A DNA stretch of 64,000 nucleotides from Dickeya aquatica. Its GTDB lineage: Bacteria > Pseudomonadota > Gammaproteobacteria > Enterobacterales > Enterobacteriaceae. Made by a program: the position numbers and the translations under genes. Location of the stretch: assembly GCF_900095885.1 (NCBI RefSeq), contig NZ_LT615367.1:4154001-4218000 (forward strand), read 5' to 3'. This document shows, piece after piece, positions 1 through 64,000 of this stretch (position 1 is its first letter; the number at the start of each line of letters is the position of its first letter). The notes beneath the pieces are model-generated. The model was not told where the DNA came from and ran no database searches. It saw nothing but the letters and a program-made list of their open reading frames with translations.

Positions 1-1846
1 AAGAGTGTGGCGTGGCATTGATAACCAGCAACCACGCCTCAGAGAGCTGAATTTGCAAACGACGCTCACCCTGTTCCCATTGCGCGGGCGTCAAGGCTTC
101 ACCTTGCTGGTTGAGCCAGACAACATCCCCCTCGCCATCACGCCACCAGTGCGCCCGGTGCAGCGCAGGGATCGCACGGCGTAGTGCAATCAGCCCGGCG
201 GTGAAGGCTATCAACGCCTTATCAGCCTGCTCCCAGTGCAACCAGGCCAGCGCGTTATCCTGACAGTAGGCATTGTTGTTGCCAGACTGGCTGTTGCCGA
301 ACTCGTCGCCCGCCAGCAGCATCGGTGTGCCCTGTGACAACAACAGCGTGGTCAGCAACGCCTGCTGGCTGGCTCGTCGGCGCGCCTGCGTTTCGTCGTC
401 GGCCTCCAGCCCTTCAGTGCCGTGGTTAAAACTGAAATTGCTGTTCGTGCCATCGCGGTTTTGCTCGGCGTTGGCCTCGTTGTGCTTGTGGTTGAAACAC
501 ACCAGATCGCGCAGCGTGAAGCCATCGTGTGAAGTCAGCATGTTGACCGAGGCCCACGGCAGGCGGCCATCACGCTCAAACACCTCGCTGGATGCGGCAA
601 AACGGCGGGCAAACACGCCAAGCGGCACGTCGCCATGCAGCCAGAAACGGCGGATATCGTCACGAAAACGGTCATTCCACTCGACGAACGGAGACGGAAA
701 ACGCCCAAGCTGATAGCCATCCGGGCCAATATCCCACGGCTCGGCAATCAGCTTGCAGTTACGCAGCGTGCGGTGATTACGCAACGCGGTAAAAAAGGGC
801 GCGCTGGCAGAAAACGCGGGAGTGCGCCCCAGCACCGTCGCCAGATCGAAGCGAAAACCGTCCACATGGCAGACGTCGTGCCAGAAAGCCAGGCAATCGA
901 CCACCCAGTGCAACACCGCCGGGTGCGACACGCGCAGCACGTTGCCGCACCCGGTCCAGTTGTGATACTGGCTGTCATCGGTCAGCCAGTAGTAGCTGCG
1001 ATTATCGATGCCCCGCAGCGTTAGCGTGGGCCCGGCCATATCCAGCTCGGCGCTGTGGTTAAACACCACATCCAGAATCACCTCGATACCGGCACCGTGC
1101 AACGCCCGCACCATATCGCGGAATTCGCTGAGCGGGTCATCGCTGGCCGCCAGCGAGCTGTCTACCGCAAACGGCAATAAGGTGTTGTATCCCCAATAAT
1201 TGCGCAGCCCCATCTCCTGCAAGCGCGGCTCGTCGGCGTGTTGCTGCACCGGCATCAGTTCGATGGCCGTCACCCCGAGTGAGGTCAGGTAATCGAGCAT
1301 CGCCGGATGCGCCAGCCCGGCATAGGTGCCGCGCAGAGGCTGCGGGATACCGGGATGGCGCTTGGTCAGGCCACGCACATGGGCTTCATACAGCACCGTC
1401 TCGCTCCAGGGCGTGCGCGGCAGCCTGTCGCCCTGCCAGTCGTAGGCTTCATCGACCACGACGCTGCGCGGCATCACCTCGGCGCTGTCGTGCGGGTCAG
1501 GCTGGCCATAACCGCCGTGCAGGCGTTCATCATCCACCACCCAGCCGTCCATCTGCCGGGCGCAAGGGTCAAGCAGCAACTTATTGGGGTTAAAACGCAG
1601 CCCGCGCGCGGGGTCAAACTCACCATATACCCGGTAGCCGTAACACAATCCCGGCAGTGCCTCCGGCAGATAGCCATGCCAGATATCCCCGGTGCGAGCC
1701 AGCAGCGGCAAACGCTGCTCACGCAGGCCGTCAAAAATGCACAGCTCCACGGCGGTGGCTTGCGATGAGAACAACGCAAAATTCACACCGTTACCGTCGT
1801 AACTGGAGCCTAATGGCCGCGGACGTCCTGCCTGCAATTCCACCAT
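1..1846 (-). CDS. glgX: Glycogen debranching enzyme GlgX, 3' end outside window
   Basis: Cytoplasmic GH13 isoamylase-type enzyme that hydrolyses alpha-1,6 branches of glycogen limit dextrins. The frame opens with an ATG sharing one base with the glgB stop (TAATG), so translation is probably coupled. It stays open for about 615 codons to the window edge; the family is about 660 residues, so only the last ~40 are missing. GH13 motifs appear in order: [20 protein letters not shown] (nucleophile Asp), IAEPWDIG (acid/base Glu) and [11 protein letters not shown]. The other glycogen genes would be expected beyond the left edge. Identity is secure from these motifs and the glgB neighbour; completeness cannot be judged. 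Confidence 0.95.
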
Positions 1847-4029
1847 TACCCCTCCCTGACCAGATAGAGTGTTGCCAGGGGCGGCACGGTTAACACCAGC
1901 GAATGCGGCCGGGAGTGACTGCCAATGTTGTCACTGGCCACCAGCCCCTGATTGCCAAGATTACTGCCGTGGTAGTGACAGGAGTCGGTATTGAGCACTT
2001 CGCGCCAGTGGCCCGCCTGATTGACGCCCACCCGATAGTGCTCGCGCGGCACCGGCGTAAAGTTGCTGATAATCAGCATTTCATTGCCGTTATCATCACG
2101 GCGGATGAAGGCAAACACCGAGTTTTCCCGGTCATCCACCACCACCCATTCAAACCCTTCATGCAGGTAATCACACTGATAGAGCGGCGGATGCTGGCGA
2201 TAGCAGTGGTTAAGGTCACGCACCAGCGTTTGCACGCCGGCATGCCAGCCTTGCGGTTCATCGAGCAAATACCAGTCCAGACTGGCGTCGTGGTTCCATT
2301 CACGCCCCTGGGCAAACTCGCTGCCCATAAACAGCAGTTTTTTGCCGGGATAAGCCCACATAAAGCCGTAATAGGCGCGCAGGTTGGCGAACTTCTGCCA
2401 CACATCACCCGGCATTCTGTCGAGCAATGAGCGTTTGCCGTGCACCACTTCGTCATGCGAGAGCGGCAGCACAAAGTTTTCGCTGTAGGCATAGAGCATG
2501 CCGAATGTCAGCAAGTCGTGATGGTGTTTGCGATGCACCGGGTCAAGCTGCATGTAGGCCAGCGAGTCATGCATCCACCCCATGTTCCATTTGTAGTGAA
2601 AACCCAGCCCGCCATGTTCGGGTGGCAGCGTGACGCCGGCATAATCCGTGGACTCTTCCGCGACGGTAATCGCCCCGGCATGATGCTGGCCTAATACCTG
2701 ATTGGTGTAGCGCAGGAAAGAGATGGCCTCCAGGTTCTCCTTGCCACCGTAGTGGTTCGGCACCCACTCGCCATCGCGGCGGCTGTAATCGCGGTAAATC
2801 ATCGAGGCCACCGCATCCACCCGCAGGCCGTCGATACCGTAGCGTTCTGACCAGTACAAGGCATTCCCCGCCAGATAGTTACGCACTTCATGGCGGTCAA
2901 AGTTATAAATCAGCGTGTTCCAGTCTTGATGGAACCCCTCTTTCGGGTCGCCGTATTCATAGAGTGCCGTGCCATCAAAACGCGCCAGCCCGTAGCTGTC
3001 TGCCGGGAAGTGGCCAGGCACCCAATCCAGCAGCACGTTAATCCCGGCTTCATGGAAGGCCGAGATCAGGTAGCGAAAATCCTCCGGGGTGCCAAAACGC
3101 CGGGTAGGCGCATATAACCCCAATGGCTGATAGCCCCAACTGCCGTCAAACGGGTGCTCATGCACCGGCATCAGCTCAACATGGGTGAACCCCATCTCTT
3201 TGACATAAGGCACCAGTTGTTCTGCCAGCTCCCGGTAACTCAGCCAGTGATGGCTGCCTGGGTGATGACGCCACGACCCCAGGTGCACCTCGTAGATGGA
3301 AACCGGTGACTGCAAATCATTGGCGTGGCGGCGCGTTTCATCCACCGGCACCCGCTCTGGCAACGCACGCACCAGTGACGCGCTATCCGGGCGCATTTGT
3401 GCCTCAAAAGCATACGGGTCAGCTTTTAGCAACACGTTGCCGTAACAGTCGATGATTTCAAATTTGTACAGTGTCCCCGGCCCGATGCCCGGCACAAACA
3501 GTTCCCATACGCCGTTTTCCCGCCGCAGTCGCATCGGGTGGCGGCGGCCATCCCAAAAGTTAAAATCCCCGACGACCGACACCCGCTGTGCATTCGGTGC
3601 CCAGACGGCAAAGCTGGTACCGGCCACCTCATCCAGCGTTTTCGGGTGCGCACCCAACACTTCGTAAGGCCGCAGGTGCCGCCCTTCCGCCAGCAGCCAG
3701 ATATCCAGTTCCTGTAGCAGCGTACCAAAACGGTAAGGGTCTTCGATGACCTGAGTGCTTTGCGGCCAGCTGACGGCGAGCTGGTAATGAAACGGCTTTT
3801 TACGCCGGGGGATCACCGCGGAGAAAAAACCGCGTGGATCGCGTCGATTCAGGCTACCGACTTTGCGCCCGGTACGGGCGTCTACCACCTGCACCTCGTG
3901 GGCATCGGGAAGTAACGCACGGACTTCCAGCCCTGCGTCGGTGTTATGCATACCTAAAACGGCAAAAGGATCGGCGTAATGACCGGAAAAAAGGAGATTA
4001 ATGATGTTCTGATCGGAAAATCCTGACAT
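1846..4029 (-). CDS. glgB: 1,4-alpha-glucan branching enzyme GlgB
   Basis: Transfers alpha-1,4-glucan segments to the 6-position, making the branches of glycogen. The product is 727 residues, essentially the length of E. coli GlgB. The start [10 protein letters not shown] is chosen because AGGACG lies at good spacing before it and it matches the family N-terminus; an in-frame ATG 20 codons upstream is ignored. An N-terminal CBM48 pair (about residues 1-220) precedes the GH13 barrel. Visible catalytic motifs are [10 protein letters not shown] (nucleophile Asp, around residue 405), [10 protein letters not shown] (Glu) and [12 protein letters not shown]. It is the first gene of the glgB-glgX pair. 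In E. coli asd is adjacent upstream; here about 8 kb of accessory genes intervene. Confidence 0.97.
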
Positions 4030-4411
4030 GGCATCCGTCCTCTGAATTAACCATCTGAATAAAGTAAAGATGTTAACGAAACAGGTCACTTCTTCAGCAT
4101 TTTCGTTGATCTACACACGACCTGCGTCAATAACATAAAAGGAACCCACCTGACCCCATAAAAAAAGAGGGCTAACCTGAATGGAGAAAACCGAGCAGTA
4201 ATACCTAAGCCTGCGAAGCATTCTTCAGGTAAGCCTAAGATTCAGCTTAGTCAAGAAAAGAGAAAATATTTGAGACATTGGATAATTTTTTGCATTCAAC
4301 AACTATAAGAAAAAATAATTAATCATAGCGTTAGCGAATATTGATCCCGCTCGGGGATATCTGGCAGGCAACTCCTAAAATCGACTGTTCTAACAGGGAG
4401 GTGTACCGATT
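4030..4411. other. Divergent intergenic region glgB / btsS
   Basis: 382 bases between two divergent genes, AT-rich in the right half. It must hold the glgB promoter (leftward) and the kinase promoter (rightward). I see no convincing sigma-70 pair, operator palindrome or terminator; only short imperfect repeats around GCCTGCGAAGC and AGCCTAAG at 4207-4250. Confidence 0.5.
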
Positions 4412-6103
4412 ATGGTCAGTCAAGCCGATTTGATTTTGTCACTGCTGCAACAGACCTGTGTGTACCTGGTCATCGCGTACTTATTGAGCAAAACACCGTT
4501 GTTCACGCCGCTGACGCAAGTGACCGTTCGTCTGCCACACAAGTTGCTCTGCTATTTGACGTTTTCGATGTTCTGCATTCTGGGTACCTGGTTTGGCCTG
4601 CGTATCAATGACTCGATAGCCAATACCCGGGCGATTGGCGCGCTGCTGGGTGGGGTGCTGGGCGGCCCGTCGGTGGGGTTTCTGGTCGGGCTGACCGGTG
4701 GCTGGCATCGCTATTCGTTAGGCGGCATGACCGCCACGGCGTGCATGGTTTCCACCATGATGGAGGGGCTAGTCGGCGGCGTATTACATCGCTATCTCAC
4801 GCGCCGTCATCGTATCGACCTGCTGTTTCAGCCGTTCGTTATTGCCGCTGCCGGAATAGTGGCCGAAGTGCTACAAATGTCGATTATCCTGCTGCTCGCG
4901 CGCCCCTTTGATGCAGCGCTGGCCCTGGTTGGCAATATTGCCTTGCCAATGATCATCACCAACAGCCTGGGTGCAGCAATGTTTATGCGCATTCTGCTTG
5001 ACCGGCGCGCCATGTTCGAAAAATACACCTCGGCCTTCTCCGCCAGAGCACTGCTGATTGCCGCCCGCGCAGAAGGCATACTGCGCGAGGGGTTTACCCC
5101 CGCCACCAGTATGCGGGTGGCACGAATTCTCTATGAAGAACTGGGGGTCGGTGCAGTGGCGATTACCGACAGGGAAAAGTTACTGGCGTTTATCGGCATC
5201 GGCAGCGATCACCATCTCGCCGGTTCGCTTATCACATCGCCACACACCCATCAGGCGATTGACCAGAATCAGGTGGTGTATGCCGATGGCAACGCCACCC
5301 CCTATTGCTGTGCGCTATCCGCCCACTGCAAGCTGGGCTCGACGCTGGTTATTCCGCTGCGCGGCGAGGAGCAGCGCGTGGTTGGCACCATCAAATTGTA
5401 TGAGCCGAAAAACAAGCTGTTTTCGAGTATTAACCGCACGCTGGGCGAAGGCATCGGCCATTTGCTATCGGCACAAATCTTTGCCGGGCGCTTTGATCAA
5501 CAAAAACAACTGCTGGTGCAGTCAGAACTTAAACTGTTGCACGCACAGGTGAATCCACACTTTCTGTTTAATGCGCTCAATACCCTGTCAGCCATTATCC
5601 GCCGCAACCCGGATCAAGCCCGCCAGTTGGTGTTATCGCTCTCCACATTCTTTCGCAAAAACCTCAAACGCAGCAGCGATGAAGTCACCCTGAGCGATGA
5701 ACTTGAGCACGTTAATGCCTATCTCGCTATCGAAAAAGCGCGTTTCTCTAACGTGTTAACGGTAGAGATAGCAGTCGCACCTGCGCTACAACAGGCGCAG
5801 CTTCCCGCTTTCTCGCTGCAACCGCTGGTGGAGAACGCTATCAAACACGGCATTTCCCAGATGCTGGGGCACGGCCATCTGCGCATTAGCGCACGCACAC
5901 ACGCGACCATGCTGGAACTCACGGTGGAGGATAATGCAGGCAACTATTGCCCACGCAATGGCGGTGATGGGCTGGGCATGAACCTGGTAGACCGGCGCAT
6001 TAAAGCGCGCTACGGCCACAATTACGGCATTACCGTCACCAGCCAGCCTGAGCAATTCACCCGGGTGCAAATCAGGGTGCCGTTGCACATGACATCACCA
6101 TAA
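4412..6103 (+). CDS. btsS: LytS/BtsS-type sensor histidine kinase
   Basis: Inner-membrane histidine kinase; in E. coli the BtsS family senses extracellular pyruvate. The 563 residues match the family (561-565). Order: a 5TM-LYT membrane domain (about 1-200, with LLQQTCVYLVIAYLLSKTP), a GAF domain (about 220-360, with VYADGNATPYCC), a His_kinase domain with phospho-acceptor His in QVNPHFLFNALN, and an HATPase with LQPLVENAIKHG and GDGLGMNLVDRRI. AGGGAGG precedes the ATG. The LytTR-type response regulator that normally overlaps the 3' end is absent: the next gene is a convergent LysR gene. BtsS is preferred over the YpdA paralogue because long stretches recall E. coli BtsS; the symbol is less sure than the family. 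Confidence 0.85.
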   Translation: MVSQADLILSLLQQTCVYLVIAYLLSKTPLFTPLTQVTVRLPHKLLCYLTFSMFCILGTWFGLRINDSIANTRAIGALLGGVLGGPSVGFLVGLTGGWHRYSLGGMTATACMVSTMMEGLVGGVLHRYLTRRHRIDLLFQPFVIAAAGIVAEVLQMSIILLLARPFDAALALVGNIALPMIITNSLGAAMFMRILLDRRAMFEKYTSAFSARALLIAARAEGILREGFTPATSMRVARILYEELGVGAVAITDREKLLAFIGIGSDHHLAGSLITSPHTHQAIDQNQVVYADGNATPYCCALSAHCKLGSTLVIPLRGEEQRVVGTIKLYEPKNKLFSSINRTLGEGIGHLLSAQIFAGRFDQQKQLLVQSELKLLHAQVNPHFLFNALNTLSAIIRRNPDQARQLVLSLSTFFRKNLKRSSDEVTLSDELEHVNAYLAIEKARFSNVLTVEIAVAPALQQAQLPAFSLQPLVENAIKHGISQMLGHGHLRISARTHATMLELTVEDNAGNYCPRNGGDGLGMNLVDRRIKARYGHNYGITVTSQPEQFTRVQIRVPLHMTSP

Positions 6104-6170
6104 TCGCTGGCAAAAGAGCAGACATGCCATACCGCACAACTGCCTCATGCCCACAGAGAAGGGGTTGACA

Positions 6171-7103
6171 CTAGGGCAAGTTATCCAGGCCGGATAACTC
6201 ACCGGACAGCCGCAACGAGTTATCATGCACCAGCCCGGTAAGAAAATTGGCGACGCTGCGTACTCTGGGCGTATGCGACAGGTCTGAATGAATGACAAGC
6301 CACAGGGGATACTTAACGTTAAGCGTCTCACTTAAGCGAACAAGCCCGTGACGGTGTGCGATAAGATGCGGTAATAACGCGACCCCTGCGCCAGCACTCA
6401 CGGCAGCAACCTGTGTGGCCAGCGATGTGGTTTCTAACACCAATGGTCTGCCCTTGAGCTTCTCCGTCAGCCATGTTGCCATCGGCAAATGTGAGAACAC
6501 CTCAGCCCATCCAACAAACCGGCCATTCGCATAGAGGTCATCTAGCGAGTGATACGTCAGGTTATCGCTATACTGCTGGCTGCTGTACAGGCTAAACCCC
6601 AGTTCCCCTAACCGCCGAATCACCACATTCCCCGATTCAGGTTTCACCAAACGTAACGCCAGATCGGCATCAAACTGGTGAATATTCACAATTTTACTGT
6701 CGGTGATAATTTCAAGGCTCAGTTGAGGGAGCTCTCGTTGCAACACCGGCAAAGCAGGCAAAATAAGCTCACTTGCCAACATGTCGGTTGTCGCAAGCCG
6801 GACACTCCCGACAACCTCTCCCGGCGTTCTACAACGGGATAACAGCGTCATTGCCGCCATCTCCATCGCCTCTGCACTCGGTAAAATATGCGCCCCTTCA
6901 GCCGTCAATTTATAACCAGATTGATGATGGGCGAACAAGCTCACACCCAGAGCGGCCTCAAGACGTTCAATACGGCGAGACAAGGTTGATATACCTAATC
7001 CCAGATGCTTTGCCGCATATCCCAGCGTGCCATGACGAGCGACGGCTAAAAAAATAAGGACATCATCCCAAATCATTTTCTGGTTTTTTTTATCATTTTT
7101 CAT
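6171..7103 (-). CDS. LysR-family transcriptional regulator (divergent to EamA gene)
   Basis: Cytoplasmic LysR-type DNA-binding regulator of about 310 residues. The winged HTH lies at the N-terminus (LIFLAVARHGTLGYAAKHLG ... STLSRRIERLE), followed by the two-lobed effector-binding domain. The start is uncertain: ATGs at 7175, 7124, 7103 and 7076 are all in frame. Family length favours 7103 or 7076 (MIWDDVLIF), but neither has a strong Shine-Dalgarno sequence. It is divergent from the EamA transporter gene, the usual arrangement for a LysR protein controlling an exporter, so that gene is its most likely target (inference). The effector cannot be read from the sequence. Confidence 0.85.
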   Translation of the reverse strand: MKNDKKNQKMIWDDVLIFLAVARHGTLGYAAKHLGLGISTLSRRIERLEAALGVSLFAHHQSGYKLTAEGAHILPSAEAMEMAAMTLLSRCRTPGEVVGSVRLATTDMLASELILPALPVLQRELPQLSLEIITDSKIVNIHQFDADLALRLVKPESGNVVIRRLGELGFSLYSSQQYSDNLTYHSLDDLYANGRFVGWAEVFSHLPMATWLTEKLKGRPLVLETTSLATQVAAVSAGAGVALLPHLIAHRHGLVRLSETLNVKYPLWLVIHSDLSHTPRVRSVANFLTGLVHDNSLRLSGELSGLDNLP

Positions 7104-7321
7104 AAATGAAAAATTGCTTTCCATTTTTGATGGCTTCTCTAAAGAAAACGTTGTGTTATGTTTTACCTCCATCATGTGCGGCAGAGCAACAAAAGAACAG
7201 GTTAACGCCTGAGGTTGTTTTTAGCATCAGCCATTTTACGTTAAATAGCGCATCAACAGCATGTATGCCCTCAATGTGCGTAGAGGCACCTATTGGGTAT
7301 TAACAATAAAGGTAACGAATA

Positions 7322-8254
7322 ATGCAAGTTTCACCGAAGTCAGCGATTATATTAACCTTGCTTGCAACGCTATTCTGGGGGGCAAATTTTCAGGCAACGA
7401 AAATTGCTCTCGAAAGTTTATCGTCATGGACAGCATCATCAGAACGATTCATTGTTGCTTCTCTTTTTATCATTATATTTGCCACATCGAGAAGACAACT
7501 CTCATTTAAAACACTAAAGAAAAATATATTTCCATTCATTTTTCTTGGCACAATTGGTGTTGCTGGTTTTAATGGCGCATTATTTCTGGGTCTGCAAACA
7601 TCACACCCGGTAACCGCCGCGCTCATTATGGCAACGACACCTATCTCTGCCAATATTCTTGAAGCAATAATACGCCGCCGGGCACCACAACGAATAAGAG
7701 TCATCGGTATGGCTATCAGCCTGCTCGGTGTGTCGGTTGTTATTACTAATGGAAACATATTCACCGGTGGTAGCATCGCCCTCGCGCCTGGTGACATCAT
7801 TATCTTTGTTGGTAGTTTAGGGTGGTCAATCTATACCGTAGGGACTCGGGCAATGGTTGTGGAATCAACCCCCATCGAGACAACAAGCTGGACGATGCTT
7901 TTCGGCACATTCATTCTTAGCGCGATCGCCTGCATACAGGAGTCACCGATAAAAGCGCTTGGCTCAGCGTCACTCAGTAGCCATCTGGCTGACGTATACA
8001 TGGGAATTGCAGGCTCTGTATTAGCTTATCTGTTCTGGATAATCGGTATATCAACAAGGGGCCCAGGTAAAACGGCAATATTTTTCAATTTTGTTCCCTT
8101 ATTCGCCATTGTAATACAGGCTGTTTTAGGCAGTATGCCCAGTTCTGTGCAACTGCTTGGCGCAGCACTGACGATAGCAGGCGTTCTGCTCGGTCAGAGA
8201 AAAATTAACACTGCCGGTAATATCAACATGGAATCTAAAAAAAGCAGCGCCTGA
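7322..8254 (+). CDS. EamA/DMT-family inner-membrane transporter
   Basis: Ten-helix drug/metabolite transporter, 310 residues, made of two repeated EamA halves (about 10-140 and 155-290). The first half starts ALFWGANFQATKIAL, the usual EamA signature; the second contains LGWSIYTVGTRAMV. AAAGGTAAC precedes the ATG. The gene is markedly more AT-rich than the core genes around it, as is the divergent LysR gene, suggesting acquired DNA. Such pairs usually export amino acids, nucleosides or toxic metabolites; the substrate is unknown here. Confidence 0.88.
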   Translation: MQVSPKSAIILTLLATLFWGANFQATKIALESLSSWTASSERFIVASLFIIIFATSRRQLSFKTLKKNIFPFIFLGTIGVAGFNGALFLGLQTSHPVTAALIMATTPISANILEAIIRRRAPQRIRVIGMAISLLGVSVVITNGNIFTGGSIALAPGDIIIFVGSLGWSIYTVGTRAMVVESTPIETTSWTMLFGTFILSAIACIQESPIKALGSASLSSHLADVYMGIAGSVLAYLFWIIGISTRGPGKTAIFFNFVPLFAIVIQAVLGSMPSSVQLLGAALTIAGVLLGQRKINTAGNINMESKKSSA

Positions 8255-8620
8255 TGGAACTAAAAATAATGATATCGAATGCCATGCCGTGATAACAAAC
8301 CGAAAAGATCCGAAAACAAAACCAAAAAGATAAACAAGAATAAAATGCGCTGACTTCAGCTGCCTTTTTACGAAAAATTTACGATCCTGAAAAATAAAAC
8401 CCAGACTTTAAAAAATAATTTTTCTATATACTAAAAGTGATGCCGCGATATTACCTCAGTGAAATCAATATCACTGTCGGGATTCATTGATATTCAGCTC
8501 ATTTGGCAATGCATGCCGTTTTCATATTTGCTTTTAATGAGAAGGTAGAATATCTACGGCATCAAAAATCGTTTTCTACTCATGTTATTTCTGCTCTAAA
8601 GAATGAAAAAGGACATTTCT
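8255..8620. other. AT-rich intergenic region before the tannase-family gene
   Basis: 366 bases without a gene. It holds an inverted repeat AATATCA-N14-TGATATT at 8467-8494 that could be a regulator site for the downstream esterase, and a weaker ATGCCGT/ACGGCAT pair at about 8514-8564. No terminator with a T-run is evident after the EamA gene. Confidence 0.4.
8467..8494. promoter_or_regulatory. Inverted repeat upstream of esterase gene, possible operator
   Basis: AATATCA and TGATATT are exact inverse complements separated by 14 bases, about 130 bases before the esterase start. The geometry suits a dimeric regulator such as the LysR protein encoded just downstream, but that link is inference. 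Confidence 0.3.
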
Positions 8621-10366
8621 ATGAGTCAACCATTCATACGCATACGCTACCTGTCCACACTGGCCGGTAGCCTGACGCTACTTTTTAGCGCCCTTCACGC
8701 ACAGCCTGCACAGGCAGAGGTGGGGCGCTCGCAAGGGGCGGCCTTGCCGTCGCTGAATGTCATCAAAGCCACCCGTGCGTGCAGTGACCTGACACAAATC
8801 GACCTGACTCGTATCGCAGGAGCGGGCAGCAAGATAACCCAGGCCACAGAAACCAGCCAAAACGGGTTGACCTACTGCACCGTAGACGGCGTGCTGGCAC
8901 CTGAAATTGGCTTTCAGGTGCAATTACCCAAAGAGAGCTGGACACAGCGCTATCTGCAAGTCGGTTGCGGTGGGCTGTGCGGTAACATTTCAACCATGCC
9001 GGGTGCTGCTGAAGGGTGTGCACCGCTCAACGCCGGGGGATTCGTCATCGCCGGCTCGGATATGGGCCACGACCAGGCCAGCGCCAACAGCGGAGAATTC
9101 GGCGCTGACCCGCAAAAACGGGCTGACTTCGCTTATCGCGGCGTTCACCTCACCTCCGTTGCCGCCAAAGCGTTGATCGACGCTTACTATGGTCATAAAG
9201 CGGCCTATTCCTATTTCACCGGCTGTTCAGACGGCGGGCGAGAAGCACTGGTTGAAGCCCAGCGTTTCCCCGAGGATTTTAACGGCATTATTGCCGGGGC
9301 TCCGGCCATGAACTTCCTGGCGCAGAATGCGATTTTCCACGCCTGGCAGTACGTCGCCAACCATGATGCGCAAGGCAATGCCATTCTGCTGTCCTCCCGT
9401 CTGCCGCTGATTCACAACGCCGTGCTGGCTGCCTGCGACAGCCTGGACGGGCAAACGGACGGCCTGATTGCCGACCCACGCGTATGCCATTTCAACCCGG
9501 ATGTGCTGCTGTGCAAGGGAGATAATGCCGATACCACGCAATGCCTGACGCAACAAGAAGTAGACGTGGTGCAGCGTTTCTATAACGGCCCGACTGACCC
9601 GCAGACCGGCGAGCACCTGACGGCAGGCGGCCCGATGCCTGGTTCCGAACTGGGCTGGACGGTCTATGTTCCGGCAACCGCCACCGGAAAAGTGATGAGC
9701 GAGAACGCTTCGCTGGCCGTACTACGCTACCTGGCATTTGCCAACACATCCCCCACTTTTACGCTGGCCGAGATGAAATTTGACCGCGCAACCTTTGACC
9801 GCCTGCGCCCGCAACACACGCTCTATGACGCCACTAACACCGATTTGACGCGTTTCTATAACGCAGGTCACAAACTGATTTTGTGGCACGGCTTGTCTGA
9901 CCCGCACATCTCGCCGGTTAACACCATTTCTTACCATGAAACGCTGGAGCAGGTGATGGGCGCGTCTCGCACCCATGCGTTTGAACGGTTGTACCTGTTA
10001 CCGGGTGTACAGCACTGCTCCGGTGGTGAAGGCCCCAGCAAAATCGACCTGCTCACCCCCATCATGAACTGGGTAGAAAACGGTGTTGCGCCGCACGCCA
10101 TTATCGCCACACAAACCAGCGGTGGCGACCAGAACGGCTTTGGTCAGCCCGGTGCACCGCAGGATACCGGCACAAAAGCCACGACCGCCGAAACGGTAGT
10201 ACGTACTCGTCCGCTCTATCCGTTCCCGTATATCGCGGTTTACCAGGGGCAAGGGGATGTCAATAGCGCCGCCAGCTACACCCGCAGTGGCCCGCTCACA
10301 CAGGAGAAATCGCGTCAGTGGATGGGCTCGGATTTCTACCGTCCCTACCGTGGCGTAACACAATAA
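8621..10366 (+). CDS. Secreted tannase/feruloyl esterase family hydrolase
   Basis: Serine esterase of the tannase/feruloyl esterase family (alpha/beta hydrolase), which cleaves ester bonds between phenolic acids and sugars or plant polysaccharides. Of 581 residues, the first ~33 form a signal peptide (LSTLAGSLTLLFSALHAQPA ending AQA), so it is exported. The diagnostic CS-D-HC motif is complete: GCSDGGREA (nucleophile Ser next to Cys), HGLSDPHISP (Asp) and GVQHCSGG (His next to Cys), the two Cys forming the family disulphide. ATG 8621 is chosen over 8603 because AAAAAGGA lies six bases before it. Dickeya is known to make feruloyl esterases (FaeD, FaeT); I cannot say whether this is one of them. 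A terminator follows at 10430. Confidence 0.88.
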   Translation: MSQPFIRIRYLSTLAGSLTLLFSALHAQPAQAEVGRSQGAALPSLNVIKATRACSDLTQIDLTRIAGAGSKITQATETSQNGLTYCTVDGVLAPEIGFQVQLPKESWTQRYLQVGCGGLCGNISTMPGAAEGCAPLNAGGFVIAGSDMGHDQASANSGEFGADPQKRADFAYRGVHLTSVAAKALIDAYYGHKAAYSYFTGCSDGGREALVEAQRFPEDFNGIIAGAPAMNFLAQNAIFHAWQYVANHDAQGNAILLSSRLPLIHNAVLAACDSLDGQTDGLIADPRVCHFNPDVLLCKGDNADTTQCLTQQEVDVVQRFYNGPTDPQTGEHLTAGGPMPGSELGWTVYVPATATGKVMSENASLAVLRYLAFANTSPTFTLAEMKFDRATFDRLRPQHTLYDATNTDLTRFYNAGHKLILWHGLSDPHISPVNTISYHETLEQVMGASRTHAFERLYLLPGVQHCSGGEGPSKIDLLTPIMNWVENGVAPHAIIATQTSGGDQNGFGQPGAPQDTGTKATTAETVVRTRPLYPFPYIAVYQGQGDVNSAASYTRSGPLTQEKSRQWMGSDFYRPYRGVTQ

Positions 10367-10429
10367 CCCCCCGCTTTAACATGTTATCGCATCACCACAC
10401 CCGGTGTGATAAGCCACCATGTCGTGGTC

Positions 10430-10457
10430 AACGCAGGTCATCCGGCCTGCGTTTTTT
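10430..10457 (+). terminator. Rho-independent terminator after the esterase gene
   Basis: AACGCAGG pairs exactly with CCTGCGTT across an 8-base loop and is followed by a run of T. It ends the esterase transcript, so the downstream LysR gene probably has its own promoter. Confidence 0.85.
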
Positions 10458-10588
10458 CTGTTTAATGAATTGGAATATTGGATTAATCGGAAATAGAAAC
10501 AACCCGCGTTACTATTCTTACGGTTAGCCCGGTCTGTACCCGGAGTTTTCACCGTTAACACCTGTTAGCCAGGCAAAAAGGATGAAGA

Positions 10589-11464
10589 ATGGACTTAAAA
10601 CGGATGCAGTATTTTTGCACAGTTATCGAGCAGGGGAATATCAGTAAAGCGGCACGCTTATTAAATATGGCCGCTCCCCCGCTGGGAAAGCGGCTGCAAG
10701 AATTAGAGCAGGAGCTCGGCGTAGCGTTATTTTTACGCCAGGGGAAAACCTTGCAGCCTACAGAGGCAGGCACGTTTTTATATCACCACGCACGGGATAT
10801 TCTCGGCAAAGTGAACGAGGTCAAAAATAAAACGGCGCGCTTTAGCACCCGCGACAAGAAAATATTAAAAATCGGGCTCTCTTATTTATTTTTATCCCGC
10901 TTTAGTGTGCCACTACAGCGGCTGCAACAAGCCTTACCGCACCATTCACTGCATATTACCGTGTCCGATTCCAGCCACCTGGAAACACGGCTGCGGGATA
11001 AAAATCTGGATGTTGCGCTCATGCAGGCTCCCAAACCTCATCATGATTTTCAGATTCATTCATTTGCCCCGATTCTGGCAACAGCACTGATAGCCAAACC
11101 CCTGTTTGCTCACGCGTCACCAGACACCGCAATAGATCTGATAGCATTAAGCAACCTGCCATTATTATTGCTACAGCGTATTCAGGGCCCCGGCACGCTG
11201 GAAACCCTACTCCAGCTCTTTCATGATGAAAATCAGGAACTGAATGTGCTGATGAAAGCCTCAGACCCGCGGCTTATCGTCTCATTATTGCTACAAGGCA
11301 CACAGGCTTGCGCCATTCTGCCTGCCAGCGAAATTCCACCCAGCCTGCCGGCACACTGCCAGGCACTGACCATTCACCCGCCGCTGGCGCTGTTCCAGCC
11401 TTGCGCCGTGACGCCCAAAGGCACTCCTATTGATGATGAATGGCTCAATGTGCTTACCTCATGA
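10589..11464 (+). CDS. LysR-family transcriptional regulator downstream of esterase
   Basis: LysR-type regulator, 291 residues. The N-terminal HTH reads MDLKRMQYFCTVIEQGNISK, with AAPPLGKRLQELEQELG as the recognition region; an effector-binding domain follows from about residue 90. AAAGGATGAAGA precedes the ATG. It lies on the same strand as the tannase-family esterase but after its terminator, an arrangement suggesting it regulates that esterase, as the LysR protein FaeR does for feruloyl esterase in Dickeya (family knowledge; orthology not shown). Its central part is AT-rich. Confidence 0.88.
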   Translation: MDLKRMQYFCTVIEQGNISKAARLLNMAAPPLGKRLQELEQELGVALFLRQGKTLQPTEAGTFLYHHARDILGKVNEVKNKTARFSTRDKKILKIGLSYLFLSRFSVPLQRLQQALPHHSLHITVSDSSHLETRLRDKNLDVALMQAPKPHHDFQIHSFAPILATALIAKPLFAHASPDTAIDLIALSNLPLLLLQRIQGPGTLETLLQLFHDENQELNVLMKASDPRLIVSLLLQGTQACAILPASEIPPSLPAHCQALTIHPPLALFQPCAVTPKGTPIDDEWLNVLTS

Positions 11465-11518
11465 CCTGAATGAAACCCGGCCTGTTTTGCCGTACCGGCG
11501 CATTAGCCTGGCTCCGCG

Positions 11519-11935
11519 TCACGTTGTGGTATCAGCCTCTCTGGGCACCAGATTTAGTTGACCATGGCGCACGCCGGTTTCGGCCATGACCGCCGCCGCG
11601 AACTGTTGCACTTCGGCAGTAGCACCACGCAGGATCACGGTTTCGACACACTCATCGTGGCTCAGATGGGTGTGCATGGTTGACACCGTGAGATCATGGT
11701 GCGCATGTTGCATCCCCGCCAGGCGGCTGGATAACTGGCGCTCATGGTGGTCATACACATAACTTAATACCGCCACACAGGGAGCGGTATTGTCCTGCTC
11801 AACCCTCATTTCACCCAGCTCGCGGCGCAGCATATCCCGAAACGCCTCTGAGCGATTGGCATAGCCTTTACGCACCATCAGCGCATCGAGCGCGTCAGCC
11901 AGTTCATCGTCCAGAGAAATTGTCAGTCGTTGCAT
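11519..11935 (-). CDS. nikR: Nickel-responsive regulator NikR
   Basis: Ribbon-helix-helix repressor that binds Ni(II) and shuts off nickel uptake genes. The 138 residues from MQRLTISLDDELA agree with the family (about 133); GAGG lies just upstream and an in-frame ATG 26 codons earlier is rejected. The RHH domain covers residues 1-45 (GYANRSEAFRDMLRREL) and the ACT-like metal domain follows. The nickel ligands are intact: a His in the YDHHERQL segment, then HTHLSHDEC with His, His and Cys. No nikABCDE transporter is adjacent, so its targets must be elsewhere. Confidence 0.93.
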   Translation of the reverse strand: MQRLTISLDDELADALDALMVRKGYANRSEAFRDMLRRELGEMRVEQDNTAPCVAVLSYVYDHHERQLSSRLAGMQHAHHDLTVSTMHTHLSHDECVETVILRGATAEVQQFAAAVMAETGVRHGQLNLVPREADTTT

Positions 11936-12112
11936 GTCGGCCTCGGAGAAAACAGCATTACAGAAAAAAGTAGCCCGTGAAATAAACCAGAGCCGTTGAT
12001 TAAACAGGAACAATTATTTGAAGAATAACAACAAAACGGCGGAAAAATATAGCAGGAAGCACACTGCGAGGCAGGAAATAGGCGTGTGCCGGTTTGACAC
12101 ACGCCAGAAAGG

Positions 12113-13213
12113 TTAGAGCAAAATACGCAGCATACGGCGCAGCGGCTCGGCCGCCCCCCACAGCAACTGGTCGCCAACGGTGAAGGCAGACAGGTACTGC
12201 GGGCCCATGTTGAGCTTACGCAGACGGCCTACCGGGGTAGACAGCGTGCCGGTCACCGCCGCCGGGGTCAGCTCACGCATGGTGATGTCACGATCGTTCG
12301 GCACCACTTTCACCCAGTCATTGTGGCTTGCCAGCATCTGCTCAATCTCAGGCAGTGAAACGTCTTTTTTCAGCTTCAGGGTAAATGCCTGGCTGTGGCA
12401 GCGCAGCGCACCGATACGCACGCACAAGCCATCCACCGGAATGGTGCTGGCGGTGGCAAGGATCTTGTTGGTTTCCGCCTGGCCTTTCCACTCTTCGCGG
12501 CTCTGGCCGTTTTCCAGCTGTTTGTCTATCCACGGGATCAGGCTGCCCGCCAGCGGCACGCCGAAGTTTTCCACATCCAGACCGCCGCGTGACAAGGCCG
12601 TCACTTTACGCTCGATATCGAGAATGGCAGAAGCCGGGTCGCTCAGCTCAGCGGCCACTTCAGCGTTTAACTGGCCCATCTGAATCAGTAACTCACGCAT
12701 GTTACGCGCGCCCGCGCCGGAGGCCGCCTGATAGGTCGCAACCGATGCCCACTCCACCAGGTCGTTGGCAAACAGACCGCCCAGCGACATCAGCATCAGG
12801 CTCACGGTACAGTTACCGCCGACAAAGGTTTTGATGCCTTTATCAAGACCCGCCTGAATGACGCCGTGGTTGACCGGGTCCAGAATAATAATCGCGTCAT
12901 CCTTCATGCGCAGAGAAGAAGCTGCGTCAATCCAGTACCCTTGCCAGCCACTTTCACGCAGCTTTGGATAGATTTCATTGGTATAATCGCCACCCTGACA
13001 AGTGATGATGATATCCAGCGCACGCAATGCATCGAGATCAAAGGCATCCTGCAACACACCCGTCTGGCCGCCCAGCGCCGGAGCGGGCTGGCCTAGTTGC
13101 GAGGTGGAAAAAAACACCGGGCGGATTAAATCAAAGTCGCGTTCTTCTACCATGCGCTGCATGAGTACCGAACCGACCATACCGCGCCAGCCAATAAAAC
13201 CAACATTTTTCAT
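12113..13213 (-). CDS. asd: Aspartate-semialdehyde dehydrogenase Asd
   Basis: NADP-dependent enzyme converting aspartyl-4-phosphate to aspartate semialdehyde, the branch-point step to lysine, diaminopimelate, threonine and methionine. 366 residues, the Gram-negative family length. N-terminal Rossmann motif [13 protein letters not shown]; active-site Cys in [11 protein letters not shown]; further substrate-binding motifs [13 protein letters not shown] and [24 protein letters not shown] precedes the ATG. Monocistronic, followed by nikR on the same strand; yhgN is divergent, as in other enterobacteria. Confidence 0.97.
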
Positions 13214-13410
13214 GAGAACCGTCCTGCCTGGGTGACAAAAAGCAATCCGACTGCCGTTTCAGGCAGGGTGCATAGTGTAAAGTGATGACTGTCAACCTTA
13301 CAAAATGTACCAGAAGTCGCAAGTGAATTTATTCGATGATTCAGGCGTTTTCAGCAACACGCCTAATGTTTCCGGGCCAGGGACGTGGATGAGAGGAGCC
13401 AACCACCATT

Positions 13411-14004
13411 ATGACTGAAATGATCTCAGCAACCGTGTTGTTGCTGTTAATTATGGACCCGCTCGGCAACCTGCCGGTGTTTATGTCGGTGCTCAAGCAC
13501 CTTGACCCGAAACGGCGGCGGGTGGTGCTGATCCGCGAGATGATTATTGCGCTGGGCGTAATGCTGCTGTTCTTGTTCGCCGGTGAGAAAATTCTCGCCA
13601 TTTTGAACCTGCGCACCGAAACCGTTTCTATTTCAGGCGGGATCGTGCTGTTTTTGATAGCGATCCGTATGATTTTCCCGACACAAGAAGGTTTTACCAG
13701 CGGCTTGCCTGCCGGTGACGAACCCTTTTTAGTGCCGCTGGCGATCCCGATGGTGGCTGGGCCGTCGATACTGGCGGCGCTGATGCTGCTGTCACACCAA
13801 TATCCCAACCAGTTACCGCACCTGACGCTGGCGCTATTCATCGCCTGGGGCATCACGGTTGTTGTGCTACTCCTGTCGAACCTGTTCTTACGCCTGCTCG
13901 GCGATAAAGGCGTGAATGCGCTGGAGCGCCTGATGGGGCTGGTGCTGGTGATGCTCTCCACCCAGATGTTTCTCGATGGCATCCGCGCCTACCTGAAGCT
14001 GTAG
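13411..14004 (+). CDS. yhgN: MarC-family inner-membrane protein YhgN
   Basis: Multi-pass inner-membrane protein of the MarC/UPF0056 family, 197 residues with about six hydrophobic segments (for example IGMGAATVL-type helices LFLFAGEKILAILNL and LVMLSTQMFLDGI). The N-terminus LLLIMDPLGNLPVFMS is the family signature. The biochemical role of the family is not established. The gene keeps its enterobacterial position next to asd and the gluconate genes. Confidence 0.93.
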   Translation: MTEMISATVLLLLIMDPLGNLPVFMSVLKHLDPKRRRVVLIREMIIALGVMLLFLFAGEKILAILNLRTETVSISGGIVLFLIAIRMIFPTQEGFTSGLPAGDEPFLVPLAIPMVAGPSILAALMLLSHQYPNQLPHLTLALFIAWGITVVVLLLSNLFLRLLGDKGVNALERLMGLVLVMLSTQMFLDGIRAYLKL

Positions 14005-14016
14005 GCGCGTTCTGGC

Positions 14017-14045
14017 TCGCAGGCCCGCACACTGGCGGCCTGCGA
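14017..14045. terminator. Hairpin between convergent yhgN and gntT
   Basis: TCGCAGGCC pairs exactly with GGCCTGCGA across an 11-base loop, just after the yhgN stop and before the convergent gntT stop. There is no clear T-run, so it may be a weak bidirectional terminator. Confidence 0.5.
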
Positions 14046-14077
14046 CGGTTTATCGCGCGTGGCGCACCCGCTTATCG

Positions 14078-15394
14078 TTACACCACATAGCTCAACAACA
14101 GCGTGCCAATCAACCCACACACCGCAATGATGGTTTCCAGCGCTGACCAGGATTTCAGCGTTTCAGGAATGCTCAGGTTGAAATACTCCTTGAACAGCCA
14201 GAAGCCGGGGTCATTAACGTGAGAGAAAATCACGCTGCCGGAGCCAACGGCTATCACCATCAATTCCGGGCTGACGCCGGAGGTCGCTATCAATGGCGCG
14301 ACGATACCGCCCGCCGTAATAGCCGCCACCGTCGCCGAACCGAGCGCGATGCGCAGCGTCGCGGCAATCAGCCAGGCGAGTAAAATCGGCGAAAAACCGC
14401 TGCCATGCATCATACCGGCAATGTATTTATCCACGCCGCTGTCAACCAGCACCTGCTTGAACGCCCCGCCACCGCCGAGGATTAACAGCATCATGGCGAT
14501 AATTTTTATCGAATCGGTGATGGTGCCCATCACCTCGTCCATGGTGCGCCCGCGATTCAAACCGAAGGTAAAAATGGCTATCAGCACCGCAATCAGCGTC
14601 GCCATCACCGGGTCGCCGAAGAACTCGGCATACGCCAGTAATGGGTTATCTTTCGCCAGCACCATTTCCGCGACCGCGCGCAGGGCCATTAATATCACCG
14701 GCACCAGCGCCGTCATCACGCTGACCAGAAAACCGGGCATCTCCTGTTCGGTGAACTGTTTCGGGTTATACAGCCCTTCCGGGATCGGTTTATCGATTTT
14801 TTTCAGGAAACGGGCGTAAACCGGCCCGGCCAGAATCACCGTTGGAATACCGAGCAACGTGCCGTACAACAGCGTCTTGCCCATGTCGGCATGAAACAGC
14901 GAAGCAATCGCCGTCGGCCCCGGATGCGGCGGCAGGAAACCGTGCGTGACCGATAGCGCGGCGGCCATCGGCACACCGGCATACAGCAGCGGAATGCGGG
15001 CAGACGCCACAATACTGAACACCAGCGGCAGCAACAGCACAAACCCGACTTCATAGAACAGCGCAAAGCCAACGGTAAAGCCGGTCAGCACTATCGCCCA
15101 CTGGATATGTTTGCGGCCAAAGCGGTGGATCAGCGTGGTGGCGATGCGCTGCGCGCCACCGCAATCCGCCAGCAATTTCCCCAGCATCGCGCCGAAACCC
15201 ATGATCAGCGCCAGGCTACCCAGCGTACCGCCAACCCCATTTTTGATAGAGGTCATCACCTTTTGTACCGGCATTCCCTGCATCACGCCCACCGCCAGGG
15301 CAACCAGAATCAATGCAATAAAGCCGTTCAATTTAAAGCGGATCATCAGCACCAACAGCAGTGCGACACCGACAGCAACAATCACGAGTGGCAT
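14078..15394 (-). CDS. gntT: High-affinity gluconate permease GntT
   Basis: Inner-membrane gluconate:H+ symporter of the GntP family. The 438 residues equal E. coli GntT, and many blocks are the same as I recall them there (LALIMGFGAMLGK, THGFLPPHPGPTAIA, GSGSVIFSHVNDPGFWLF). About 12-14 membrane segments. GGAGAGAG precedes the ATG. E. coli carries the low-affinity gntU at this locus; here a GntT-like gene occupies the site, divergent from gntK, with a shared operator in between. Confidence 0.93.
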   Translation of the reverse strand: MPLVIVAVGVALLLVLMIRFKLNGFIALILVALAVGVMQGMPVQKVMTSIKNGVGGTLGSLALIMGFGAMLGKLLADCGGAQRIATTLIHRFGRKHIQWAIVLTGFTVGFALFYEVGFVLLLPLVFSIVASARIPLLYAGVPMAAALSVTHGFLPPHPGPTAIASLFHADMGKTLLYGTLLGIPTVILAGPVYARFLKKIDKPIPEGLYNPKQFTEQEMPGFLVSVMTALVPVILMALRAVAEMVLAKDNPLLAYAEFFGDPVMATLIAVLIAIFTFGLNRGRTMDEVMGTITDSIKIIAMMLLILGGGGAFKQVLVDSGVDKYIAGMMHGSGFSPILLAWLIAATLRIALGSATVAAITAGGIVAPLIATSGVSPELMVIAVGSGSVIFSHVNDPGFWLFKEYFNLSIPETLKSWSALETIIAVCGLIGTLLLSYVV

Positions 15395-15415
15395 AACTCT
15401 CTCCGGCAGCCCTTA

Positions 15416-15433
15416 CCGGCACAACGGTGCCGG
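15416..15433 (-). promoter_or_regulatory. Hairpin in the gntT 5' leader
   Basis: CCGGCAC and GTGCCGG pair perfectly around a 4-base loop, immediately upstream of the gntT ribosome-binding site. It could modulate translation, or be a second degenerate GntR-like site because the flanks read TTACCGG and CCGGCAA. Confidence 0.35.
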
Positions 15434-15549
15434 CAACAGGGTATTTTCTGGTGTGTTACGAAAGCATCCGGTGTTTTGGCTGCACCTTCGCTACAGTAGG
15501 GTCAGGCGTTTAGGGAGGATTCCCGATGTGATATTCATCACAACGCACA

Positions 15550-15579
15550 ATGTTACCGGTATCATGATACCGGTAACAT
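15550..15579. promoter_or_regulatory. GntR operator, 30-bp perfect palindrome
   Basis: The half-site ATGTTACCGGTATCA is followed immediately by its exact inverse complement. It resembles the known E. coli GntR box (ATGTTACC core) and lies in the gntT/gntK divergent promoter region, 60 bases before gntK. It is almost certainly the binding site of the GntR repressor encoded downstream. Confidence 0.85.
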
Positions 15580-15638
15580 GTTAAAGTCTGAAACCAGCGC
15601 GAAGCATTTAATTTACACTTTGGGATAGAGATCAAATT

Positions 15639-16184
15639 ATGTCAGGACAAAGTATTATTCTGATGGGGGTTTCCGGTAGCGGAAAATCCAGCGTGGGGGC
15701 GCAACTCGCCCAGGAGATCAACGCCAAATTCATTGACGGTGATGACCTGCATCCCAAAGCCAACATCCAGAAAATGGCGGCTGGCCAGCCGCTTAACGAT
15801 GATGACCGCGCCCCCTGGCTGGAACGCCTCAATGATGCCGCCTACAGCCTGCATCATAAAAATGAAACCGGCATTATCATCTGCTCTGCGCTCAAAAAAC
15901 GCTACCGTGACCGACTACGCCACGGCAACGACGGTATGGTGTTTTTGTATCTGCAAGGCAGCTTCGAGGTGATTTTACAGCGCCATCAGGCGCGGGCCGG
16001 GCATTTTATGCCCACCGCCTTGCTGCAAAGCCAGTTTGATGCGCTGGAACAACCCGATGAAACAGAAAATGATGTGATAACCGTCGATATCAATGGCTCA
16101 ATGGAGCAAGTGGTAGAACGTTGCGTGACGGCGCTGCACGCGCACCTGTCACACCAGACGCTAAACACTCTCGCCAGTCTGTAA
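15639..16184 (+). CDS. gntK: Gluconokinase GntK
   Basis: Phosphorylates gluconate to 6-phosphogluconate, feeding the Entner-Doudoroff and pentose phosphate routes. 181 residues (family about 175) with a Walker A motif GVSGSGKSSVGA at residues 9-20, DGDDLHPKANIQKMAAG substrate motif and ICSALKKRYRDRLR. GAGATC precedes the ATG. It is divergent from gntT and its 3' end overlaps that of gntR tail-to-tail by 24 bases, unlike E. coli where gntR-gntK-gntU run on one strand. Confidence 0.95.
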   Translation: MSGQSIILMGVSGSGKSSVGAQLAQEINAKFIDGDDLHPKANIQKMAAGQPLNDDDRAPWLERLNDAAYSLHHKNETGIIICSALKKRYRDRLRHGNDGMVFLYLQGSFEVILQRHQARAGHFMPTALLQSQFDALEQPDETENDVITVDINGSMEQVVERCVTALHAHLSHQTLNTLASL

Positions 16185-17159
16185 GACGAAGCCGACGTCC
16201 ACACTGGCCGTCGGCGGTGTTTCGCCATTTAACCGCGCCAGCAGTTGTGTTGCCCCTATCTCGCCGATGCGCTTACGCGGCGTCAGCACACTGGTCAGGC
16301 GCGGCACCGTGGTCTGGCCGATATCATGACCGTGAAAACCGGCAATCCCCATCTGCTCCGGCACCCGAATCCCCTGTCGCTGGCACTCAAACATCGCCCC
16401 AATCGCCAGGTCATCGTTGGTGCAAAACAGGCTATCGAGCTCGGGGTACTCCACCTGTGCTCGCCGCAACAATTCACCACCCAACGTATAGGATGACGGG
16501 CTCTCACTCATGACGCTGTAGCAGGGCAGCCCGGCTTCCGTCATCGCCTGCTGATAACCCCGCTGTTTTTGCAGCGTGCGTTCATCCTGACGCGCGCCAA
16601 GGTATACCACCCGCCGGCGGCCACGTTCAAGCATGTAGCGCGTCATCTGGCAGGCCGCCGCCACGTTATCAAACCCGACGGCCATATCCAGGCAAGGCGA
16701 TACCGAGTCCATCAGCTCCACCACCGGAATACCGGCAACGGCAATCATCTGCCGGGTGCGGTCAGTGTGGGTACGTTCAGCCAAAATCAACCCGTCAATG
16801 TTGTAAGCCAGCAGTGACATCAAGCGCTGCTCTTCCACCTCCGGCTGATAGCCGTAATGGGCCAGCATGGTTTGATACCCCTGCGCTTCTGTCACTTTTT
16901 CAATACCGCGCAGCACCTCGGCAAACACCTGGTTAGTCAGTGACGGCAGCAGCACGCCAATCGCCCGGCTGGTGGAATTAGCGAGAATATGCGGCGTTCG
17001 GTTAGGGATATACCCTAACTCATCAAGCACGGCGGCAAGCTTGCCCCGCAAAGCCACAGAAACCTGCTCGGGGTTGCGCAAATAGCGGCTGACCGTCATT
17101 TTGGTCACCCCCACCCGGTCTGCGACATCCTGCAACACCGGCCTTTTTTTCTTGATCAT
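16161..17159 (-). CDS. gntR: LacI-family gluconate repressor GntR
   Basis: LacI-family repressor of the gluconate genes, released by gluconate. 332 residues. HTH at residues 8-30 (QDVADRVGVTKMTVSRYLRN), hinge (PHILANSTSRAIGVLLPSL), then a periplasmic-binding-protein-like sensor domain. GGGGAT lies before the ATG. Convergent with gntK, overlapping its 3' end. Its probable operator is the palindrome at 15550-15579. Its promoter faces the carA promoter across an AT-rich gap. Confidence 0.95.
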   Translation of the reverse strand: MIKKKRPVLQDVADRVGVTKMTVSRYLRNPEQVSVALRGKLAAVLDELGYIPNRTPHILANSTSRAIGVLLPSLTNQVFAEVLRGIEKVTEAQGYQTMLAHYGYQPEVEEQRLMSLLAYNIDGLILAERTHTDRTRQMIAVAGIPVVELMDSVSPCLDMAVGFDNVAAACQMTRYMLERGRRRVVYLGARQDERTLQKQRGYQQAMTEAGLPCYSVMSESPSSYTLGGELLRRAQVEYPELDSLFCTNDDLAIGAMFECQRQGIRVPEQMGIAGFHGHDIGQTTVPRLTSVLTPRKRIGEIGATQLLARLNGETPPTASVDVGFVLQTGESV

Positions 17160-17504
17160 CCATTGATATCCCCATGATTGAAAACGCTGATTGTACTAAA
17201 GAAATGGTTAGCAAAATATGTATCTGAGCAAAGGTTACAAAAACAGAAAAAATTGAATATAACGTCAATTATACTATTTATTATTTAATTTCTAGCTCAT
17301 TATTAATCAATACATCATTAATAATTAAATTAACATTAACCGTAACCATATATGACACATGAATTTAATTTTTTTATTAATGAAATAAAAAAATAAGGAA
17401 TGTTTTTTTATTGTTTTTTCATATGTAATTTCAATTTTAAAACCACATGATTTGTTGTATTTTTGTTTCTGAATTCGATTAGTTGTAAAAAATAAGGAAA
17501 TGAA
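17160..17504. promoter_or_regulatory. AT-rich gntR / carA divergent promoter region
   Basis: 345 bases, strikingly AT-rich, between divergent gntR and carA. It must hold the car operon promoter. An imperfect palindrome built of ATTATTAAT and TTAATAAT lies at 17299-17335. I see no 20-bp lux-box-like palindrome, and no carR gene is present here or elsewhere in the window. AAGGA stands seven bases before the carA ATG. Confidence 0.5.
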
Positions 17505-19016
17505 ATGAAACATGGCTTTTGCATTGCCAAGGGTGATGCCTGTTTGAACATTAAAAAAAGCATCACGGATTTACCCTTAAAAATAGAAAACTTACGAGAT
17601 GGATACCTATTTATTGGAGATAAATCTCGATTTGAAAAAATGGTAGCGGATAACGAAACGCTCTATCTGATTGGGACAATTAATAATAGACAATTACTTG
17701 AAAGCCTTGTCGGTCGCTATGATGCTTCGGCATGGAGCCTGCGCGATATCGAATTACTCCATACGATTTTTTTATATCTTGGCACACATGCATTATCTCT
17801 GGCAGAAGGGAGCTTCTTCTTTTTTAAAGAAAATAACAAAGGGGAGTTAACCTTACTGACAGACCCCAATGGATTTATGCCTGTACATGTTATTCATGAC
17901 CATACCGCACTTTGGATAACAGATCGGCTAAAATTTGTTGGTCGCGTTGCTCAAAAAGGCATTTTTGATTTCATGCCTGAAGATAAAGTCATACAGCATG
18001 TTCTACATTCAGATACGTTTACACCAATAAAAAACGCCATCAGACTCAAACCCGGCTCTATCAATCAGATAAAGAAAGATATGCAGGGTTATGAATATCT
18101 GGGTAGTGATAATATTTACCCTGCCAATACCAACAAGCAGTTGAATATTTCCAAAGACGTGCTGTTCGAACTTATCGACAACTACCTGAAAGCCCCCTTT
18201 CGTTCTCTGGTACAGACGCACCAGACCGTTGGCATTCCACTGTCTGGCGGTCTGGATTCAAGCCTGGTAACTGCACTGGCCAGCCAGTTTTTTCAACACA
18301 TTAAAACCTGGTCTATAGGCACAGAGATCAGCAACGAGTTTGAATACTCTCAAATGGTCGCGGATGCACTTGGCACTGAGCATCATGTTAAAATACTGAC
18401 GGAAGCCGATGTCATCAATGGCGTTATCGAGGCCATTTACCATAATGAAATTTTTGATGGCCTCTCTGCTGAGATTCAATCGGGATTATTTAATGTCTAC
18501 CGAATGGCGCAGAACAATGTAAGTGTCATGATGACAGGCTATGGTTCGGATCTATTATTTGGCGGCATATTAAAACCGGGCGAAAAATACGTATCACCTA
18601 ATAAAGTTCTCTGTGAACAGGTTTACCGAACTCGTTGGACGGGAGAGTTTGTTTCTCATGGTGCTGCTCATTACGGGTTACAGCTTAACCATCCATTTTG
18701 GAATAATGATTTAATTTCTCTCTGCAGGAACCTTAACCCTGATTATAAGATCAAAGATAATGAAGTAAAAAATATACTCAGAGAGTACACAGAAAAATTA
18801 AACCTGCTCCCCAAAGAAATTGTCTGGCGTAAAAAAATTGGCATTCACGAAGGTTCATCGGTTAACAAATCATTTGCTAATATACTTGGCCTTCATGTTG
18901 ATAACTATAGCCATAAAACCCGCTTTACTTATCGGGTCTACAAATCCTTCCTGGAAAATACACTCTCACTGGAAAACACTACCAGTGATCATCTACGCAA
19001 ACTAATAATGGATTAA
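17505..19016 (+). CDS. carA: Carbapenam synthetase CarA (beta-lactam ring closure)
   Basis: ATP-dependent enzyme that adenylates (2S,5S)-carboxymethylproline and closes the beta-lactam to give carbapenam carboxylate. It derives from class B asparagine synthetase: a degenerate N-terminal glutaminase-like domain (about 1-205, no N-terminal catalytic Cys) and a synthetase domain. The PP-loop SGGLDSS is at residues 247-253. Catalytic residues appear conserved: Tyr in TGYGSD (346), Glu in WTGEF (381), Lys in WRKKIGIHEGSS (443/444). 503 residues, the CarA length. AAGGA precedes the ATG. First gene of an AT-rich operon-like run; carB starts three bases after its stop. In Pectobacterium a LuxR-type carR precedes it; none is present here. 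Confidence 0.95.
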   Translation: MKHGFCIAKGDACLNIKKSITDLPLKIENLRDGYLFIGDKSRFEKMVADNETLYLIGTINNRQLLESLVGRYDASAWSLRDIELLHTIFLYLGTHALSLAEGSFFFFKENNKGELTLLTDPNGFMPVHVIHDHTALWITDRLKFVGRVAQKGIFDFMPEDKVIQHVLHSDTFTPIKNAIRLKPGSINQIKKDMQGYEYLGSDNIYPANTNKQLNISKDVLFELIDNYLKAPFRSLVQTHQTVGIPLSGGLDSSLVTALASQFFQHIKTWSIGTEISNEFEYSQMVADALGTEHHVKILTEADVINGVIEAIYHNEIFDGLSAEIQSGLFNVYRMAQNNVSVMMTGYGSDLLFGGILKPGEKYVSPNKVLCEQVYRTRWTGEFVSHGAAHYGLQLNHPFWNNDLISLCRNLNPDYKIKDNEVKNILREYTEKLNLLPKEIVWRKKIGIHEGSSVNKSFANILGLHVDNYSHKTRFTYRVYKSFLENTLSLENTTSDHLRKLIMD

Positions 19017-19019
19017 AAA

Positions 19020-19772
19020 ATGATTCTTGAAGAGACACGAGATAACGTAAAAATTATTACGCTTAATCACCCCAATAAACATAATCCTTTTAATCAGGCC
19101 CTGGAAAATGCCGTCAAAGCAGCATTAAAAAATGCAAATAGCGACCCGGAGGTTAACGCTATCGTTGTTTACGGAGGGAAAGGATGTTCATTCTCCGCAG
19201 GCGGCGACTTTAATGAAGTAAAAAACCTCTCCGGTGGCGCTGACGTTGAACGCTGGATTGATCGTGTTATCGACCTTTACGAAGCGGTGCTGCACATTAA
19301 TAAACCCACGGTGGCCGCTGTAGATGGCTATGCTATCGGCATGGGATTTCAGTTTGCCTTGATGTTCGACTACCGAATTATGGCGAACGGCGCACGTTTT
19401 GTAATGCCTGAACTCAAACATGGTATCGGATGCTCTGTCGGCGCGGCTATTCTGACATTTACCCATGGATATAACCTAATGAAGGATATCATCTTCAAAT
19501 GTCAGGAATTGGATGAGAACTTTTGTCTTTCACACCACATTGTGAACGAAAAAGTCGAACCGCATCAGCTACTGGAGCGTGCATTCGCGCAGGCCAAAGA
19601 ATTGGCGGCGTACCCTTATGCCGCGCTGTCAAAAACCAAACAATCCACTAACCGGAGTTTTCTCGAACTCCTTGAGAAAACAAGAATTGAATCTAAAGAG
19701 GTTCATAAAGCCGCTTTTGGCGCACGGGATGCACAAAAGCATTTTCATCACATTCTCGGAAATAAGTACTAA
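19020..19772 (+). CDS. carB: Carboxymethylproline synthase CarB
   Basis: Crotonase-superfamily enzyme that decarboxylates malonyl-CoA and adds the enolate to pyrroline-5-carboxylate, forming (2S,5S)-carboxymethylproline, the CarA substrate. 250 residues, family length. The crotonase oxyanion-hole segments are GCSFSAGGDFNEV (about 60-72) and DGYAIGMGFQFALMFDYRIM (about 102-121), followed by the active-site Glu region (MPELKHGIGC). Only a weak Shine-Dalgarno sequence is seen; the start lies three bases after the carA stop, so coupling is likely. Context leaves little doubt that this is CarB and not a fatty-acid enoyl-CoA hydratase. Confidence 0.95.
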   Translation: MILEETRDNVKIITLNHPNKHNPFNQALENAVKAALKNANSDPEVNAIVVYGGKGCSFSAGGDFNEVKNLSGGADVERWIDRVIDLYEAVLHINKPTVAAVDGYAIGMGFQFALMFDYRIMANGARFVMPELKHGIGCSVGAAILTFTHGYNLMKDIIFKCQELDENFCLSHHIVNEKVEPHQLLERAFAQAKELAAYPYAALSKTKQSTNRSFLELLEKTRIESKEVHKAAFGARDAQKHFHHILGNKY

Positions 19773-20603
<831 letters not shown>

Positions 20604-20631
20604 CCACACCGAAAATTAAGATTATTTAATT

Positions 20632-20693
20632 AACTGGCCTGGTATTATCATACTGGCATGATGGGTTTTATTTTTTTAAAACCACGGCCAGTT
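20632..20693 (+). promoter_or_regulatory. Nested hairpin between carC and carD
   Basis: AACTGGCC (20632) pairs with GGCCAGTT (20693), enclosing an inner stem GGTTTT/AAAACC at 20664-20683 with a T-rich loop. It sits in the only sizeable gap within carA-carG. It could be an RNA-stability element or an attenuator separating carABC from carDEFG levels. It lacks a T-run after the outer stem, so it is not a standard terminator. Confidence 0.45.
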
Positions 20694-20710
20694 TTAATAA
20701 TGGAGGTTTT

Positions 20711-21841
20711 ATGGAAAATATTAATACCGAGTTGGTGTTCGCGCGATATCGCACCAGAACTCTGACATTCAAACTGCTAGCCTCAGCATTACTGAGTAAT
20801 AAGAAGACAAGAACCGTATCAATTTATGTTTTAAAGAAAATATTACATATTAGCCAAGATACAGTATTAAAACTGGTTAATGGTATTTACTTTGGTGGCG
20901 AGACATTAAAACAAGTAACCCATACCACCTCAGCACTGGGGAGAGAAAACATCAATAGTATTATTGATTATGCTATTGAAGGCGAGAATACAGAGTCGAT
21001 TTACAATGATGTTATGAGTAAGACTCTCTCCCTCATTGACATCGCAGCTGAAAATAAAAACATCCCTTTTGTGGTCATTAAACCTTCATCCCTTGGCAGC
21101 ATTGAGTTATACCGCGCCATCACCCTTAACCAAAACCTGACGCCAGAACAGCAGCAAGAATGGGAAAATGTGACCAAACGGTATATCCAAATCTTTGACG
21201 CTGCTGGCGATAAAAAAGTCAGGATCATGGTCGATGCAGAGCAATCATGGATACAACCGGCCGTAGACGATTTCATTATAAGTATGATGAGGAAATATAA
21301 TCAAAACTATCCTCTGTTGACATTAACACTGCAATTTTATTGCAGAGACAAACTTGAACGACTGAAAGAGTATTACCAGCAGGCATGTGAGCATCATTTC
21401 TATCTGGGTATAAAACTGGTGCGGGGTGCTTACCTTGAAGAGGAGAATCGCATTTGTCATGATCACTGTTTTACTGAAAAATTCGAGACAGATAATAATT
21501 ACAACAGTGCTATTCAGTTTGTTGCCGATCACATCGACCGTATCTCTCCTTTTTTCGCCACGCACAATGAGCACAGCCTGGCGTTGATCCGACAAAGTCC
21601 AACATTAAAGAAAAATATCTGGTTGGGTCAGCTCTATGGTATGGGAGACCATATTACCTGGTCACTTAATCATGAAGGTTTTTCCGTATGTAAGTACGTG
21701 CCATTCGGGCCATTAAAAAAATCGTTACCTTATCTTCTAAGGCGAATTGAGGAAAATGCTATCCCCTCAACCACATTTTCCACAGAGAGAAAGCTTATCA
21801 GAAAAGAACTTCATCGCCGAATAAAGAGGATTGTGTTATGA
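20711..21841 (+). CDS. carD: CarD, proline dehydrogenase-like flavoprotein
   Basis: FAD-dependent proline dehydrogenase homologue. In the known pathway CarD with CarE oxidises proline to pyrroline-5-carboxylate for CarB, and it is not absolutely essential for carbapenem formation. 376 residues; the PRODH barrel motifs are visible: VRIMVDAEQSW (about 175), LGIKLVRGAYLEEE (about 235) and a C-terminal LRRIEENA substrate-binding helix. A strong GGAGG lies five bases before the ATG. The gene overlaps carE by four bases (ATGA), indicating translational coupling. Confidence 0.93.
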   Translation: MENINTELVFARYRTRTLTFKLLASALLSNKKTRTVSIYVLKKILHISQDTVLKLVNGIYFGGETLKQVTHTTSALGRENINSIIDYAIEGENTESIYNDVMSKTLSLIDIAAENKNIPFVVIKPSSLGSIELYRAITLNQNLTPEQQQEWENVTKRYIQIFDAAGDKKVRIMVDAEQSWIQPAVDDFIISMMRKYNQNYPLLTLTLQFYCRDKLERLKEYYQQACEHHFYLGIKLVRGAYLEEENRICHDHCFTEKFETDNNYNSAIQFVADHIDRISPFFATHNEHSLALIRQSPTLKKNIWLGQLYGMGDHITWSLNHEGFSVCKYVPFGPLKKSLPYLLRRIEENAIPSTTFSTERKLIRKELHRRIKRIVL

Positions 21842-22107
21842 AAAAAGACTTCACCTGCAAAATAAAAAACACAAGTCAAACGTTCCATCTCACAGAGGAA
21901 GAGACTATACTTTTGTCCTCATACCAGGCAGAAATACCACTCAAGTATCATTGCAATGCCGGGCATTGTGGTATTTGTAAAGTCAAACTAATTCAGGGAG
22001 AAGTGGATATGCAACACACCGGAGGAATATCCCGGGATGACATAAAAAACGGCTATATTCTGCCTTGCTGTACACAACCTTTAAGCAATATTGAAATAGA
22101 AGTTTAG
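21838..22107 (+). CDS. carE: CarE, [2Fe-2S] ferredoxin
   Basis: Small plant-type ferredoxin, 89 residues, proposed in the carbapenem pathway to carry electrons for CarD and perhaps to re-reduce CarC. The cluster ligands are CNAGHCGICK (Cys-x4-Cys-x2-Cys, about residues 40-48) and a fourth Cys in LPCCTQPLSN (about residue 80). The start overlaps the carD stop and is preceded by AGAGGA. Cytoplasmic. Confidence 0.95.
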   Translation: MKKDFTCKIKNTSQTFHLTEEETILLSSYQAEIPLKYHCNAGHCGICKVKLIQGEVDMQHTGGISRDDIKNGYILPCCTQPLSNIEIEV

Positions 22108-22142
22108 CAAATTAACTTACCTAATTTAATAAAAGGATGCTA

Positions 22143-22685
22143 ATGTTCTCCTGTGCTATTAGAGTGGCTGTAACCATATTAGCTATTTGTGTTACCAACA
22201 GTAGTTACGCAAACTGCATGCAAGAGGAAAAGATAAGTCAAGGGGTTAATTATCTCTCGCTTATTAATCACGGAAAGAAAGATTTAGCCATCCTTTCTTT
22301 TTTTGATAATAATACTTCACACCCTAATCGGGGGCTGAGTTTTTATATCAAAGACAGCCATGGTTATAGCATTATTCCTGTTCCAGATAGTAATGTGTTC
22401 ATCTGGTTTGACTATAGTCTATCGGCGTCTCGTATTAATATCTTTGATTATCGGCTTTACCATTCCCCCAAAGGAAAGAAACTGATTAGCGTACAAAAAC
22501 GGGGGGATGATTTGACTGCCATGCAACCGATCAAGGTAACGGTTTATAAACTGGTAGAAAGCCATAATGACCCTGGAGTCCCGCCTTACAGTTGGGTTAT
22601 CGAAAAAACATTAACAACCAAAGAGAGATATGGTTCTGCTTATGAAGTGCTGGATAATATTCGCTATCTTTGCTCTGTTCTTTAA
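22143..22685 (+). CDS. carF: CarF, carbapenem self-resistance protein (periplasmic)
   Basis: Occupies the carF position. In Pectobacterium and Serratia, CarF and CarG together protect the producer from its own carbapenem by a mechanism that is not beta-lactam hydrolysis. 180 residues with a signal peptide ending TNSSYA (about residue 24), predicting export. No beta-lactamase SxxK or zinc motif is seen. ATG 22143 is chosen over 22137 because AAAAGGA ends five bases before it. The 3' end overlaps carG by 44 bases in another frame. Assignment rests mostly on gene order, length and signal peptide. Confidence 0.85.
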   Translation: MFSCAIRVAVTILAICVTNSSYANCMQEEKISQGVNYLSLINHGKKDLAILSFFDNNTSHPNRGLSFYIKDSHGYSIIPVPDSNVFIWFDYSLSASRINIFDYRLYHSPKGKKLISVQKRGDDLTAMQPIKVTVYKLVESHNDPGVPPYSWVIEKTLTTKERYGSAYEVLDNIRYLCSVL

Positions 22686-23217
22686 ATTACTGAACCCTGT
22701 TAGTGCAAATACGAAAAAACCGGACCATCTGCGTTTTTACGCTCGCCTGACACAAGAATTTATCGACGGCTGGTATTCACCTTGTCTGGGAGAAAAAGTG
22801 TGGCCAATTAAAACCCCTCGAACCGAAGCCTCATGGTTATCCGGTCGGCTCAATGCATTGGTATCAGTTGGGCTAGTCAAAAAAACAGACCGAGGTAATA
22901 ACAGTATATGGTCATTAACCCAGTCAGGGCAGGATAATTTTAAGCCTTATGATGATTTCTGTTACGGCAGAATTGCACTTCATCAGATAACACATTATGA
23001 GTCTATTTCACCGGAAATGGTTTTAATTAATTACACCTACACGATTGAAGGATTACCTGACTGGGCAAAAAACAAAGATATTCGCCATGCCTTTTCCGAA
23101 CTGGATAATTGGCTGAGTGGCATTAAGCATACTCAATATCAAGTCACGATTCGCACAGCCATCGGCGGTGCGCCAAAAATACAGTCACCGCCTGAGCCCT
23201 TAAATCTGGATTATTGA
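22642..23217 (+). CDS. carG: CarG, carbapenem self-resistance protein (periplasmic)
   Basis: Second immunity gene of the car cluster; 191 residues from MKCWIIFAIFALFFK, a typical signal peptide ending NPVSA. The mature part contains WLSGRLNALVSVGLV and WSLTQSGQDNF, a compact domain that looks like a small winged-helix fold, but I recognise no enzyme motif. Another in-frame ATG lies at 22630; 22642 gives the cleaner signal peptide. It starts inside carF, so it is probably co-translated with it. Function is from family knowledge of the cluster. Confidence 0.85.
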   Translation: MKCWIIFAIFALFFKLLNPVSANTKKPDHLRFYARLTQEFIDGWYSPCLGEKVWPIKTPRTEASWLSGRLNALVSVGLVKKTDRGNNSIWSLTQSGQDNFKPYDDFCYGRIALHQITHYESISPEMVLINYTYTIEGLPDWAKNKDIRHAFSELDNWLSGIKHTQYQVTIRTAIGGAPKIQSPPEPLNLDY

Positions 23218-23224
23218 AAACGCT

Positions 23225-24094
23225 ATGAAATATAATTCTGTTATTTGTGGAATATTACTGATTGGCCAGCTTACACACGCGGCACAGCCAAAATTAATGC
23301 CTGAGGAAATCGCCATCAAAGGTGGTGCATTTTATGTCGGTAATATTTTTGGCGACAAAGACTACACTAGCCACGCTAATGTCATCCTCAAACCTTTTTA
23401 TATTATGCGAACAGAAATCACCTACTCACAATATCAGCACGTGCTTCAATGGGCGGAAAGTCACGGCTACGCATTTGAAAATGGCTGTAATGGCGGCCAT
23501 TTTGATGATTGTCTGCCCGCAGAGCAAGATAATGGCGGGCACCCCGTCACAACCCTCTCCTGGTGGGATGCAGTGGTCTTCGCTAACGCTTTAAGCGCTT
23601 TACAACAATTGACACCGTATTACCTGACCGCAGATGGACGACCTCTCACATCTGTACCCAGAGAACACTCTCTAAGTGTTGTCAGGAATCCCGATGCTAC
23701 CGGATACCGTCTGCCTTCATTGAATGAATGGCAGGTTGCCGCACGCGGCGGTAGGCCCGCTCTGCTTCAGGGGACATATGGCCGCATCTATTCCGGTAGC
23801 GATAACCCAGAAAATATCGCCAATATGCCTAAAGACAACAGCACGACTTTTGATACCCACCCTGTCGCACAACAGCGACCCAATCCTCTTGGCTTATACG
23901 ATATGACGGGTAACGTCTGGGAATGGATAGACGATGATTTTCAGATGACAGGACTTAATAACATGCACTATTTCTGTGGCGGCAGTTACCTGATGCGCAT
24001 CAGCAACCTGTCGGAGTGCGATGTTCATACCCCAAATTTCCCGACCTCGGATATCGGTTTCAGGCTGGTGAAACCAGCACCACAATCCCAGTGA
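23225..24094 (+). CDS. Secreted FGE/SUMF1-fold protein in the carH position
   Basis: 289 residues: signal peptide (GILLIGQLTHA, cleavage near residue 19), then one formylglycine-generating-enzyme (SUMF1) domain. Fold signatures are clear: GGAFYVGNIFGDKDY, RTEITYSQYQ, HPVTTLSWWDAVVFANALS, YRLPSLNEWQVAARGG, LGLYDMTGNVWEW, GGSYLMR and DIGFRLV. The two copper-binding Cys of true FGEs (in the GGSYMC...C stretch) are absent: the protein has GGSYLMRISNLSEC, so sulfatase activation is unlikely. It starts seven bases after carG and ends the car run, where carH lies in other producers; I cannot confirm carH orthology. Periplasmic; role unknown. Confidence 0.8.
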   Translation: MKYNSVICGILLIGQLTHAAQPKLMPEEIAIKGGAFYVGNIFGDKDYTSHANVILKPFYIMRTEITYSQYQHVLQWAESHGYAFENGCNGGHFDDCLPAEQDNGGHPVTTLSWWDAVVFANALSALQQLTPYYLTADGRPLTSVPREHSLSVVRNPDATGYRLPSLNEWQVAARGGRPALLQGTYGRIYSGSDNPENIANMPKDNSTTFDTHPVAQQRPNPLGLYDMTGNVWEWIDDDFQMTGLNNMHYFCGGSYLMRISNLSECDVHTPNFPTSDIGFRLVKPAPQSQ

Positions 24095-24164
24095 TTAAAT
24101 TAAAGGGCGAATCTGGCATTACAAATATGAAGTGCTTTTTTCAATGAGAGAAGAAAATGTTCTA

Positions 24165-24333
24165 GGGTGTGTCCCTTAACGATTTTTGTACAATTCAGCA
24201 TTGTTAGAAACTGTGCAAAAAACTTTTAAGCGATAAAGAACGCCCAAAAACGATCGATATCCAACCAAAAACCACCTTTCGGAAATGATTTTGCAGCATT
24301 CTTTAACGGGCAGAGAGGTTAAGGGACAGACCC
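24165..24333. mobile_element. MITE-like element or IS remnant with 16-bp terminal inverted repeats
   Basis: The left end GGGTGTGTCCCTTAAC and the inverse complement of the right end (GGGTCTGTCCCTTAAC) match at 15 of 16 positions. The 169 bp between the outer ends hold no open frame, fitting a miniature inverted-repeat element or an internally deleted insertion sequence. A target duplication is not clear; the flanks read CTAG and CGAG if one outer base is excluded. It lies just after the car cluster. Confidence 0.6.
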
Positions 24334-24473
24334 GAGATCTGTTAAATACTGGCATATTTGTAAACAGACACTGGCGCGTAACATGAAGTTTTGATAGCCA
24401 AATGTAGTAACAAGCCTGCCGGTGAGGCAGTGAAGAAATAAAGCCACAAAAACAGACAACCTATACACCATGT

Positions 24474-24513
24474 CAACCAGTAAGGCAGGCCTATCAGCCT
24501 GCCTTACTGGTTG
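24474..24513. terminator. 17-bp perfect hairpin, probable bidirectional terminator
   Basis: CAACCAGTAAGGCAGGC pairs without mismatch with its inverse complement across a 6-base loop. It lies between the convergent car-side genes and pirin. No T-run follows on either strand, so intrinsic termination is not certain; it may also stabilise 3' ends. Confidence 0.5.
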
Positions 24514-24555
24514 GTGATCTCTCTACTGTGATCTCTCTACTGTGATCTCTCTATT
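24514..24555. repeat. Three tandem copies of a 14-bp unit
   Basis: GTGATCTCTCTACT occurs at 24514 and 24528 exactly, and a third copy ending ATT begins at 24542. The array abuts the hairpin stem directly. No function is evident; it is likely slippage-prone. Confidence 0.85.
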
Positions 24556-24604
24556 GTTGTGCGCTTCTGCCCCATGACATGAGTTCATATGGGCAAATCA
24601 CGCC

Positions 24605-25303
24605 TTATTTTACCGGCGGCAAATCAAACAGCAGGATTTCACTGTCTTCGCTGGCCTGCACGGTGATTTCCGTTTCATCCCAGATGGCCAGCGCATCGCT
24701 GGTCGTTGCTTGCTGACCGTTAATGTCAATCGAGCCTCGCACCACCTGAATCCATAATACACGGCCCTGTTGAGTCTGGTAGGACGAGGTTTCCTGCGCC
24801 TTCAGCGCCCAGCGCCATAGCGTCATGTCCTGAAAGACCTTCAGCGAGCCGTCACGCGCATCGGGTGACAGCACCAGTTGGCGGCCCTGAGGATCGTCAA
24901 ACCGGCGTTGATCATAGCGCGGCGTCAGGCCGGTTTTTTCCGGCAGGATCCAAATTTGGTAGAGGTGCAGCGGCATATCCTGACGCGCGTTATACTCCGA
25001 ATGACGAATACCAGTACCCGCGCTCATTATCTGGAACTCACCGGCCGGGATCTGTTCCTTATTGCCCATACTGTCCTGATGCTCTACCGTGCCGGCCAGC
25101 ACATAGGTCAAAATTTCCATATCACGGTGCGGATGGGTGCCAAAGCCCTGACCGGCTGCAATGACATCTTCATTAATCACGCGAAGTGCAGAAAACCCCA
25201 TAAAATCAGGATCATAATAATCAGCAAATGAGAAAGTGTGCCAGCTATCGAGCCAGCCGTGGTTAGCGTGGCCGCGATCGTGTGCTTTACGTAAATAAAT
25301 CAT
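24605..25303 (-). CDS. yhhW: Pirin-family protein YhhW (quercetin dioxygenase-like)
   Basis: Bicupin pirin protein of 232 residues; E. coli YhhW (231) has quercetin 2,3-dioxygenase activity in vitro. The N-terminal cupin holds the metal site: GTHPHRDMEIL (two His) and GTVEHQDSMG (third His), with a Glu or Gln further on. The start MIYLRKAHDRGHANHG matches the family and has AGGAGCG at proper spacing; the frame is open 85 codons further upstream but that part is not family-like and covers ryhB-side DNA. In E. coli it lies beside gntR; here the car cluster intervenes. Confidence 0.95.
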   Translation of the reverse strand: MIYLRKAHDRGHANHGWLDSWHTFSFADYYDPDFMGFSALRVINEDVIAAGQGFGTHPHRDMEILTYVLAGTVEHQDSMGNKEQIPAGEFQIMSAGTGIRHSEYNARQDMPLHLYQIWILPEKTGLTPRYDQRRFDDPQGRQLVLSPDARDGSLKVFQDMTLWRWALKAQETSSYQTQQGRVLWIQVVRGSIDINGQQATTSDALAIWDETEITVQASEDSEILLFDLPPVK

Positions 25304-25484
25304 GTTGCGCTCCTGTTGCGTTTTTTTCAGTCTAACGGGCAGCGCATAATATGAAAGCTGAAAAAACTCACCGCTCTGTTCAAAAAATTTCCGCGAGAAA
25401 AGGAACCCATTTGCCTCACCCACCGTGACAGCAGCAACAAAAAAAGAAACCAATAGGAAACCAGATTCCAAAAAATACGACGCA

Positions 25485-25604
25485 AAAAAAAGCCAGCACC
25501 CGAGCTGGCTAAAGTAATACTGGAAGCAATGTGAGCAATGTCGTGCCTTCACAGTCAAACCGCATGAGTCGCAAAGAGGGATTCATCAGGTTTTCCCGGA
25601 ACGC
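25485..25604 (-). ncRNA. ryhB: Small regulatory RNA RyhB
   Basis: Iron-stress small RNA that with Hfq represses mRNAs of iron-using proteins. The core on the minus strand, from GGCACGACATTGCTCACATT through GCTTCCAGTATTACTT, is nearly identical to E. coli RyhB as I recall it, and it ends in a GC hairpin AGCCAGC/GCTGGCT followed by eight T. A Fur box overlaps the promoter; a TTTACA -35 and TATTAT -10 place the 5' end near 25604. At about 120 nt it is longer than the 90-nt E. coli RNA, the extra bases lying 5' of the core. The locus next to yhhW also agrees with E. coli. Confidence 0.93.
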
Positions 25605-25610
25605 ATGGCA

Positions 25611-25629
25611 ATAATAATCATTATCATTC
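25611..25629 (-). promoter_or_regulatory. Fur box in the ryhB promoter
   Basis: The minus strand reads GAATGATAATGATTATTAT, close to the 19-bp Fur consensus GATAATGATAATCATTATC. It overlaps the -10 element TATTAT (25611-25616), so Fur-Fe(II) binding would block ryhB transcription. Confidence 0.85.
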
Positions 25630-25761
25630 GCATCTGTAAAGCATTTTTTTTGCTCAATATCAGGAAAAACGGTGCTCCTGCATCGACAAAGACAACGACC
25701 TGCTGATTACCTATTCATCATCAATGCGTTACGGCAACACTCGCCTCTCATCATGCACCAT

Positions 25762-25785
25762 AAAAAAGCAGGGAGCCCTCCCTGC
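25762..25785 (-). terminator. Rho-independent terminator of glpABC
   Basis: On the minus strand GCAGGGA pairs exactly with TCCCTGC around a 4-base loop, followed by six T. It lies 57 bases after the glpC stop. Confidence 0.88.
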
Positions 25786-25842
25786 CTTTGTTGACAACAC
25801 CGTCTATACCCAGGCTATGCGCTGTGGTGTAGCGCGGCAGCG

Positions 25843-27045
25843 TTACGCCACCGGCAGCGCCCTTGCCAGCAAACTGAACGGATGTTCACAGGGTTTTTGC
25901 GTTGACATCTCAATTTGCCATTTGCAGGTTTCGCAATCGGTAATGACCAGGTCAGCGTCGCTTTCCTCAATTTGGCGAAACAGCGGCGCACCGATACCCT
26001 GTGCGGTGTCATAATTCTCTTTCTTAAAGCCGTAAGTCCCGGCGATGCCACAACAGCGTGAATCCAGCACCTGTAATTCAAGGCCGGGGATCATACGCAG
26101 TAGCTCAAGGGTATAGGCCGTCCACCCCATACGCTCAAGATGGCACGGCGTGTGGTAGACCACTTTCAGCGGCACCGGTTGCAGCGCCAGTTTGTTCCCC
26201 TGCTCCAGTAAGCGGTAGAGATGGCGGGTCGCCAGTTCAATGCCGTCACGCACATGCTGGTTCTCAAGGCCCAGCAAATGCGGGTACTCATCACGCAGGG
26301 TGAAAGTGCAACTCGATGACGTGGCAATCACCGGCAGGCTGCGCTGATTGATGGCTTCATCGAGCGCATTGAGGTTAAAACGCGCCTGTTTGCGCGCTTT
26401 ATCGAGAAACCGGTTGGCAATTAACGCCACCCCGCAACATTTCTCTTTTGTCAGCAACTGTACGCCAACGCCTGCGGCATTAAACACCCGGATCAGGTCG
26501 CGCCCCAGTTGCGGGTGGTTGTAGTTGACATAACAGCCGTGAAAATAGGCAACCTGTTGCTCAAAATGCAGCTGTTGCGCCGCCTGCTGGCGATACCAAT
26601 GGCGAAAAGTGCCGTGGGAATAGCGCGGTAACTGGCGACGATGGTCGATTTTCAGCGCTTTGTCGAGCAACTGCCGCATCGGTTTTAATCCGGTCAGCGT
26701 ATTGACCAGCGGGGCTAACGGCGTGGCGACGCTACCCATCAAATCGGTGTGGCTTAAGATGGCATCCCGCAGCGTCGGGCGGTGCTTGCTGTGACTGGCT
26801 TTCGCCCGCTGGATAATATCGCCGATACGAACATCAGACGGGCAAGCCACTTCACAGCGCTTACAGTTGGTACAGTATTTCAGCGCTTCATCAAAGAGCG
26901 ACGGGTCTTTACGCCGCAAGCGCTCGCCGTCCGGCCCGGCCTGTTTTGGCCCCGGATAGAGCGGGTTGACACCTGCAACCGGGCAAGCCGTGGTGCAGAC
27001 TGTGCACTTAATGCAATTCTCAAAACTGGTATCCGCCTGGCTCAT
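25843..27045 (-). CDS. glpC: Anaerobic glycerol-3-phosphate dehydrogenase subunit C
   Basis: Membrane-anchoring iron-sulphur subunit passing electrons from GlpAB to the menaquinone pool. 400 residues. Two [4Fe-4S] motifs at the N-terminus: CIKCTVCTTACP (about 13-24) and CTNCKRCEVACP (about 58-69). Two CCG domains follow (EKCCGVALI; SRCCGIAGTYGFKKEN). The start MSQADTSFENC is chosen because its ATG shares one base with the glpB stop (TAATG) and matches the family N-terminus. Last gene of glpABC, followed by a terminator. Confidence 0.97.
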   Translation of the reverse strand: MSQADTSFENCIKCTVCTTACPVAGVNPLYPGPKQAGPDGERLRRKDPSLFDEALKYCTNCKRCEVACPSDVRIGDIIQRAKASHSKHRPTLRDAILSHTDLMGSVATPLAPLVNTLTGLKPMRQLLDKALKIDHRRQLPRYSHGTFRHWYRQQAAQQLHFEQQVAYFHGCYVNYNHPQLGRDLIRVFNAAGVGVQLLTKEKCCGVALIANRFLDKARKQARFNLNALDEAINQRSLPVIATSSSCTFTLRDEYPHLLGLENQHVRDGIELATRHLYRLLEQGNKLALQPVPLKVVYHTPCHLERMGWTAYTLELLRMIPGLELQVLDSRCCGIAGTYGFKKENYDTAQGIGAPLFRQIEESDADLVITDCETCKWQIEMSTQKPCEHPFSLLARALPVA

Positions 27046-28295
27046 TACGGCTTCTCCCTGACTATCGTTTGTGCCACATGCAGCGCGCTCAGTAGCGACA
27101 CGCCCCCGCCACACCCCTGGCGCAGCGGGTCATAACCGCGCAATACCGAGCCAATCGCAAACACCCGCGGCTGGCTAACGCCCGCAAGCGAGGGATGTAG
27201 CTGCGCATCCACCTTCACGCCAAACTGTAAATAGGGCTGGGGGGCGAACACATCTTGCTGGCTCCAGTCGGCCTGCGCAGGCAGGAAGTCAACATCCAGC
27301 CCAAACACCGGCTCAATCACCCGGTCACGCTCGGCCACCAGACCGTTGCTAAAAAAGCTGCCGCTCGCCAGCACGGCGTACTGTGCCCGCAGCGGCATAT
27401 CGCCGTGGCTACGGGTATGCACCACCACCTCGTCCGGCTGTGCCTTAGCCGAAATCACTTTGTCACCCGGCATGACGGTGCCGCCGGTCTGGCGAAAACG
27501 CGCCAGCAGCGCCTGATGTAACTGCATGCCGGGTAGCGAGGGCGGCAGTGTTGCCAGCAGCCCTACCGGTTTACCGAGCGCGGCGTTCAGCCGTGCATGT
27601 GCGCTGGTACCGATACAGGCCGGCAGAATGATGGCATCGTTGCCGTGCGAGCATGTCAGCAATTCTTCCGTCAGCGCCGCCAGACCCGCAGGGGTTTCCA
27701 GCACCCGCGCCAGATTGAGCGAGCGGAACTCGCTCGGGTTCTGGCGCAGGTTATCCAGAACCGGCAGACGTAAATCATCAGCACGCGCGGCGATGCCCTG
27801 AGTCTGTAACTCTCCGGCCACCAGCCGGGCCTGGAAATCCATAAACCCTTCGATACCGGCAACCAGTGGCTGACGCCACGCCGGTGCGCCCGGCAGGCCA
27901 CGCGATACGCTCTCTGCCGGGCTCAGCCAGCAATCGCGCCAGATACCCAGCGGCGTTAAGCGCTGATGCGACTGCGCGAATGAACCGCGTAACCACAGCC
28001 CGCAGCGCGCCAGCAGCGCTTGCGCTTGCCCGGCAAGCGTTGCCACGGCGCTGGCTCCCATCAGCGTGTAAGGGTGATGCGGTGCCTGCACTGCCAGTGC
28101 CTCAAGCGCTTGCAGCGGCTGCGTGACTGGCGTGCCATCGGGCAATGCCGTGAGCAAATCCAGCGCGCCGGAGGCAAACGTCAGGGCGCTTTGCCCCACG
28201 CTGACTATCGCACAGCGCTTGCCCTGTTCTTGCAACTGAATGCCGCAGGCCAGTCCAGCCAGCCCGCCGCCAATGATCACCACGTCATAACGCAT
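27045..28295 (-). CDS. glpB: Anaerobic glycerol-3-phosphate dehydrogenase subunit B
   Basis: Flavoprotein subunit (FMN/FAD) of the anaerobic GlpABC complex. 416 residues starting MRYDVVIIGGGLAGLACG, a dinucleotide-binding motif right at the N-terminus as in E. coli GlpB; longer in-frame starts are rejected. The start overlaps the glpA 3' end by 11 bases and the stop overlaps glpC by one, so all three are translationally coupled. C-terminal motif FAIGSVLRGYDPLRQGCGGG contacts the flavin. Confidence 0.96.
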   Translation of the reverse strand: MRYDVVIIGGGLAGLACGIQLQEQGKRCAIVSVGQSALTFASGALDLLTALPDGTPVTQPLQALEALAVQAPHHPYTLMGASAVATLAGQAQALLARCGLWLRGSFAQSHQRLTPLGIWRDCWLSPAESVSRGLPGAPAWRQPLVAGIEGFMDFQARLVAGELQTQGIAARADDLRLPVLDNLRQNPSEFRSLNLARVLETPAGLAALTEELLTCSHGNDAIILPACIGTSAHARLNAALGKPVGLLATLPPSLPGMQLHQALLARFRQTGGTVMPGDKVISAKAQPDEVVVHTRSHGDMPLRAQYAVLASGSFFSNGLVAERDRVIEPVFGLDVDFLPAQADWSQQDVFAPQPYLQFGVKVDAQLHPSLAGVSQPRVFAIGSVLRGYDPLRQGCGGGVSLLSALHVAQTIVREKP

Positions 28296-29925
28296 CGCTA
28301 CTCTCCTGTGGCCGTGCCTGTAATCCACACAACCCCTGATAAACCCAACTGGTAAATTCACTTTCGCGCAGCGTGTTGCCCCAGGCGATAGGCCGCATCC
28401 CTTTCCAGCGTTCATTGAGGAACTGGCTCAATTGCGAAATCGCCTGCTGCGGAGTGGACTGGCCCAAACGGCACAGCAGCCCCGCCGCCCGGCAAGCGCA
28501 TAATTCGCCCTGACAGGTACCCATGCCCACACGGGTACGGCGGCGTAAATCGGTCAGATTATTAACCTGAAGGGATTCCACGGCATAACGCACCTCACCC
28601 GCCGTCACCGCTTCGCACTCACACACCAGGCTGCTGTCTACCCGCTGGCCGGAAACCAGTGTCGCCGCCCGCTGGCCATGACGATAAATCGCCGAACCGC
28701 GTAACGGTGCAGACAACGGCGAAGCCGCCTGGGGCTTATCTTCTGACGGCATTTCAGAGCCGGGCAGCGGGGTTGACGCCGTGGTGCACGATGCTCGATG
28801 GCCCAGCTTTTCGCAGACTTTATCTGTCACCCATTCGGCCATCAGGCGGTAGGTCATCAGTTTGCCGCCGGTGATGGTGACAAACCCTTCCAGACCGTCA
28901 CGGCTGGCATGATCAAGCAGCACGATCCCCCGGCTGACGCTGCGCCCGGACGGGTCATTGTCACTGGCAACCAGCGGGCGAACCCCGGCATAGGCGCGTA
29001 AAATCCGGGTTTGCGCCAGTTGCGGAGCCAGCAGGCTGCCTTCACGAATCAGGGTATCGACCTCTTGCGGCGTCACCTGCATGTTATCTATCTGGTCATA
29101 GTCGATACGGGTCGAGGTGGTGCCAATCAGCGAGATGGTATCGCCCGGCACCAGAATGTCGGCGTCCGCCGGTTTGCGGCAACGGTTGATGACCCGGTTA
29201 TTGATGCGATGCCCCAGGATCAGCAGTGTGCCTTTGGCCGGGAACATCCGCACGCTCAGGTCAGCATATTCGGCAATACGCTGCCCCCAAATGCCGCCTG
29301 CGTTGACAACCACCTGTGCATATATTTCACTGGCAACATTGCGTTTATGGTCGAAAACGCGCACACCGGTGACACGACAGCCCTGACGGATCAGCCCAAT
29401 AACCTCATGATAGGTCAATACTTCCGCCCCATGCTCACAGGCGTCAATCATGTTGGCAGCCGTCAGGCGAAAGGGGTCTACCGTACCATCCGGCACCCTG
29501 ACGGCCCCGATCAAATCCGGGTTTGCCGCCGGTTCAAAGCGTAGCGCTTCTTGTGGGTCCATCGCTTGTGCGTCAATCCCCGCCTGCCGGCAGGCATCGA
29601 TAAACTGCGCCTGATACTCGAGAGAATCTTGTGGCAGCGTTAAAAACAACCCATCGGTAGGTTCAATACAGTGGCGGGCAATGCGGCGTAAAATCCGGTT
29701 TTCCTCAATACACTCACGGGCCGATTCCGCATCCGTCACCGCATAACGCGCCCCGCTGTGCAGCAACCCGTGGTTACGTCCGGTTGCCCCGGTGGCGATA
29801 TCATGCCGCTCCAGCAGCAGGCAGCGCAGGCCGCGTAGTGCACAATCGCGCGCCGTTCCTGCCCCGGTCGCCCCGCCGCCAATAATGACCACATCGGTTT
29901 CCCGCCGTAAGCCTGCGTTTGCCAT
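28285..29925 (-). CDS. glpA: Anaerobic glycerol-3-phosphate dehydrogenase subunit A
   Basis: Catalytic FAD subunit oxidising sn-glycerol-3-phosphate to dihydroxyacetone phosphate under anaerobiosis. 546 residues. FAD motif VVIIGGGATGAGTARDCALR near the N-terminus, GRNHGLLHSGARY substrate region, and a C-terminal BFD-like [2Fe-2S] domain with CECEAVTAGEV and CQGELCACRAAG. The start MANAGLRRETD has GAGGT upstream; an open extension of 38 codons before it is rejected. Divergent from glpT, with a CRP site in the shared promoter region. Confidence 0.97.
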   Translation of the reverse strand: MANAGLRRETDVVIIGGGATGAGTARDCALRGLRCLLLERHDIATGATGRNHGLLHSGARYAVTDAESARECIEENRILRRIARHCIEPTDGLFLTLPQDSLEYQAQFIDACRQAGIDAQAMDPQEALRFEPAANPDLIGAVRVPDGTVDPFRLTAANMIDACEHGAEVLTYHEVIGLIRQGCRVTGVRVFDHKRNVASEIYAQVVVNAGGIWGQRIAEYADLSVRMFPAKGTLLILGHRINNRVINRCRKPADADILVPGDTISLIGTTSTRIDYDQIDNMQVTPQEVDTLIREGSLLAPQLAQTRILRAYAGVRPLVASDNDPSGRSVSRGIVLLDHASRDGLEGFVTITGGKLMTYRLMAEWVTDKVCEKLGHRASCTTASTPLPGSEMPSEDKPQAASPLSAPLRGSAIYRHGQRAATLVSGQRVDSSLVCECEAVTAGEVRYAVESLQVNNLTDLRRRTRVGMGTCQGELCACRAAGLLCRLGQSTPQQAISQLSQFLNERWKGMRPIAWGNTLRESEFTSWVYQGLCGLQARPQESSDAL

Positions 29926-30061
29926 GTCTGTTTTACCTCGGTTGGATCGCGCCCGTATCGGGATATTGAGGCAAAGTAAGACATAAACCCACACAACAAT
30001 GATTGATAAAGAACAAAAACACTCAAAAAACGAAAACAAAGCGCCGTCTTAAAAAAGAAAA

Positions 30062-30077
30062 TGTGACTTGAATCACT
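30062..30077. promoter_or_regulatory. CRP binding site for the glp operons
   Basis: TGTGA-N6-TCACT matches 9 of 10 conserved bases of the CRP consensus TGTGA-N6-TCACA and lies about midway in the divergent region. Confidence 0.8.
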
Positions 30078-30182
30078 CAAATTTGAAAAATGATTATTTC
30101 AATTATGTTATCTAAAGCTCAAAATGACGCACTTCGTCATAAAAGTGTAACAGTTGCGCGTTAACTCACACCAAAGTGCGCG

Positions 30183-30207
30183 CATATTCGATACGCTTAC
30201 GAGCGTT
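30183..30207. promoter_or_regulatory. Possible GlpR operator half-sites
   Basis: CATATTCGAT and, inverted, TACGAGCGTT resemble the GlpR half-site WATKYTCGWW at 8 and 9 of 10 positions. They lie just before the glpT ribosome-binding site. The spacing is not the usual one for adjacent halves, so this is tentative. Confidence 0.35.
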
Positions 30208-30233
30208 ATAGAAAATAACTATCGGGGATTTTT

Positions 30234-31583
30234 ATGCTGAGCATTTTTAAGCCTGCGGCGCACCGGCCGCGAGTGGCAGAACACCAGGTCGATCCACTCT
30301 ATCGTCGTCTGCGCTGGCAAATATTTTTGGGTATCTTTTTCGGCTACGCGGCTTACTATCTGGTCAGAAAAAACTTTGCTCTGGCGATGCCTTTTCTGGT
30401 TGAGCAAGGTTTCTCTCGTGGCGATCTCGGTTTTGCGCTCTCCGGCATTTCCATCGCCTACGGGTTCTCCAAATTTATCATGGGAGCCGTGTCTGACCGC
30501 TCCAACCCACGAGTGTTCTTACCCGCAGGCCTGATTCTGGCGGCGGCTGTGATGTTGCTGATGGGCTTTGTGCCGTGGGCCACCTCCAGCATCATGGTGA
30601 TGTTCTGCCTGTTGTTTGTCTGTGGCTGGTTCCAGGGGATGGGATGGCCGCCGTGTGGCCGTACCATGGTGCACTGGTGGTCACAGAAAGAGCGTGGCGG
30701 TATCGTTTCTATCTGGAACTGTGCTCACAACGTCGGCGGCGGTATTCCACCGCTGCTATTCCTGCTGGGGATGGCCTGGTTCAACGACTGGAAAGCCGCG
30801 CTGTACATGCCTGCTTTTGGGGCCATTCTGGTGGCACTGTTCGCCTTCGCCATGATGCGCGACACCCCGCAGTCTTGCGGCCTGCCGCCGATTGAAGAGT
30901 ACAAAAACGACTACCCGCCGGATTACGACGAGAAAGCTGAGCAGGAGTTGACGGCAAAAGAGATCTTCATGCAGTACATTTTCCCGAACAAGCTGCTGTG
31001 GTATATCGCCGTTGCTAACGTGTTCGTGTATTTGCTGCGCTATGGCATTCTCGACTGGTCGCCAACGTATCTCAAAGAAGTGAAGCACTTCGCACTGGAT
31101 AAATCCTCCTGGGCATACTTCCTGTACGAATACGCCGGTATTCCGGGCACGCTGCTGTGTGGCTGGATGTCTGACAAGGTGTTCAAAGGCAACCGTGGTG
31201 CCACCGGCGTGTTCTTTATGACGCTGGTGACTATCGCTACTGTCGTTTACTGGATGAACCCGGCGGGCAACCCCGGCGTGGATATGGCCTGTATGATTGT
31301 CATCGGCTTTTTGATCTACGGCCCGGTCATGCTGATTGGTCTGCACGCTCTGGAACTGGCACCGAAGAAAGCCGCAGGGACAGCCGCTGGTTTCACCGGC
31401 CTGTTCGGGTATCTCGGCGGCTCGGTTGCAGCGAGCGCCATTGTCGGCTACACCGTTGACTACTTTGGCTGGAACGGCGGCTTTATGGTGATGATTGGCG
31501 GTGGTGTGCTGTCGGTTATCCTGCTGGTGCTGACCATGATCAACGAAACCAAGCATAAAGCAGAACTGGCAAAACGCGCCTGA
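30234..31583 (+). CDS. glpT: Glycerol-3-phosphate:phosphate antiporter GlpT
   Basis: Inner-membrane MFS antiporter importing glycerol-3-phosphate in exchange for phosphate; also the entry route of fosfomycin. 449 residues (E. coli 452), 12 membrane segments. Signatures: [15 protein letters not shown], with the substrate-binding Arg, [15 protein letters not shown] with the second binding Arg, and [22 protein letters not shown] near the C-terminal half. GGGGA precedes the ATG. First gene of glpTQ. Confidence 0.97.
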
Positions 31584-31638
31584 TTCTGTTGCCCCGCCGT
31601 GATGTTATGGCTGTTATTCCGGCCTGACATCATGGCTG

Positions 31639-31663
31639 CCGCCAGCGCCCCTCGCGCTGGCGG
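31639..31663. repeat. 9-bp stem hairpin between glpT and glpQ
   Basis: CCGCCAGCG pairs with CGCTGGCGG around a 7-base loop in the 198-base glpT-glpQ gap, without a following T-run. It may be a REP-like element or a weak terminator that lowers glpQ expression. Confidence 0.4.
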
Positions 31664-31781
31664 GTCTTAGCGTGATAACGCTTACCCCGGCAATACCCTA
31701 TTGATTACAACAATCACATTTTCACCATCAGGTTTTACCCTACACAGCACAGACTTCCTTCCACTCCAAAAGGACGCTGCA

Positions 31782-32894
31782 ATGAAACCTCTGTTAACAC
31801 CACTACTGGCTGCGAGTATGACGCTTACCCTGTCGTACTCTACGCTGACTCAAGCCGCTGCAAATACCGATTCAGGCCCACAGGGCGCGAGCAAACATCT
31901 TGTCATCGCTCACCGTGGTGCCAGTGGTTATCTGCCGGAACACACGCTGCCCGCCAAAGCGATGGCTTACGCACAAGGGGCGGATTATCTTGAACAAGAC
32001 CTGGTGATGACCAAAGATAACGCGCTGGTGGTGCTGCATGACCACTATCTCGATCGCGTCACCGATGTGGCCCAGCGCTTTCCCGGCCGGGCGCGGGCAG
32101 ATGGGCGCTACTACGCCATTGACTTTACCCTGGCGGAAATTCGCTCGCTGCACTTTACCGAAGGCTTTGATCTAAAAGACGGCAAACCGGTGCAAAGCTA
32201 CCCGAACCGGTTTCCGATGGGCAAATCGGATTTCCGTATTCACACCTTTGAGGATGAAATCGAATTCATTCAGGGGTTAAATCACTCGACCGGTAAAAAC
32301 ATCGGCATTTACCCGGAAATTAAAGCGCCGTGGTTCCACCGTCAGGAGGGGAAAGATATTTCACGGGCGGTACTGGAGGTATTGAAGCGCTACGGCTATA
32401 GCCAAAAAAGTGACCGGGTTTACCTGCAATGCTTTGATGCCAACGAGCTACAGCGCATCAAAAATGAACTGCAACCCATGCTGGGCATGAACCTGAAACT
32501 GGTGCAGCTCATCGCTGAAACCAGCTGGAAAGAAACCCAGCAGCAACAGCCAGATGGCCGCTGGGTCAATTATGACTACGACTGGATGCTCAAACCGGGT
32601 GCGATGGCCACCATCGCCCGTTATGCCGATGGCGTCGGCCCAGATTACCACATGCTACTGAGCGGCAATGCCGGGAGCGTCACCGTCAGCCCGCTGGTCA
32701 AAGAGGCGCATGACAACGGTATGGCGGTTCACCCCTATACTGCGCGTGCTGACCGCTTGCCGAAATATGCCAGCGATATCAACGCCCTCTATGCTCTGCT
32801 CTATCGCAAGGCGAACGTGGATGGCCTGTTCACCGACTTTCCCGATAAAGCCGTGACATTTTTAAACGCGACTCAACCTTCTTCGGCCAAATAA
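31782..32894 (+). CDS. glpQ: Periplasmic glycerophosphodiester phosphodiesterase GlpQ
   Basis: Hydrolyses glycerophosphodiesters to glycerol-3-phosphate plus alcohol in the periplasm, feeding GlpT. 370 residues: signal peptide of about 26 (ending TQAAA), then a GDPD TIM barrel with IAHRGASGYLPEHT (catalytic His and Arg), YLEQDLVMTKDN (metal Glu/Asp) and VLHDHYLDRVTD (second catalytic His). ATG 31782 is chosen for its AAAGGAC and signal peptide; the frame is open further upstream. Its last 22 bases overlap the convergent yigL. Confidence 0.96.
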   Translation: MKPLLTPLLAASMTLTLSYSTLTQAAANTDSGPQGASKHLVIAHRGASGYLPEHTLPAKAMAYAQGADYLEQDLVMTKDNALVVLHDHYLDRVTDVAQRFPGRARADGRYYAIDFTLAEIRSLHFTEGFDLKDGKPVQSYPNRFPMGKSDFRIHTFEDEIEFIQGLNHSTGKNIGIYPEIKAPWFHRQEGKDISRAVLEVLKRYGYSQKSDRVYLQCFDANELQRIKNELQPMLGMNLKLVQLIAETSWKETQQQQPDGRWVNYDYDWMLKPGAMATIARYADGVGPDYHMLLSGNAGSVTVSPLVKEAHDNGMAVHPYTARADRLPKYASDINALYALLYRKANVDGLFTDFPDKAVTFLNATQPSSAK

Positions 32895-33682
32895 AGGCGG
32901 CGTAAATACATCGGCACCGCCTGATCGCGGTTGGTGCCGATGACCTCGTTATCCGGCAGCCGCTCTTTCAGGCGCTGGTGGGCGTTGTGCATGATGCAGC
33001 CTTTTCCCGCCATCGCCAGCATTTCATAGTCATTCATGCCATCGCCAAAGGCGATACAGTCCTTAATGGTGTGGCCGAGAATCCCCGCCACCTGCTCCAG
33101 TGCATGGCCTTTGGATACGCCGCCCGCCATCACTTCCAGACAGGTTAACGTCGAAAAGCTGACATTCACGCGGTCGCCCCAGCGCGCATTCAGCGCTTCT
33201 TCAAGCGGCAGCAGTTTTTCATGGTCTTCACAGGTGAAGAACACCTTGCCCACGCCATCCGTGCCGAGTGTTTGCGGATCAAACACCCGGTAGCGAAACA
33301 CCGTCTCGGTAAAAAAACGTTCCTCTTCGGGGCGGGAGCGGCATAAATACCACTCATCATCACGATAGACGTGGGTCATTATTTCCGGGTGGTGATACAC
33401 CATGGCGTAGAGCTCGCGGGCAATATCCTGGTCAAGATTATGGCTAAACACCAGCTCGCCGTCAGTGTTGTGCACCCGTGCACCATTGGAGGTTATCATA
33501 TACGCGCTGATGGCAAGGTTATCGCGCATTTGCGCCACATCCATATGGTGACGCCCGGTGGCAAAAACAAAGTGGATGCCTTGTTCCGTCATCTGGCGCA
33601 GGGTTTGTTTCGCATAGGGAGACAAGGTGTGATCGGGTGACAACAGAGTGCCATCCAGATCGGAAGCAACAATCGGGTACAT
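32873..33682 (-). CDS. yigL: HAD-family sugar/pyridoxal phosphatase YigL
   Basis: Cytoplasmic Cof-type HAD (IIB) phosphatase; E. coli YigL dephosphorylates pyridoxal phosphate and sugar phosphates. 269 residues. Motif I DLDGTLLSPDH (residues 9-19), motif II FATGRH, motif III Lys in GVSKGHAL and motif IV FGDGMNDYEML. The start MYPIVASDLDG has GGAG upstream; the longer open frame is rejected. Follows pldB as in E. coli and overlaps the convergent glpQ by 22 bases. Confidence 0.95.
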   Translation of the reverse strand: MYPIVASDLDGTLLSPDHTLSPYAKQTLRQMTEQGIHFVFATGRHHMDVAQMRDNLAISAYMITSNGARVHNTDGELVFSHNLDQDIARELYAMVYHHPEIMTHVYRDDEWYLCRSRPEEERFFTETVFRYRVFDPQTLGTDGVGKVFFTCEDHEKLLPLEEALNARWGDRVNVSFSTLTCLEVMAGGVSKGHALEQVAGILGHTIKDCIAFGDGMNDYEMLAMAGKGCIMHNAHQRLKERLPDNEVIGTNRDQAVPMYLRRLYLAEEG

Positions 33683-33734
33683 AAGGTGAACTCCAACCTC
33701 CGCTGGTGCCGGGCGGCCAGGCCGCGCAGACGTA

Positions 33735-34727
33735 TTAATGATAATCGTTGAAATGTTGCAAAATAAGCCGAAAAGCGGCGGTACGCAGCGCATCCTGTTC
33801 CGACAGAATATCGTGCCGTGCGCCCTGAATCACCTGGGGGCCACCGCCCGCGCAAGGGTGACCGGCAGCGGCCAGTGCCTGACAAAAACGCACCTGACTG
33901 TGGTTATCCACCACCTGCTCGTCTTGCGCCTGCAAGACTAACAGCGGCGTCGTTATCTGCGCCGCCTGTTGCAAGAGCTGGTCGGGCACCTGTAACGCTT
34001 CGCGCACCCAGTGATAGGTTGGCCCGCCAATGCGCAAGTCCGGGTCATCCGCATAAAAACGCACATGGTGGCGATAGCGCACGGCACTGTGCGTTAGCAC
34101 ATTGGCCCGAAACGGCAAGGGCTGCCACGGGCTGGTGCCAATAGCGTAATAATCCCGTATGGCCGGATATTTCTGCGCCCAGTTAAGAATGCGCCATGCC
34201 AGCCAGTGCGGCATCGGCAGCAGAATACCGCACATCGGCGCGCACAATGCAGCGGCATCAAATGCCTGCGGCTGACGCGCCAGCGCTAAGGCCAGCACCG
34301 CAGCGCCCATCGAATGCGCCAGCGCAAAACGGCGGCGATAGGGCGCGGGTGCCACCTGTTGCTGCCATAACGTCAGCACATCATCAACATAATCGCTAAA
34401 ACGGCGAACATGACCGCGATGGCTGTCTGCCAATAAACGCCCGGAACGGCCCTGACCACGGTGATCCATCATCAGCACATCGTAACCGCACTGAAACAGG
34501 TCATAGGCGACTTCCGCATATTTTACATAACTGTCGGTACGCCCCGGCAACACCAGCACCACATCGGCATGCGACGGCGACGTGAAACGCACAAACCGGA
34601 TGGGCACATCCTCCACACCGATGAACATGCCTTCCTGACGCTGACGCCAGAAATTGAGCAATGGCCCGGTGACGAAGGCAGCGTACTGCCATTCTCTGGT
34701 CAGCAGGCTCTGCGTATACGGCTTCAT
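33735..34727 (-). CDS. pldB: Lysophospholipase L2 PldB
   Basis: Alpha/beta hydrolase attached to the inner membrane that removes the remaining acyl chain from lysophospholipids. 330 residues (E. coli 340). Nucleophile elbow LAHSMGAAV (around residue 140), DHRGQGRSGRLL oxyanion/loop motif, Asp in LVLQAQDEQVVDN and His in GARHDILSE. GGGAGAG precedes the ATG. Upstream of yigL on the same strand. Confidence 0.94.
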   Translation of the reverse strand: MKPYTQSLLTREWQYAAFVTGPLLNFWRQRQEGMFIGVEDVPIRFVRFTSPSHADVVLVLPGRTDSYVKYAEVAYDLFQCGYDVLMMDHRGQGRSGRLLADSHRGHVRRFSDYVDDVLTLWQQQVAPAPYRRRFALAHSMGAAVLALALARQPQAFDAAALCAPMCGILLPMPHWLAWRILNWAQKYPAIRDYYAIGTSPWQPLPFRANVLTHSAVRYRHHVRFYADDPDLRIGGPTYHWVREALQVPDQLLQQAAQITTPLLVLQAQDEQVVDNHSQVRFCQALAAAGHPCAGGGPQVIQGARHDILSEQDALRTAAFRLILQHFNDYH

Positions 34728-34841
34728 CAGGCACTCTCCCAGGGTCGGTTGCCCGTCGGGGTAGCTTTTTGTGAGCTATAGCACAAACACAGGCATTGGC
34801 GTATTGTGGCATAAAACGCCGCATTCAGGGAGCATTCAACC

Positions 34842-35462
34842 ATGACAACCGACTGGTGGTTAACCTACCTCGTTACCACGCTGATTTTAAGCCTGTCGCC
34901 CGGTTCAGGGGCGATTAACACCATGAGCACCAGCATCAGCCACGGCTATCGTGGGGCCGTCGCCTCCATTGCCGGGTTGCAGCTAGGTTTGTCGATACAT
35001 ATCGTGCTGGTGGGCATTGGCCTGGGTGCGCTGTTGTCACAATCGGTACTGGCGTTTGACCTGCTGAAATGGTTTGGCGCAGCCTACCTTATCTGGCTTG
35101 GCATTCAGCAATGGCGCAGCGCGGGCGCACTGGATTTGCAAACGCTGGCCAACAGCCTGCCGCGCCGCCGTCTGTTCCAGCGCGCCGTTCTGGTCAACCT
35201 GACCAACCCGAAGAGCATTGTGTTTTTGGCCGCGCTGTTTCCGCAGTTCATTGTGCCGCACCAGCCCCAGGCGATGCAGTATCTGATACTGGGCGTCACA
35301 ACGGTGTTGGTCGATGTGGTGGTGATGATTGGTTATGCCACGCTGGCACAACGCATCGCCCGCTGGCTCAAAGGCCCGCGTCAGCTCAAACAGCTTAACC
35401 GCACTTTTGGCTCGCTGTTTATGCTGGTCGGCGCATTGCTGGCAACCGCGCGCAAGGCCTGA
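34842..35462 (+). CDS. rhtB: Homoserine/homoserine lactone efflux protein RhtB
   Basis: LysE-family inner-membrane exporter of homoserine and related amino acids; 206 residues with about six membrane segments. Family motif [17 protein letters not shown] near residue 20, then [18 protein letters not shown] and [25 protein letters not shown] precedes the ATG. Its usual convergent partner rhtC survives only as a remnant next door. Confidence 0.95.
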
Positions 35463-35490
35463 ATCCGCTACTCATAACGGCGAATAACTG

Positions 35491-35519
35491 GCCCGCTGTT
35501 ATCATACCGGCGGGCTTTT
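35491..35519 (+). terminator. Rho-independent terminator of rhtB
   Basis: GCCCGC pairs with GCGGGC across a 13-base loop, followed by TTTT and further T; it begins about 28 bases after the rhtB stop. Confidence 0.65.
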
Positions 35520-35523
35520 CACT

Positions 35524-35661
35524 TTAACGGGAAAGCATCAGATGAAGGCCAAAACCGGTGAACAGCACACCGGCCAGGCCATCAATCCATGTTGTCAGCC
35601 GCTGATCCCCCCGGCGCATCGCGGGCAGTGCAAACACCCGAGCCACCGTCATCAACAGCAT
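35524..35661 (-). pseudogene. rhtC: rhtC remnant with internal in-frame deletion (45 codons)
   Basis: The minus-strand frame keeps a ribosome-binding site (CAGGAG), an ATG and an intact stop, and encodes 45 residues. The C-terminal part (FALPAMRRGDQRLTTWIDG ... HLMLSR) corresponds to the last ~38 residues of threonine exporter RhtC as I know it from E. coli. The first residues MLLMTVA resemble the RhtC N-terminus, so about 160 central residues are gone. It lies 20 bases after the recQ stop, exactly where rhtC belongs. It cannot be a functional LysE-type exporter; one hydrophobic helix remains. Confidence 0.85.
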
Positions 35662-35681
35662 CGTTTGCTCCTGTTTTGCAT

Positions 35682-37511
35682 TTATGCCTCGCCGTTATCC
35701 AGATGCTCGCGGATAACCGTCATAAACGGCGTACCAAAACGCTCGAGTTTACGCTGGCCAACCCCGTTTACCGCCAGCAATTCGCTGGCCGTCACCGGTA
35801 GTTGTTCGGCCATTTCCAGCAAGGTGGCATCGCTAAACACCACATACGGAGGAATATTGTCTTCATCAGCAATGGATTTACGCAATTTACGCAGTTTGGC
35901 AAACAATTTGCGGTCATAATTGCCGCCATAGCTTTTCTGGCTGGCTTTGGGTTTACTCAGGCTGCCGACGCGCGGCACCGCCAGTTGTAACGGCACCTCG
36001 CCGCGCAGCACCGGCCGGGCTGATTCCGTGAGTTGCAGCGCGCTGTGGTGGGCAATATTTTGCGCCAGCAACCCAAGATGAATGAGCTGACGCAAAATAC
36101 TGACCCACTGCTCCTGGGTTTTGTCTTTCCCGATAGCGTACACCGGCAACGCATCATGGCCGAATTCACGGATGCGCTGATTATTCGCCCCGCGCAGCAC
36201 CTCAGCAATGTAGCCGATACCGAAACGCTGCCCAACGCGATACACGCAAGACAGCGCTTTTTGCGCATCCACCAGTGCGTCATAACGCCGTGGCGGATCA
36301 AGGCAGATGTCACAGTTACCGCACGGCTGCTGGCGGTTCTCGCCAAAGTAGTTCAGCAACACCAGACGGCGACAGGTTTGCGCTTCGGCGAACGCGCCCA
36401 TGGCATTGAGCTTGTGGCGTTCAATATCCAGTTGCATTCCGGCCGGTTTTTCTTCCAGACAACGGCGCAGCCACGCCATATCTGCCGGGTCATAAAACAG
36501 CGCCGCCTCGGCGGGCAGGCCATCGCGCCCGGCGCGCCCGGTTTCCTGATAGTAGGACTCGATATTGCGTGGAATATCGAAATGCACCACAAAGCGCACA
36601 TTCGGTTTGTTGATCCCCATGCCGAAGGCCACCGTCGCCACCACCACTTGCAGGTCATCACGCAAAAACGCTTCCTGCACCTGTGCGCGGCGATCGTTCT
36701 CCAGCCCGGCGTGATACGCCCCGACACTGAGCCCACGGTTTTGCAGACGTGCGCACAGGTCTTCCACCTTTGCCCGGCTATTGCAATAGACAATGCCGCT
36801 TTTGCCGCGCTGGCCCTGAATGAACAGCCAGAGCTGGTCGAGCGGTTTGAATTTTTCGACCAGCGTGTAGCGGATATTAGGCCGGTCAAAGCTGCTGATA
36901 TTCGTCAGCGGGTCACGCAAATCGAGCAGGCGGGCAATGTCCTGCCGGGTAGTCTCATCCGCCGTCGCGGTCAGCGCCACGACCGGCAGCGCCGGAAATT
37001 GCTGTTTGATTTGACCGAGCGCGCGGTATTCCGGGCGAAAATCATGCCCCCACTGGGAAATACAGTGCGCCTCGTCAATGGCAATCAGCGTGGTATTCCA
37101 GTGGGCCAGTTGCTCCAGAAACCCTTCGGTGCTCAGACGCTCGGGGGCCACATACAGCAATTTCAGTTCATTGCGGCGGCAGGCGTTAAACACCTCTTGC
37201 TGCTGTTCACGGGTTTGCGTGGAATTAAGGCAGGCGGCGGCCACGCCGTAAGCCTGTAGCTGGTCAACCTGATCTTTCATCAGCGAAATCAGCGGTGACA
37301 CCACCAGCGTCAGCCCATCAAGCACCAGCGCCGGAATTTGATAACACAGGGATTTGCCCCCGCCTGTCGGCATAATCACCAGACAGTCACGCCCGCCGAT
37401 AGCAGCGTTGATAATTGCCTGCTGGCCGGGCCGGAATTGCTGATAACCGAAGGTTTCCCGCAATACCTGTACCGCCAGCGATTCTCTATTCACTACGTCT
37501 GCCGTAGACAC
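35682..37511 (-). CDS. recQ: ATP-dependent DNA helicase RecQ
   Basis: 3'-5' helicase acting in recombination and replication-fork repair. 609 residues, family length. Walker [17 protein letters not shown] box [14 protein letters not shown], motif [15 protein letters not shown] zinc Cys in [11 protein letters not shown], and a C-terminal HRDC domain ([16 protein letters not shown]). The start codon is GTG at 37511 because the resulting N-terminus aligns with E. coli RecQ. The rhtC remnant follows; pldA is upstream with a terminator between. Confidence 0.97.
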
Positions 37512-37550
37512 GCCTTCACCGCTTTCAAAGTTATTCCCGCGTCGGGGGAG

Positions 37551-37586
37551 AAAAACGCAAACAGGCGCTATTTTCAGCGCCGTTTG
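37551..37586 (-). terminator. Terminator of pldA upstream of recQ
   Basis: On the minus strand CAAAC and GGCGCT pair with AGCGCC and GTTTG around a 6-base loop with one bulged base, followed by GCGTTTTTC. It separates pldA from recQ transcription. Confidence 0.7.
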
Positions 37587-37637
37587 TCAAAACTGCAACG
37601 CCTGTGGCGGGCTTTTCTGTGACGCCCGCACCGGATG

Positions 37638-38507
37638 TCAGAACAGATCGTTGAGCGTCACGCCAATGCCATAACGGGTCTGACGGTGGTTGTAATCAAT
37701 GAGTGATTCGCCGTAGCCACTGAACACCTTGGTATAAAAACGCACATTCGCGTTGATAGGGTAGCTCCAGCCAAGTTCACCGCCGCCGTAACCGCTGTTC
37801 CAGTTATAACGCCCTTCGGCACTGATAATCGCATCCCCCCAGCGGTAACCGACCCGTACACGGTAATGGCCCATGTAGTCGATAATGTTTGGGTTATCGT
37901 CCTGGCTGTCATGCAAGCGCACCCAGGGCTTGAACTCCACCTGCCAGTTGCCGTTTTGCGCCATTAGCCTGGCGTAAACCCGGTTCCAGCTACGCGAGGT
38001 CGGGTCTGCCCGGCCATTGGATTGATGGTTGAACCCCACCTCAACATCGCGCAATGTCCAGCCAGCAAAACGGTAATCCGTCGCCCAGCCTAAAAACAGC
38101 TGCGGTTCATAGTTGGTTTCACGAAACGGTGTCGATTGGCTTTTGTTCGACATCTGCCACCACGAACGCTGGGTATAAGATGCGCCCAGCAGTGAGTTAT
38201 CACCGGCAATCCCCCGCCACAGCGGGAAGCCCAGACTTAGCTGAAAATTCACTTCATCTTTACGGGCATGATCAGCCCAGCGGTAACTCTCTATCGCCTG
38301 CTTATTGATGTTGCTGGTGTAGGTGTAGAGCAGGTAGTTGCTTTCATAGGGGTAGAGTATAAACGGCGTGTCATGCTTCTGGAGCAACCCGGCAATAATG
38401 CTGCCCGGCACCTGAGGCGCATCATGAATTTCTTGTACCCGTGCTTCCTGTGCCTGAGCACTGGCTGCCAGCATCAGTACGGCGGCCATCCAGCCCGATT
38501 GATACAT
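37638..38507 (-). CDS. pldA: Outer membrane phospholipase A PldA
   Basis: Outer-membrane beta-barrel phospholipase A1/A2 that removes phospholipids misplaced in the outer leaflet. 289 residues with a signal peptide (MAAVLMLAASAQA). Active-site block VGFNHQSNGRAD holds the catalytic His and Ser; the Asn is further on (RSWNRVYARL). It ends with aromatic barrel strands and a C-terminal Phe. The start MYQSGWM has GGAGAG upstream; the open extension of 34 codons is rejected. The order recQ-pldA is conserved. Confidence 0.95.
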   Translation of the reverse strand: MYQSGWMAAVLMLAASAQAQEARVQEIHDAPQVPGSIIAGLLQKHDTPFILYPYESNYLLYTYTSNINKQAIESYRWADHARKDEVNFQLSLGFPLWRGIAGDNSLLGASYTQRSWWQMSNKSQSTPFRETNYEPQLFLGWATDYRFAGWTLRDVEVGFNHQSNGRADPTSRSWNRVYARLMAQNGNWQVEFKPWVRLHDSQDDNPNIIDYMGHYRVRVGYRWGDAIISAEGRYNWNSGYGGGELGWSYPINANVRFYTKVFSGYGESLIDYNHRQTRYGIGVTLNDLF

Positions 38508-38808
38508 CAATGTTCTCTCCCCAACGTCAGTCAACAGGAAATACAGCAGATAATACGCCGCGAGGGCCGCTTCAGCCATGACGTGGCCTCTTGTCAGCAC
38601 GGTCTTCATCCAGGCGGAGGCACATCAGGCTGCATAGTGTACACAGCTCATCGGGCAGGTACAGCGGCGTTTATTGCGCGAGAGTGACTAACAGCACAGG
38701 GCTTCCCCTGCCGGGGGCGGAGACATGGAAAGAAACCGTATTGGCATCTAAAATAACAATCCATTAACCATGAAATAAATAAAAATTAACTAAATCAGGA
38801 CGCGCCCT
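38508..38808. other. pldA / yigI divergent intergenic region
   Basis: 301 bases; promoters for both divergent genes must lie here. A short CCCC/GGGG stem at about 38705-38716 is the only structure noticed. I see no regulator site. Confidence 0.4.
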
Positions 38809-39279
38809 ATGCTCACCGCCCCGCTTTCTCAAGACAGCATCCGCCAGCTTGTCGGCGATCTGTTTATTTATCAGATGCCGTTTAATCAGGAATTGGGCCT
38901 GGTGCTGGACACCTTCACCCCGGAAACGGTCACACTGCATTTTCACCACCAGCGCAAGCTGGTTGGCAATGCGTTGCAGCAGATTTTACATGGCGGCGTG
39001 ATTGCAGCCGGGCTGGATGTGGCCGCCGGGCTGGTGTGCGTCGGCAGCGCCTTGCTGCGCCACCCCTCGTTAACCCAGCCGGAGTTACACCAGCGGCTGG
39101 CACGCATGGGCACTATCGACCTGCGGGTAGACTACCTGCGCCCTGGTCGGGGTGAGCATTTTACGCTCACCAGCCAGCTTCTGCGCAGCGGCAATAGAAT
39201 CGCCGTGGCCCGCGCGGAGCTGCATAACGAAAAGCACGCACATCTTGCCAGCGCCGTGGCAACCTATATCGTTGGCTAA
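38809..39279 (+). CDS. yigI: Hotdog-fold thioesterase YigI
   Basis: PaaI-type hotdog-fold acyl-CoA thioesterase, 156 residues (E. coli YigI 155). The family motif [17 protein letters not shown] forms the central helix with the catalytic region, followed by [24 protein letters not shown] precedes the ATG. Cytoplasmic. It keeps the pldA-yigI-rarD order. Confidence 0.92.
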
Positions 39280-39375
39280 TCCTCATCGTTAGCTAATCAT
39301 CGGCCGCCCGAAAACAAGACAGCACGCGAATCGTTCGATAGACTGTTTTTTTAGCTTGCAGGGTCAGGTTTCTCC

Positions 39376-40284
39376 ATGCGTGTTTCATCACAACGTCAGG
39401 GCATGCTGTTTGCGCTCGGTGCCTATTTGCTTTGGGGTATGGCCCCGGTCTATTTCAAACTGCTCCATCAGATACCAGCCATCGAAATTCTCAGTCACCG
39501 TATCTTCTGGTCATTCGTTTTCATGGTGTTGCTGCTCAGTCTGAGCCGCAAATGGGGTGTGGTGCGGCAAGCCTGCCGCCGCCCGCGTCAGTTGCTGTTG
39601 CTGGCGTTAACCGCTGCGCTGGTCGGCTGTAACTGGCTGGTATATATCTGGGCGGTGAACCATAACCATATGCTCGAATCGAGCCTGGGTTATTTCATTA
39701 ACCCGCTGGTGAATATTCTGCTGGGAATGCTGTTTCTCGGCGAACGTTTTCGCCCGATGCAGTGGCTGGCGGTAATATTAGCCGTGTGCGGCGTGCTGGT
39801 TCAGTTGTGGACGCTCGGCTCGCTGCCGGTCATCGCCCTCACGCTGGCATTCAGCTTTGGGTTTTATGGCCTGCTGCGCAAAAAAATCGCCATCGACGGG
39901 CAGACCGGTATGTTATTTGAAACGCTGTGGCTGCTGCCTGCGGCGCTGATTTATCTGGTGTGGCTGGCGGACTCGCCCAGCAGCAACCTCAGCACTAACC
40001 CGATGTCGCTTAACCTGTTACTGATGGTATCCGGTATCGTCACCACCGTCCCGCTGTTGTTCTTCACTGCGGCGGCCGTAAGATTAAGGCTCTCCACACT
40101 GGGTTTCTTTCAGTATCTGGCCCCCACGCTGACCTTTTTGCTGGCGGTGCTGGTTTACGGTGAAACCATCACGCCAGACCGGCTGATCACCTTCGCCTTT
40201 ATCTGGCTGGGGCTGCTGGTTTTCACCCTGGATGCGCTCTATACCCAGCGGCGCTTACGCCGCAGCCACCGTCGCGTGGCGTGA
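39376..40284 (+). CDS. rarD: EamA-family permease RarD
   Basis: Ten-helix EamA/RhaT-like inner-membrane protein of 302 residues (E. coli RarD about 296), role unproven although linked to chloramphenicol sensitivity. N-terminal signature LFALGAYLLWGMAPVYFKLL and LLRKKIAIDGQTGMLFETLW in the middle. Located as in other enterobacteria between yigI and corA. Its last 30 bases overlap the convergent AbrB-family gene. Confidence 0.94.
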   Translation: MRVSSQRQGMLFALGAYLLWGMAPVYFKLLHQIPAIEILSHRIFWSFVFMVLLLSLSRKWGVVRQACRRPRQLLLLALTAALVGCNWLVYIWAVNHNHMLESSLGYFINPLVNILLGMLFLGERFRPMQWLAVILAVCGVLVQLWTLGSLPVIALTLAFSFGFYGLLRKKIAIDGQTGMLFETLWLLPAALIYLVWLADSPSSNLSTNPMSLNLLLMVSGIVTTVPLLFFTAAAVRLRLSTLGFFQYLAPTLTFLLAVLVYGETITPDRLITFAFIWLGLLVFTLDALYTQRRLRRSHRRVA

Positions 40285-41367
40285 AATATAGCGCGACAGC
40301 ATCGGGCTGAAAATCAGGGTGGAGAGCAAGCGCAAGGTCTGCATGGCGATGACAAACGCAATATCCACCCGGCTGCCCGCGGCAATAATCGCTATCGAGT
40401 CCAGCCCGCCGGGGCTGGTCGCCAGATAGGCCGTCAGCATATCGACGGACAGCAGATGGGTCAGCATCAATGCCATGCCGCCACAGAGCAACATCAGCAC
40501 CACAATCGAGGCCATCATTTTCGGCAAAGTGCGCAGCGCCAGCAAAAACACCGGACGGGTAAACGCCAGCCCGACACTCCAGCCAATCAGCGCGTACGCC
40601 AGCGCCAGCAGCCATTCTGGGGTTTGCAGCGTTAATGTGCCGCTGGAGTGCAGCATGGCACCGACTATCATCGGCCCCAGTAGCTGACCGGAAGGAATGC
40701 GCAAGCGGCGGCCAAGCCAGGCGGCGCTGAATGCCACCACCAGCGTGGCCGGGAAATGCCAGTCCAGCGCCGGAAACCAGCTGCCCAGCACACTGTTTGC
40801 CTGTGCGCTACTGCCAAGACCGGCGCGGGCGACAACGGCGGCGTCGGCCGTTACCATCAACACTCGCAGGTATTGCATAAACGCCACCAGCCGCACATCT
40901 GCGCCAAAATCCGCCGCCATCGCCACCATAGCAGATGCGCCGCCCGGCGATGCGCCCCAGGTACCGGTGGTGCCGGGCAGCTCGCTATAGCGCATCAACA
41001 ACCAACCGGATAACCCGCTGGCCACCAGGGTTGAGATCAAGACAAACACCACCAGCGGCCACTCTCTGACCAGCGGCGTCAGGATCGATAACGACAGACT
41101 TTGTGCCACCAGGCAACCGAGCACGGCATTACTGGCATAAAACAGCGGGCGAGGCACGCGGATCGTCGCCCCTTTCAGCCCCATCGTCACGCCAACCAGC
41201 ATCGGCCCCAGTAACAACGCAGCAGGTACATGGTAGATCTGTAAAACCCAGCCGAGCAGTAACGAGACGGCCAGCAATACGCACCACTGTTTGGGGATGG
41301 CGTGCTTTGATATGGATACAGATTGTTCGGATCCGGAAGGTGGCCTCGCGCCAGTAAACCTCGCCAT
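40255..41367 (-). CDS. AbrB-family inner-membrane protein
   Basis: 370-residue polytopic membrane protein of the AbrB family (often mislabelled ammonia monooxygenase), built of two repeated halves with GxxxG-rich helices. Signatures: LGPMLVGVTMGLKGATIRVP (about 55-75), WGASPGGASAMVAMAADFGAD (about 140-160) and TAYLATSPGGLDSIAIIA (about 320). The repeated SPGG motif in both halves is a family hallmark. ATG 41367 is preferred to GTG 41376 because AGG is better placed. In E. coli this site holds other small genes. Substrate unknown; regulatory and transport roles have both been suggested for the family. Confidence 0.85.
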   Translation of the reverse strand: MARFTGARPPSGSEQSVSISKHAIPKQWCVLLAVSLLLGWVLQIYHVPAALLLGPMLVGVTMGLKGATIRVPRPLFYASNAVLGCLVAQSLSLSILTPLVREWPLVVFVLISTLVASGLSGWLLMRYSELPGTTGTWGASPGGASAMVAMAADFGADVRLVAFMQYLRVLMVTADAAVVARAGLGSSAQANSVLGSWFPALDWHFPATLVVAFSAAWLGRRLRIPSGQLLGPMIVGAMLHSSGTLTLQTPEWLLALAYALIGWSVGLAFTRPVFLLALRTLPKMMASIVVLMLLCGGMALMLTHLLSVDMLTAYLATSPGGLDSIAIIAAGSRVDIAFVIAMQTLRLLSTLIFSPMLSRYISRHATVAAA

Positions 41368-41560
41368 GACTGACACCTGTCACAACAGAAAATACAGAAC
41401 AACGATTCTAGCGCGGATGTTCACCACGCTGGCAGCTATCTGTGCCAAAGCTGTTCGTTATCAAAAAATACCGGTTATCAAAAGGCTGCGTACAGCCAGA
41501 CGGCAGGCCCGTCAGTCTCGAAGACCACGGGCTGCCTGAACGATAGGAGTGAGGAGCGCG

Positions 41561-42511
41561 TTACAGCCAGTTACGGCGTTTGAAGTAGAGATAAGGAGCC
41601 AGACCAGCCAGCAACATCAATAACATCGCCCCCGGGTAGCCATACGCCCATTTCAGCTCTGGCATAAACTCAAAGTTCATCCCGTAGCTGGAAGCCACCA
41701 GCGTGGGCGGCAGGAACACCACCGACACCACCGAGAAAATTTTGATGATGCGGTTCTGCTCAATATTGATAAAGCCCATCGCCGCCTGCATCAGAAAGTT
41801 CACTTTCTGGAACAGGGATTCGTTATGCGGCAACAGAGACTCGATATCGCGCAGGATCTCACGCGCCTGCTCAAGCTGGCCGCTCGGCAAACGGGCGCGG
41901 CGCACCAAAAAGTTGAGCGCACGCTGGGTATCCATCAAGCACAAGCGCACCTTCCAGCCAATATCCTCAAGCTCTGCCAGCGTCGAGAGCGCATCGTCGT
42001 ACTCATCGCCCTGACGGCCATCCATGATGACACGGCTCAACGACTCTAAATCGCTGTAGATATTTTCAATTTCGTCCGCCAACTGCTCGATTTTAGTCTC
42101 AAACAGATCTAACAGCAGTTCATAGGCATTGCCGTCTACCAGCGTCTGCAAACGGGCGCGCATGCGGTAGAGGCGAAACGCAGGCAGCTCACGCTCACGC
42201 AGGGTATACAGGCGGCCATCACGAATAGTGAACGCAACCGTTGAGTTACCGGCGTGGTCATCGGCGTCTTCGTAAAAGAAAAAGGAGTGAATATGCAGGC
42301 CGTCTTCATCTTCAAAAAAACGTGCCGAGGCTTCGATATCTTCCAGCTCAGGACGGGTAGCCAGACTTTGGCCGAGTTGCTGTTGCACCCGCTCTCGCTC
42401 TTCGGTTTCCGGTTCCACCAAATCCACCCATAACGAGGTGGTCAGGTCATCATCGTCATCCAGCTCCAGACGAGCCAGACGACAGTTATCGAGTTTGAAT
42501 GCGCTCAGCAT
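41561..42511 (-). CDS. corA: Magnesium/cobalt channel CorA
   Basis: Pentameric inner-membrane Mg2+ (Co2+, Ni2+) channel, 316 residues, the E. coli length. Large cytoplasmic N-terminal funnel, long helix, and two C-terminal membrane helices with the selectivity loop [13 protein letters not shown] (GMN motif). C-terminus YFKRRNWL is basic as in the family. ATG 42511 has GGGAGC upstream. A long structured leader with a small ORF precedes it. Confidence 0.97.
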
Positions 42512-42650
42512 AGGCCATGCTCCCAATATGTAACTAAAGAGGGACCAGACGCGATTGAAACACAGAAACAGGATGAAGAGTCACCATCAGGTTTCAGGCC
42601 ATGAGACGGTGCTGACTCGATGCGACAAAACGGTATCGCTGACAACCACT

Positions 42651-42680
42651 AAGGCTATCAGCACGAGGGAAGATAGCCTT
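42651..42680 (-). promoter_or_regulatory. corA leader hairpin overlapping the leader-peptide stop
   Basis: On the minus strand AAGGCTATC pairs exactly with GATAGCCTT around a 12-base loop. The first bases of the stem belong to the stop codon of the small ORF, so a terminating ribosome would melt it: a typical translation-coupled switch geometry. Confidence 0.65.
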
Positions 42681-42735
42681 AGAAGTGGAACCTAATCAGT
42701 AGGTTAGTGAGCCAGTATCGACTGGGTGTGTCCAA
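42679..42735 (-). CDS. Leader peptide in the corA mRNA (CorL-like)
   Basis: An 18-codon frame starting with TTG and preceded by GGAGG at nine bases. It encodes a peptide beginning MDTPSRYWL and ending LIRFHF. It sits where Salmonella corL lies, in the corA leader, and its stop is embedded in a hairpin. I cannot align it to CorL from memory, so the name is not given. Likely role: ribosome progress through it decides whether the leader is accessible to Rho (inference). Confidence 0.55.
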   Translation of the reverse strand: MDTPSRYWLTNLLIRFHF

Positions 42736-42882
42736 GGCGTGGGTCCTCCGGGAATAATGATGGGCGCATGTTACGCCGAGATGAAAAAGGCTGTCAACAG
42801 ACAAACAGATGATTAGTCTGTGTCCAGCCGTTACAGTAGGTAAACAGTGGCAACGCCACGTCAGGCACAGCAATTCAAGCGG

Positions 42883-45045
42883 TTATACCGCCTCCAGACG
42901 CGCATAGGCGGCCACCAGCCATTTAATGCCCTGCCCGGCAAACGCCACCTGAATGCGGCAATGTTCGCCACTGCCTTCAACGTTAACGATAGTGCCCTCG
43001 CCGAACTTGGCATGGCGCACCCGCTGCCCCAGTGTATAGCCGCTGTCGCTCTGGCTGACCGGCGTCCCCAACCGCTGATGATTGACCGGGCGCGACACGC
43101 TGGCACGCAAGCGCACTTCCTCGACGCACCCGACCGGCAGTTCACCGACAAACCGCGACGGGCGGTGATAGACTTCCTTGCCGTAAAGGCGGCGACTTTC
43201 GGCATACGTCAACGTCAGCTTTTGCATCGCGCGCGTCACCCCGACATACGCCAGACGGCGCTCCTCTTCCAGACGCCCGCCCTCATCCAGCGACATCTGG
43301 CTTGGGAACATGCCTTCTTCCATCCCGACGATAAAGACCTGCGGAAACTCCAGCCCTTTGGCCGAGTGCAGCGTCATCAGTTGCACCGCATCCTGATAGG
43401 CATCAGCCTGGCCTTCGCCCGCCTCAAGCGCCGCGTGGGACAAAAACGCCTGTAGCGGCGGTAAGTCCTGATCGTCGTCCTGATAACTGAATTGACGGGT
43501 CGCCGTGACCAGCTCTTCCAGGTTTTCCACCCGCGTCTGGCCTTTTTCGCCTTTCTCCTGCTCGTACATACTCCACAAGCCGGAATCACGGATCACCCGG
43601 TCGGTTTGCACATGCAGCGGCAATTCCGCCGTATCGCTGGCGAGCGCATCCACCAGTTCCAGAAAACGTTGCAACGCCGCCGCTGCGCGCCCGGCCAGCG
43701 CTTTTTCCTGTAGCAAGGTGCGCGTGGCTTGCCACAGCGTCAACTGGCGATCGCGTGCTGTCTGGCGCACCACATCCAGCGTGCGATCGCCAATGCCGCG
43801 CGTCGGCGTATTGACCACCCGCTCGAACGCGGCATCATCATTACGGTTCGTCATCAGACGCAGATAAGACAACGCATCTTTAATTTCCTGACGCTCAAAA
43901 AAGCGCATGCCGCCATAAATCCGGTACGGCAGGCTTTGTTGCAGCAACGCCTCTTCCAGCACACGCGACTGGGCGTTGCTGCGATAGAGAATGGCGCACT
44001 CACTGAGCGCACCGCCGGTTTCCTGCCAGACTTTAATCCGGTTTACCACGAAGCGCGCTTCGTCGAGTTCGTTAAACGCGCAATAGAGCGAAATCGGCTC
44101 GCCGTCGATGCCGTCAGTCCACAGGTTTTTGCCCAGCCTGTCGCCATTATGAGCAATCAGCGCGTTGGCCGCGTTGAGGATAGTGGCCGTCGAGCGGTAG
44201 TTTTGCTCCAGCCGAATGGTCGTAACCTGCGAGAAATCGCGCAGAAAGTGCTGGATGTTTTCTACCTGTGCCCCGCGCCAGCCGTAAATCGACTGGTCGT
44301 CATCGCCGACTATCATCACCCGGGCGCTGTCGCCCGCCAGCAGGCGCACCCAGGCATACTGAATGCGGTTGGTGTCCTGAAATTCGTCCACCAAAATGTT
44401 GTGAAAGCGATCGCGGTAGTGTTGCAGGATGTGCGGCTTGTTGAGCCACAGCTCATGGGCGCGCAGCAGCAGTTCGGCAAAATCCACCAGCCCGGCGCGA
44501 TCGCACGCCTCCTGATACGCCTGATAAATGCGCAGCCAGGTCTGCTCAACCGGGTTGCCATAGCTCTCAATGCTGGCAGGCCGTAGCCCCTCATCCTTTT
44601 TGCCGTTGATGTACCACATCGCCTGCCGGGGCGGCCACTGCTTCTCATCGAGATTCAGCGCTTTGACAAGCCGTTTCAGCAGCCGGAGCTGATCTTCACT
44701 ATCAAGGATCTGGAAGTCCTGCGGCAGCCCGGCATCCAGATGGTGCGCGCGCAACAGGCGGTGCGCCAGCCCGTGGAACGTGCCTATCCACATGCCGCCC
44801 TGACTGGAGCCAATCAACTGGTCGATACGGTGGCGCATCTCGGCGGCAGCTTTATTGGTAAATGTCACGGCCATAATCGAATACGGTGAACAATTCTCCA
44901 CCGTCAGCAACCAGGCAATGCGATGCACCAGTACGCGGGTTTTGCCACTGCCTGCACCAGCCAGCACCAGCATGTTGCTGCGCGCCGCCGCTACGGCATC
45001 ACGCTGTTTATCGTTCAGGCTGTCAAGCAGGTCAGATACGTCCAT
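42883..45045 (-). CDS. uvrD: DNA helicase II UvrD
   Basis: SF1 3'-5' helicase in nucleotide-excision and mismatch repair. 720 residues, family length. Walker A AGAGSGKTRVLVHRI (about 29-43), motif II VDEFQDTN, QNYRSTATIL motif, and motif VI VGVTRAMQKLTLTYAES; C-terminal Tudor-like RNAP-binding tail (GEGTIVNVEG). Start MDVSDLLDSLNDKQRDAV matches the family. Upstream neighbours yigB-xerC-DUF484-dapF and downstream corA are in conserved order. Confidence 0.98.
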   Translation of the reverse strand: MDVSDLLDSLNDKQRDAVAAARSNMLVLAGAGSGKTRVLVHRIAWLLTVENCSPYSIMAVTFTNKAAAEMRHRIDQLIGSSQGGMWIGTFHGLAHRLLRAHHLDAGLPQDFQILDSEDQLRLLKRLVKALNLDEKQWPPRQAMWYINGKKDEGLRPASIESYGNPVEQTWLRIYQAYQEACDRAGLVDFAELLLRAHELWLNKPHILQHYRDRFHNILVDEFQDTNRIQYAWVRLLAGDSARVMIVGDDDQSIYGWRGAQVENIQHFLRDFSQVTTIRLEQNYRSTATILNAANALIAHNGDRLGKNLWTDGIDGEPISLYCAFNELDEARFVVNRIKVWQETGGALSECAILYRSNAQSRVLEEALLQQSLPYRIYGGMRFFERQEIKDALSYLRLMTNRNDDAAFERVVNTPTRGIGDRTLDVVRQTARDRQLTLWQATRTLLQEKALAGRAAAALQRFLELVDALASDTAELPLHVQTDRVIRDSGLWSMYEQEKGEKGQTRVENLEELVTATRQFSYQDDDQDLPPLQAFLSHAALEAGEGQADAYQDAVQLMTLHSAKGLEFPQVFIVGMEEGMFPSQMSLDEGGRLEEERRLAYVGVTRAMQKLTLTYAESRRLYGKEVYHRPSRFVGELPVGCVEEVRLRASVSRPVNHQRLGTPVSQSDSGYTLGQRVRHAKFGEGTIVNVEGSGEHCRIQVAFAGQGIKWLVAAYARLEAV

Positions 45046-45130
45046 AGCCGTTGGTTTTCCGTCAAAAGGGAACCCGGCCCCGGAGCGGAGACAAATTCCA
45101 CTGGTTTTGTATACAGTAAAAGTCGCTGAA

Positions 45131-45847
45131 TTATAGCAACGTGGTCAGGGATGCCAAACTGAAAATCTCGACATGCGGCAGCAAACGGGAATCATGAATC
45201 TGCATCAGGTTGCCGCCTTGCGTGTTGATCCAACAGGCTTGCATCCCACAACGCAGCGAACCGGCCACATCGGTGGTCAAATCATCCCCCACATGCAGCA
45301 AGCTGTGCAGCGGCATGTTCAGGCGTTCAGCCGCCAGATGGTACATATCATGATACGGCTTCGCGCGGCCATCCGGCCCGGCACGTAAAACAAAGCGGAA
45401 GTACTCACCGAGGCCGCAGGCATGCGGGTCGGCATTGCCGTTGGTAATCGCCACCAGCGGCCAGCGCTGCGCCAGCAAGCGCAGCGTCTCATGCGTTTGT
45501 TCCGGCACCGCAATGCGGCTGCGCCAGCGGGCGAATTCCGCCATCGCCGCATCGGCTCCCTCTTTCGCCTCCTGCGCCGACAGGCCCGCTTCACGCATCG
45601 CCAGTTGCACGCCTTGCCAGCGCCAGCGTGTCACATCGTGATAAATTTCAGGATCTTGTGCCAGTAACTGCTGGCGTAACTGACGTAATTTCTCGCTGGT
45701 AAATGCCTGTAAACCGGGGTGATAACGCTGCAAAAATTGCAATGACTCCACTTCCGTGCGCCGAATCACCTCAGCATTATCATACAGGGTGTCGTCCAAA
45801 TCGAAGGTGATGGCCTCGATTCGGCCAAGCGGGCGATAAAAATACAT
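45131..45847 (-). CDS. yigB: HAD-family FMN phosphatase YigB
   Basis: HAD (subfamily IA) phosphatase, 238 residues; the E. coli protein dephosphorylates FMN in riboflavin metabolism. Motif [13 protein letters not shown] (residues 15-26), motif [10 protein letters not shown], motif III/IV KPYHDMY and [12 protein letters not shown]. Its ATG shares one base with the xerC stop (TGATG), so it is coupled to xerC. Cytoplasmic. Confidence 0.95.
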
Positions 45848-46755
45848 CAGGGTTTACCTCGTTTGGCGCGGGGATGTGCCGCATCGTACACCGATGCCAG
45901 ATGTTGAAAATCCAGATGGGTATAAATCTGGGTGGTCGTCAGATTCGCATGGCCTAACAACTCCTGTACGGCGCGCAAATCGCCGCTGGACTCCAGCAGA
46001 TGCGTGGCAAACGAGTGGCGTAATTTATGCGGATGCACATGGCTGTTCAGCCCCTGTTTCACGCCCCATTCGGCAAAACGCTTTTGCACATTGCGCATCG
46101 AAATCCGTCGTCCAAGGCTTGAGACAAACACCGCATCGTCATCCGGTGCATAAATATCACGAATCGCCAGCCAGTGACGCAACCAGGTCACGGCTGTCGC
46201 GCCAATCGGCAGTTTGCGCTCTTTGCTGCCTTTTCCCATCACCCACACTTCGCCGCTGTCGAGATTAACGTGGGCGCAATCAAGCCCGACCAGTTCAGCC
46301 AAACGCAGGCCCGCACCATACATCACCTCCAGCATGGCGCGGTCACGCACGGCCAGCGGGTCGTGATTTTCTATCTCCAGCAGGCGACTCATTTCATCCA
46401 CATCCATGTTTTTCGGCAAGTGACGACCGGCTTTGGGGGCCGCCACCCCACGCGCCGGATTCGCCTGAAGCTCACCGCGCCCCACCAGCCAGTCAAGGAA
46501 GCTGCGTAACGCCGACAGGCGCTGAGCCTGGCTTGCCGCATTCAGCCCGTCACGTTTACTGCGCGCCACCAGCGAGCGCACTACGGCGGCGTCCAGCGCC
46601 CGCCAGTCCGTCACGCCGGAAGCGGTCAGCATCGTGGTGATGGTGTGCAACTGATGGGCGTAGCTGCGTTGGGTCAGCGGGCTTAACTGCCGCTCAACCC
46701 GCAGATAACGCAGGAAAGCATCAACCGGTGTTATCAGGGCGTCGTCGCAACTCAT
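45847..46755 (-). CDS. xerC: Tyrosine recombinase XerC
   Basis: Site-specific recombinase that with XerD resolves chromosome dimers at dif. 302 residues. N-terminal SAM-like core-binding domain, then the catalytic domain with Arg in [21 protein letters not shown] (His and Arg), [10 protein letters not shown] and nucleophile Tyr in IYTHLDFQH (about residue 279). Overlaps DUF484 upstream by four bases and yigB downstream by one. The dapF-DUF484-xerC-yigB operon is conserved. Confidence 0.97.
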
Positions 46756-47453
46756 AGGCGTTCAATCCAGCGCGCCAGCAACAGCGGCAACAACGTCGCC
46801 AGGTGCGCGAGCAGGTCTGTGCCCATCCCTTCCTGATAATGATGGCTGTCGCGGCTGCTGAAAATAAGCAGCCCTAAATCGCCCTGTTTGCCCAGCAGCG
46901 ACAACGCCACTGACCCGACGTGGCGCGCCTGCGGCATGAGGAACAATAACTCAGGGCCATTAAGCGTACCCAGATAGTGCGCACGATCGCCCAGGCGGTG
47001 GATACGTAGCGGCTCAAACAACGTCCGGTTTAAGGCCAGATGGGTAAAATCAGACGGTGCGCCAATGCGCCAGCGATCGACAAACAGGCGAATAGATGCG
47101 CCAGCCAGCCCAAGCTGACGTGCCCAGCGGTTCAGTTGGTCAAGCAAATCCTGCAATGAAGTGGCACTTGAGAGCGTCAACTGAAGTTGCAGTAACTGGT
47201 TGAACAACGCCTCATTGCGGCTCGCCTGCTCCGTCAACAGGTGAATTTCTTCTTCCAGATAGGTAATACGCTGGCGCTGGCGGGCCAGTTGCCACTCCAC
47301 CAGCGATACACAGCCGCGCACCGGATGCGATACCCGCAGCGTTTGTGCCTCTCGGGCATGATGAATGAAAAAGTCAGGATGCCGATGTAAATACGCTAAC
47401 ACCTGATCGTCAGTCAGTTCCTGACGCTCAACCTGCTCTTCCAGACGTTTCAT
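46752..47453 (-). CDS. DUF484 family protein (YigA)
   Basis: 233-residue cytoplasmic protein with an N-terminal helical hairpin ([19 protein letters not shown]), a coiled coil (about 60-90) and a GAF-like domain ([18 protein letters not shown] ... [18 protein letters not shown]). Always found between dapF and xerC in gammaproteobacteria; molecular role unknown. Four-base overlaps (ATGA) with both dapF and xerC indicate tight coupling. Confidence 0.92.
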
Positions 47454-48274
47454 AGATGAATAAATCCGTCATAAACGTGTGTCGTCGGGCCGGTCATAAA
47501 CAGGGGATGACCCGGGCCATCCCAGTGAATATCCAGTACACCGCCCGGCAGTTTGACTTTCACATCGGCGGCCAGCAACCCTTGCTGAATCCCCACCGCA
47601 ACCGCCGCACATGCACCGCTGCCACAGGCCTGCGTTTCTCCGGCACCACGTTCAAACACCCGTAGCCGGATCTGGTTGGGGTTCACCACCTGCATAAAGC
47701 CCACATTGGCGCGTTCGGGAAAACGCTCATGGTTTTCCAGCAACGGCCCGAGTATCTCTACCGGTGCGCTCTCAACCGCATCAACCTGAATCACGCAGTG
47801 GGGGTTCCCCATGGATACAACCCCGCACAACACGGTGTGCTCACCGGCACGCAGGATGTAGGTTTTCTCCGCTTTTGTGGCACGAAAAGGCACCTGCTGC
47901 GGCTCAAAATTGGGCTCGCCCATATTCACCCGCACAGATTCATCTTCTGTGACCGACAGTACCATACGGCCATTATGGGTACTGACATGGATCTCACGTT
48001 TGTTGGTCAAGCCTTTGAGACGCACAAAACTAGCAAAACACCGGGCACCGTTACCACACTGCGCCACTTCGCTGCCATCGGCATTGAAGATGCGGTAGTG
48101 AAAATCGAGCTCGGGATCGTAAGGCGGCTCGACTATCAACAACTGATCGAACCCCACACCGCAGTGCCTGTCCGATAACCGGCGAATCAAATCCGGTGAA
48201 AAGTAGATATTCTGGGTGACGGCATCAACAACCATAAAGTCGTTGCCCAGGCCGTGCATTTTGGTGAACTGCAT
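47450..48274 (-). CDS. dapF: Diaminopimelate epimerase DapF
   Basis: Cofactor-independent racemase converting LL- to meso-diaminopimelate for lysine and peptidoglycan. 274 residues, family length. The two catalytic Cys are in [11 protein letters not shown] (about residue 73) and [15 protein letters not shown] (about residue 217). Start [17 protein letters not shown] is the invariant family N-terminus. First large gene of dapF-DUF484-xerC-yigB, preceded by the small lipoprotein gene lptM. Confidence 0.97.
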
Positions 48275-48364
48275 TTTCTGACCCCGCTACGTTAAGCGGG
48301 CATGCGCGGCGTCCTGCCGCTGCCCGCGCTATTTATTTATCACCTTGCCTGACACACCGGTTGC

Positions 48365-48526
48365 TTACCGTACAGGCGCAGTTTGCGGGGCCTTGGTCTG
48401 TTGTGGCTGTGTTTTTTTAACCGGTGCCGGTTGCTCCGGTGGCATATACAGCGGGCCTTTCAAACCACAGCCAGCCAGTGACAACACCAGCATGGCCAGT
48501 GCGCCCTGACGAAAAATTGTTTTCAT
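48365..48526 (-). CDS. lptM: LPS-assembly lipoprotein LptM (YifL)
   Basis: 53-residue outer-membrane lipoprotein; in E. coli LptM (YifL) binds the LptD-LptE translocon and helps its maturation. Signal peptide MKTIFRQGALAMLVLSLAGC with lipobox LAGC (Cys20), then the conserved GLKGPLYMPPEQ and a Pro/Gln/Lys-rich tail. The Shine-Dalgarno sequence is weak. It sits between dapF and cyaY as in E. coli. Confidence 0.92.
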   Translation of the reverse strand: MKTIFRQGALAMLVLSLAGCGLKGPLYMPPEQPAPVKKTQPQQTKAPQTAPVR

Positions 48527-48603
48527 GTCGTTAAAACCTGTTATTCAGCTACCTATGCTCTCTATAATCGCAGGTGGATCTTGAAAATCAATAGGAATCG
48601 AAT

Positions 48604-48924
48604 ATGAACGATAGCGAGTTTCACCAATTGGCCGACGCGCTGATGCTCAAGATAGAAGAAACGCTGGACCACTTTGAGGGTGATGCGGACATTGATTATG
48701 AAACCAATGGCGGCGTGATGACACTCAGCTTTGAAAACGGCAGCAAAATTGTTGTTAACCGTCAGGAGCCGATGCATCAGGTGTGGCTGGCAACCAAGGG
48801 CGGTGGCTACCATTTTAACCATCAGCAAGGTCGCTGGCTGTGTGATCGCAGTGGCCGGGATTTTATGGCCTTACTGGCTGAGGCTTGCTCGGAGCAAAGC
48901 GGCGAACCCGTCCATTTTGAATAA
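48604..48924 (+). CDS. cyaY: Frataxin homologue CyaY
   Basis: Iron-binding frataxin that modulates IscS-dependent Fe-S assembly. 106 residues (E. coli 106). N-terminal acidic helix [19 protein letters not shown] with Asp/Glu ligands continuing in [11 protein letters not shown], then the beta-sheet with [13 protein letters not shown] and W-rich core. AGGAATCGAAT precedes the ATG. Convergent with cyaA. Confidence 0.96.
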
Positions 48925-48970
48925 CGGGTTTGCATCATTGACGGAGTAACGACGCGAAAATATCAGGCTG

Positions 48971-48991
48971 ACTGCCGGGTTCTCCGGCAGT
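48971..48991. terminator. Bidirectional hairpin between cyaY and cyaA
   Basis: ACTGCCGG pairs exactly with CCGGCAGT around a 5-base loop in the short gap between convergent genes. No strong T-run on either side. Confidence 0.55.
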
Positions 48992-49007
48992 GACTGGCGC
49001 ACCAGCG

Positions 49008-51563
49008 TTACTGCATTTGCAGGCGTTGGTTAAGAATCAGGCTTTTCTCTTCCGATGAAGGCGTGACACACAAATGCGATAACGCGCTGCTGCGAAACGG
49101 AATCACCTGAGTGCGGCCATCAAGCTGTACTATCTGATAAAACTGCGGCAGGTTGAAATTAATAAAGCTGGAGCCGTAAGTGAAACGATCGTGCGAGGAC
49201 GAATAGAAACGGCTGACATCACGCACCAGATCCTCTTTGCTGCCTTCACAGTGGTGATAAACCTCAACACGGTTAGACTCATCCAGAATATAGATATTGA
49301 ACCCTTTATTATCTGCCTGATCTTCAAAGAAGAACTGAATAATCCCTTCGCTGGCAACCCCATCCACCACCGGCGGCAGATGGATGTGATTGGTTTCTAC
49401 CTGAATAGGCAGCCCCTGACGTTTGTTATTCGAAATCGCCCCGTAGAACTCCACCGCGTTTTCCAGCTTTTGCGCTGACACGCTAAGACGTTCAAAGAAT
49501 AAACCCCAGGTTTCACCCGCCACTTTCACCGCTTTAAAGCGCCCCGGCTCCTGACGCGTGCTCGACAAGCGCAGTTCAATGCACTCCGACACCAATTGCT
49601 GTACCCGGGTACGTATAAGACCGCGCAGATGCTGGCTGTAGCAGAGCACTTCCAGCGATTCAGGCAACGCTGCATCCTGATGCATCTTGCCAAGAATGGT
49701 CTTCAGTGCTTCCAGCATTGCCTGCTCACCGCTGAAATGCAGTGTTCGCACTTCGTTCCACGAATTGCGATACAGCAAGTCAATGCTCCCCACCAGGCAT
49801 TGCTGCTGCTGGCCGAAGCTAAATACGTCGAGCTGGCGGAAATCAAAATGAACCACCTGATTGCGGAACACCGCCGTCGGGTCATGTTCCAGGTTGACGA
49901 TAATCGCCAGATGCCGAATTTCACACGGGCTATACAGCGCCTTCGGTGTCGGTGCGGGCACACGCAGCGGGAAATGACTGGAAACGTCTGACACCAGTTC
50001 CTGTAGTTTTGCGATATCGCACAACTCGTGACCCTTGATGTGCAAGCGGGTTGCCGGGGCCAGCAAACCGTTGAAATACGCCCAGGCCACCAGTTTGTTG
50101 AGGTAACGGTTATATTCCAGCGGTTGATGGCTGACAATGGCATCCATAGACGGAGCCTGATTGTACAAGTACCAGCCGGAACGATTGGCTCGCCCGGCTG
50201 GCACGTAAATAAAGGTCAGATTCGGCTCGGACAAATCGGGGGAGATCTGCGGGTTCACCAGCGTCACCTTACCCGGCAGCGCTTCGAATGCAGCATACAG
50301 TTTGCGGGTTAACACCCCGATATCCTGCGGGCTGGCGCTCACGCTCAGGTTATTACGGCGCGCAAAACGAATCAGGTTACGGTAGCTTTGCATCATCGCA
50401 TCCAGCAACTCGTTATGCGCCTCGCGCACCTGCCCGATTTTCCAGTTGGCCCGGTTATCCAGCATCACCAGCCGCTCGCGGCTCCATCCCCACGCATCAA
50501 CCATCTGCGTCAAAATTTGCCGACGCCATTGGGTGCAGGCTCGCTCGCGGGAAAGCTTTTCGCAGACTTTAAGATAAAAACAGCGCCGCACCAGATCAAG
50601 CCGGGTCGGATCATTAATGGCGTTGAGATAATGGGTGACGCGCTCTAGCATCATGCAGTAGGGGTCAAGCCCAAATGAGACTATCTCGCCATTGTGCAAA
50701 CGGGATTTAATCTCGCTGGAGAGCAAGCGGGTATTCGGGTATTCCCATGAATACGCTTCCAGCAACAAGGTTTTCAACACCGCCTTGTAAGGCGAGTCGA
50801 TACTTTTATAGAGCTGCCACAGGCTGGCACCGAAATACTCTTCTGCCGAAAGGGCACCAAGCCCGCCAAGATCGAGCCACTCGTTGGGTGCGATTGCGCC
50901 ACGGGCATAGAGCGACAAGACGAACTCATCGTAATGCGCTTCTTCTTCCTCAGGCACCATGTTCCATAGAATACGTTTACCCGCCATGCGCACGGCAGTA
51001 CGGTAAAACTCATCCAGCAACAGAATATGCTGGGTAGAGCCGCAATCCTCTCCCCCCAGACTGCCGCTTTCATTGTGACGAAAACGGTTTTCATCCATCA
51101 GGAAAAAGCTGACATCTACGCCGTGACCGGCAGCCCACTTTTCCAGCAACGAACATTTCTGCTGTAAACGCTGGCGCTCTTCGCCATCCAGCCAGGATTG
51201 ATGACACACCCAGATATCAAGATCCGAGCTGCAACTCTGCCCAATCGACGAGGTACTGCCCATAGAATAGACGCCGGTTATCGGCAACTGGCCTTTACGG
51301 TCAGGCGTGGTAAGTTCGCCCCAGCGCAGCTCGACGCTATCAAGATAATGTTGTTGTTTTTCGTCCGGTGAGAAAAGACAAATGCCGTGCGGCACCTTGC
51401 CTTCCAGATAACCGGGCATGAGAGGATGGTGGTGATGTAATAATACTGGCAAAAGACTGTACACCTGCTGAAAAGCCGGTTTCATTGCTTCCAGAGCACG
51501 ATCCACACGCAGTTGGTTGATCGCATCCAGTCTTTGCTTCAGGGTCTCGATGTAGAAGTACAA
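49008..51563 (-). CDS. cyaA: Class I adenylate cyclase CyaA
   Basis: Makes cAMP from ATP; stimulated in E. coli by phosphorylated IIA-Glc. 851 residues (E. coli 848). Catalytic nucleotidyltransferase motif [19 protein letters not shown] (about 100-118) and [17 protein letters not shown] in the N-terminal half, regulatory C-terminal half. The start codon is TTG, as in E. coli, where it limits translation. A CRP site lies 100 bases upstream, giving feedback repression by cAMP-CRP. Divergent from hemC. Confidence 0.97.
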
Positions 51564-51664
51564 GACGTTTCGCCTGCTTATCCCAGTGCCGATAAAAGAG
51601 CCATTATTTCCGAACCAGCCCTGAGTAGATATTGGAAGAATGGCGGGCCGATGATTGCTGGAAA

Positions 51665-51680
51665 CGTGATCAATTTAACA
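51665..51680 (-). promoter_or_regulatory. CRP binding site of cyaA
   Basis: The minus strand reads GGTGTTAAATTGATCACGTT, which matches the E. coli cyaA P2 CRP site as I know it (TGTTA-N6-TCACG core). cAMP-CRP binding here represses cyaA. Confidence 0.85.
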
Positions 51681-51863
51681 CCTTGCTGAAAGAGCGTAAA
51701 GAAACTAAAGAAAGTTAGAGGTGATTAATGATGCTTCAGCGCTGTATAGATTATCGCCGTTTTTTACGCTGGCAGCCATCCCCCCACCATCGATTTATCG
51801 CAGCCGTTACCCCTGCCCATTTCAGGGGGATTCCACCGGCTTACCTTCAACGCTCAGGGCTTC

Positions 51864-51897
51864 AATGGTACGATGAAAAGAAATGGTACGATGGAAA
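51864..51897 (+). repeat. Two-copy direct repeat before hemC
   Basis: AATGGTACGATGAAAA at 51864 and AATGGTACGATGGAAA at 51882 repeat with an 18-base period, giving several in-frame ATG codons just upstream of the hemC start. It may be a local duplication. Confidence 0.8.
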
Positions 51898-51918
51898 AAG
51901 GACCAAAACGGTATCAGC

Positions 51919-52857
51919 ATGGTAGACACGACTCTGAGAATTGCCACCCGACAAAGCCCGCTGGCGTTATGGCAGGCCCACTTCGTCAGACAACAATTGG
52001 AAGCCTGCCACCCCGGATTACGGGTGGAACTGGTTCCGATGGTCACACGAGGCGACGTACTGCTCGATACTCCGCTGGCAAAAGTGGGCGGTAAAGGCTT
52101 ATTTGTCAAAGAGCTGGAACTGGCGCTGCTGGAAAATCGTGCCGATATCGCCGTACATTCGATGAAAGACGTGCCGGTGGAATTTCCCGCCGGGCTTGGG
52201 TTAGTCACTATTTGTGAACGTGAAGACCCGCGTGATGCGTTTGTCTCAAACCAGTATGCCAGCCTTGAAGCGCTGCCGCAGGGGGCCTGCGTCGGCACCT
52301 CCAGCCTGCGTCGGCAGTGCCAGCTGCGCGCCAGACGCCCGGACCTGGTTATCCGCGATTTGCGCGGCAATGTCGGCACCCGCTTGTCGAAGCTGGATAA
52401 TGGCGAATACGATGCCATTATTCTCGCCGTTGCGGGTCTCAAGCGCCTTGGCCTTGAAGCGCGCATTCGTTGTGCGCTTAGCCCGGAGCAGTCATTGCCC
52501 GCGGTTGGTCAGGGCGCAGTCGGCGTGGAATGCCGTCTTGATGACGACCGCACCCGTGCGCTGCTGGCACCGCTAAATCATGCAGACACCGCAACCCGGG
52601 TACAGGCTGAACGCGCCATGAACACCCGGCTAGAAGGCGGTTGTCAGGTGCCAATTGGCAGCTATGCCGAATTACAGGGTGAACAGTTATGGCTACGTGC
52701 GCTGGTCGGCGCGCCGGACGGCAGCCAGATCCTGTATGCGCAGCGTTACGGCCTGCGTCAGGAGGCCGAACAGTTGGGAATCAGCCTGGCAGAAGAGCTG
52801 CTTGAGCGCGGCGCTCGCGACATTTTACAGGCGGTCTATGGTGGAGCACTGTCATGA
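51919..52857 (+). CDS. hemC: Porphobilinogen deaminase HemC
   Basis: Polymerises four porphobilinogens into hydroxymethylbilane. 312 residues. N-terminal motif [14 protein letters not shown], active-site Asp region [11 protein letters not shown], Arg-rich [11 protein letters not shown], and the dipyrromethane-bearing Cys in [17 protein letters not shown] 51919 ([12 protein letters not shown]) is chosen by family N-terminus; the Shine-Dalgarno sequence is weak and an ATG 12 codons earlier is in frame. Overlaps hemD by four bases. Confidence 0.96.
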
Positions 52858-53603
52858 CCATTCTGGTGACTCGTCCCTCTCCAGCCGGTGAGCAACTGGT
52901 CGCCCGTCTGCGCATGGCAGGTCTGTCGGCCTACCATAGTCCTTTAATCGAATTCTCGCCGGGCCGGGAATTATCACAACTCCCCGGCTGGCTAAAGGCC
53001 CTGCCTGCCGGTTCACTGGTTTTCGCGTTATCCCAGCAGGTGGTGGAGTTCGCCGACCCCGAGCTCACTCGCACCGGAACGGCCTGGCCAAAATCACTCA
53101 CCTATTTTGCCGTCGGCCGTGCCACCGGGCTGGCATTGCATACGGTCAGTGGTCTGGCGGTGCACTATCCGCCAGAACGCGCAACCAGCGAAACACTGTT
53201 ACAACTCCCTGCATTACAGCAGGTTGCCGGGCAACAGGCGCTACTGTTAAGGGGCAACGGCGGGCGGGAACTGTTGGGCGAGACGCTGCAACAACGTGGG
53301 GCTCAGGTACGTTATTGTGAATGTTACCAACGCAGCCCGGTGCCTTATGAAGGCGCAGAGCAATGTCGGCGCTGGCAGCATTTGGGCGTGGATACACTGG
53401 TTGTCACCAGTGGCGAAATGCTGCAACAACTCTATACACTGGTGCCAGAGTATTATCGCCAGACCTGGCTGTCGGGCTGTCGCCTGATAGTGGTGAGCGA
53501 ACGGCTGGCCACGCAGGCTCAAGCGCTGGGCTGGCGTGATATCTGTATCGCCGATAATGCAGATAACGATGCGTTGATGCACGCATTACAAACACATCAC
53601 TGA
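52854..53603 (+). CDS. hemD: Uroporphyrinogen-III synthase HemD
   Basis: Cyclises hydroxymethylbilane with inversion of ring D to uroporphyrinogen III. 249 residues (E. coli 246), bilobed with weak sequence conservation; recognisable are [18 protein letters not shown] at the N-terminus, [11 protein letters not shown] and [17 protein letters not shown] overlap with hemC. A 216-base gap to hemX follows, much longer than in E. coli. Confidence 0.95.
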
Positions 53604-53625
53604 TGCTATCGGCAACAAACGAAGA

Positions 53626-53659
53626 CCTGCAACAAGAAGCGCCTTGTGACCATTGCAGG
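53626..53659 (+). other. Hairpin in the hemD-hemX gap
   Basis: CCTGCAA pairs with TTGCAGG, with an inner ACAAG/CTTGT stem, 23 bases after the hemD stop. No T-run follows. It may attenuate or process the transcript between hemCD and hemXY. Confidence 0.4.
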
Positions 53660-53819
53660 CTGATAACCCGACTAATTAACGGCATAATAACCAGCCACAT
53701 GGCGAGATGAGATAACACATGGTTTGGCATTACCCTGCCTGCCCCGGTATTTCACTGACCATAACGTCACTCGCCGCAACCCGAACAATTACCATTACCT
53801 GATCATAGGATGTACCCAT

Positions 53820-54947
53820 ATGACGGAACACATTACCCCCTCAACCTCCTCTGATACGGTGGTCGAACGGGTTAAACCCGCACATCCGCCAACGTCACCG
53901 GCCTCTCCCGGCGGCGGGCGCTATGGAATGGTGCTGGGTGCGGTTGCCATCGTGGTGTCACTGGCACTGGGCGGTGGTCTCTACTATTACACCCATCAGC
54001 AACTGGTGCGCCAAACCAGCGAACTGACGCGGCTGCAAGAGCAATTCAGTGCGCTGCAAAAACAGCAGTCACAGTCGCAACAGCAGTGGCAACAAACGCT
54101 GGAGCAACAAGCCAAAACCCTCAGTGCCGATGAACAGCGGCTGGCGACACTCAGCCGTCAGGCAGGGGAAATGCAGGAAAAACTGGCAACACTTGCCAGC
54201 AGTGACGCCAAAACCTGGTTACTGGCACAAGCCGACTTCCTGGTTAAACAGGCCGGGCGTAAATTGTGGAGTGACAAAGACGTGACAACCGCAGGTGCGT
54301 TACTGAAAAGCGCCGATGCCAGCCTGGCGGAGATGAACGACCCAAGCCTGCTTGATGTCCGCCGCGCTATCACCCACGATATCAGTACGCTGGCAGGCGT
54401 CAGTCAAATCGATTTTGACGGCATTATTCTCAAGGTCAATCAGTTAGCGGATCAGGTCGATAACCTGCGGCTGGCAGATAACAACACCGATGATGCGCCA
54501 ATGGAGGAAAACGAGGCCACTCTCTCGGCTTCGCTCAGTGAATGGCGGCAAAATCTGAGCAAAAGCTGGCACAATTTCCTGTCGGATTTCATCACCATTC
54601 GCCGCCGCGATGACAGTGCCGAACCCTTGCTGGCTCCCAATCAGGACGTGTATCTGCGTGAAAATATCCGCTCGCGTCTGCTCATTGCCGCACAAGCGGT
54701 GCCTCGCCATCAAAATGAAACCTACCGCCAGTCGCTGGAAACGGCTGCCACCTGGGTACGAGCCTACTTTGATGAGAATGACCCCAGCACAAAAGCCTTT
54801 CTGGAACAGCTCGATGCGTTGAGTCAGCAGACCGTATCCATGGACATTCCCACGGAGCTGCAAAGCCAGCCGCTATTAGACAAACTGATGCAAACCCGGG
54901 TTCGCAACTTGCTGGCCCAACCGTCAGCCAAACCACAGGAGGGCTGA
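53820..54947 (+). CDS. hemX: HemX, inner-membrane protein of the hem operon
   Basis: 375-residue protein with a cytoplasmic Pro-rich N-terminus, one membrane helix (about 37-57, [19 protein letters not shown]), a Gln-rich coiled coil (about 60-130) and a helical periplasmic domain. Once annotated as uroporphyrinogen-III methyltransferase, it lacks methyltransferase motifs; its role is uncertain. AGGATG precedes ATG 53820; the upstream open frame is rejected. hemY follows six bases after the stop. Confidence 0.93.
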
Positions 54948-54952
54948 TCAAC

Positions 54953-56149
54953 ATGCTCAAAGTCTTGCTGTTATTTGTGGTGCTAATCGCCGGGATCGTG
55001 CTCGGGCCGATGCTGGCAGGCCACCAGGGTTATGTGCTGATTCAAACCGACAGTTACAATATTGAAACCAGCGTCACCGGGTTGGTGATTATGTTGGTTT
55101 TGTTTTTACTGGTGTTTTTGGCACTTGAATGGCTACTACGGCGCGTGTTCCGTACCGGTGCGCGAACCCGCGGCTGGTTCATCGGGCGCAAACGTAGCCG
55201 GGCACGCCAGCAAACCAAAGCCGCGCTACTCAAGCTGGCTGAAGGCGACTATCTGCAAGTGGAAAAACTGCTCACCCGCAATGCCGATCATGCGGAGCAA
55301 CCGGTGGTGAACTATCTGCTGGCGGCAGAAGCGGCGCAACAGCGCGGTGACGACTTCCGTACCCGGCAGTATCTGGAACGGGCAGCGGAAATCGCCGATC
55401 GTAATCCGTTGCCCGTTGATATTACGCGTGTACGCATTCAGTTAGCCCGTAATGAAGATCATGCGGCGCGCCACGGTGCTGACCGTCTGCTGGAAGTCGC
55501 CCCTCGCCATCCCGAGGTGTTACGTCTGGCTGAACAGGCTTTTTTACGCACCCATGCTTACAGTGCGTTGCTCGATATTCTGCCGATAATGCGCAAACTC
55601 CGTCTGCACAGCGAAGCCCAACTGGACGAATTGCAGCAACGTGCCACCGTGGGCCTGATGGACCAGGCGATGGCCGAAGGCGGCAGCGGCGGTTTAAAAC
55701 AATGGTGGAAAAATCAACCACGTAAGGTACGGCAAGCGCTCATCATGCAAGTCGCTATGGCAGAACACCTGATTATGTGCGATGACCATGCAACGGCTCA
55801 GACCACCATTATTAATGGACTGAAACAGCAATTCGACCCTCGGCTGGTACAACTGATCCCTCGCCTTGATGCCGGGCAGCCTGAACCGCTGGAAAAGCTG
55901 TTACGTCAACGGTTAAAACAGCACAGTGATGATGCACTGCTGCACAGCACGCTGGGCCAGCTACTCATGAAGCACGGTGAATGGCAACAGGCCAGTGAGT
56001 CATTCAGCGCGGCGCTGGCACTCAGGCCGGATGCTTATGATTACGCCTGGTGCGCCGATGCGTTTGACAAGCTCAAGCGTTATGACGATGCCGCGCGTAT
56101 GCGGCGTGAAGGCCTGATGCTGACACTGCAACCGCAGCAGGATGCCTGA
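54953..56149 (+). CDS. hemY: HemY, TPR membrane protein
   Basis: 398-residue inner-membrane protein with two N-terminal helices (about 2-20 and 42-62) and a cytoplasmic tetratricopeptide-repeat region (for example ALLHSTLGQLLMKHGEWQQA). In enterobacteria HemY is thought to aid haem synthesis; it is not a protoporphyrinogen oxidase. AGGAGGG lies well before the ATG. Last gene of hemCDXY; a terminator follows. Confidence 0.94.
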   Translation: MLKVLLLFVVLIAGIVLGPMLAGHQGYVLIQTDSYNIETSVTGLVIMLVLFLLVFLALEWLLRRVFRTGARTRGWFIGRKRSRARQQTKAALLKLAEGDYLQVEKLLTRNADHAEQPVVNYLLAAEAAQQRGDDFRTRQYLERAAEIADRNPLPVDITRVRIQLARNEDHAARHGADRLLEVAPRHPEVLRLAEQAFLRTHAYSALLDILPIMRKLRLHSEAQLDELQQRATVGLMDQAMAEGGSGGLKQWWKNQPRKVRQALIMQVAMAEHLIMCDDHATAQTTIINGLKQQFDPRLVQLIPRLDAGQPEPLEKLLRQRLKQHSDDALLHSTLGQLLMKHGEWQQASESFSAALALRPDAYDYAWCADAFDKLKRYDDAARMRREGLMLTLQPQQDA

Positions 56150-56182
56150 GCCGGAACATGCGGTCACCCTATCACCAGCCAG

Positions 56183-56206
56183 CCGGTGCATCGCACCGGT
56201 TTTTTT
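56183..56206 (+). terminator. Rho-independent terminator of hemCDXY
   Basis: CCGGTGC pairs exactly with GCACCGG around a 3-base loop and is followed by seven T, 33 bases after the hemY stop. Confidence 0.88.
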
Positions 56207-56245
56207 CGCGCCGAATAAACACAACTAACTCACTGAATTTAAGCA

Positions 56246-56448
56246 AAAAAAACGCTTGCCGACCAGCGACAAGCGTGCAATAAAAATCAGGTCTGAAAGA
56301 CAACATTACGGTGCCCCACTCAACGTGACGTTTAACAATGATGAATGAGCGTTACACCATCATTAAACGACAGGCACCCTAACTGGCTCTGCGTCATTCC
56401 CAGGTTTATGAAGCCGAAGCAAGCATAGAAGGTGGAATGAGCATCTAC
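56246..56448 (-). ncRNA. glmZ: Small regulatory RNA GlmZ
   Basis: Hfq-dependent RNA that activates glmS translation when glucosamine-6-phosphate is low and is cleaved via RapZ. On the minus strand the RNA begins GTAGATGCTCATTCC and contains GGAATGACGCAGAGCC, both matching E. coli GlmZ as I recall it. It ends with stem ACGCTTG/CAAGCGT and eight T. Length about 203 nt (E. coli 207). The location beside hemY agrees with E. coli. Confidence 0.92.
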
Positions 56449-56460
56449 GCAGTATGTTTA

Positions 56461-56475
56461 GCAAATGATGTGCCA
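56461..56475 (-). promoter_or_regulatory. Sigma-54 promoter of glmZ
   Basis: The minus strand reads TGGCAC-N5-TTGC, an exact -24/-12 sigma-54 element, about 13 bases before the inferred RNA start. In enterobacteria glmZ has overlapping sigma-54/sigma-70 promoters with GlrR activation; a TAAACA-like -10 overlaps here too. Confidence 0.85.
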
Positions 56476-56648
56476 AAAAATAAATTTTGATTAAAAATAA
56501 ACATAACAAAATGATTAATAATCATTTTTAATTAATAAGACCTGTCAGATGACAAGCGCAAAACCCTGGAAAACACCGGGCGTGGCAGAAACCGTCGCCA
56601 ATTAGCAACAGTAATAGCAGGACAACAAGAAGGTATTAAATATCAAAA

Positions 56649-56680
56649 ACTTAAATGTCTCCTAATGGAGACATTTAAGT
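56649..56680. repeat. 32-bp perfect hairpin/palindrome downstream of GntR gene
   Basis: ACTTAAATGTCTCC and its exact inverse complement flank a 4-base loop. It lies 85 bases after the stop of the leftward regulator gene and may be its terminator, although no T-run follows; it could also be a regulator site. Confidence 0.6.
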
Positions 56681-56764
56681 CCGTGTACTGTCGCCATTTA
56701 CCAACAGGTGGCCACGTTGTCAAAATATGACACCGCAACCCACCGCTGATGGCCTTTCAGCGCA

Positions 56765-57421
56765 CTACCGATCATGCTGGTTCAGTATCCTCAGCCGGGC
56801 GCGGTAGCCATTACGAATATGCTGGCACGCTGCTGCCTGCGCAGCCTCTTTATCACGGCGAACCAATGCATCAACAATCATCTGGTGTTCCCGTTTAGCT
56901 TCTTCAACCCGTTCAGGCAGCTCATAGGTCGTGCCGCGTAACAATGAAAGATGGATACGCAAGTTATCCAGCATTTCATTCAAATAGGGATTGTGGGTCG
57001 CCCGATATATCTGGCGGTGAAACAATCGGTTATGGTCATGCAATGCCTTGCCGTCGCTGATATCCCGCTCAACCCTGACCATATCTTGTAGCAGCGCCAT
57101 CTCCTCCACAGAGGCAGACGCGACGGCAAGCTCCATCGCCAGCCGCTCCAGCCCCTCGCGCACGGCAAAGAGCTGGCTTAGCCGTTCGTAGCTGAGTTGG
57201 GCAATCATCAGCCCACGCTGCGGCCCTGGCTGCACCAGCCCCAGCATCTCCAGGCGGTGCAGTGCTTCACGGATAGGCGTGCGGCTCAAGCCAAACTGCT
57301 TTGCCAGCCGGGTTTCTTGCAAACGCTCGCCCGGCAGCAGTTCTCCCCGCTCAATTGCGGCGAGTAATGTGTCAAACGGCGATAAGGCAACATTGCTGTC
57401 GTCGGTCTGTTTTAAATTCAT
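56765..57421 (-). CDS. GntR/FCD-family transcriptional regulator
   Basis: 218-residue regulator: N-terminal winged HTH (GELLPGERLQETRLAKQFG, LSRTPIREALHRLEMLGLV) and C-terminal FCD ligand domain with metal-site residues in HDHNRLFHRQIY and His in IRNGYR-side helices. The ATG lacks a strong Shine-Dalgarno sequence. It lies inside the 3' end of a small upstream frame (57372-57602). Divergent from the MmgE/PrpD-transport cluster, whose promoter regions carry GTATACAA palindromes typical for this family, so it is its probable regulator. Confidence 0.9.
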   Translation of the reverse strand: MNLKQTDDSNVALSPFDTLLAAIERGELLPGERLQETRLAKQFGLSRTPIREALHRLEMLGLVQPGPQRGLMIAQLSYERLSQLFAVREGLERLAMELAVASASVEEMALLQDMVRVERDISDGKALHDHNRLFHRQIYRATHNPYLNEMLDNLRIHLSLLRGTTYELPERVEEAKREHQMIVDALVRRDKEAAQAAACQHIRNGYRARLRILNQHDR

Positions 57422-57602
57422 AATCCATCATTTTCATCAACGTAATTAGCCGCGCCAATTCAGGCACCCGGTTTTCCTGAACATCAACCATGTCTAAACA
57501 AGCATGTTGCATATCATCTGCCACATGGCGGCAATCCTCCGGGGTGCATTGCGCCGACGAGGATGTGCCAAAACCGAAAGCAATCGCATGTTTGCCCGAC
57601 AT
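57372..57602 (-). CDS. Small hypothetical ORF, possible CobE/CbiG-C-like fragment
   Basis: 76-codon frame whose last 50 bases overlap the start of the GntR-regulator gene in another frame. GAGGTTG lies about 11 bases before the ATG. The N-terminal part HAIAFGFGTSSSAQ and the later VDVQENRVPELARLI recall the GxGxR...D-x-K...PxLxxLA pattern of the cobalamin protein CobE/CbiG C-terminal domain, but it is half the usual length. It may be a degraded gene, a coupled leader frame or chance. Low confidence. Confidence 0.3.
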   Translation of the reverse strand: MSGKHAIAFGFGTSSSAQCTPEDCRHVADDMQHACLDMVDVQENRVPELARLITLMKMMDYEFKTDRRQQCCLIAV

Positions 57603-57796
57603 GATGCCATTGGCAACCTCTTGTATTGCTTATTTTGTTCATAGCTTAGCAAAAAAGCGTTTTTGTCCCGCCATAGAGGGATTGGTATGCTGCCGCCACA
57701 CATTGTATACAAATGAATTCAATTGGTGACATTTAAAATCGACGGCCATATTGGCCACGTCGGGCAATAACCGCCAATGATCAAGGAGCCGTCGTC
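57422..57796. promoter_or_regulatory. Divergent region between GntR regulator and MmgE/PrpD cluster
   Basis: 375 bases. The left part overlaps the small frame at 57372-57602. The right part holds an AT-rich promoter area, the TTGTATACAA palindrome (57703-57712) and AGGAG before the MmgE/PrpD start. Confidence 0.55.
57703..57712. promoter_or_regulatory. Probable GntR/FCD operator 1
   Basis: TTGTATACAA is a perfect palindrome of the T-GT-N-AC-A type bound by FCD-type GntR regulators, about 85 bases before the first MmgE/PrpD gene. A related GTATACAA site precedes the transporter genes. Confidence 0.6.
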
Positions 57797-59155
57797 ATGA
57801 GCGTTTCGCCACCGTTTCCTCGGGGAGAACAACTGTGCCAGTTTATCTGCTCGTCCTCCTCGCTCATTATTCCAGAGCAGGTCAGACACGAGGCCAAAAG
57901 GGCGCTGGTCGATCACCTCGGCGTGGCGCTTGGTGCGCTTAATGACGACGCGGTAAAGGCAGTACGGCAGGTCGCCAATCGCTGGAACGCCAGTGGCGAA
58001 GCACAAATATGGCTGGGCCGAAAAACCACGCCCGCGCTGGCAGCGCTGGTGAATGGCACCATGGCCCATGCGGCAGATTATGACGATACCCACCCTGCCG
58101 GTGCGGGCCACCCCGGCGCACCTTGCTGGTCTGCGGCGCTGGCGCTGGCTCAGGCGTATCGCGCCGACGAACAGCAAACGCTGACCGCCTTTATCATCGG
58201 CTTCGAGGTGATGGCGAAACTTGGCGGCGGCTGGGTAACGGGCGTCGGGCGTAACTTACAGCGCCGCGGCTTTCACCCCACATCGGTCGTCGGCCGGGCC
58301 GGTGCGGCGGCCGTTGCCGCCGTGCTGCTGAAACTGTCGCGTGAACAAACCGCCAATGCTCTCGGCAGCGCGGCCACCATGATGGGCGGGTTACAGAAAT
58401 CCTCCGGCACACACGGCAAACCGTTCCATGCCGGAAAGGCAGCGATGGATGGCATTCTCGCCGCCGAACTGGCAGCGGAAGGGTTTACCGGTGCCCACCA
58501 TTTTTATGAAACCGACGGTTGGGTAAACACCTTTATTCAGGACGGCAGCGCGGACATTCCTGCCCTGGATTTCGGGCAAACGTGGGAGCTGCCCGGTAAC
58601 GGCTACAAACTTTATGCCAGTTGCCGCGGAACACATGCTTGCATCGAAACCGCCCGAAAACTGTTCCCGCAGTTGGGCGGGCGCAAGATTCAACGTATTT
58701 ACGCCCGCGTACATCCGATGGGGATGGTCAACGCCGGGATAATGAACCCCGCAACACCGCTGGAGAGCAAATTCAGTATTCCACACTGCATTGCGCTGGC
58801 GCTCAGCGGCTATCAATTGCATGACGCCGATTTCACCCGGCGCACGGTGGACGACCCGGTGCCACGCCAGCTACTACCGCTGCTGGAGATCGAAGCAGTT
58901 GAAGGGCAGTCGGCCAGCGCAGCATTTATCGACATCTGGCTGGAAGATGGGCAACACCTGCACGCGCAAACCGACGTCTATCGCGGCCACCCGCAGAACC
59001 CGCTGTCAGAGCACGAACTGCGCGCCAAGTTTGATGCGCTGACCATTCCTGTTTTGGGTAAAAAACAAAGCGGCAAGCTGTATCAGGCGGCGATGCATTT
59101 CGAACACGTCGGCGCGCTCGCCACCATCAACGGGATACTTGCCGCACGAGACTGA
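57797..59155 (+). CDS. MmgE/PrpD-family protein (first paralogue)
   Basis: 452-residue cytoplasmic enzyme of the MmgE/PrpD superfamily, which includes 2-methylcitrate dehydratase, cis-aconitate decarboxylase and iminodisuccinate epimerase. The helical domain carries NGTMAHAADYDDTHPAGAGH (about 90-110), the family signature; FHPTSVVGRAGAAAVAAVLL and YASCRGTHACIETA follow. AGGAG precedes the ATG. It is not PrpD proper: there is no prpBC neighbourhood. With a second paralogue, a TSUP permease and an amino acid ABC transporter it likely acts on an imported carboxylate or N-substituted amino acid (inference). Confidence 0.85.
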   Translation: MSVSPPFPRGEQLCQFICSSSSLIIPEQVRHEAKRALVDHLGVALGALNDDAVKAVRQVANRWNASGEAQIWLGRKTTPALAALVNGTMAHAADYDDTHPAGAGHPGAPCWSAALALAQAYRADEQQTLTAFIIGFEVMAKLGGGWVTGVGRNLQRRGFHPTSVVGRAGAAAVAAVLLKLSREQTANALGSAATMMGGLQKSSGTHGKPFHAGKAAMDGILAAELAAEGFTGAHHFYETDGWVNTFIQDGSADIPALDFGQTWELPGNGYKLYASCRGTHACIETARKLFPQLGGRKIQRIYARVHPMGMVNAGIMNPATPLESKFSIPHCIALALSGYQLHDADFTRRTVDDPVPRQLLPLLEIEAVEGQSASAAFIDIWLEDGQHLHAQTDVYRGHPQNPLSEHELRAKFDALTIPVLGKKQSGKLYQAAMHFEHVGALATINGILAARD

Positions 59156-59228
59156 AAACACGCGATGGCTTTCCCGTAAAAAATCTACGTATTAATTTGA
59201 TAAATAACGTTTTAACCAGGAATTTTTT

Positions 59229-60554
59229 ATGACCGTTGCCCGCCGATTCGCGCACAGCCTGCTGGCCTTTTCACGCCAGACCTTCTCGCCAGACGTTCTG
59301 GCGCTGGCACGTACTGCCATTATCGATACGCTGGGGGTCACACTGGCGGGCAGTATTCAGGATGGTGCGCACAAGTTACGCGCCGTGATAGTCCCCACGG
59401 CGGCGTCCGGCCAGAGCCGCGTACTGGGAACGTCACTGCGGCTCAACGCGCAGGACGCCGCACTGCTCAACGGTACCGCCGCCCATTTGCTTGATTTCGA
59501 TGATTCCAACTCCTGGTTGCACGGCCATATTTCAGTTGCGGTGTTGCCTGCGTTGCTGGCGCTGGCAGACGAACAACACGCCAGCGGCGACGCTATCCTG
59601 CGCGCTTATCTGGCCGGGTATGAAACGGCAGTACGCATGGGAAAAGCCGTCAGCCCATTCCAGTACCGGCACGGCTGGCACCCGACCACCTCCGTCGGCG
59701 TATTCGCAGGCGTGGCCGCCTGCGCCGTGCTATTGGGGCTTGATGAGGAACAGACCGCCACGGCACTGTGTATTACCGCCTCGCTGGCCTCGGGCATTAA
59801 ATCCAACTTCGGCAGCCAGACCAAATCGCTGGCGGTCGGCCATGCCAACCGCAACGCGGTGATGGCAGTTCGCCTGGCGCAACAGGGATTCAGCGCCGGG
59901 CTACAGGCTTTCGAGCACTCGCACGGGTATTTCAATGTCTACAATCAGGCACCGGGCAACTACGATCCGGCCCCGCTGACCGAGCCCTGGCTGACACCTT
60001 CGCACATTCTCGACCGGGTGAAAGGGAATAATTACAAATACTTCCCTTGCTGCTACGCCATTTTGTCACCGCTGGATGCACTGCTGGCGCTGCGGGCTGA
60101 TACCGGCGTTTCTACCGATGACATCGCACAGATTCAGGTGGAAGTGCACCCTCTGCGTTTCCCGCACATTAACCAGCCGCAGCCGAATACGCCGCTGGCC
60201 GGGAAATTCAGCCTGCATTACTGCATCGCCCGTGCCTGGATAACCGGCGGGCTAACGCTGGACGACTTTATTGATGACGTCGCTTTCAGCGATCCTGCAA
60301 CTAACGCACTGATGGCGCGGGTATCACTGTCAAGTCACGACGATACGGCCACCCACAGCGCACGGGTCACGCTGCACTGTCATGACGGACGACGCATTAC
60401 CCACAACGTTGCGGGCGCTATGGGCTCCAGCGCCGAATTACCGCTGCCGGAAAATCTGATTGCACAAAAGTTTCTTGATTGCGCCGGGCACATTCTCTCC
60501 CCCCTGGAAGCCCAGGCACTTTATCAGCGGCTGCTGCAAGACGATTACCGGTGA
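59229..60554 (+). CDS. MmgE/PrpD-family protein (second paralogue)
   Basis: 441-residue MmgE/PrpD-superfamily enzyme, diverged from its neighbour. Signature NGTAAHLLDFDDSNSWLHGH (about 79-98), then YRHGWHPTTSVGVFAGVAA and KYFPCCYAILSPLDALLAL. CAGGAA precedes the ATG; 73 bases separate it from the first paralogue. Such pairs may form a hetero-oligomer or act in sequence (for example epimerase and lyase steps). Substrate unknown. Confidence 0.85.
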   Translation: MTVARRFAHSLLAFSRQTFSPDVLALARTAIIDTLGVTLAGSIQDGAHKLRAVIVPTAASGQSRVLGTSLRLNAQDAALLNGTAAHLLDFDDSNSWLHGHISVAVLPALLALADEQHASGDAILRAYLAGYETAVRMGKAVSPFQYRHGWHPTTSVGVFAGVAACAVLLGLDEEQTATALCITASLASGIKSNFGSQTKSLAVGHANRNAVMAVRLAQQGFSAGLQAFEHSHGYFNVYNQAPGNYDPAPLTEPWLTPSHILDRVKGNNYKYFPCCYAILSPLDALLALRADTGVSTDDIAQIQVEVHPLRFPHINQPQPNTPLAGKFSLHYCIARAWITGGLTLDDFIDDVAFSDPATNALMARVSLSSHDDTATHSARVTLHCHDGRRITHNVAGAMGSSAELPLPENLIAQKFLDCAGHILSPLEAQALYQRLLQDDYR

Positions 60555-60616
60555 GCCGGGCACAGAAAGAATCAACAAATTGAATTTATTTAAATTTTTC
60601 ACTACAGAGCCGCGCC

Positions 60617-61366
60617 ATGATCTCTCTTATTCCACCAGAAATTTCACCGCTATTCGCTGGCATATTGGTGCTATCTAGCTTTCTGACCTCGGCGCTGACC
60701 GCCGCGATGGGGCTCGGTGGCGGCGTAACGCTGCTGGCGATTATGGGGCTGGGTATGCCGGTCAGCAGTCTGTTGCCGGTGCACGGCATCGTGCAACTGG
60801 GGTCGAACCTGAGCCGCACGCTGCTGCAACGCCGCCATGTGGCCTGGAAACTGGTGTGGTGGTTTCTGGCGGGCAGTGTCATCGGCATTGCGGCCGGCTC
60901 ACCGGTCGTGGTCTGGATCCCAGAAAGCGCGGCCAAAATCATGCTGGCGCTATTCATCCTGTGGTCGGTGTTTCGCCGGCCGTTACGGCCGAAGACCACC
61001 AACCGGACACTCTTTGTACTGGGTGGTGTCATCACCAGCGTCGGCACCATGATTGTTGGTGCGACCGGCCCGCTGGTGGCGGGGTTGATAAGCTCACAGG
61101 GGTTGACCAGACAACCGCTGATAGCCACCCATGCCACCTGCATGGCGTTACAGCATCTGCTGAAAATTCTGGCTTTCGGTCTGATGGGGTTTGCCTACGC
61201 CAGTTGGTTGCCGATGCTGGCGGCGATGGCAGTCAGCGGCTGTCTGGGTACCTGGCTCGGCACCCGCATTCTCGATAGCCTGCCGGAAAAACTGTTTCGC
61301 ACCACATTCCGGCTCACCATGACAGCACTCAGCGCACAGTTGCTCTGGCAGGCCATCGCCCATTGA
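60617..61366 (+). CDS. TSUP (TauE/SafE)-family permease
   Basis: 249-residue inner-membrane protein of the sulfite-exporter TauE/SafE family with seven to eight helices. Signature AAMGLGGGVTLLAIMGLGMP near residue 32 and VGATGPLVAGLISSQGLTRQ in the second half. Family members export sulfite, sulfoacetate or other organic anions. It lies in the MmgE/PrpD cluster, so it may export a product of that pathway (inference). The Shine-Dalgarno sequence is weak. Confidence 0.85.
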   Translation: MISLIPPEISPLFAGILVLSSFLTSALTAAMGLGGGVTLLAIMGLGMPVSSLLPVHGIVQLGSNLSRTLLQRRHVAWKLVWWFLAGSVIGIAAGSPVVVWIPESAAKIMLALFILWSVFRRPLRPKTTNRTLFVLGGVITSVGTMIVGATGPLVAGLISSQGLTRQPLIATHATCMALQHLLKILAFGLMGFAYASWLPMLAAMAVSGCLGTWLGTRILDSLPEKLFRTTFRLTMTALSAQLLWQAIAH

Positions 61367-61459
61367 GCGGGTGACTGCCTGCATAACCTGTGTATAGCAA
61401 CACGATGAATTTGGATTGCGCAATTTGCTATTTGTTTTGCGGGAAACCGGCTGAGACCA

Positions 61460-61470
61460 TTGGTATACAA
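61460..61470. promoter_or_regulatory. Probable GntR/FCD operator 2
   Basis: TTGGTATACAA lies 75 bases before the binding-protein gene and shares GTATACAA with the site at 57703, suggesting the same regulator controls the transporter. Confidence 0.5.
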
Positions 61471-61544
61471 AAGAACACAAATAAGATAACCCGCTTGTTT
61501 GATGCACACACCCACACCACCACGATGATGATTAAGGATGCCTC

Positions 61545-62609
61545 ATGCTGAAAAACACCCTCGGCTTCACGGCGGCAGTAGTGCTAACACTTAGTAGTCT
61601 GTTTTCCACCGCCCAGGCGGAAACAGCCGCCGCCAGCACAAGCACCAACGCTAACGGTGAAACGCTGAAAAAAATCAAAGCGCGCGGCGAGCTGATTTGC
61701 GGCGTACACCCTTCACGCCACGGGTTCTCTGCCATTGACAGCAAAGGGCAGTGGTCAGGTCTGGATATCGACTACTGCCGGGCGCTGGCCGCTGCCATTT
61801 TCGGCGACGCCGGTAAAGTCCGCTTCGCTGCCCTTTCCACCGCTCAGCGCTTCCCGGCCATTCAGTCAGGCGAAGTTGACGTGCTATCCCGCAACGTGAC
61901 CGCCGCACTGTCGCGGGAAACCTCGCTGGGGCTGCGTTTTGCACCACCAACGTTTTATACCGGCACCGGATTTATGGTGCGCGCCAATGCAGGCGTGAAA
62001 AAGCTGGAAGACATGAACGGCGCGACGGTTTGTATCACACCGGGCAGCAGCACCGAGCAGAATGTGGCGCAGCTATTCGCCGCACACCATCTGCGCTATA
62101 CGCCCGTGGTTATCGAGAACAATAAAGAGTTTGTCGCCGCTTACCTCTCTGGCCGTTGCGACGTGCTGGCCCGCGATAAAGTCGCGCTGCCGGGGGTACG
62201 GATGTTTGACGCCGAAAAGCCGACCGACCACATCATTCTGCCGGGGATTTACTCCAAAGAGCCGCTGGCGATGGCGGTCCGCAAAGGGGACGACCAGTGG
62301 TACGACATCGTGAAATGGGTGGTGTATGCCACGTTCAACGCAGAAGAGCTGGATATCAGTCAGAAAAACGTCGATAGCAAGCTCACCTCCAGCGATGCGG
62401 AAGTACAGGCTCTGCTGGGCGTTAACGGCGATTACGGTCAGTCGCTGGGGCTGGATAACAAGTGGGCCTACAACATCGTCAAACAGGTGGGTAATTACGG
62501 TGATATCTACAACCGCCACTTTGGCCCCGAGACGCCAACGCCGCTGGAACGCGACCTGAACAACCTGTGGACCAACGGCGGGTTGCTGTACAGCCTGCCA
62601 ATGCGCTGA
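61545..62609 (+). CDS. Polar amino acid ABC transporter, periplasmic binding protein
   Basis: 354-residue solute-binding protein like AapJ/BztA (E. coli YhdW): signal peptide ending STAQA (about residue 26), then KIKARGELICGVHPSRHGFS, GLDIDYCRALAAAIFGD, VDVLSRNVTAALSRET and a C-terminal NRHFGPETPTPLERDLN block diagnostic of the general L-amino acid subfamily. It delivers substrate to the permeases that follow. Spacing to the TSUP gene is 178 bases with its own putative operator, so it may have its own promoter. Confidence 0.92.
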   Translation: MLKNTLGFTAAVVLTLSSLFSTAQAETAAASTSTNANGETLKKIKARGELICGVHPSRHGFSAIDSKGQWSGLDIDYCRALAAAIFGDAGKVRFAALSTAQRFPAIQSGEVDVLSRNVTAALSRETSLGLRFAPPTFYTGTGFMVRANAGVKKLEDMNGATVCITPGSSTEQNVAQLFAAHHLRYTPVVIENNKEFVAAYLSGRCDVLARDKVALPGVRMFDAEKPTDHIILPGIYSKEPLAMAVRKGDDQWYDIVKWVVYATFNAEELDISQKNVDSKLTSSDAEVQALLGVNGDYGQSLGLDNKWAYNIVKQVGNYGDIYNRHFGPETPTPLERDLNNLWTNGGLLYSLPMR

Positions 62610-62685
62610 TAACCGTTTACAGCCCGGTGTCGCCGTCATCTCGACGTCGGGCGCGTTCTGCCCGCATTCTTGCAGAGGAACCGTT

Positions 62686-63900
62686 TTGTCTGACATCAAG
62701 GCACCAACCATCGCCCCGCAGGCCGGGAAAACAGGCGCTGACGCCCCCCTCTGGTTCAGGCTCATGGGCAGCCAGTCATTGCGGGCCGCCTGTTATCAAC
62801 TGCTGCTCGGCGTGCTGATTGTCTATTTCAGTTACTGGCTGTATGCCAACGTGGAAGCCAATCTTCGCACCCAGAATATCGCCACCGGATTCGGCTTTCT
62901 GGGCAATATTGCCCGCTTTGAAATCGGCGAAAAGTTAATCGACTTTACCGCCCGTGATAATTACTACCGGGCACTGGCCACCGGGCTGCTCAATACACTG
63001 TATGTGACTGGCTGGGGGATCGTGCTGGCGACGCTGCTGGGGTTTGCCGTCGGTATCGCCAGAGTCTCCGCTAACGGGTTGCTGGCGTACCTCGCCAGCG
63101 GTTATATCGAACTGATGCGCAATATTCCGGTGATCCTGCAAGTGATTTTCTGGTCGGTGTTGATCCGTAATCTGCCGTCACCACGGGACGCCATCACGCT
63201 GGGCGATCTGGCGTTTCTCACCAACCGGGGGCTGACGTTCGCCCTGCCCGCCGCCCACACTGGCTGGCGCTGGTGCGCGCTTGCTCTGTTGACGGCGCTG
63301 ATCGCAAGCCTTGCACTGGCGGCATTCGGGCGCAGGCTACGAGAGCGTCGCGGCCACACGTTGCCGACGGGGATGCTGTCGGCAACGCTGATTGTCGGCC
63401 TGCCGTTACTGGCCTGGTGGTTGTCCGGCGCGCCGCACCAGCTTAACCGCCCGGTATTACAGGGGTTCAACTTTCAGGGCGGTGGTATTATCAGCCCGGA
63501 ATTCACCGCGCTATTGTTGGGCATTGCGCTCTACTCCTCCGCGTTTATCGCAGAAATCGTCCGTTCGGGTATTCAGTCTATCCCTAAAGGGCAACTGGAA
63601 GCGGCCAATGCCTTGTCGCTGTCGCGCTGGCAAATCCTGAGTCATATCATTATTCCCCAGGCGCTGCGGGTGATCGTTCCGCCGCTCACCAGCCAGTTCG
63701 TCAGCCTGTCGAAGAACAGTTCAATTGCCGTGGTAGTCGGCTACCCCGATCTTACCAATATCAGCAACACATTAATGAATCAAACCGGGCAGGCGCTGGA
63801 AGTCATCGCCATCATGATGGTGGTGTACCTGACCTTCAGTCTGCTGATGTCACTGTTGATGAACGTGTTTAACCGTATTGTCGCCATTAAAGAGCGATGA
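62686..63900 (+). CDS. Polar amino acid ABC transporter permease (AapQ/YhdX type)
   Basis: 404-residue inner-membrane permease. The start is TTG at 62686, with AGAGGAA at eight bases; no ATG fits. Conserved N-terminal NTLYVTGWGIVLATLLGFAVG and the EAA loop EAANALSLSRWQILSHIIIPQ that contacts the ATPase. The large insertion between helices (about 170-270) is typical of the general L-amino acid subfamily. Followed after 11 bases by a second permease. Confidence 0.92.
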   Translation: MSDIKAPTIAPQAGKTGADAPLWFRLMGSQSLRAACYQLLLGVLIVYFSYWLYANVEANLRTQNIATGFGFLGNIARFEIGEKLIDFTARDNYYRALATGLLNTLYVTGWGIVLATLLGFAVGIARVSANGLLAYLASGYIELMRNIPVILQVIFWSVLIRNLPSPRDAITLGDLAFLTNRGLTFALPAAHTGWRWCALALLTALIASLALAAFGRRLRERRGHTLPTGMLSATLIVGLPLLAWWLSGAPHQLNRPVLQGFNFQGGGIISPEFTALLLGIALYSSAFIAEIVRSGIQSIPKGQLEAANALSLSRWQILSHIIIPQALRVIVPPLTSQFVSLSKNSSIAVVVGYPDLTNISNTLMNQTGQALEVIAIMMVVYLTFSLLMSLLMNVFNRIVAIKER

Positions 63901-63911
63901 AAGAGGGCATT

Positions 63912-64000
63912 ATGTCATTCTCATCTGCGTTATCCCCGGCGGGCGGGCCGCTTCAGCGCGGGTGGCGCTGGAGCCGGGAGAAGCTGTTTAGCAGCCTGCC
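63912..64000 (+). CDS. Second ABC permease (AapM/YhdY type), 5' end only
   Basis: The first 29 codons of a frame opening MSFSSALSPAG and continuing WRWSREKLFSSLP to the window edge. AGAGGGC precedes the ATG, 11 bases after the first permease. The N-terminus fits the second permease of a general L-amino acid transporter; an ATPase gene would be expected next. Confidence 0.75.
   Translation, partial: MSFSSALSPAGGPLQRGWRWSREKLFSSL

Follow-up and report, generated by a model that had tools for sequence, protein, structure and literature searches.

Carbapenem synthesis under CarR is the standard example of an antibiotic turned on by quorum sensing. Among the nearest known counterparts of the locus treated here are the carRABCDEFGH clusters of Pectobacterium and Prodigiosinella (Serratia ATCC 39006), and in Serratia 39006, according to the accessible part of PMC5601083, carF and carG are resistance genes with an internal promoter and carH is a gene of unknown function. 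The available portion of PMC6989131 gives carR in 21 of 61 Pectobacterium strains and regards it as genus-specific and probably acquired after the other car genes. As far as the accessible portions of the following sources extend, an eight-gene car cluster is listed for D. aquatica, D. lacustris and D. undicola plus some strains of other species (PMC10319131, Table 11), car clusters are reported in D. chrysanthemi and D. zeae strains (PMC6813493), P. parmentieri, P. wasabiae and a single strain of P. brasiliense have carF-G-H alone (PMC6963963), and carF/carG occur without the cluster in some Pectobacterium (PMC6813493). The presence of car in Dickeya, the restriction of carR to Pectobacterium and the existence of trio-only Pectobacterium loci are therefore all already in print.

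The locus described here lies in a window of 64,000 nucleotides from Dickeya aquatica (contig NZ_LT615367.1, positions 4,154,001 to 4,218,000), in which eight intact frames, all on the plus strand, span 17505-24094. They are bounded on the left by the divergent gntR (16161..17159, minus strand), encoding the LacI-family gluconate repressor, and on the right by yhhW (24605..25303, minus strand), encoding a pirin-like protein, neither of which belongs to the cluster. A leader of 345 bp and 22% GC (17160..17504) is followed by carA (17505..19016; carbapenam-3-carboxylate synthase, with CarA_N and Asn_synthase domains; PDB 1q15, E 4e-181), carB (19020..19772; carboxymethylproline synthase of the crotonase family; PDB 2a7k, E 3e-105) and carC (19791..20603; carbapenem synthase, an Fe/2OG oxygenase; PDB 1nx4, E 1e-156), all three also assigned by Pfam and lying adjacent on one strand, as is expected of a car/cpm cluster. 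The redox pair expected of such a cluster, carD (20711..21841; proline dehydrogenase-like) and carE (21838..22107; a 2Fe-2S ferredoxin), was identified by Pfam and locus comparison. Both putative self-resistance proteins are present, CarG (carG, 22137..22685; family PF21955; PDB 4o7j, E 7e-33) and the FGE-like CarF (carF, 23225..24094; PDB 5aoh, E 1e-104, an entry deposited as "spore coat protein CotH" which we take to be CarF). Between their genes lies carH (22642..23217, alternative start 22630), whose product has no Pfam family match and, by eye, a signal-peptide-like N-terminus. We named the three tail genes carF, carG and carH because in the Pectobacterium loci an FGE-like gene follows carE and two others come after it, in agreement with the published carA-H order; carF is thus last here instead of standing ahead of carG. 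The preliminary description of this DNA, which had proposed a complete carA-G cluster, was right about completeness but one gene short, as the cluster comprises carA to carH, with the tail order G-H-F and carF as its last gene.

How does this locus compare with its described counterparts? As in Pectobacterium and Prodigiosinella, all eight genes are on one strand and carA-E are in the same order, and identity to five carR-bearing loci is 82-84% for CarC, 64-65% for CarB, 54-57% for CarA, 52-55% for CarF, 38-43% for CarG and 37-42% for CarH. It differs from them in the absence of carR, in a tail of G-H-F and not F-G-H, in a separate CarA branch and in its gntR-yhhW site. With the cpm clusters of Photorhabdus and Xenorhabdus it shares a full gene set without an adjacent carR (four loci, carH of Xenorhabdus being in two pieces), but their tail is F-G-H, their CarA is 50-51% identical and they belong to another lineage of the CarA tree. 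D. undicola 2B12 carries the same cluster at the same gntR-yhhW site, with the same order, the same leader block, no carR and a CarA that is 87% identical; unlike the window, it has kept a small gene between carF and yhhW, in place of which we see a MITE-like element (24161..24337; 177 bp with 20-bp inverted ends).

Our reading, to which we give a probability of roughly 0.72, is that the eight genes form a complete cluster for 1-carbapen-2-em-3-carboxylic acid that is kept by selection, probably never included carR and most likely uses its own leader and shared regulators, and that its rotated trio has a partly separate history. Judged by orthology, CarA-E would make the antibiotic and CarG and CarF would give self-resistance. 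There are no internal stops in the eight car frames, and the residues of CarA (Y346/E381/K444 and the SGGxDSS loop at 247) and CarC (H98/D100/H248) that we take to be catalytic are all present in the translations, as had been noted earlier. The four Cys attributed to CarE, which we likewise assume to be functional, are there in ferredoxin spacing (C39/C44/C47/C77), although the protein has six Cys in total. The block between gntR and yhhW is indeed AT-rich, with 41.1% GC over 17160-24604 against 54.1% for the whole window. Between the window and D. undicola, dN/dS (Nei-Gojobori, own script, as for all dS values below) is 0.03-0.14 in all eight car genes and 0.02-0.12 in five flanking genes. 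DNA identity per 300 bp is 72-92% in the car genes and 74-89% in the flank (14000-17299), comparable values that would be expected if cluster and flank had long been together in both genomes; because dS is near or above 1 and so close to saturation, long residence at the site is only roughly supported.

The absence of a neighboring carR holds: no carR frame occurs within the gntR-yhhW interval, immediately upstream of carA or otherwise. Our search for related loci returned 26, with D. undicola 2B12 as the sole named Dickeya locus, of which six with 22-30% identity (L025-L030) were dropped and 20 were annotated, four of these (L018-L021, Burkholderiales) being without most of the cluster. A CarR-like frame lies next to carA in five of the 20, four from Pectobacterium and one from Prodigiosinella, and in the other 15, three Photorhabdus loci included, the fetched flanks (10 kb, or less where the contig ended) showed none. 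In a midpoint-rooted, long-branched tree of 18 CarA sequences of known gene context, the carR label requires a single change, on one branch that unites Pectobacterium and Prodigiosinella (support 95/96; 94% of 200 bootstrap trees), and none of 500 label shuffles needed as few. Since carR is confined to that branch and Dickeya lies outside it, we consider it more likely that carR was never part of the Dickeya cluster, and outside one clade car loci usually lack it, which makes its absence here less odd than the preliminary description implied. Pantoea sp. At-9b has a different regulator, with PAS and HTH domains, beside carA. We also count in favor of a carR-less cluster the three Photorhabdus loci together with the inhibition of carbapenem-sensitive Enterobacter by P. 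luminescens in an overlay assay, given in the accessible part of PMC5488855, although the P. luminescens cluster is outside the loci compared here. The car genes themselves are rare: CarA and CarG were each found in at least two of 394 genomes sampled from the order, the window's own being one in each case, and among 80 close and order-level relatives (77 searched besides its own entry) CarA was matched in two, both Dickeya.

If not a neighboring CarR, what activates carA? The preliminary description had called for another regulator or an unlinked carR, and our results favor the former: a check of Autoind_bind proteins across the genome (one contig of 4,501,560 bases) found no Autoind_bind/GerE protein as close to CarR as CarRs are to one another (at least 60% identity). 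There are two Autoind_bind proteins, ExpR, encoded beside the LuxI-type synthase ExpI, and a 206-aa solo encoded at 1.83 Mb. That the solo is a diverged CarR strikes us as the most improbable of the alternatives. It is the second such protein of the genome and by E-value slightly nearer CarR than ExpR, but it is 28-31% identical to five CarRs that share 60-95% with one another, it is present in only one of nine Dickeya genomes (its best match in the eight others, car-bearing D. undicola included, is 31-33% and at the ExpR locus), and its neighbors appear by eye to be MFS transporter, transketolase and transposase frames. A second Autoind_bind protein occurs in four of the nine genomes and is in no case CarR-like.

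The main rival to our reading is direct control of carA by the resident quorum-sensing pair, ExpR together with the signal made by ExpI. All nine Dickeya genomes encode, in one locus, an ExpI homologue and an ExpR orthologue (85-100% identical to that of the window), D. undicola among them, where ExpR (86%) is the sole Autoind_bind protein; the window's ExpR is 40-42% identical to the five CarRs; and, according to the accessible part of PMC6813493, deletion of expI abolished carbapenem in P. brasiliense 1692. Against this, no lux-like box stands out in the window's leader (shuffle p 0.54 or more), which agrees with the earlier statement that there is no lux box but carries little weight, because the same scan is blank in five of five carR-bearing loci (no p below 0.17). 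The D. undicola leader has a match to the loosest lux-core pattern (shuffle p 0.07) that is better than any of these five controls but lies in the gntR-proximal half. We regard direct control by ExpR as unlikely, if worth keeping in mind. We prefer as the default that carA would be driven by general regulators that also serve other genes of the genome, and not by a dedicated LuxR-type activator.

The leader itself suggests where the carA promoter may lie. Compared with that of D. undicola, it is 88% identical at its gntR end, drops to 53-62% midway and reaches 82-96% over the 145 bases next to carA (17360-17504), which contain an AT block of 28 bases (17369-17396) identical in both. The gntR-proximal part (to about 17230-17246) is common to car-free Dickeya and so the carA-proximal part is the cluster-specific one. 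From this pattern of conservation we infer that the carA promoter is probably within 17360-17504, and carA would most likely be transcribed from this conserved, AT-rich part of its own leader. Against this, a scan for sigma-70-like sites over 16100-25700 gave 19 where 20.1 would be expected by chance, with none listed in the leader. Could the divergent neighbor GntR also control carA and so tie the antibiotic to gluconate? One 345-bp intergenic region serves both gntR and carA, and RbsR, another LacI-family protein, affects carA expression in Serratia 39006 (accessible part of PMC5601083), but the best GntR-box match in the leader has three mismatches (shuffle p 0.39); with the same consensus the positive control, the gntU-gntK region, gave two mismatches and p 0.01. 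We consider this very improbable.

Somewhat less improbable, though still doubtful, is a cluster that is silent for want of an activator. It lacks a dedicated regulator, its leader has the very AT-rich make-up typical of DNA silenced by H-NS, and cryptic car clusters are known in Erwinia and Pectobacterium. Purifying selection on all eight genes and conservation of the carA-proximal leader nevertheless speak against silence and for the selection-maintained cluster that we favor.

The gntR-yhhW site is variable within Dickeya. We take gntR and yhhW to be close together in E. coli, and four car-free Dickeya have a single small frame (140-281 aa) in the 1.05-1.44 kb that separates the two genes; of the other two car-free genomes, G001 has gntR as two frames and G004 gave no gntR, either at E 1e-120 or within the stretch that was fetched. 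Overall, CarA is present in two of nine Dickeya genomes, the G-H-F genes alone in one (G008) and neither CarA nor CarG in six, and thus the possibility raised earlier that the interval is ancestral in all relatives does not hold. To the right of carF, D. undicola matches a car-free locus (L040) at 89.6% over 480 columns running into the small gene, which indicates that the cluster was set within an otherwise ordinary intergenic stretch. No integrase or transposase gene was found in the window's interval, where the frames of at least 80 aa are the car genes and shorter frames overlapping them. We count against our own reading that G001, the genome nearest the window's by gntU and yhhW, lacks both CarA and CarG. 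We found no description of a car cluster at this site in the text of the open-licence sources consulted.

The order of the immunity genes is less expected than a car cluster in Dickeya. All three Dickeya loci with these genes (the window, D. undicola and G008) have G-H-F in place of F-G-H, whereas F-G-H is the order in 12 of the 16 named and annotated loci that have both carF and carG (carH being in two pieces in one); of the other four, D. undicola has G-H-F, Providencia has H-F-G, and two Vibrio have F followed by G with no H found. A Pantoea plasmid trio is also F-G-H. CarG was found in 16 of 25 Pectobacterium genomes, four of which repeat named loci; within the fetched stretches of 10-18 kb, seven of the 16 have carR and a complete carA-H and nine have trio genes only (one of these G-H only, one degenerate, one with a split carH and one near a contig end), in the order F-G-H wherever F is present. 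Such trio-only loci, also described in the accessible parts of PMC6963963 and PMC6813493, resemble G008 in having immunity genes without carA-E in the stretch, but differ from it in order. Both G-H-F and H-F-G are cyclic shifts of F-G-H, which with three genes can partly be chance.

Did the trio have a history of its own? In our explanation, G-H-F would be a block with a history partly separate from that of carA-E. The same block occurs alone at the same site in a related Dickeya, G008, which has carG-carH-carF and no other car gene between gntR and yhhW and in whose genome we did not find CarA. Identity between the window and D. undicola is 89-92% over 20600-22099 (carD-carE) and then 72-85% across the trio, a break at the carE/carG border that looks as if the immunity genes had been swapped as a cassette. 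The corresponding dS is 0.37-0.41 for carD-E (carD 0.41, carE 0.37), 1.05-1.23 for carA-C and 1.0-1.6 for the trio. The G008 trio is nearer the window (dS 0.61-0.90) than D. undicola (0.88-1.66), while by gntR and yhhW G008 sits closer to D. undicola (0.59 and 0.74) than to the window (0.93 and 1.10). This discordance suggests that Dickeya lineages have exchanged the trio, with the proviso that these values are near saturation. Taken with this conflict, the dip in dS at carD-carE would point to recombination between species.

We advance tentatively, and at somewhat under even odds, the more specific proposal that carF-G-H is its own cassette that may have been rotated twice independently, to G-H-F in Dickeya and H-F-G in Providencia (cyclic shifts such as tandem duplication and unequal loss would leave), and exchanged between Dickeya species independently of carA-E, the break lying at carE/carG, and that can occur by itself at this chromosomal site, while Dickeya would make carbapenem without CarR. 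In the text of the open-licence sources consulted we found no description of the rotated tail, of a Dickeya with G-H-F alone at this site or of the break in similarity at the carE/carG border, although the neighborhoods in Figure 4 of PMC6813493, a source available in part, may show the order. The rotated, perhaps separately moving trio is the part worth following.

If a sister genus runs this pathway without CarR, then CarR would be a late addition, and the basal control of carbapenem synthesis could be sought by comparing Dickeya with Pectobacterium. And if it is true that the immunity genes rotate, travel and persist alone, they would show how resistance to a natural carbapenem may last after the ability to make it is gone.

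In the Dickeya genome G008 we found the trio carG-carH-carF as the only car genes at the gntR-yhhW site (L054 3943-5958), and the trio is flanked on both sides by a repeat, present as two direct copies of 130 bp that are 90% identical. The window has a MITE-like element at 24161-24337 with inverted ends of 20 bp, of which the genome holds three further near full-length copies (79-82%) and six matches to the ends only. In car-free Dickeya and in D. undicola a variable small gene of unknown family is located in the interval from gntR, or gntK, to yhhW; it lies at L040 1668-2108, L042 1595-2434, L055 9002-9745 and L056 11557-12306 in the former, and at about 17102-17549 of L005 in D. undicola. 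For the two of these small genes that were compared, there was no Pfam match. Among the nine genomes the closest relative of the window is G001, in which gntR is present as two overlapping frames (L055 10845-11844).

Within the cluster, carD-carE (window 20711-22107) gave dS values of 0.37-0.41 against D. undicola, far closer than the remaining cluster. The structure model of CarH (window 22642-23217) is fairly confident (pLDDT 84.8), and the modeled fold would loosely resemble cystatin/NTF2, a likeness at background level.

As to regulators, the window's genome encodes a LuxR-type solo of 206 aa with a partial autoinducer-binding domain (contig C1, 1829548-1830165; L002, L032 3546-4166). It is present in one of the nine Dickeya genomes, and its neighbors are frames for MFS, a split transketolase and transposase. 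The place next to carA that carR takes in Pectobacterium is occupied, in Pantoea sp. At-9b, by a divergently oriented gene for a PAS-HTH regulator (L081 6015-6734).

CarA and CarG (P0002, P0111) were matched on a contig of 4,851,809 bases labeled D. dianthicola, although Table 11 of PMC10319131 gives this species as car-free. Four proteins of 738-805 aa (P0089-P0092) combine Asn_synthase and enoyl-CoA hydratase domains, resembling a CarA-CarB fusion; one is labeled Brachionus plicatilis, a rotifer, which would reflect either transfer to an animal or contamination. The name Musicola does not occur among the names displayed for a part of the 105 CarA matches. CarH and CarG were matched in Musicola keenii (P0109, P0114; contigs both of 500,493 bases), which is perhaps another locus with the trio alone.
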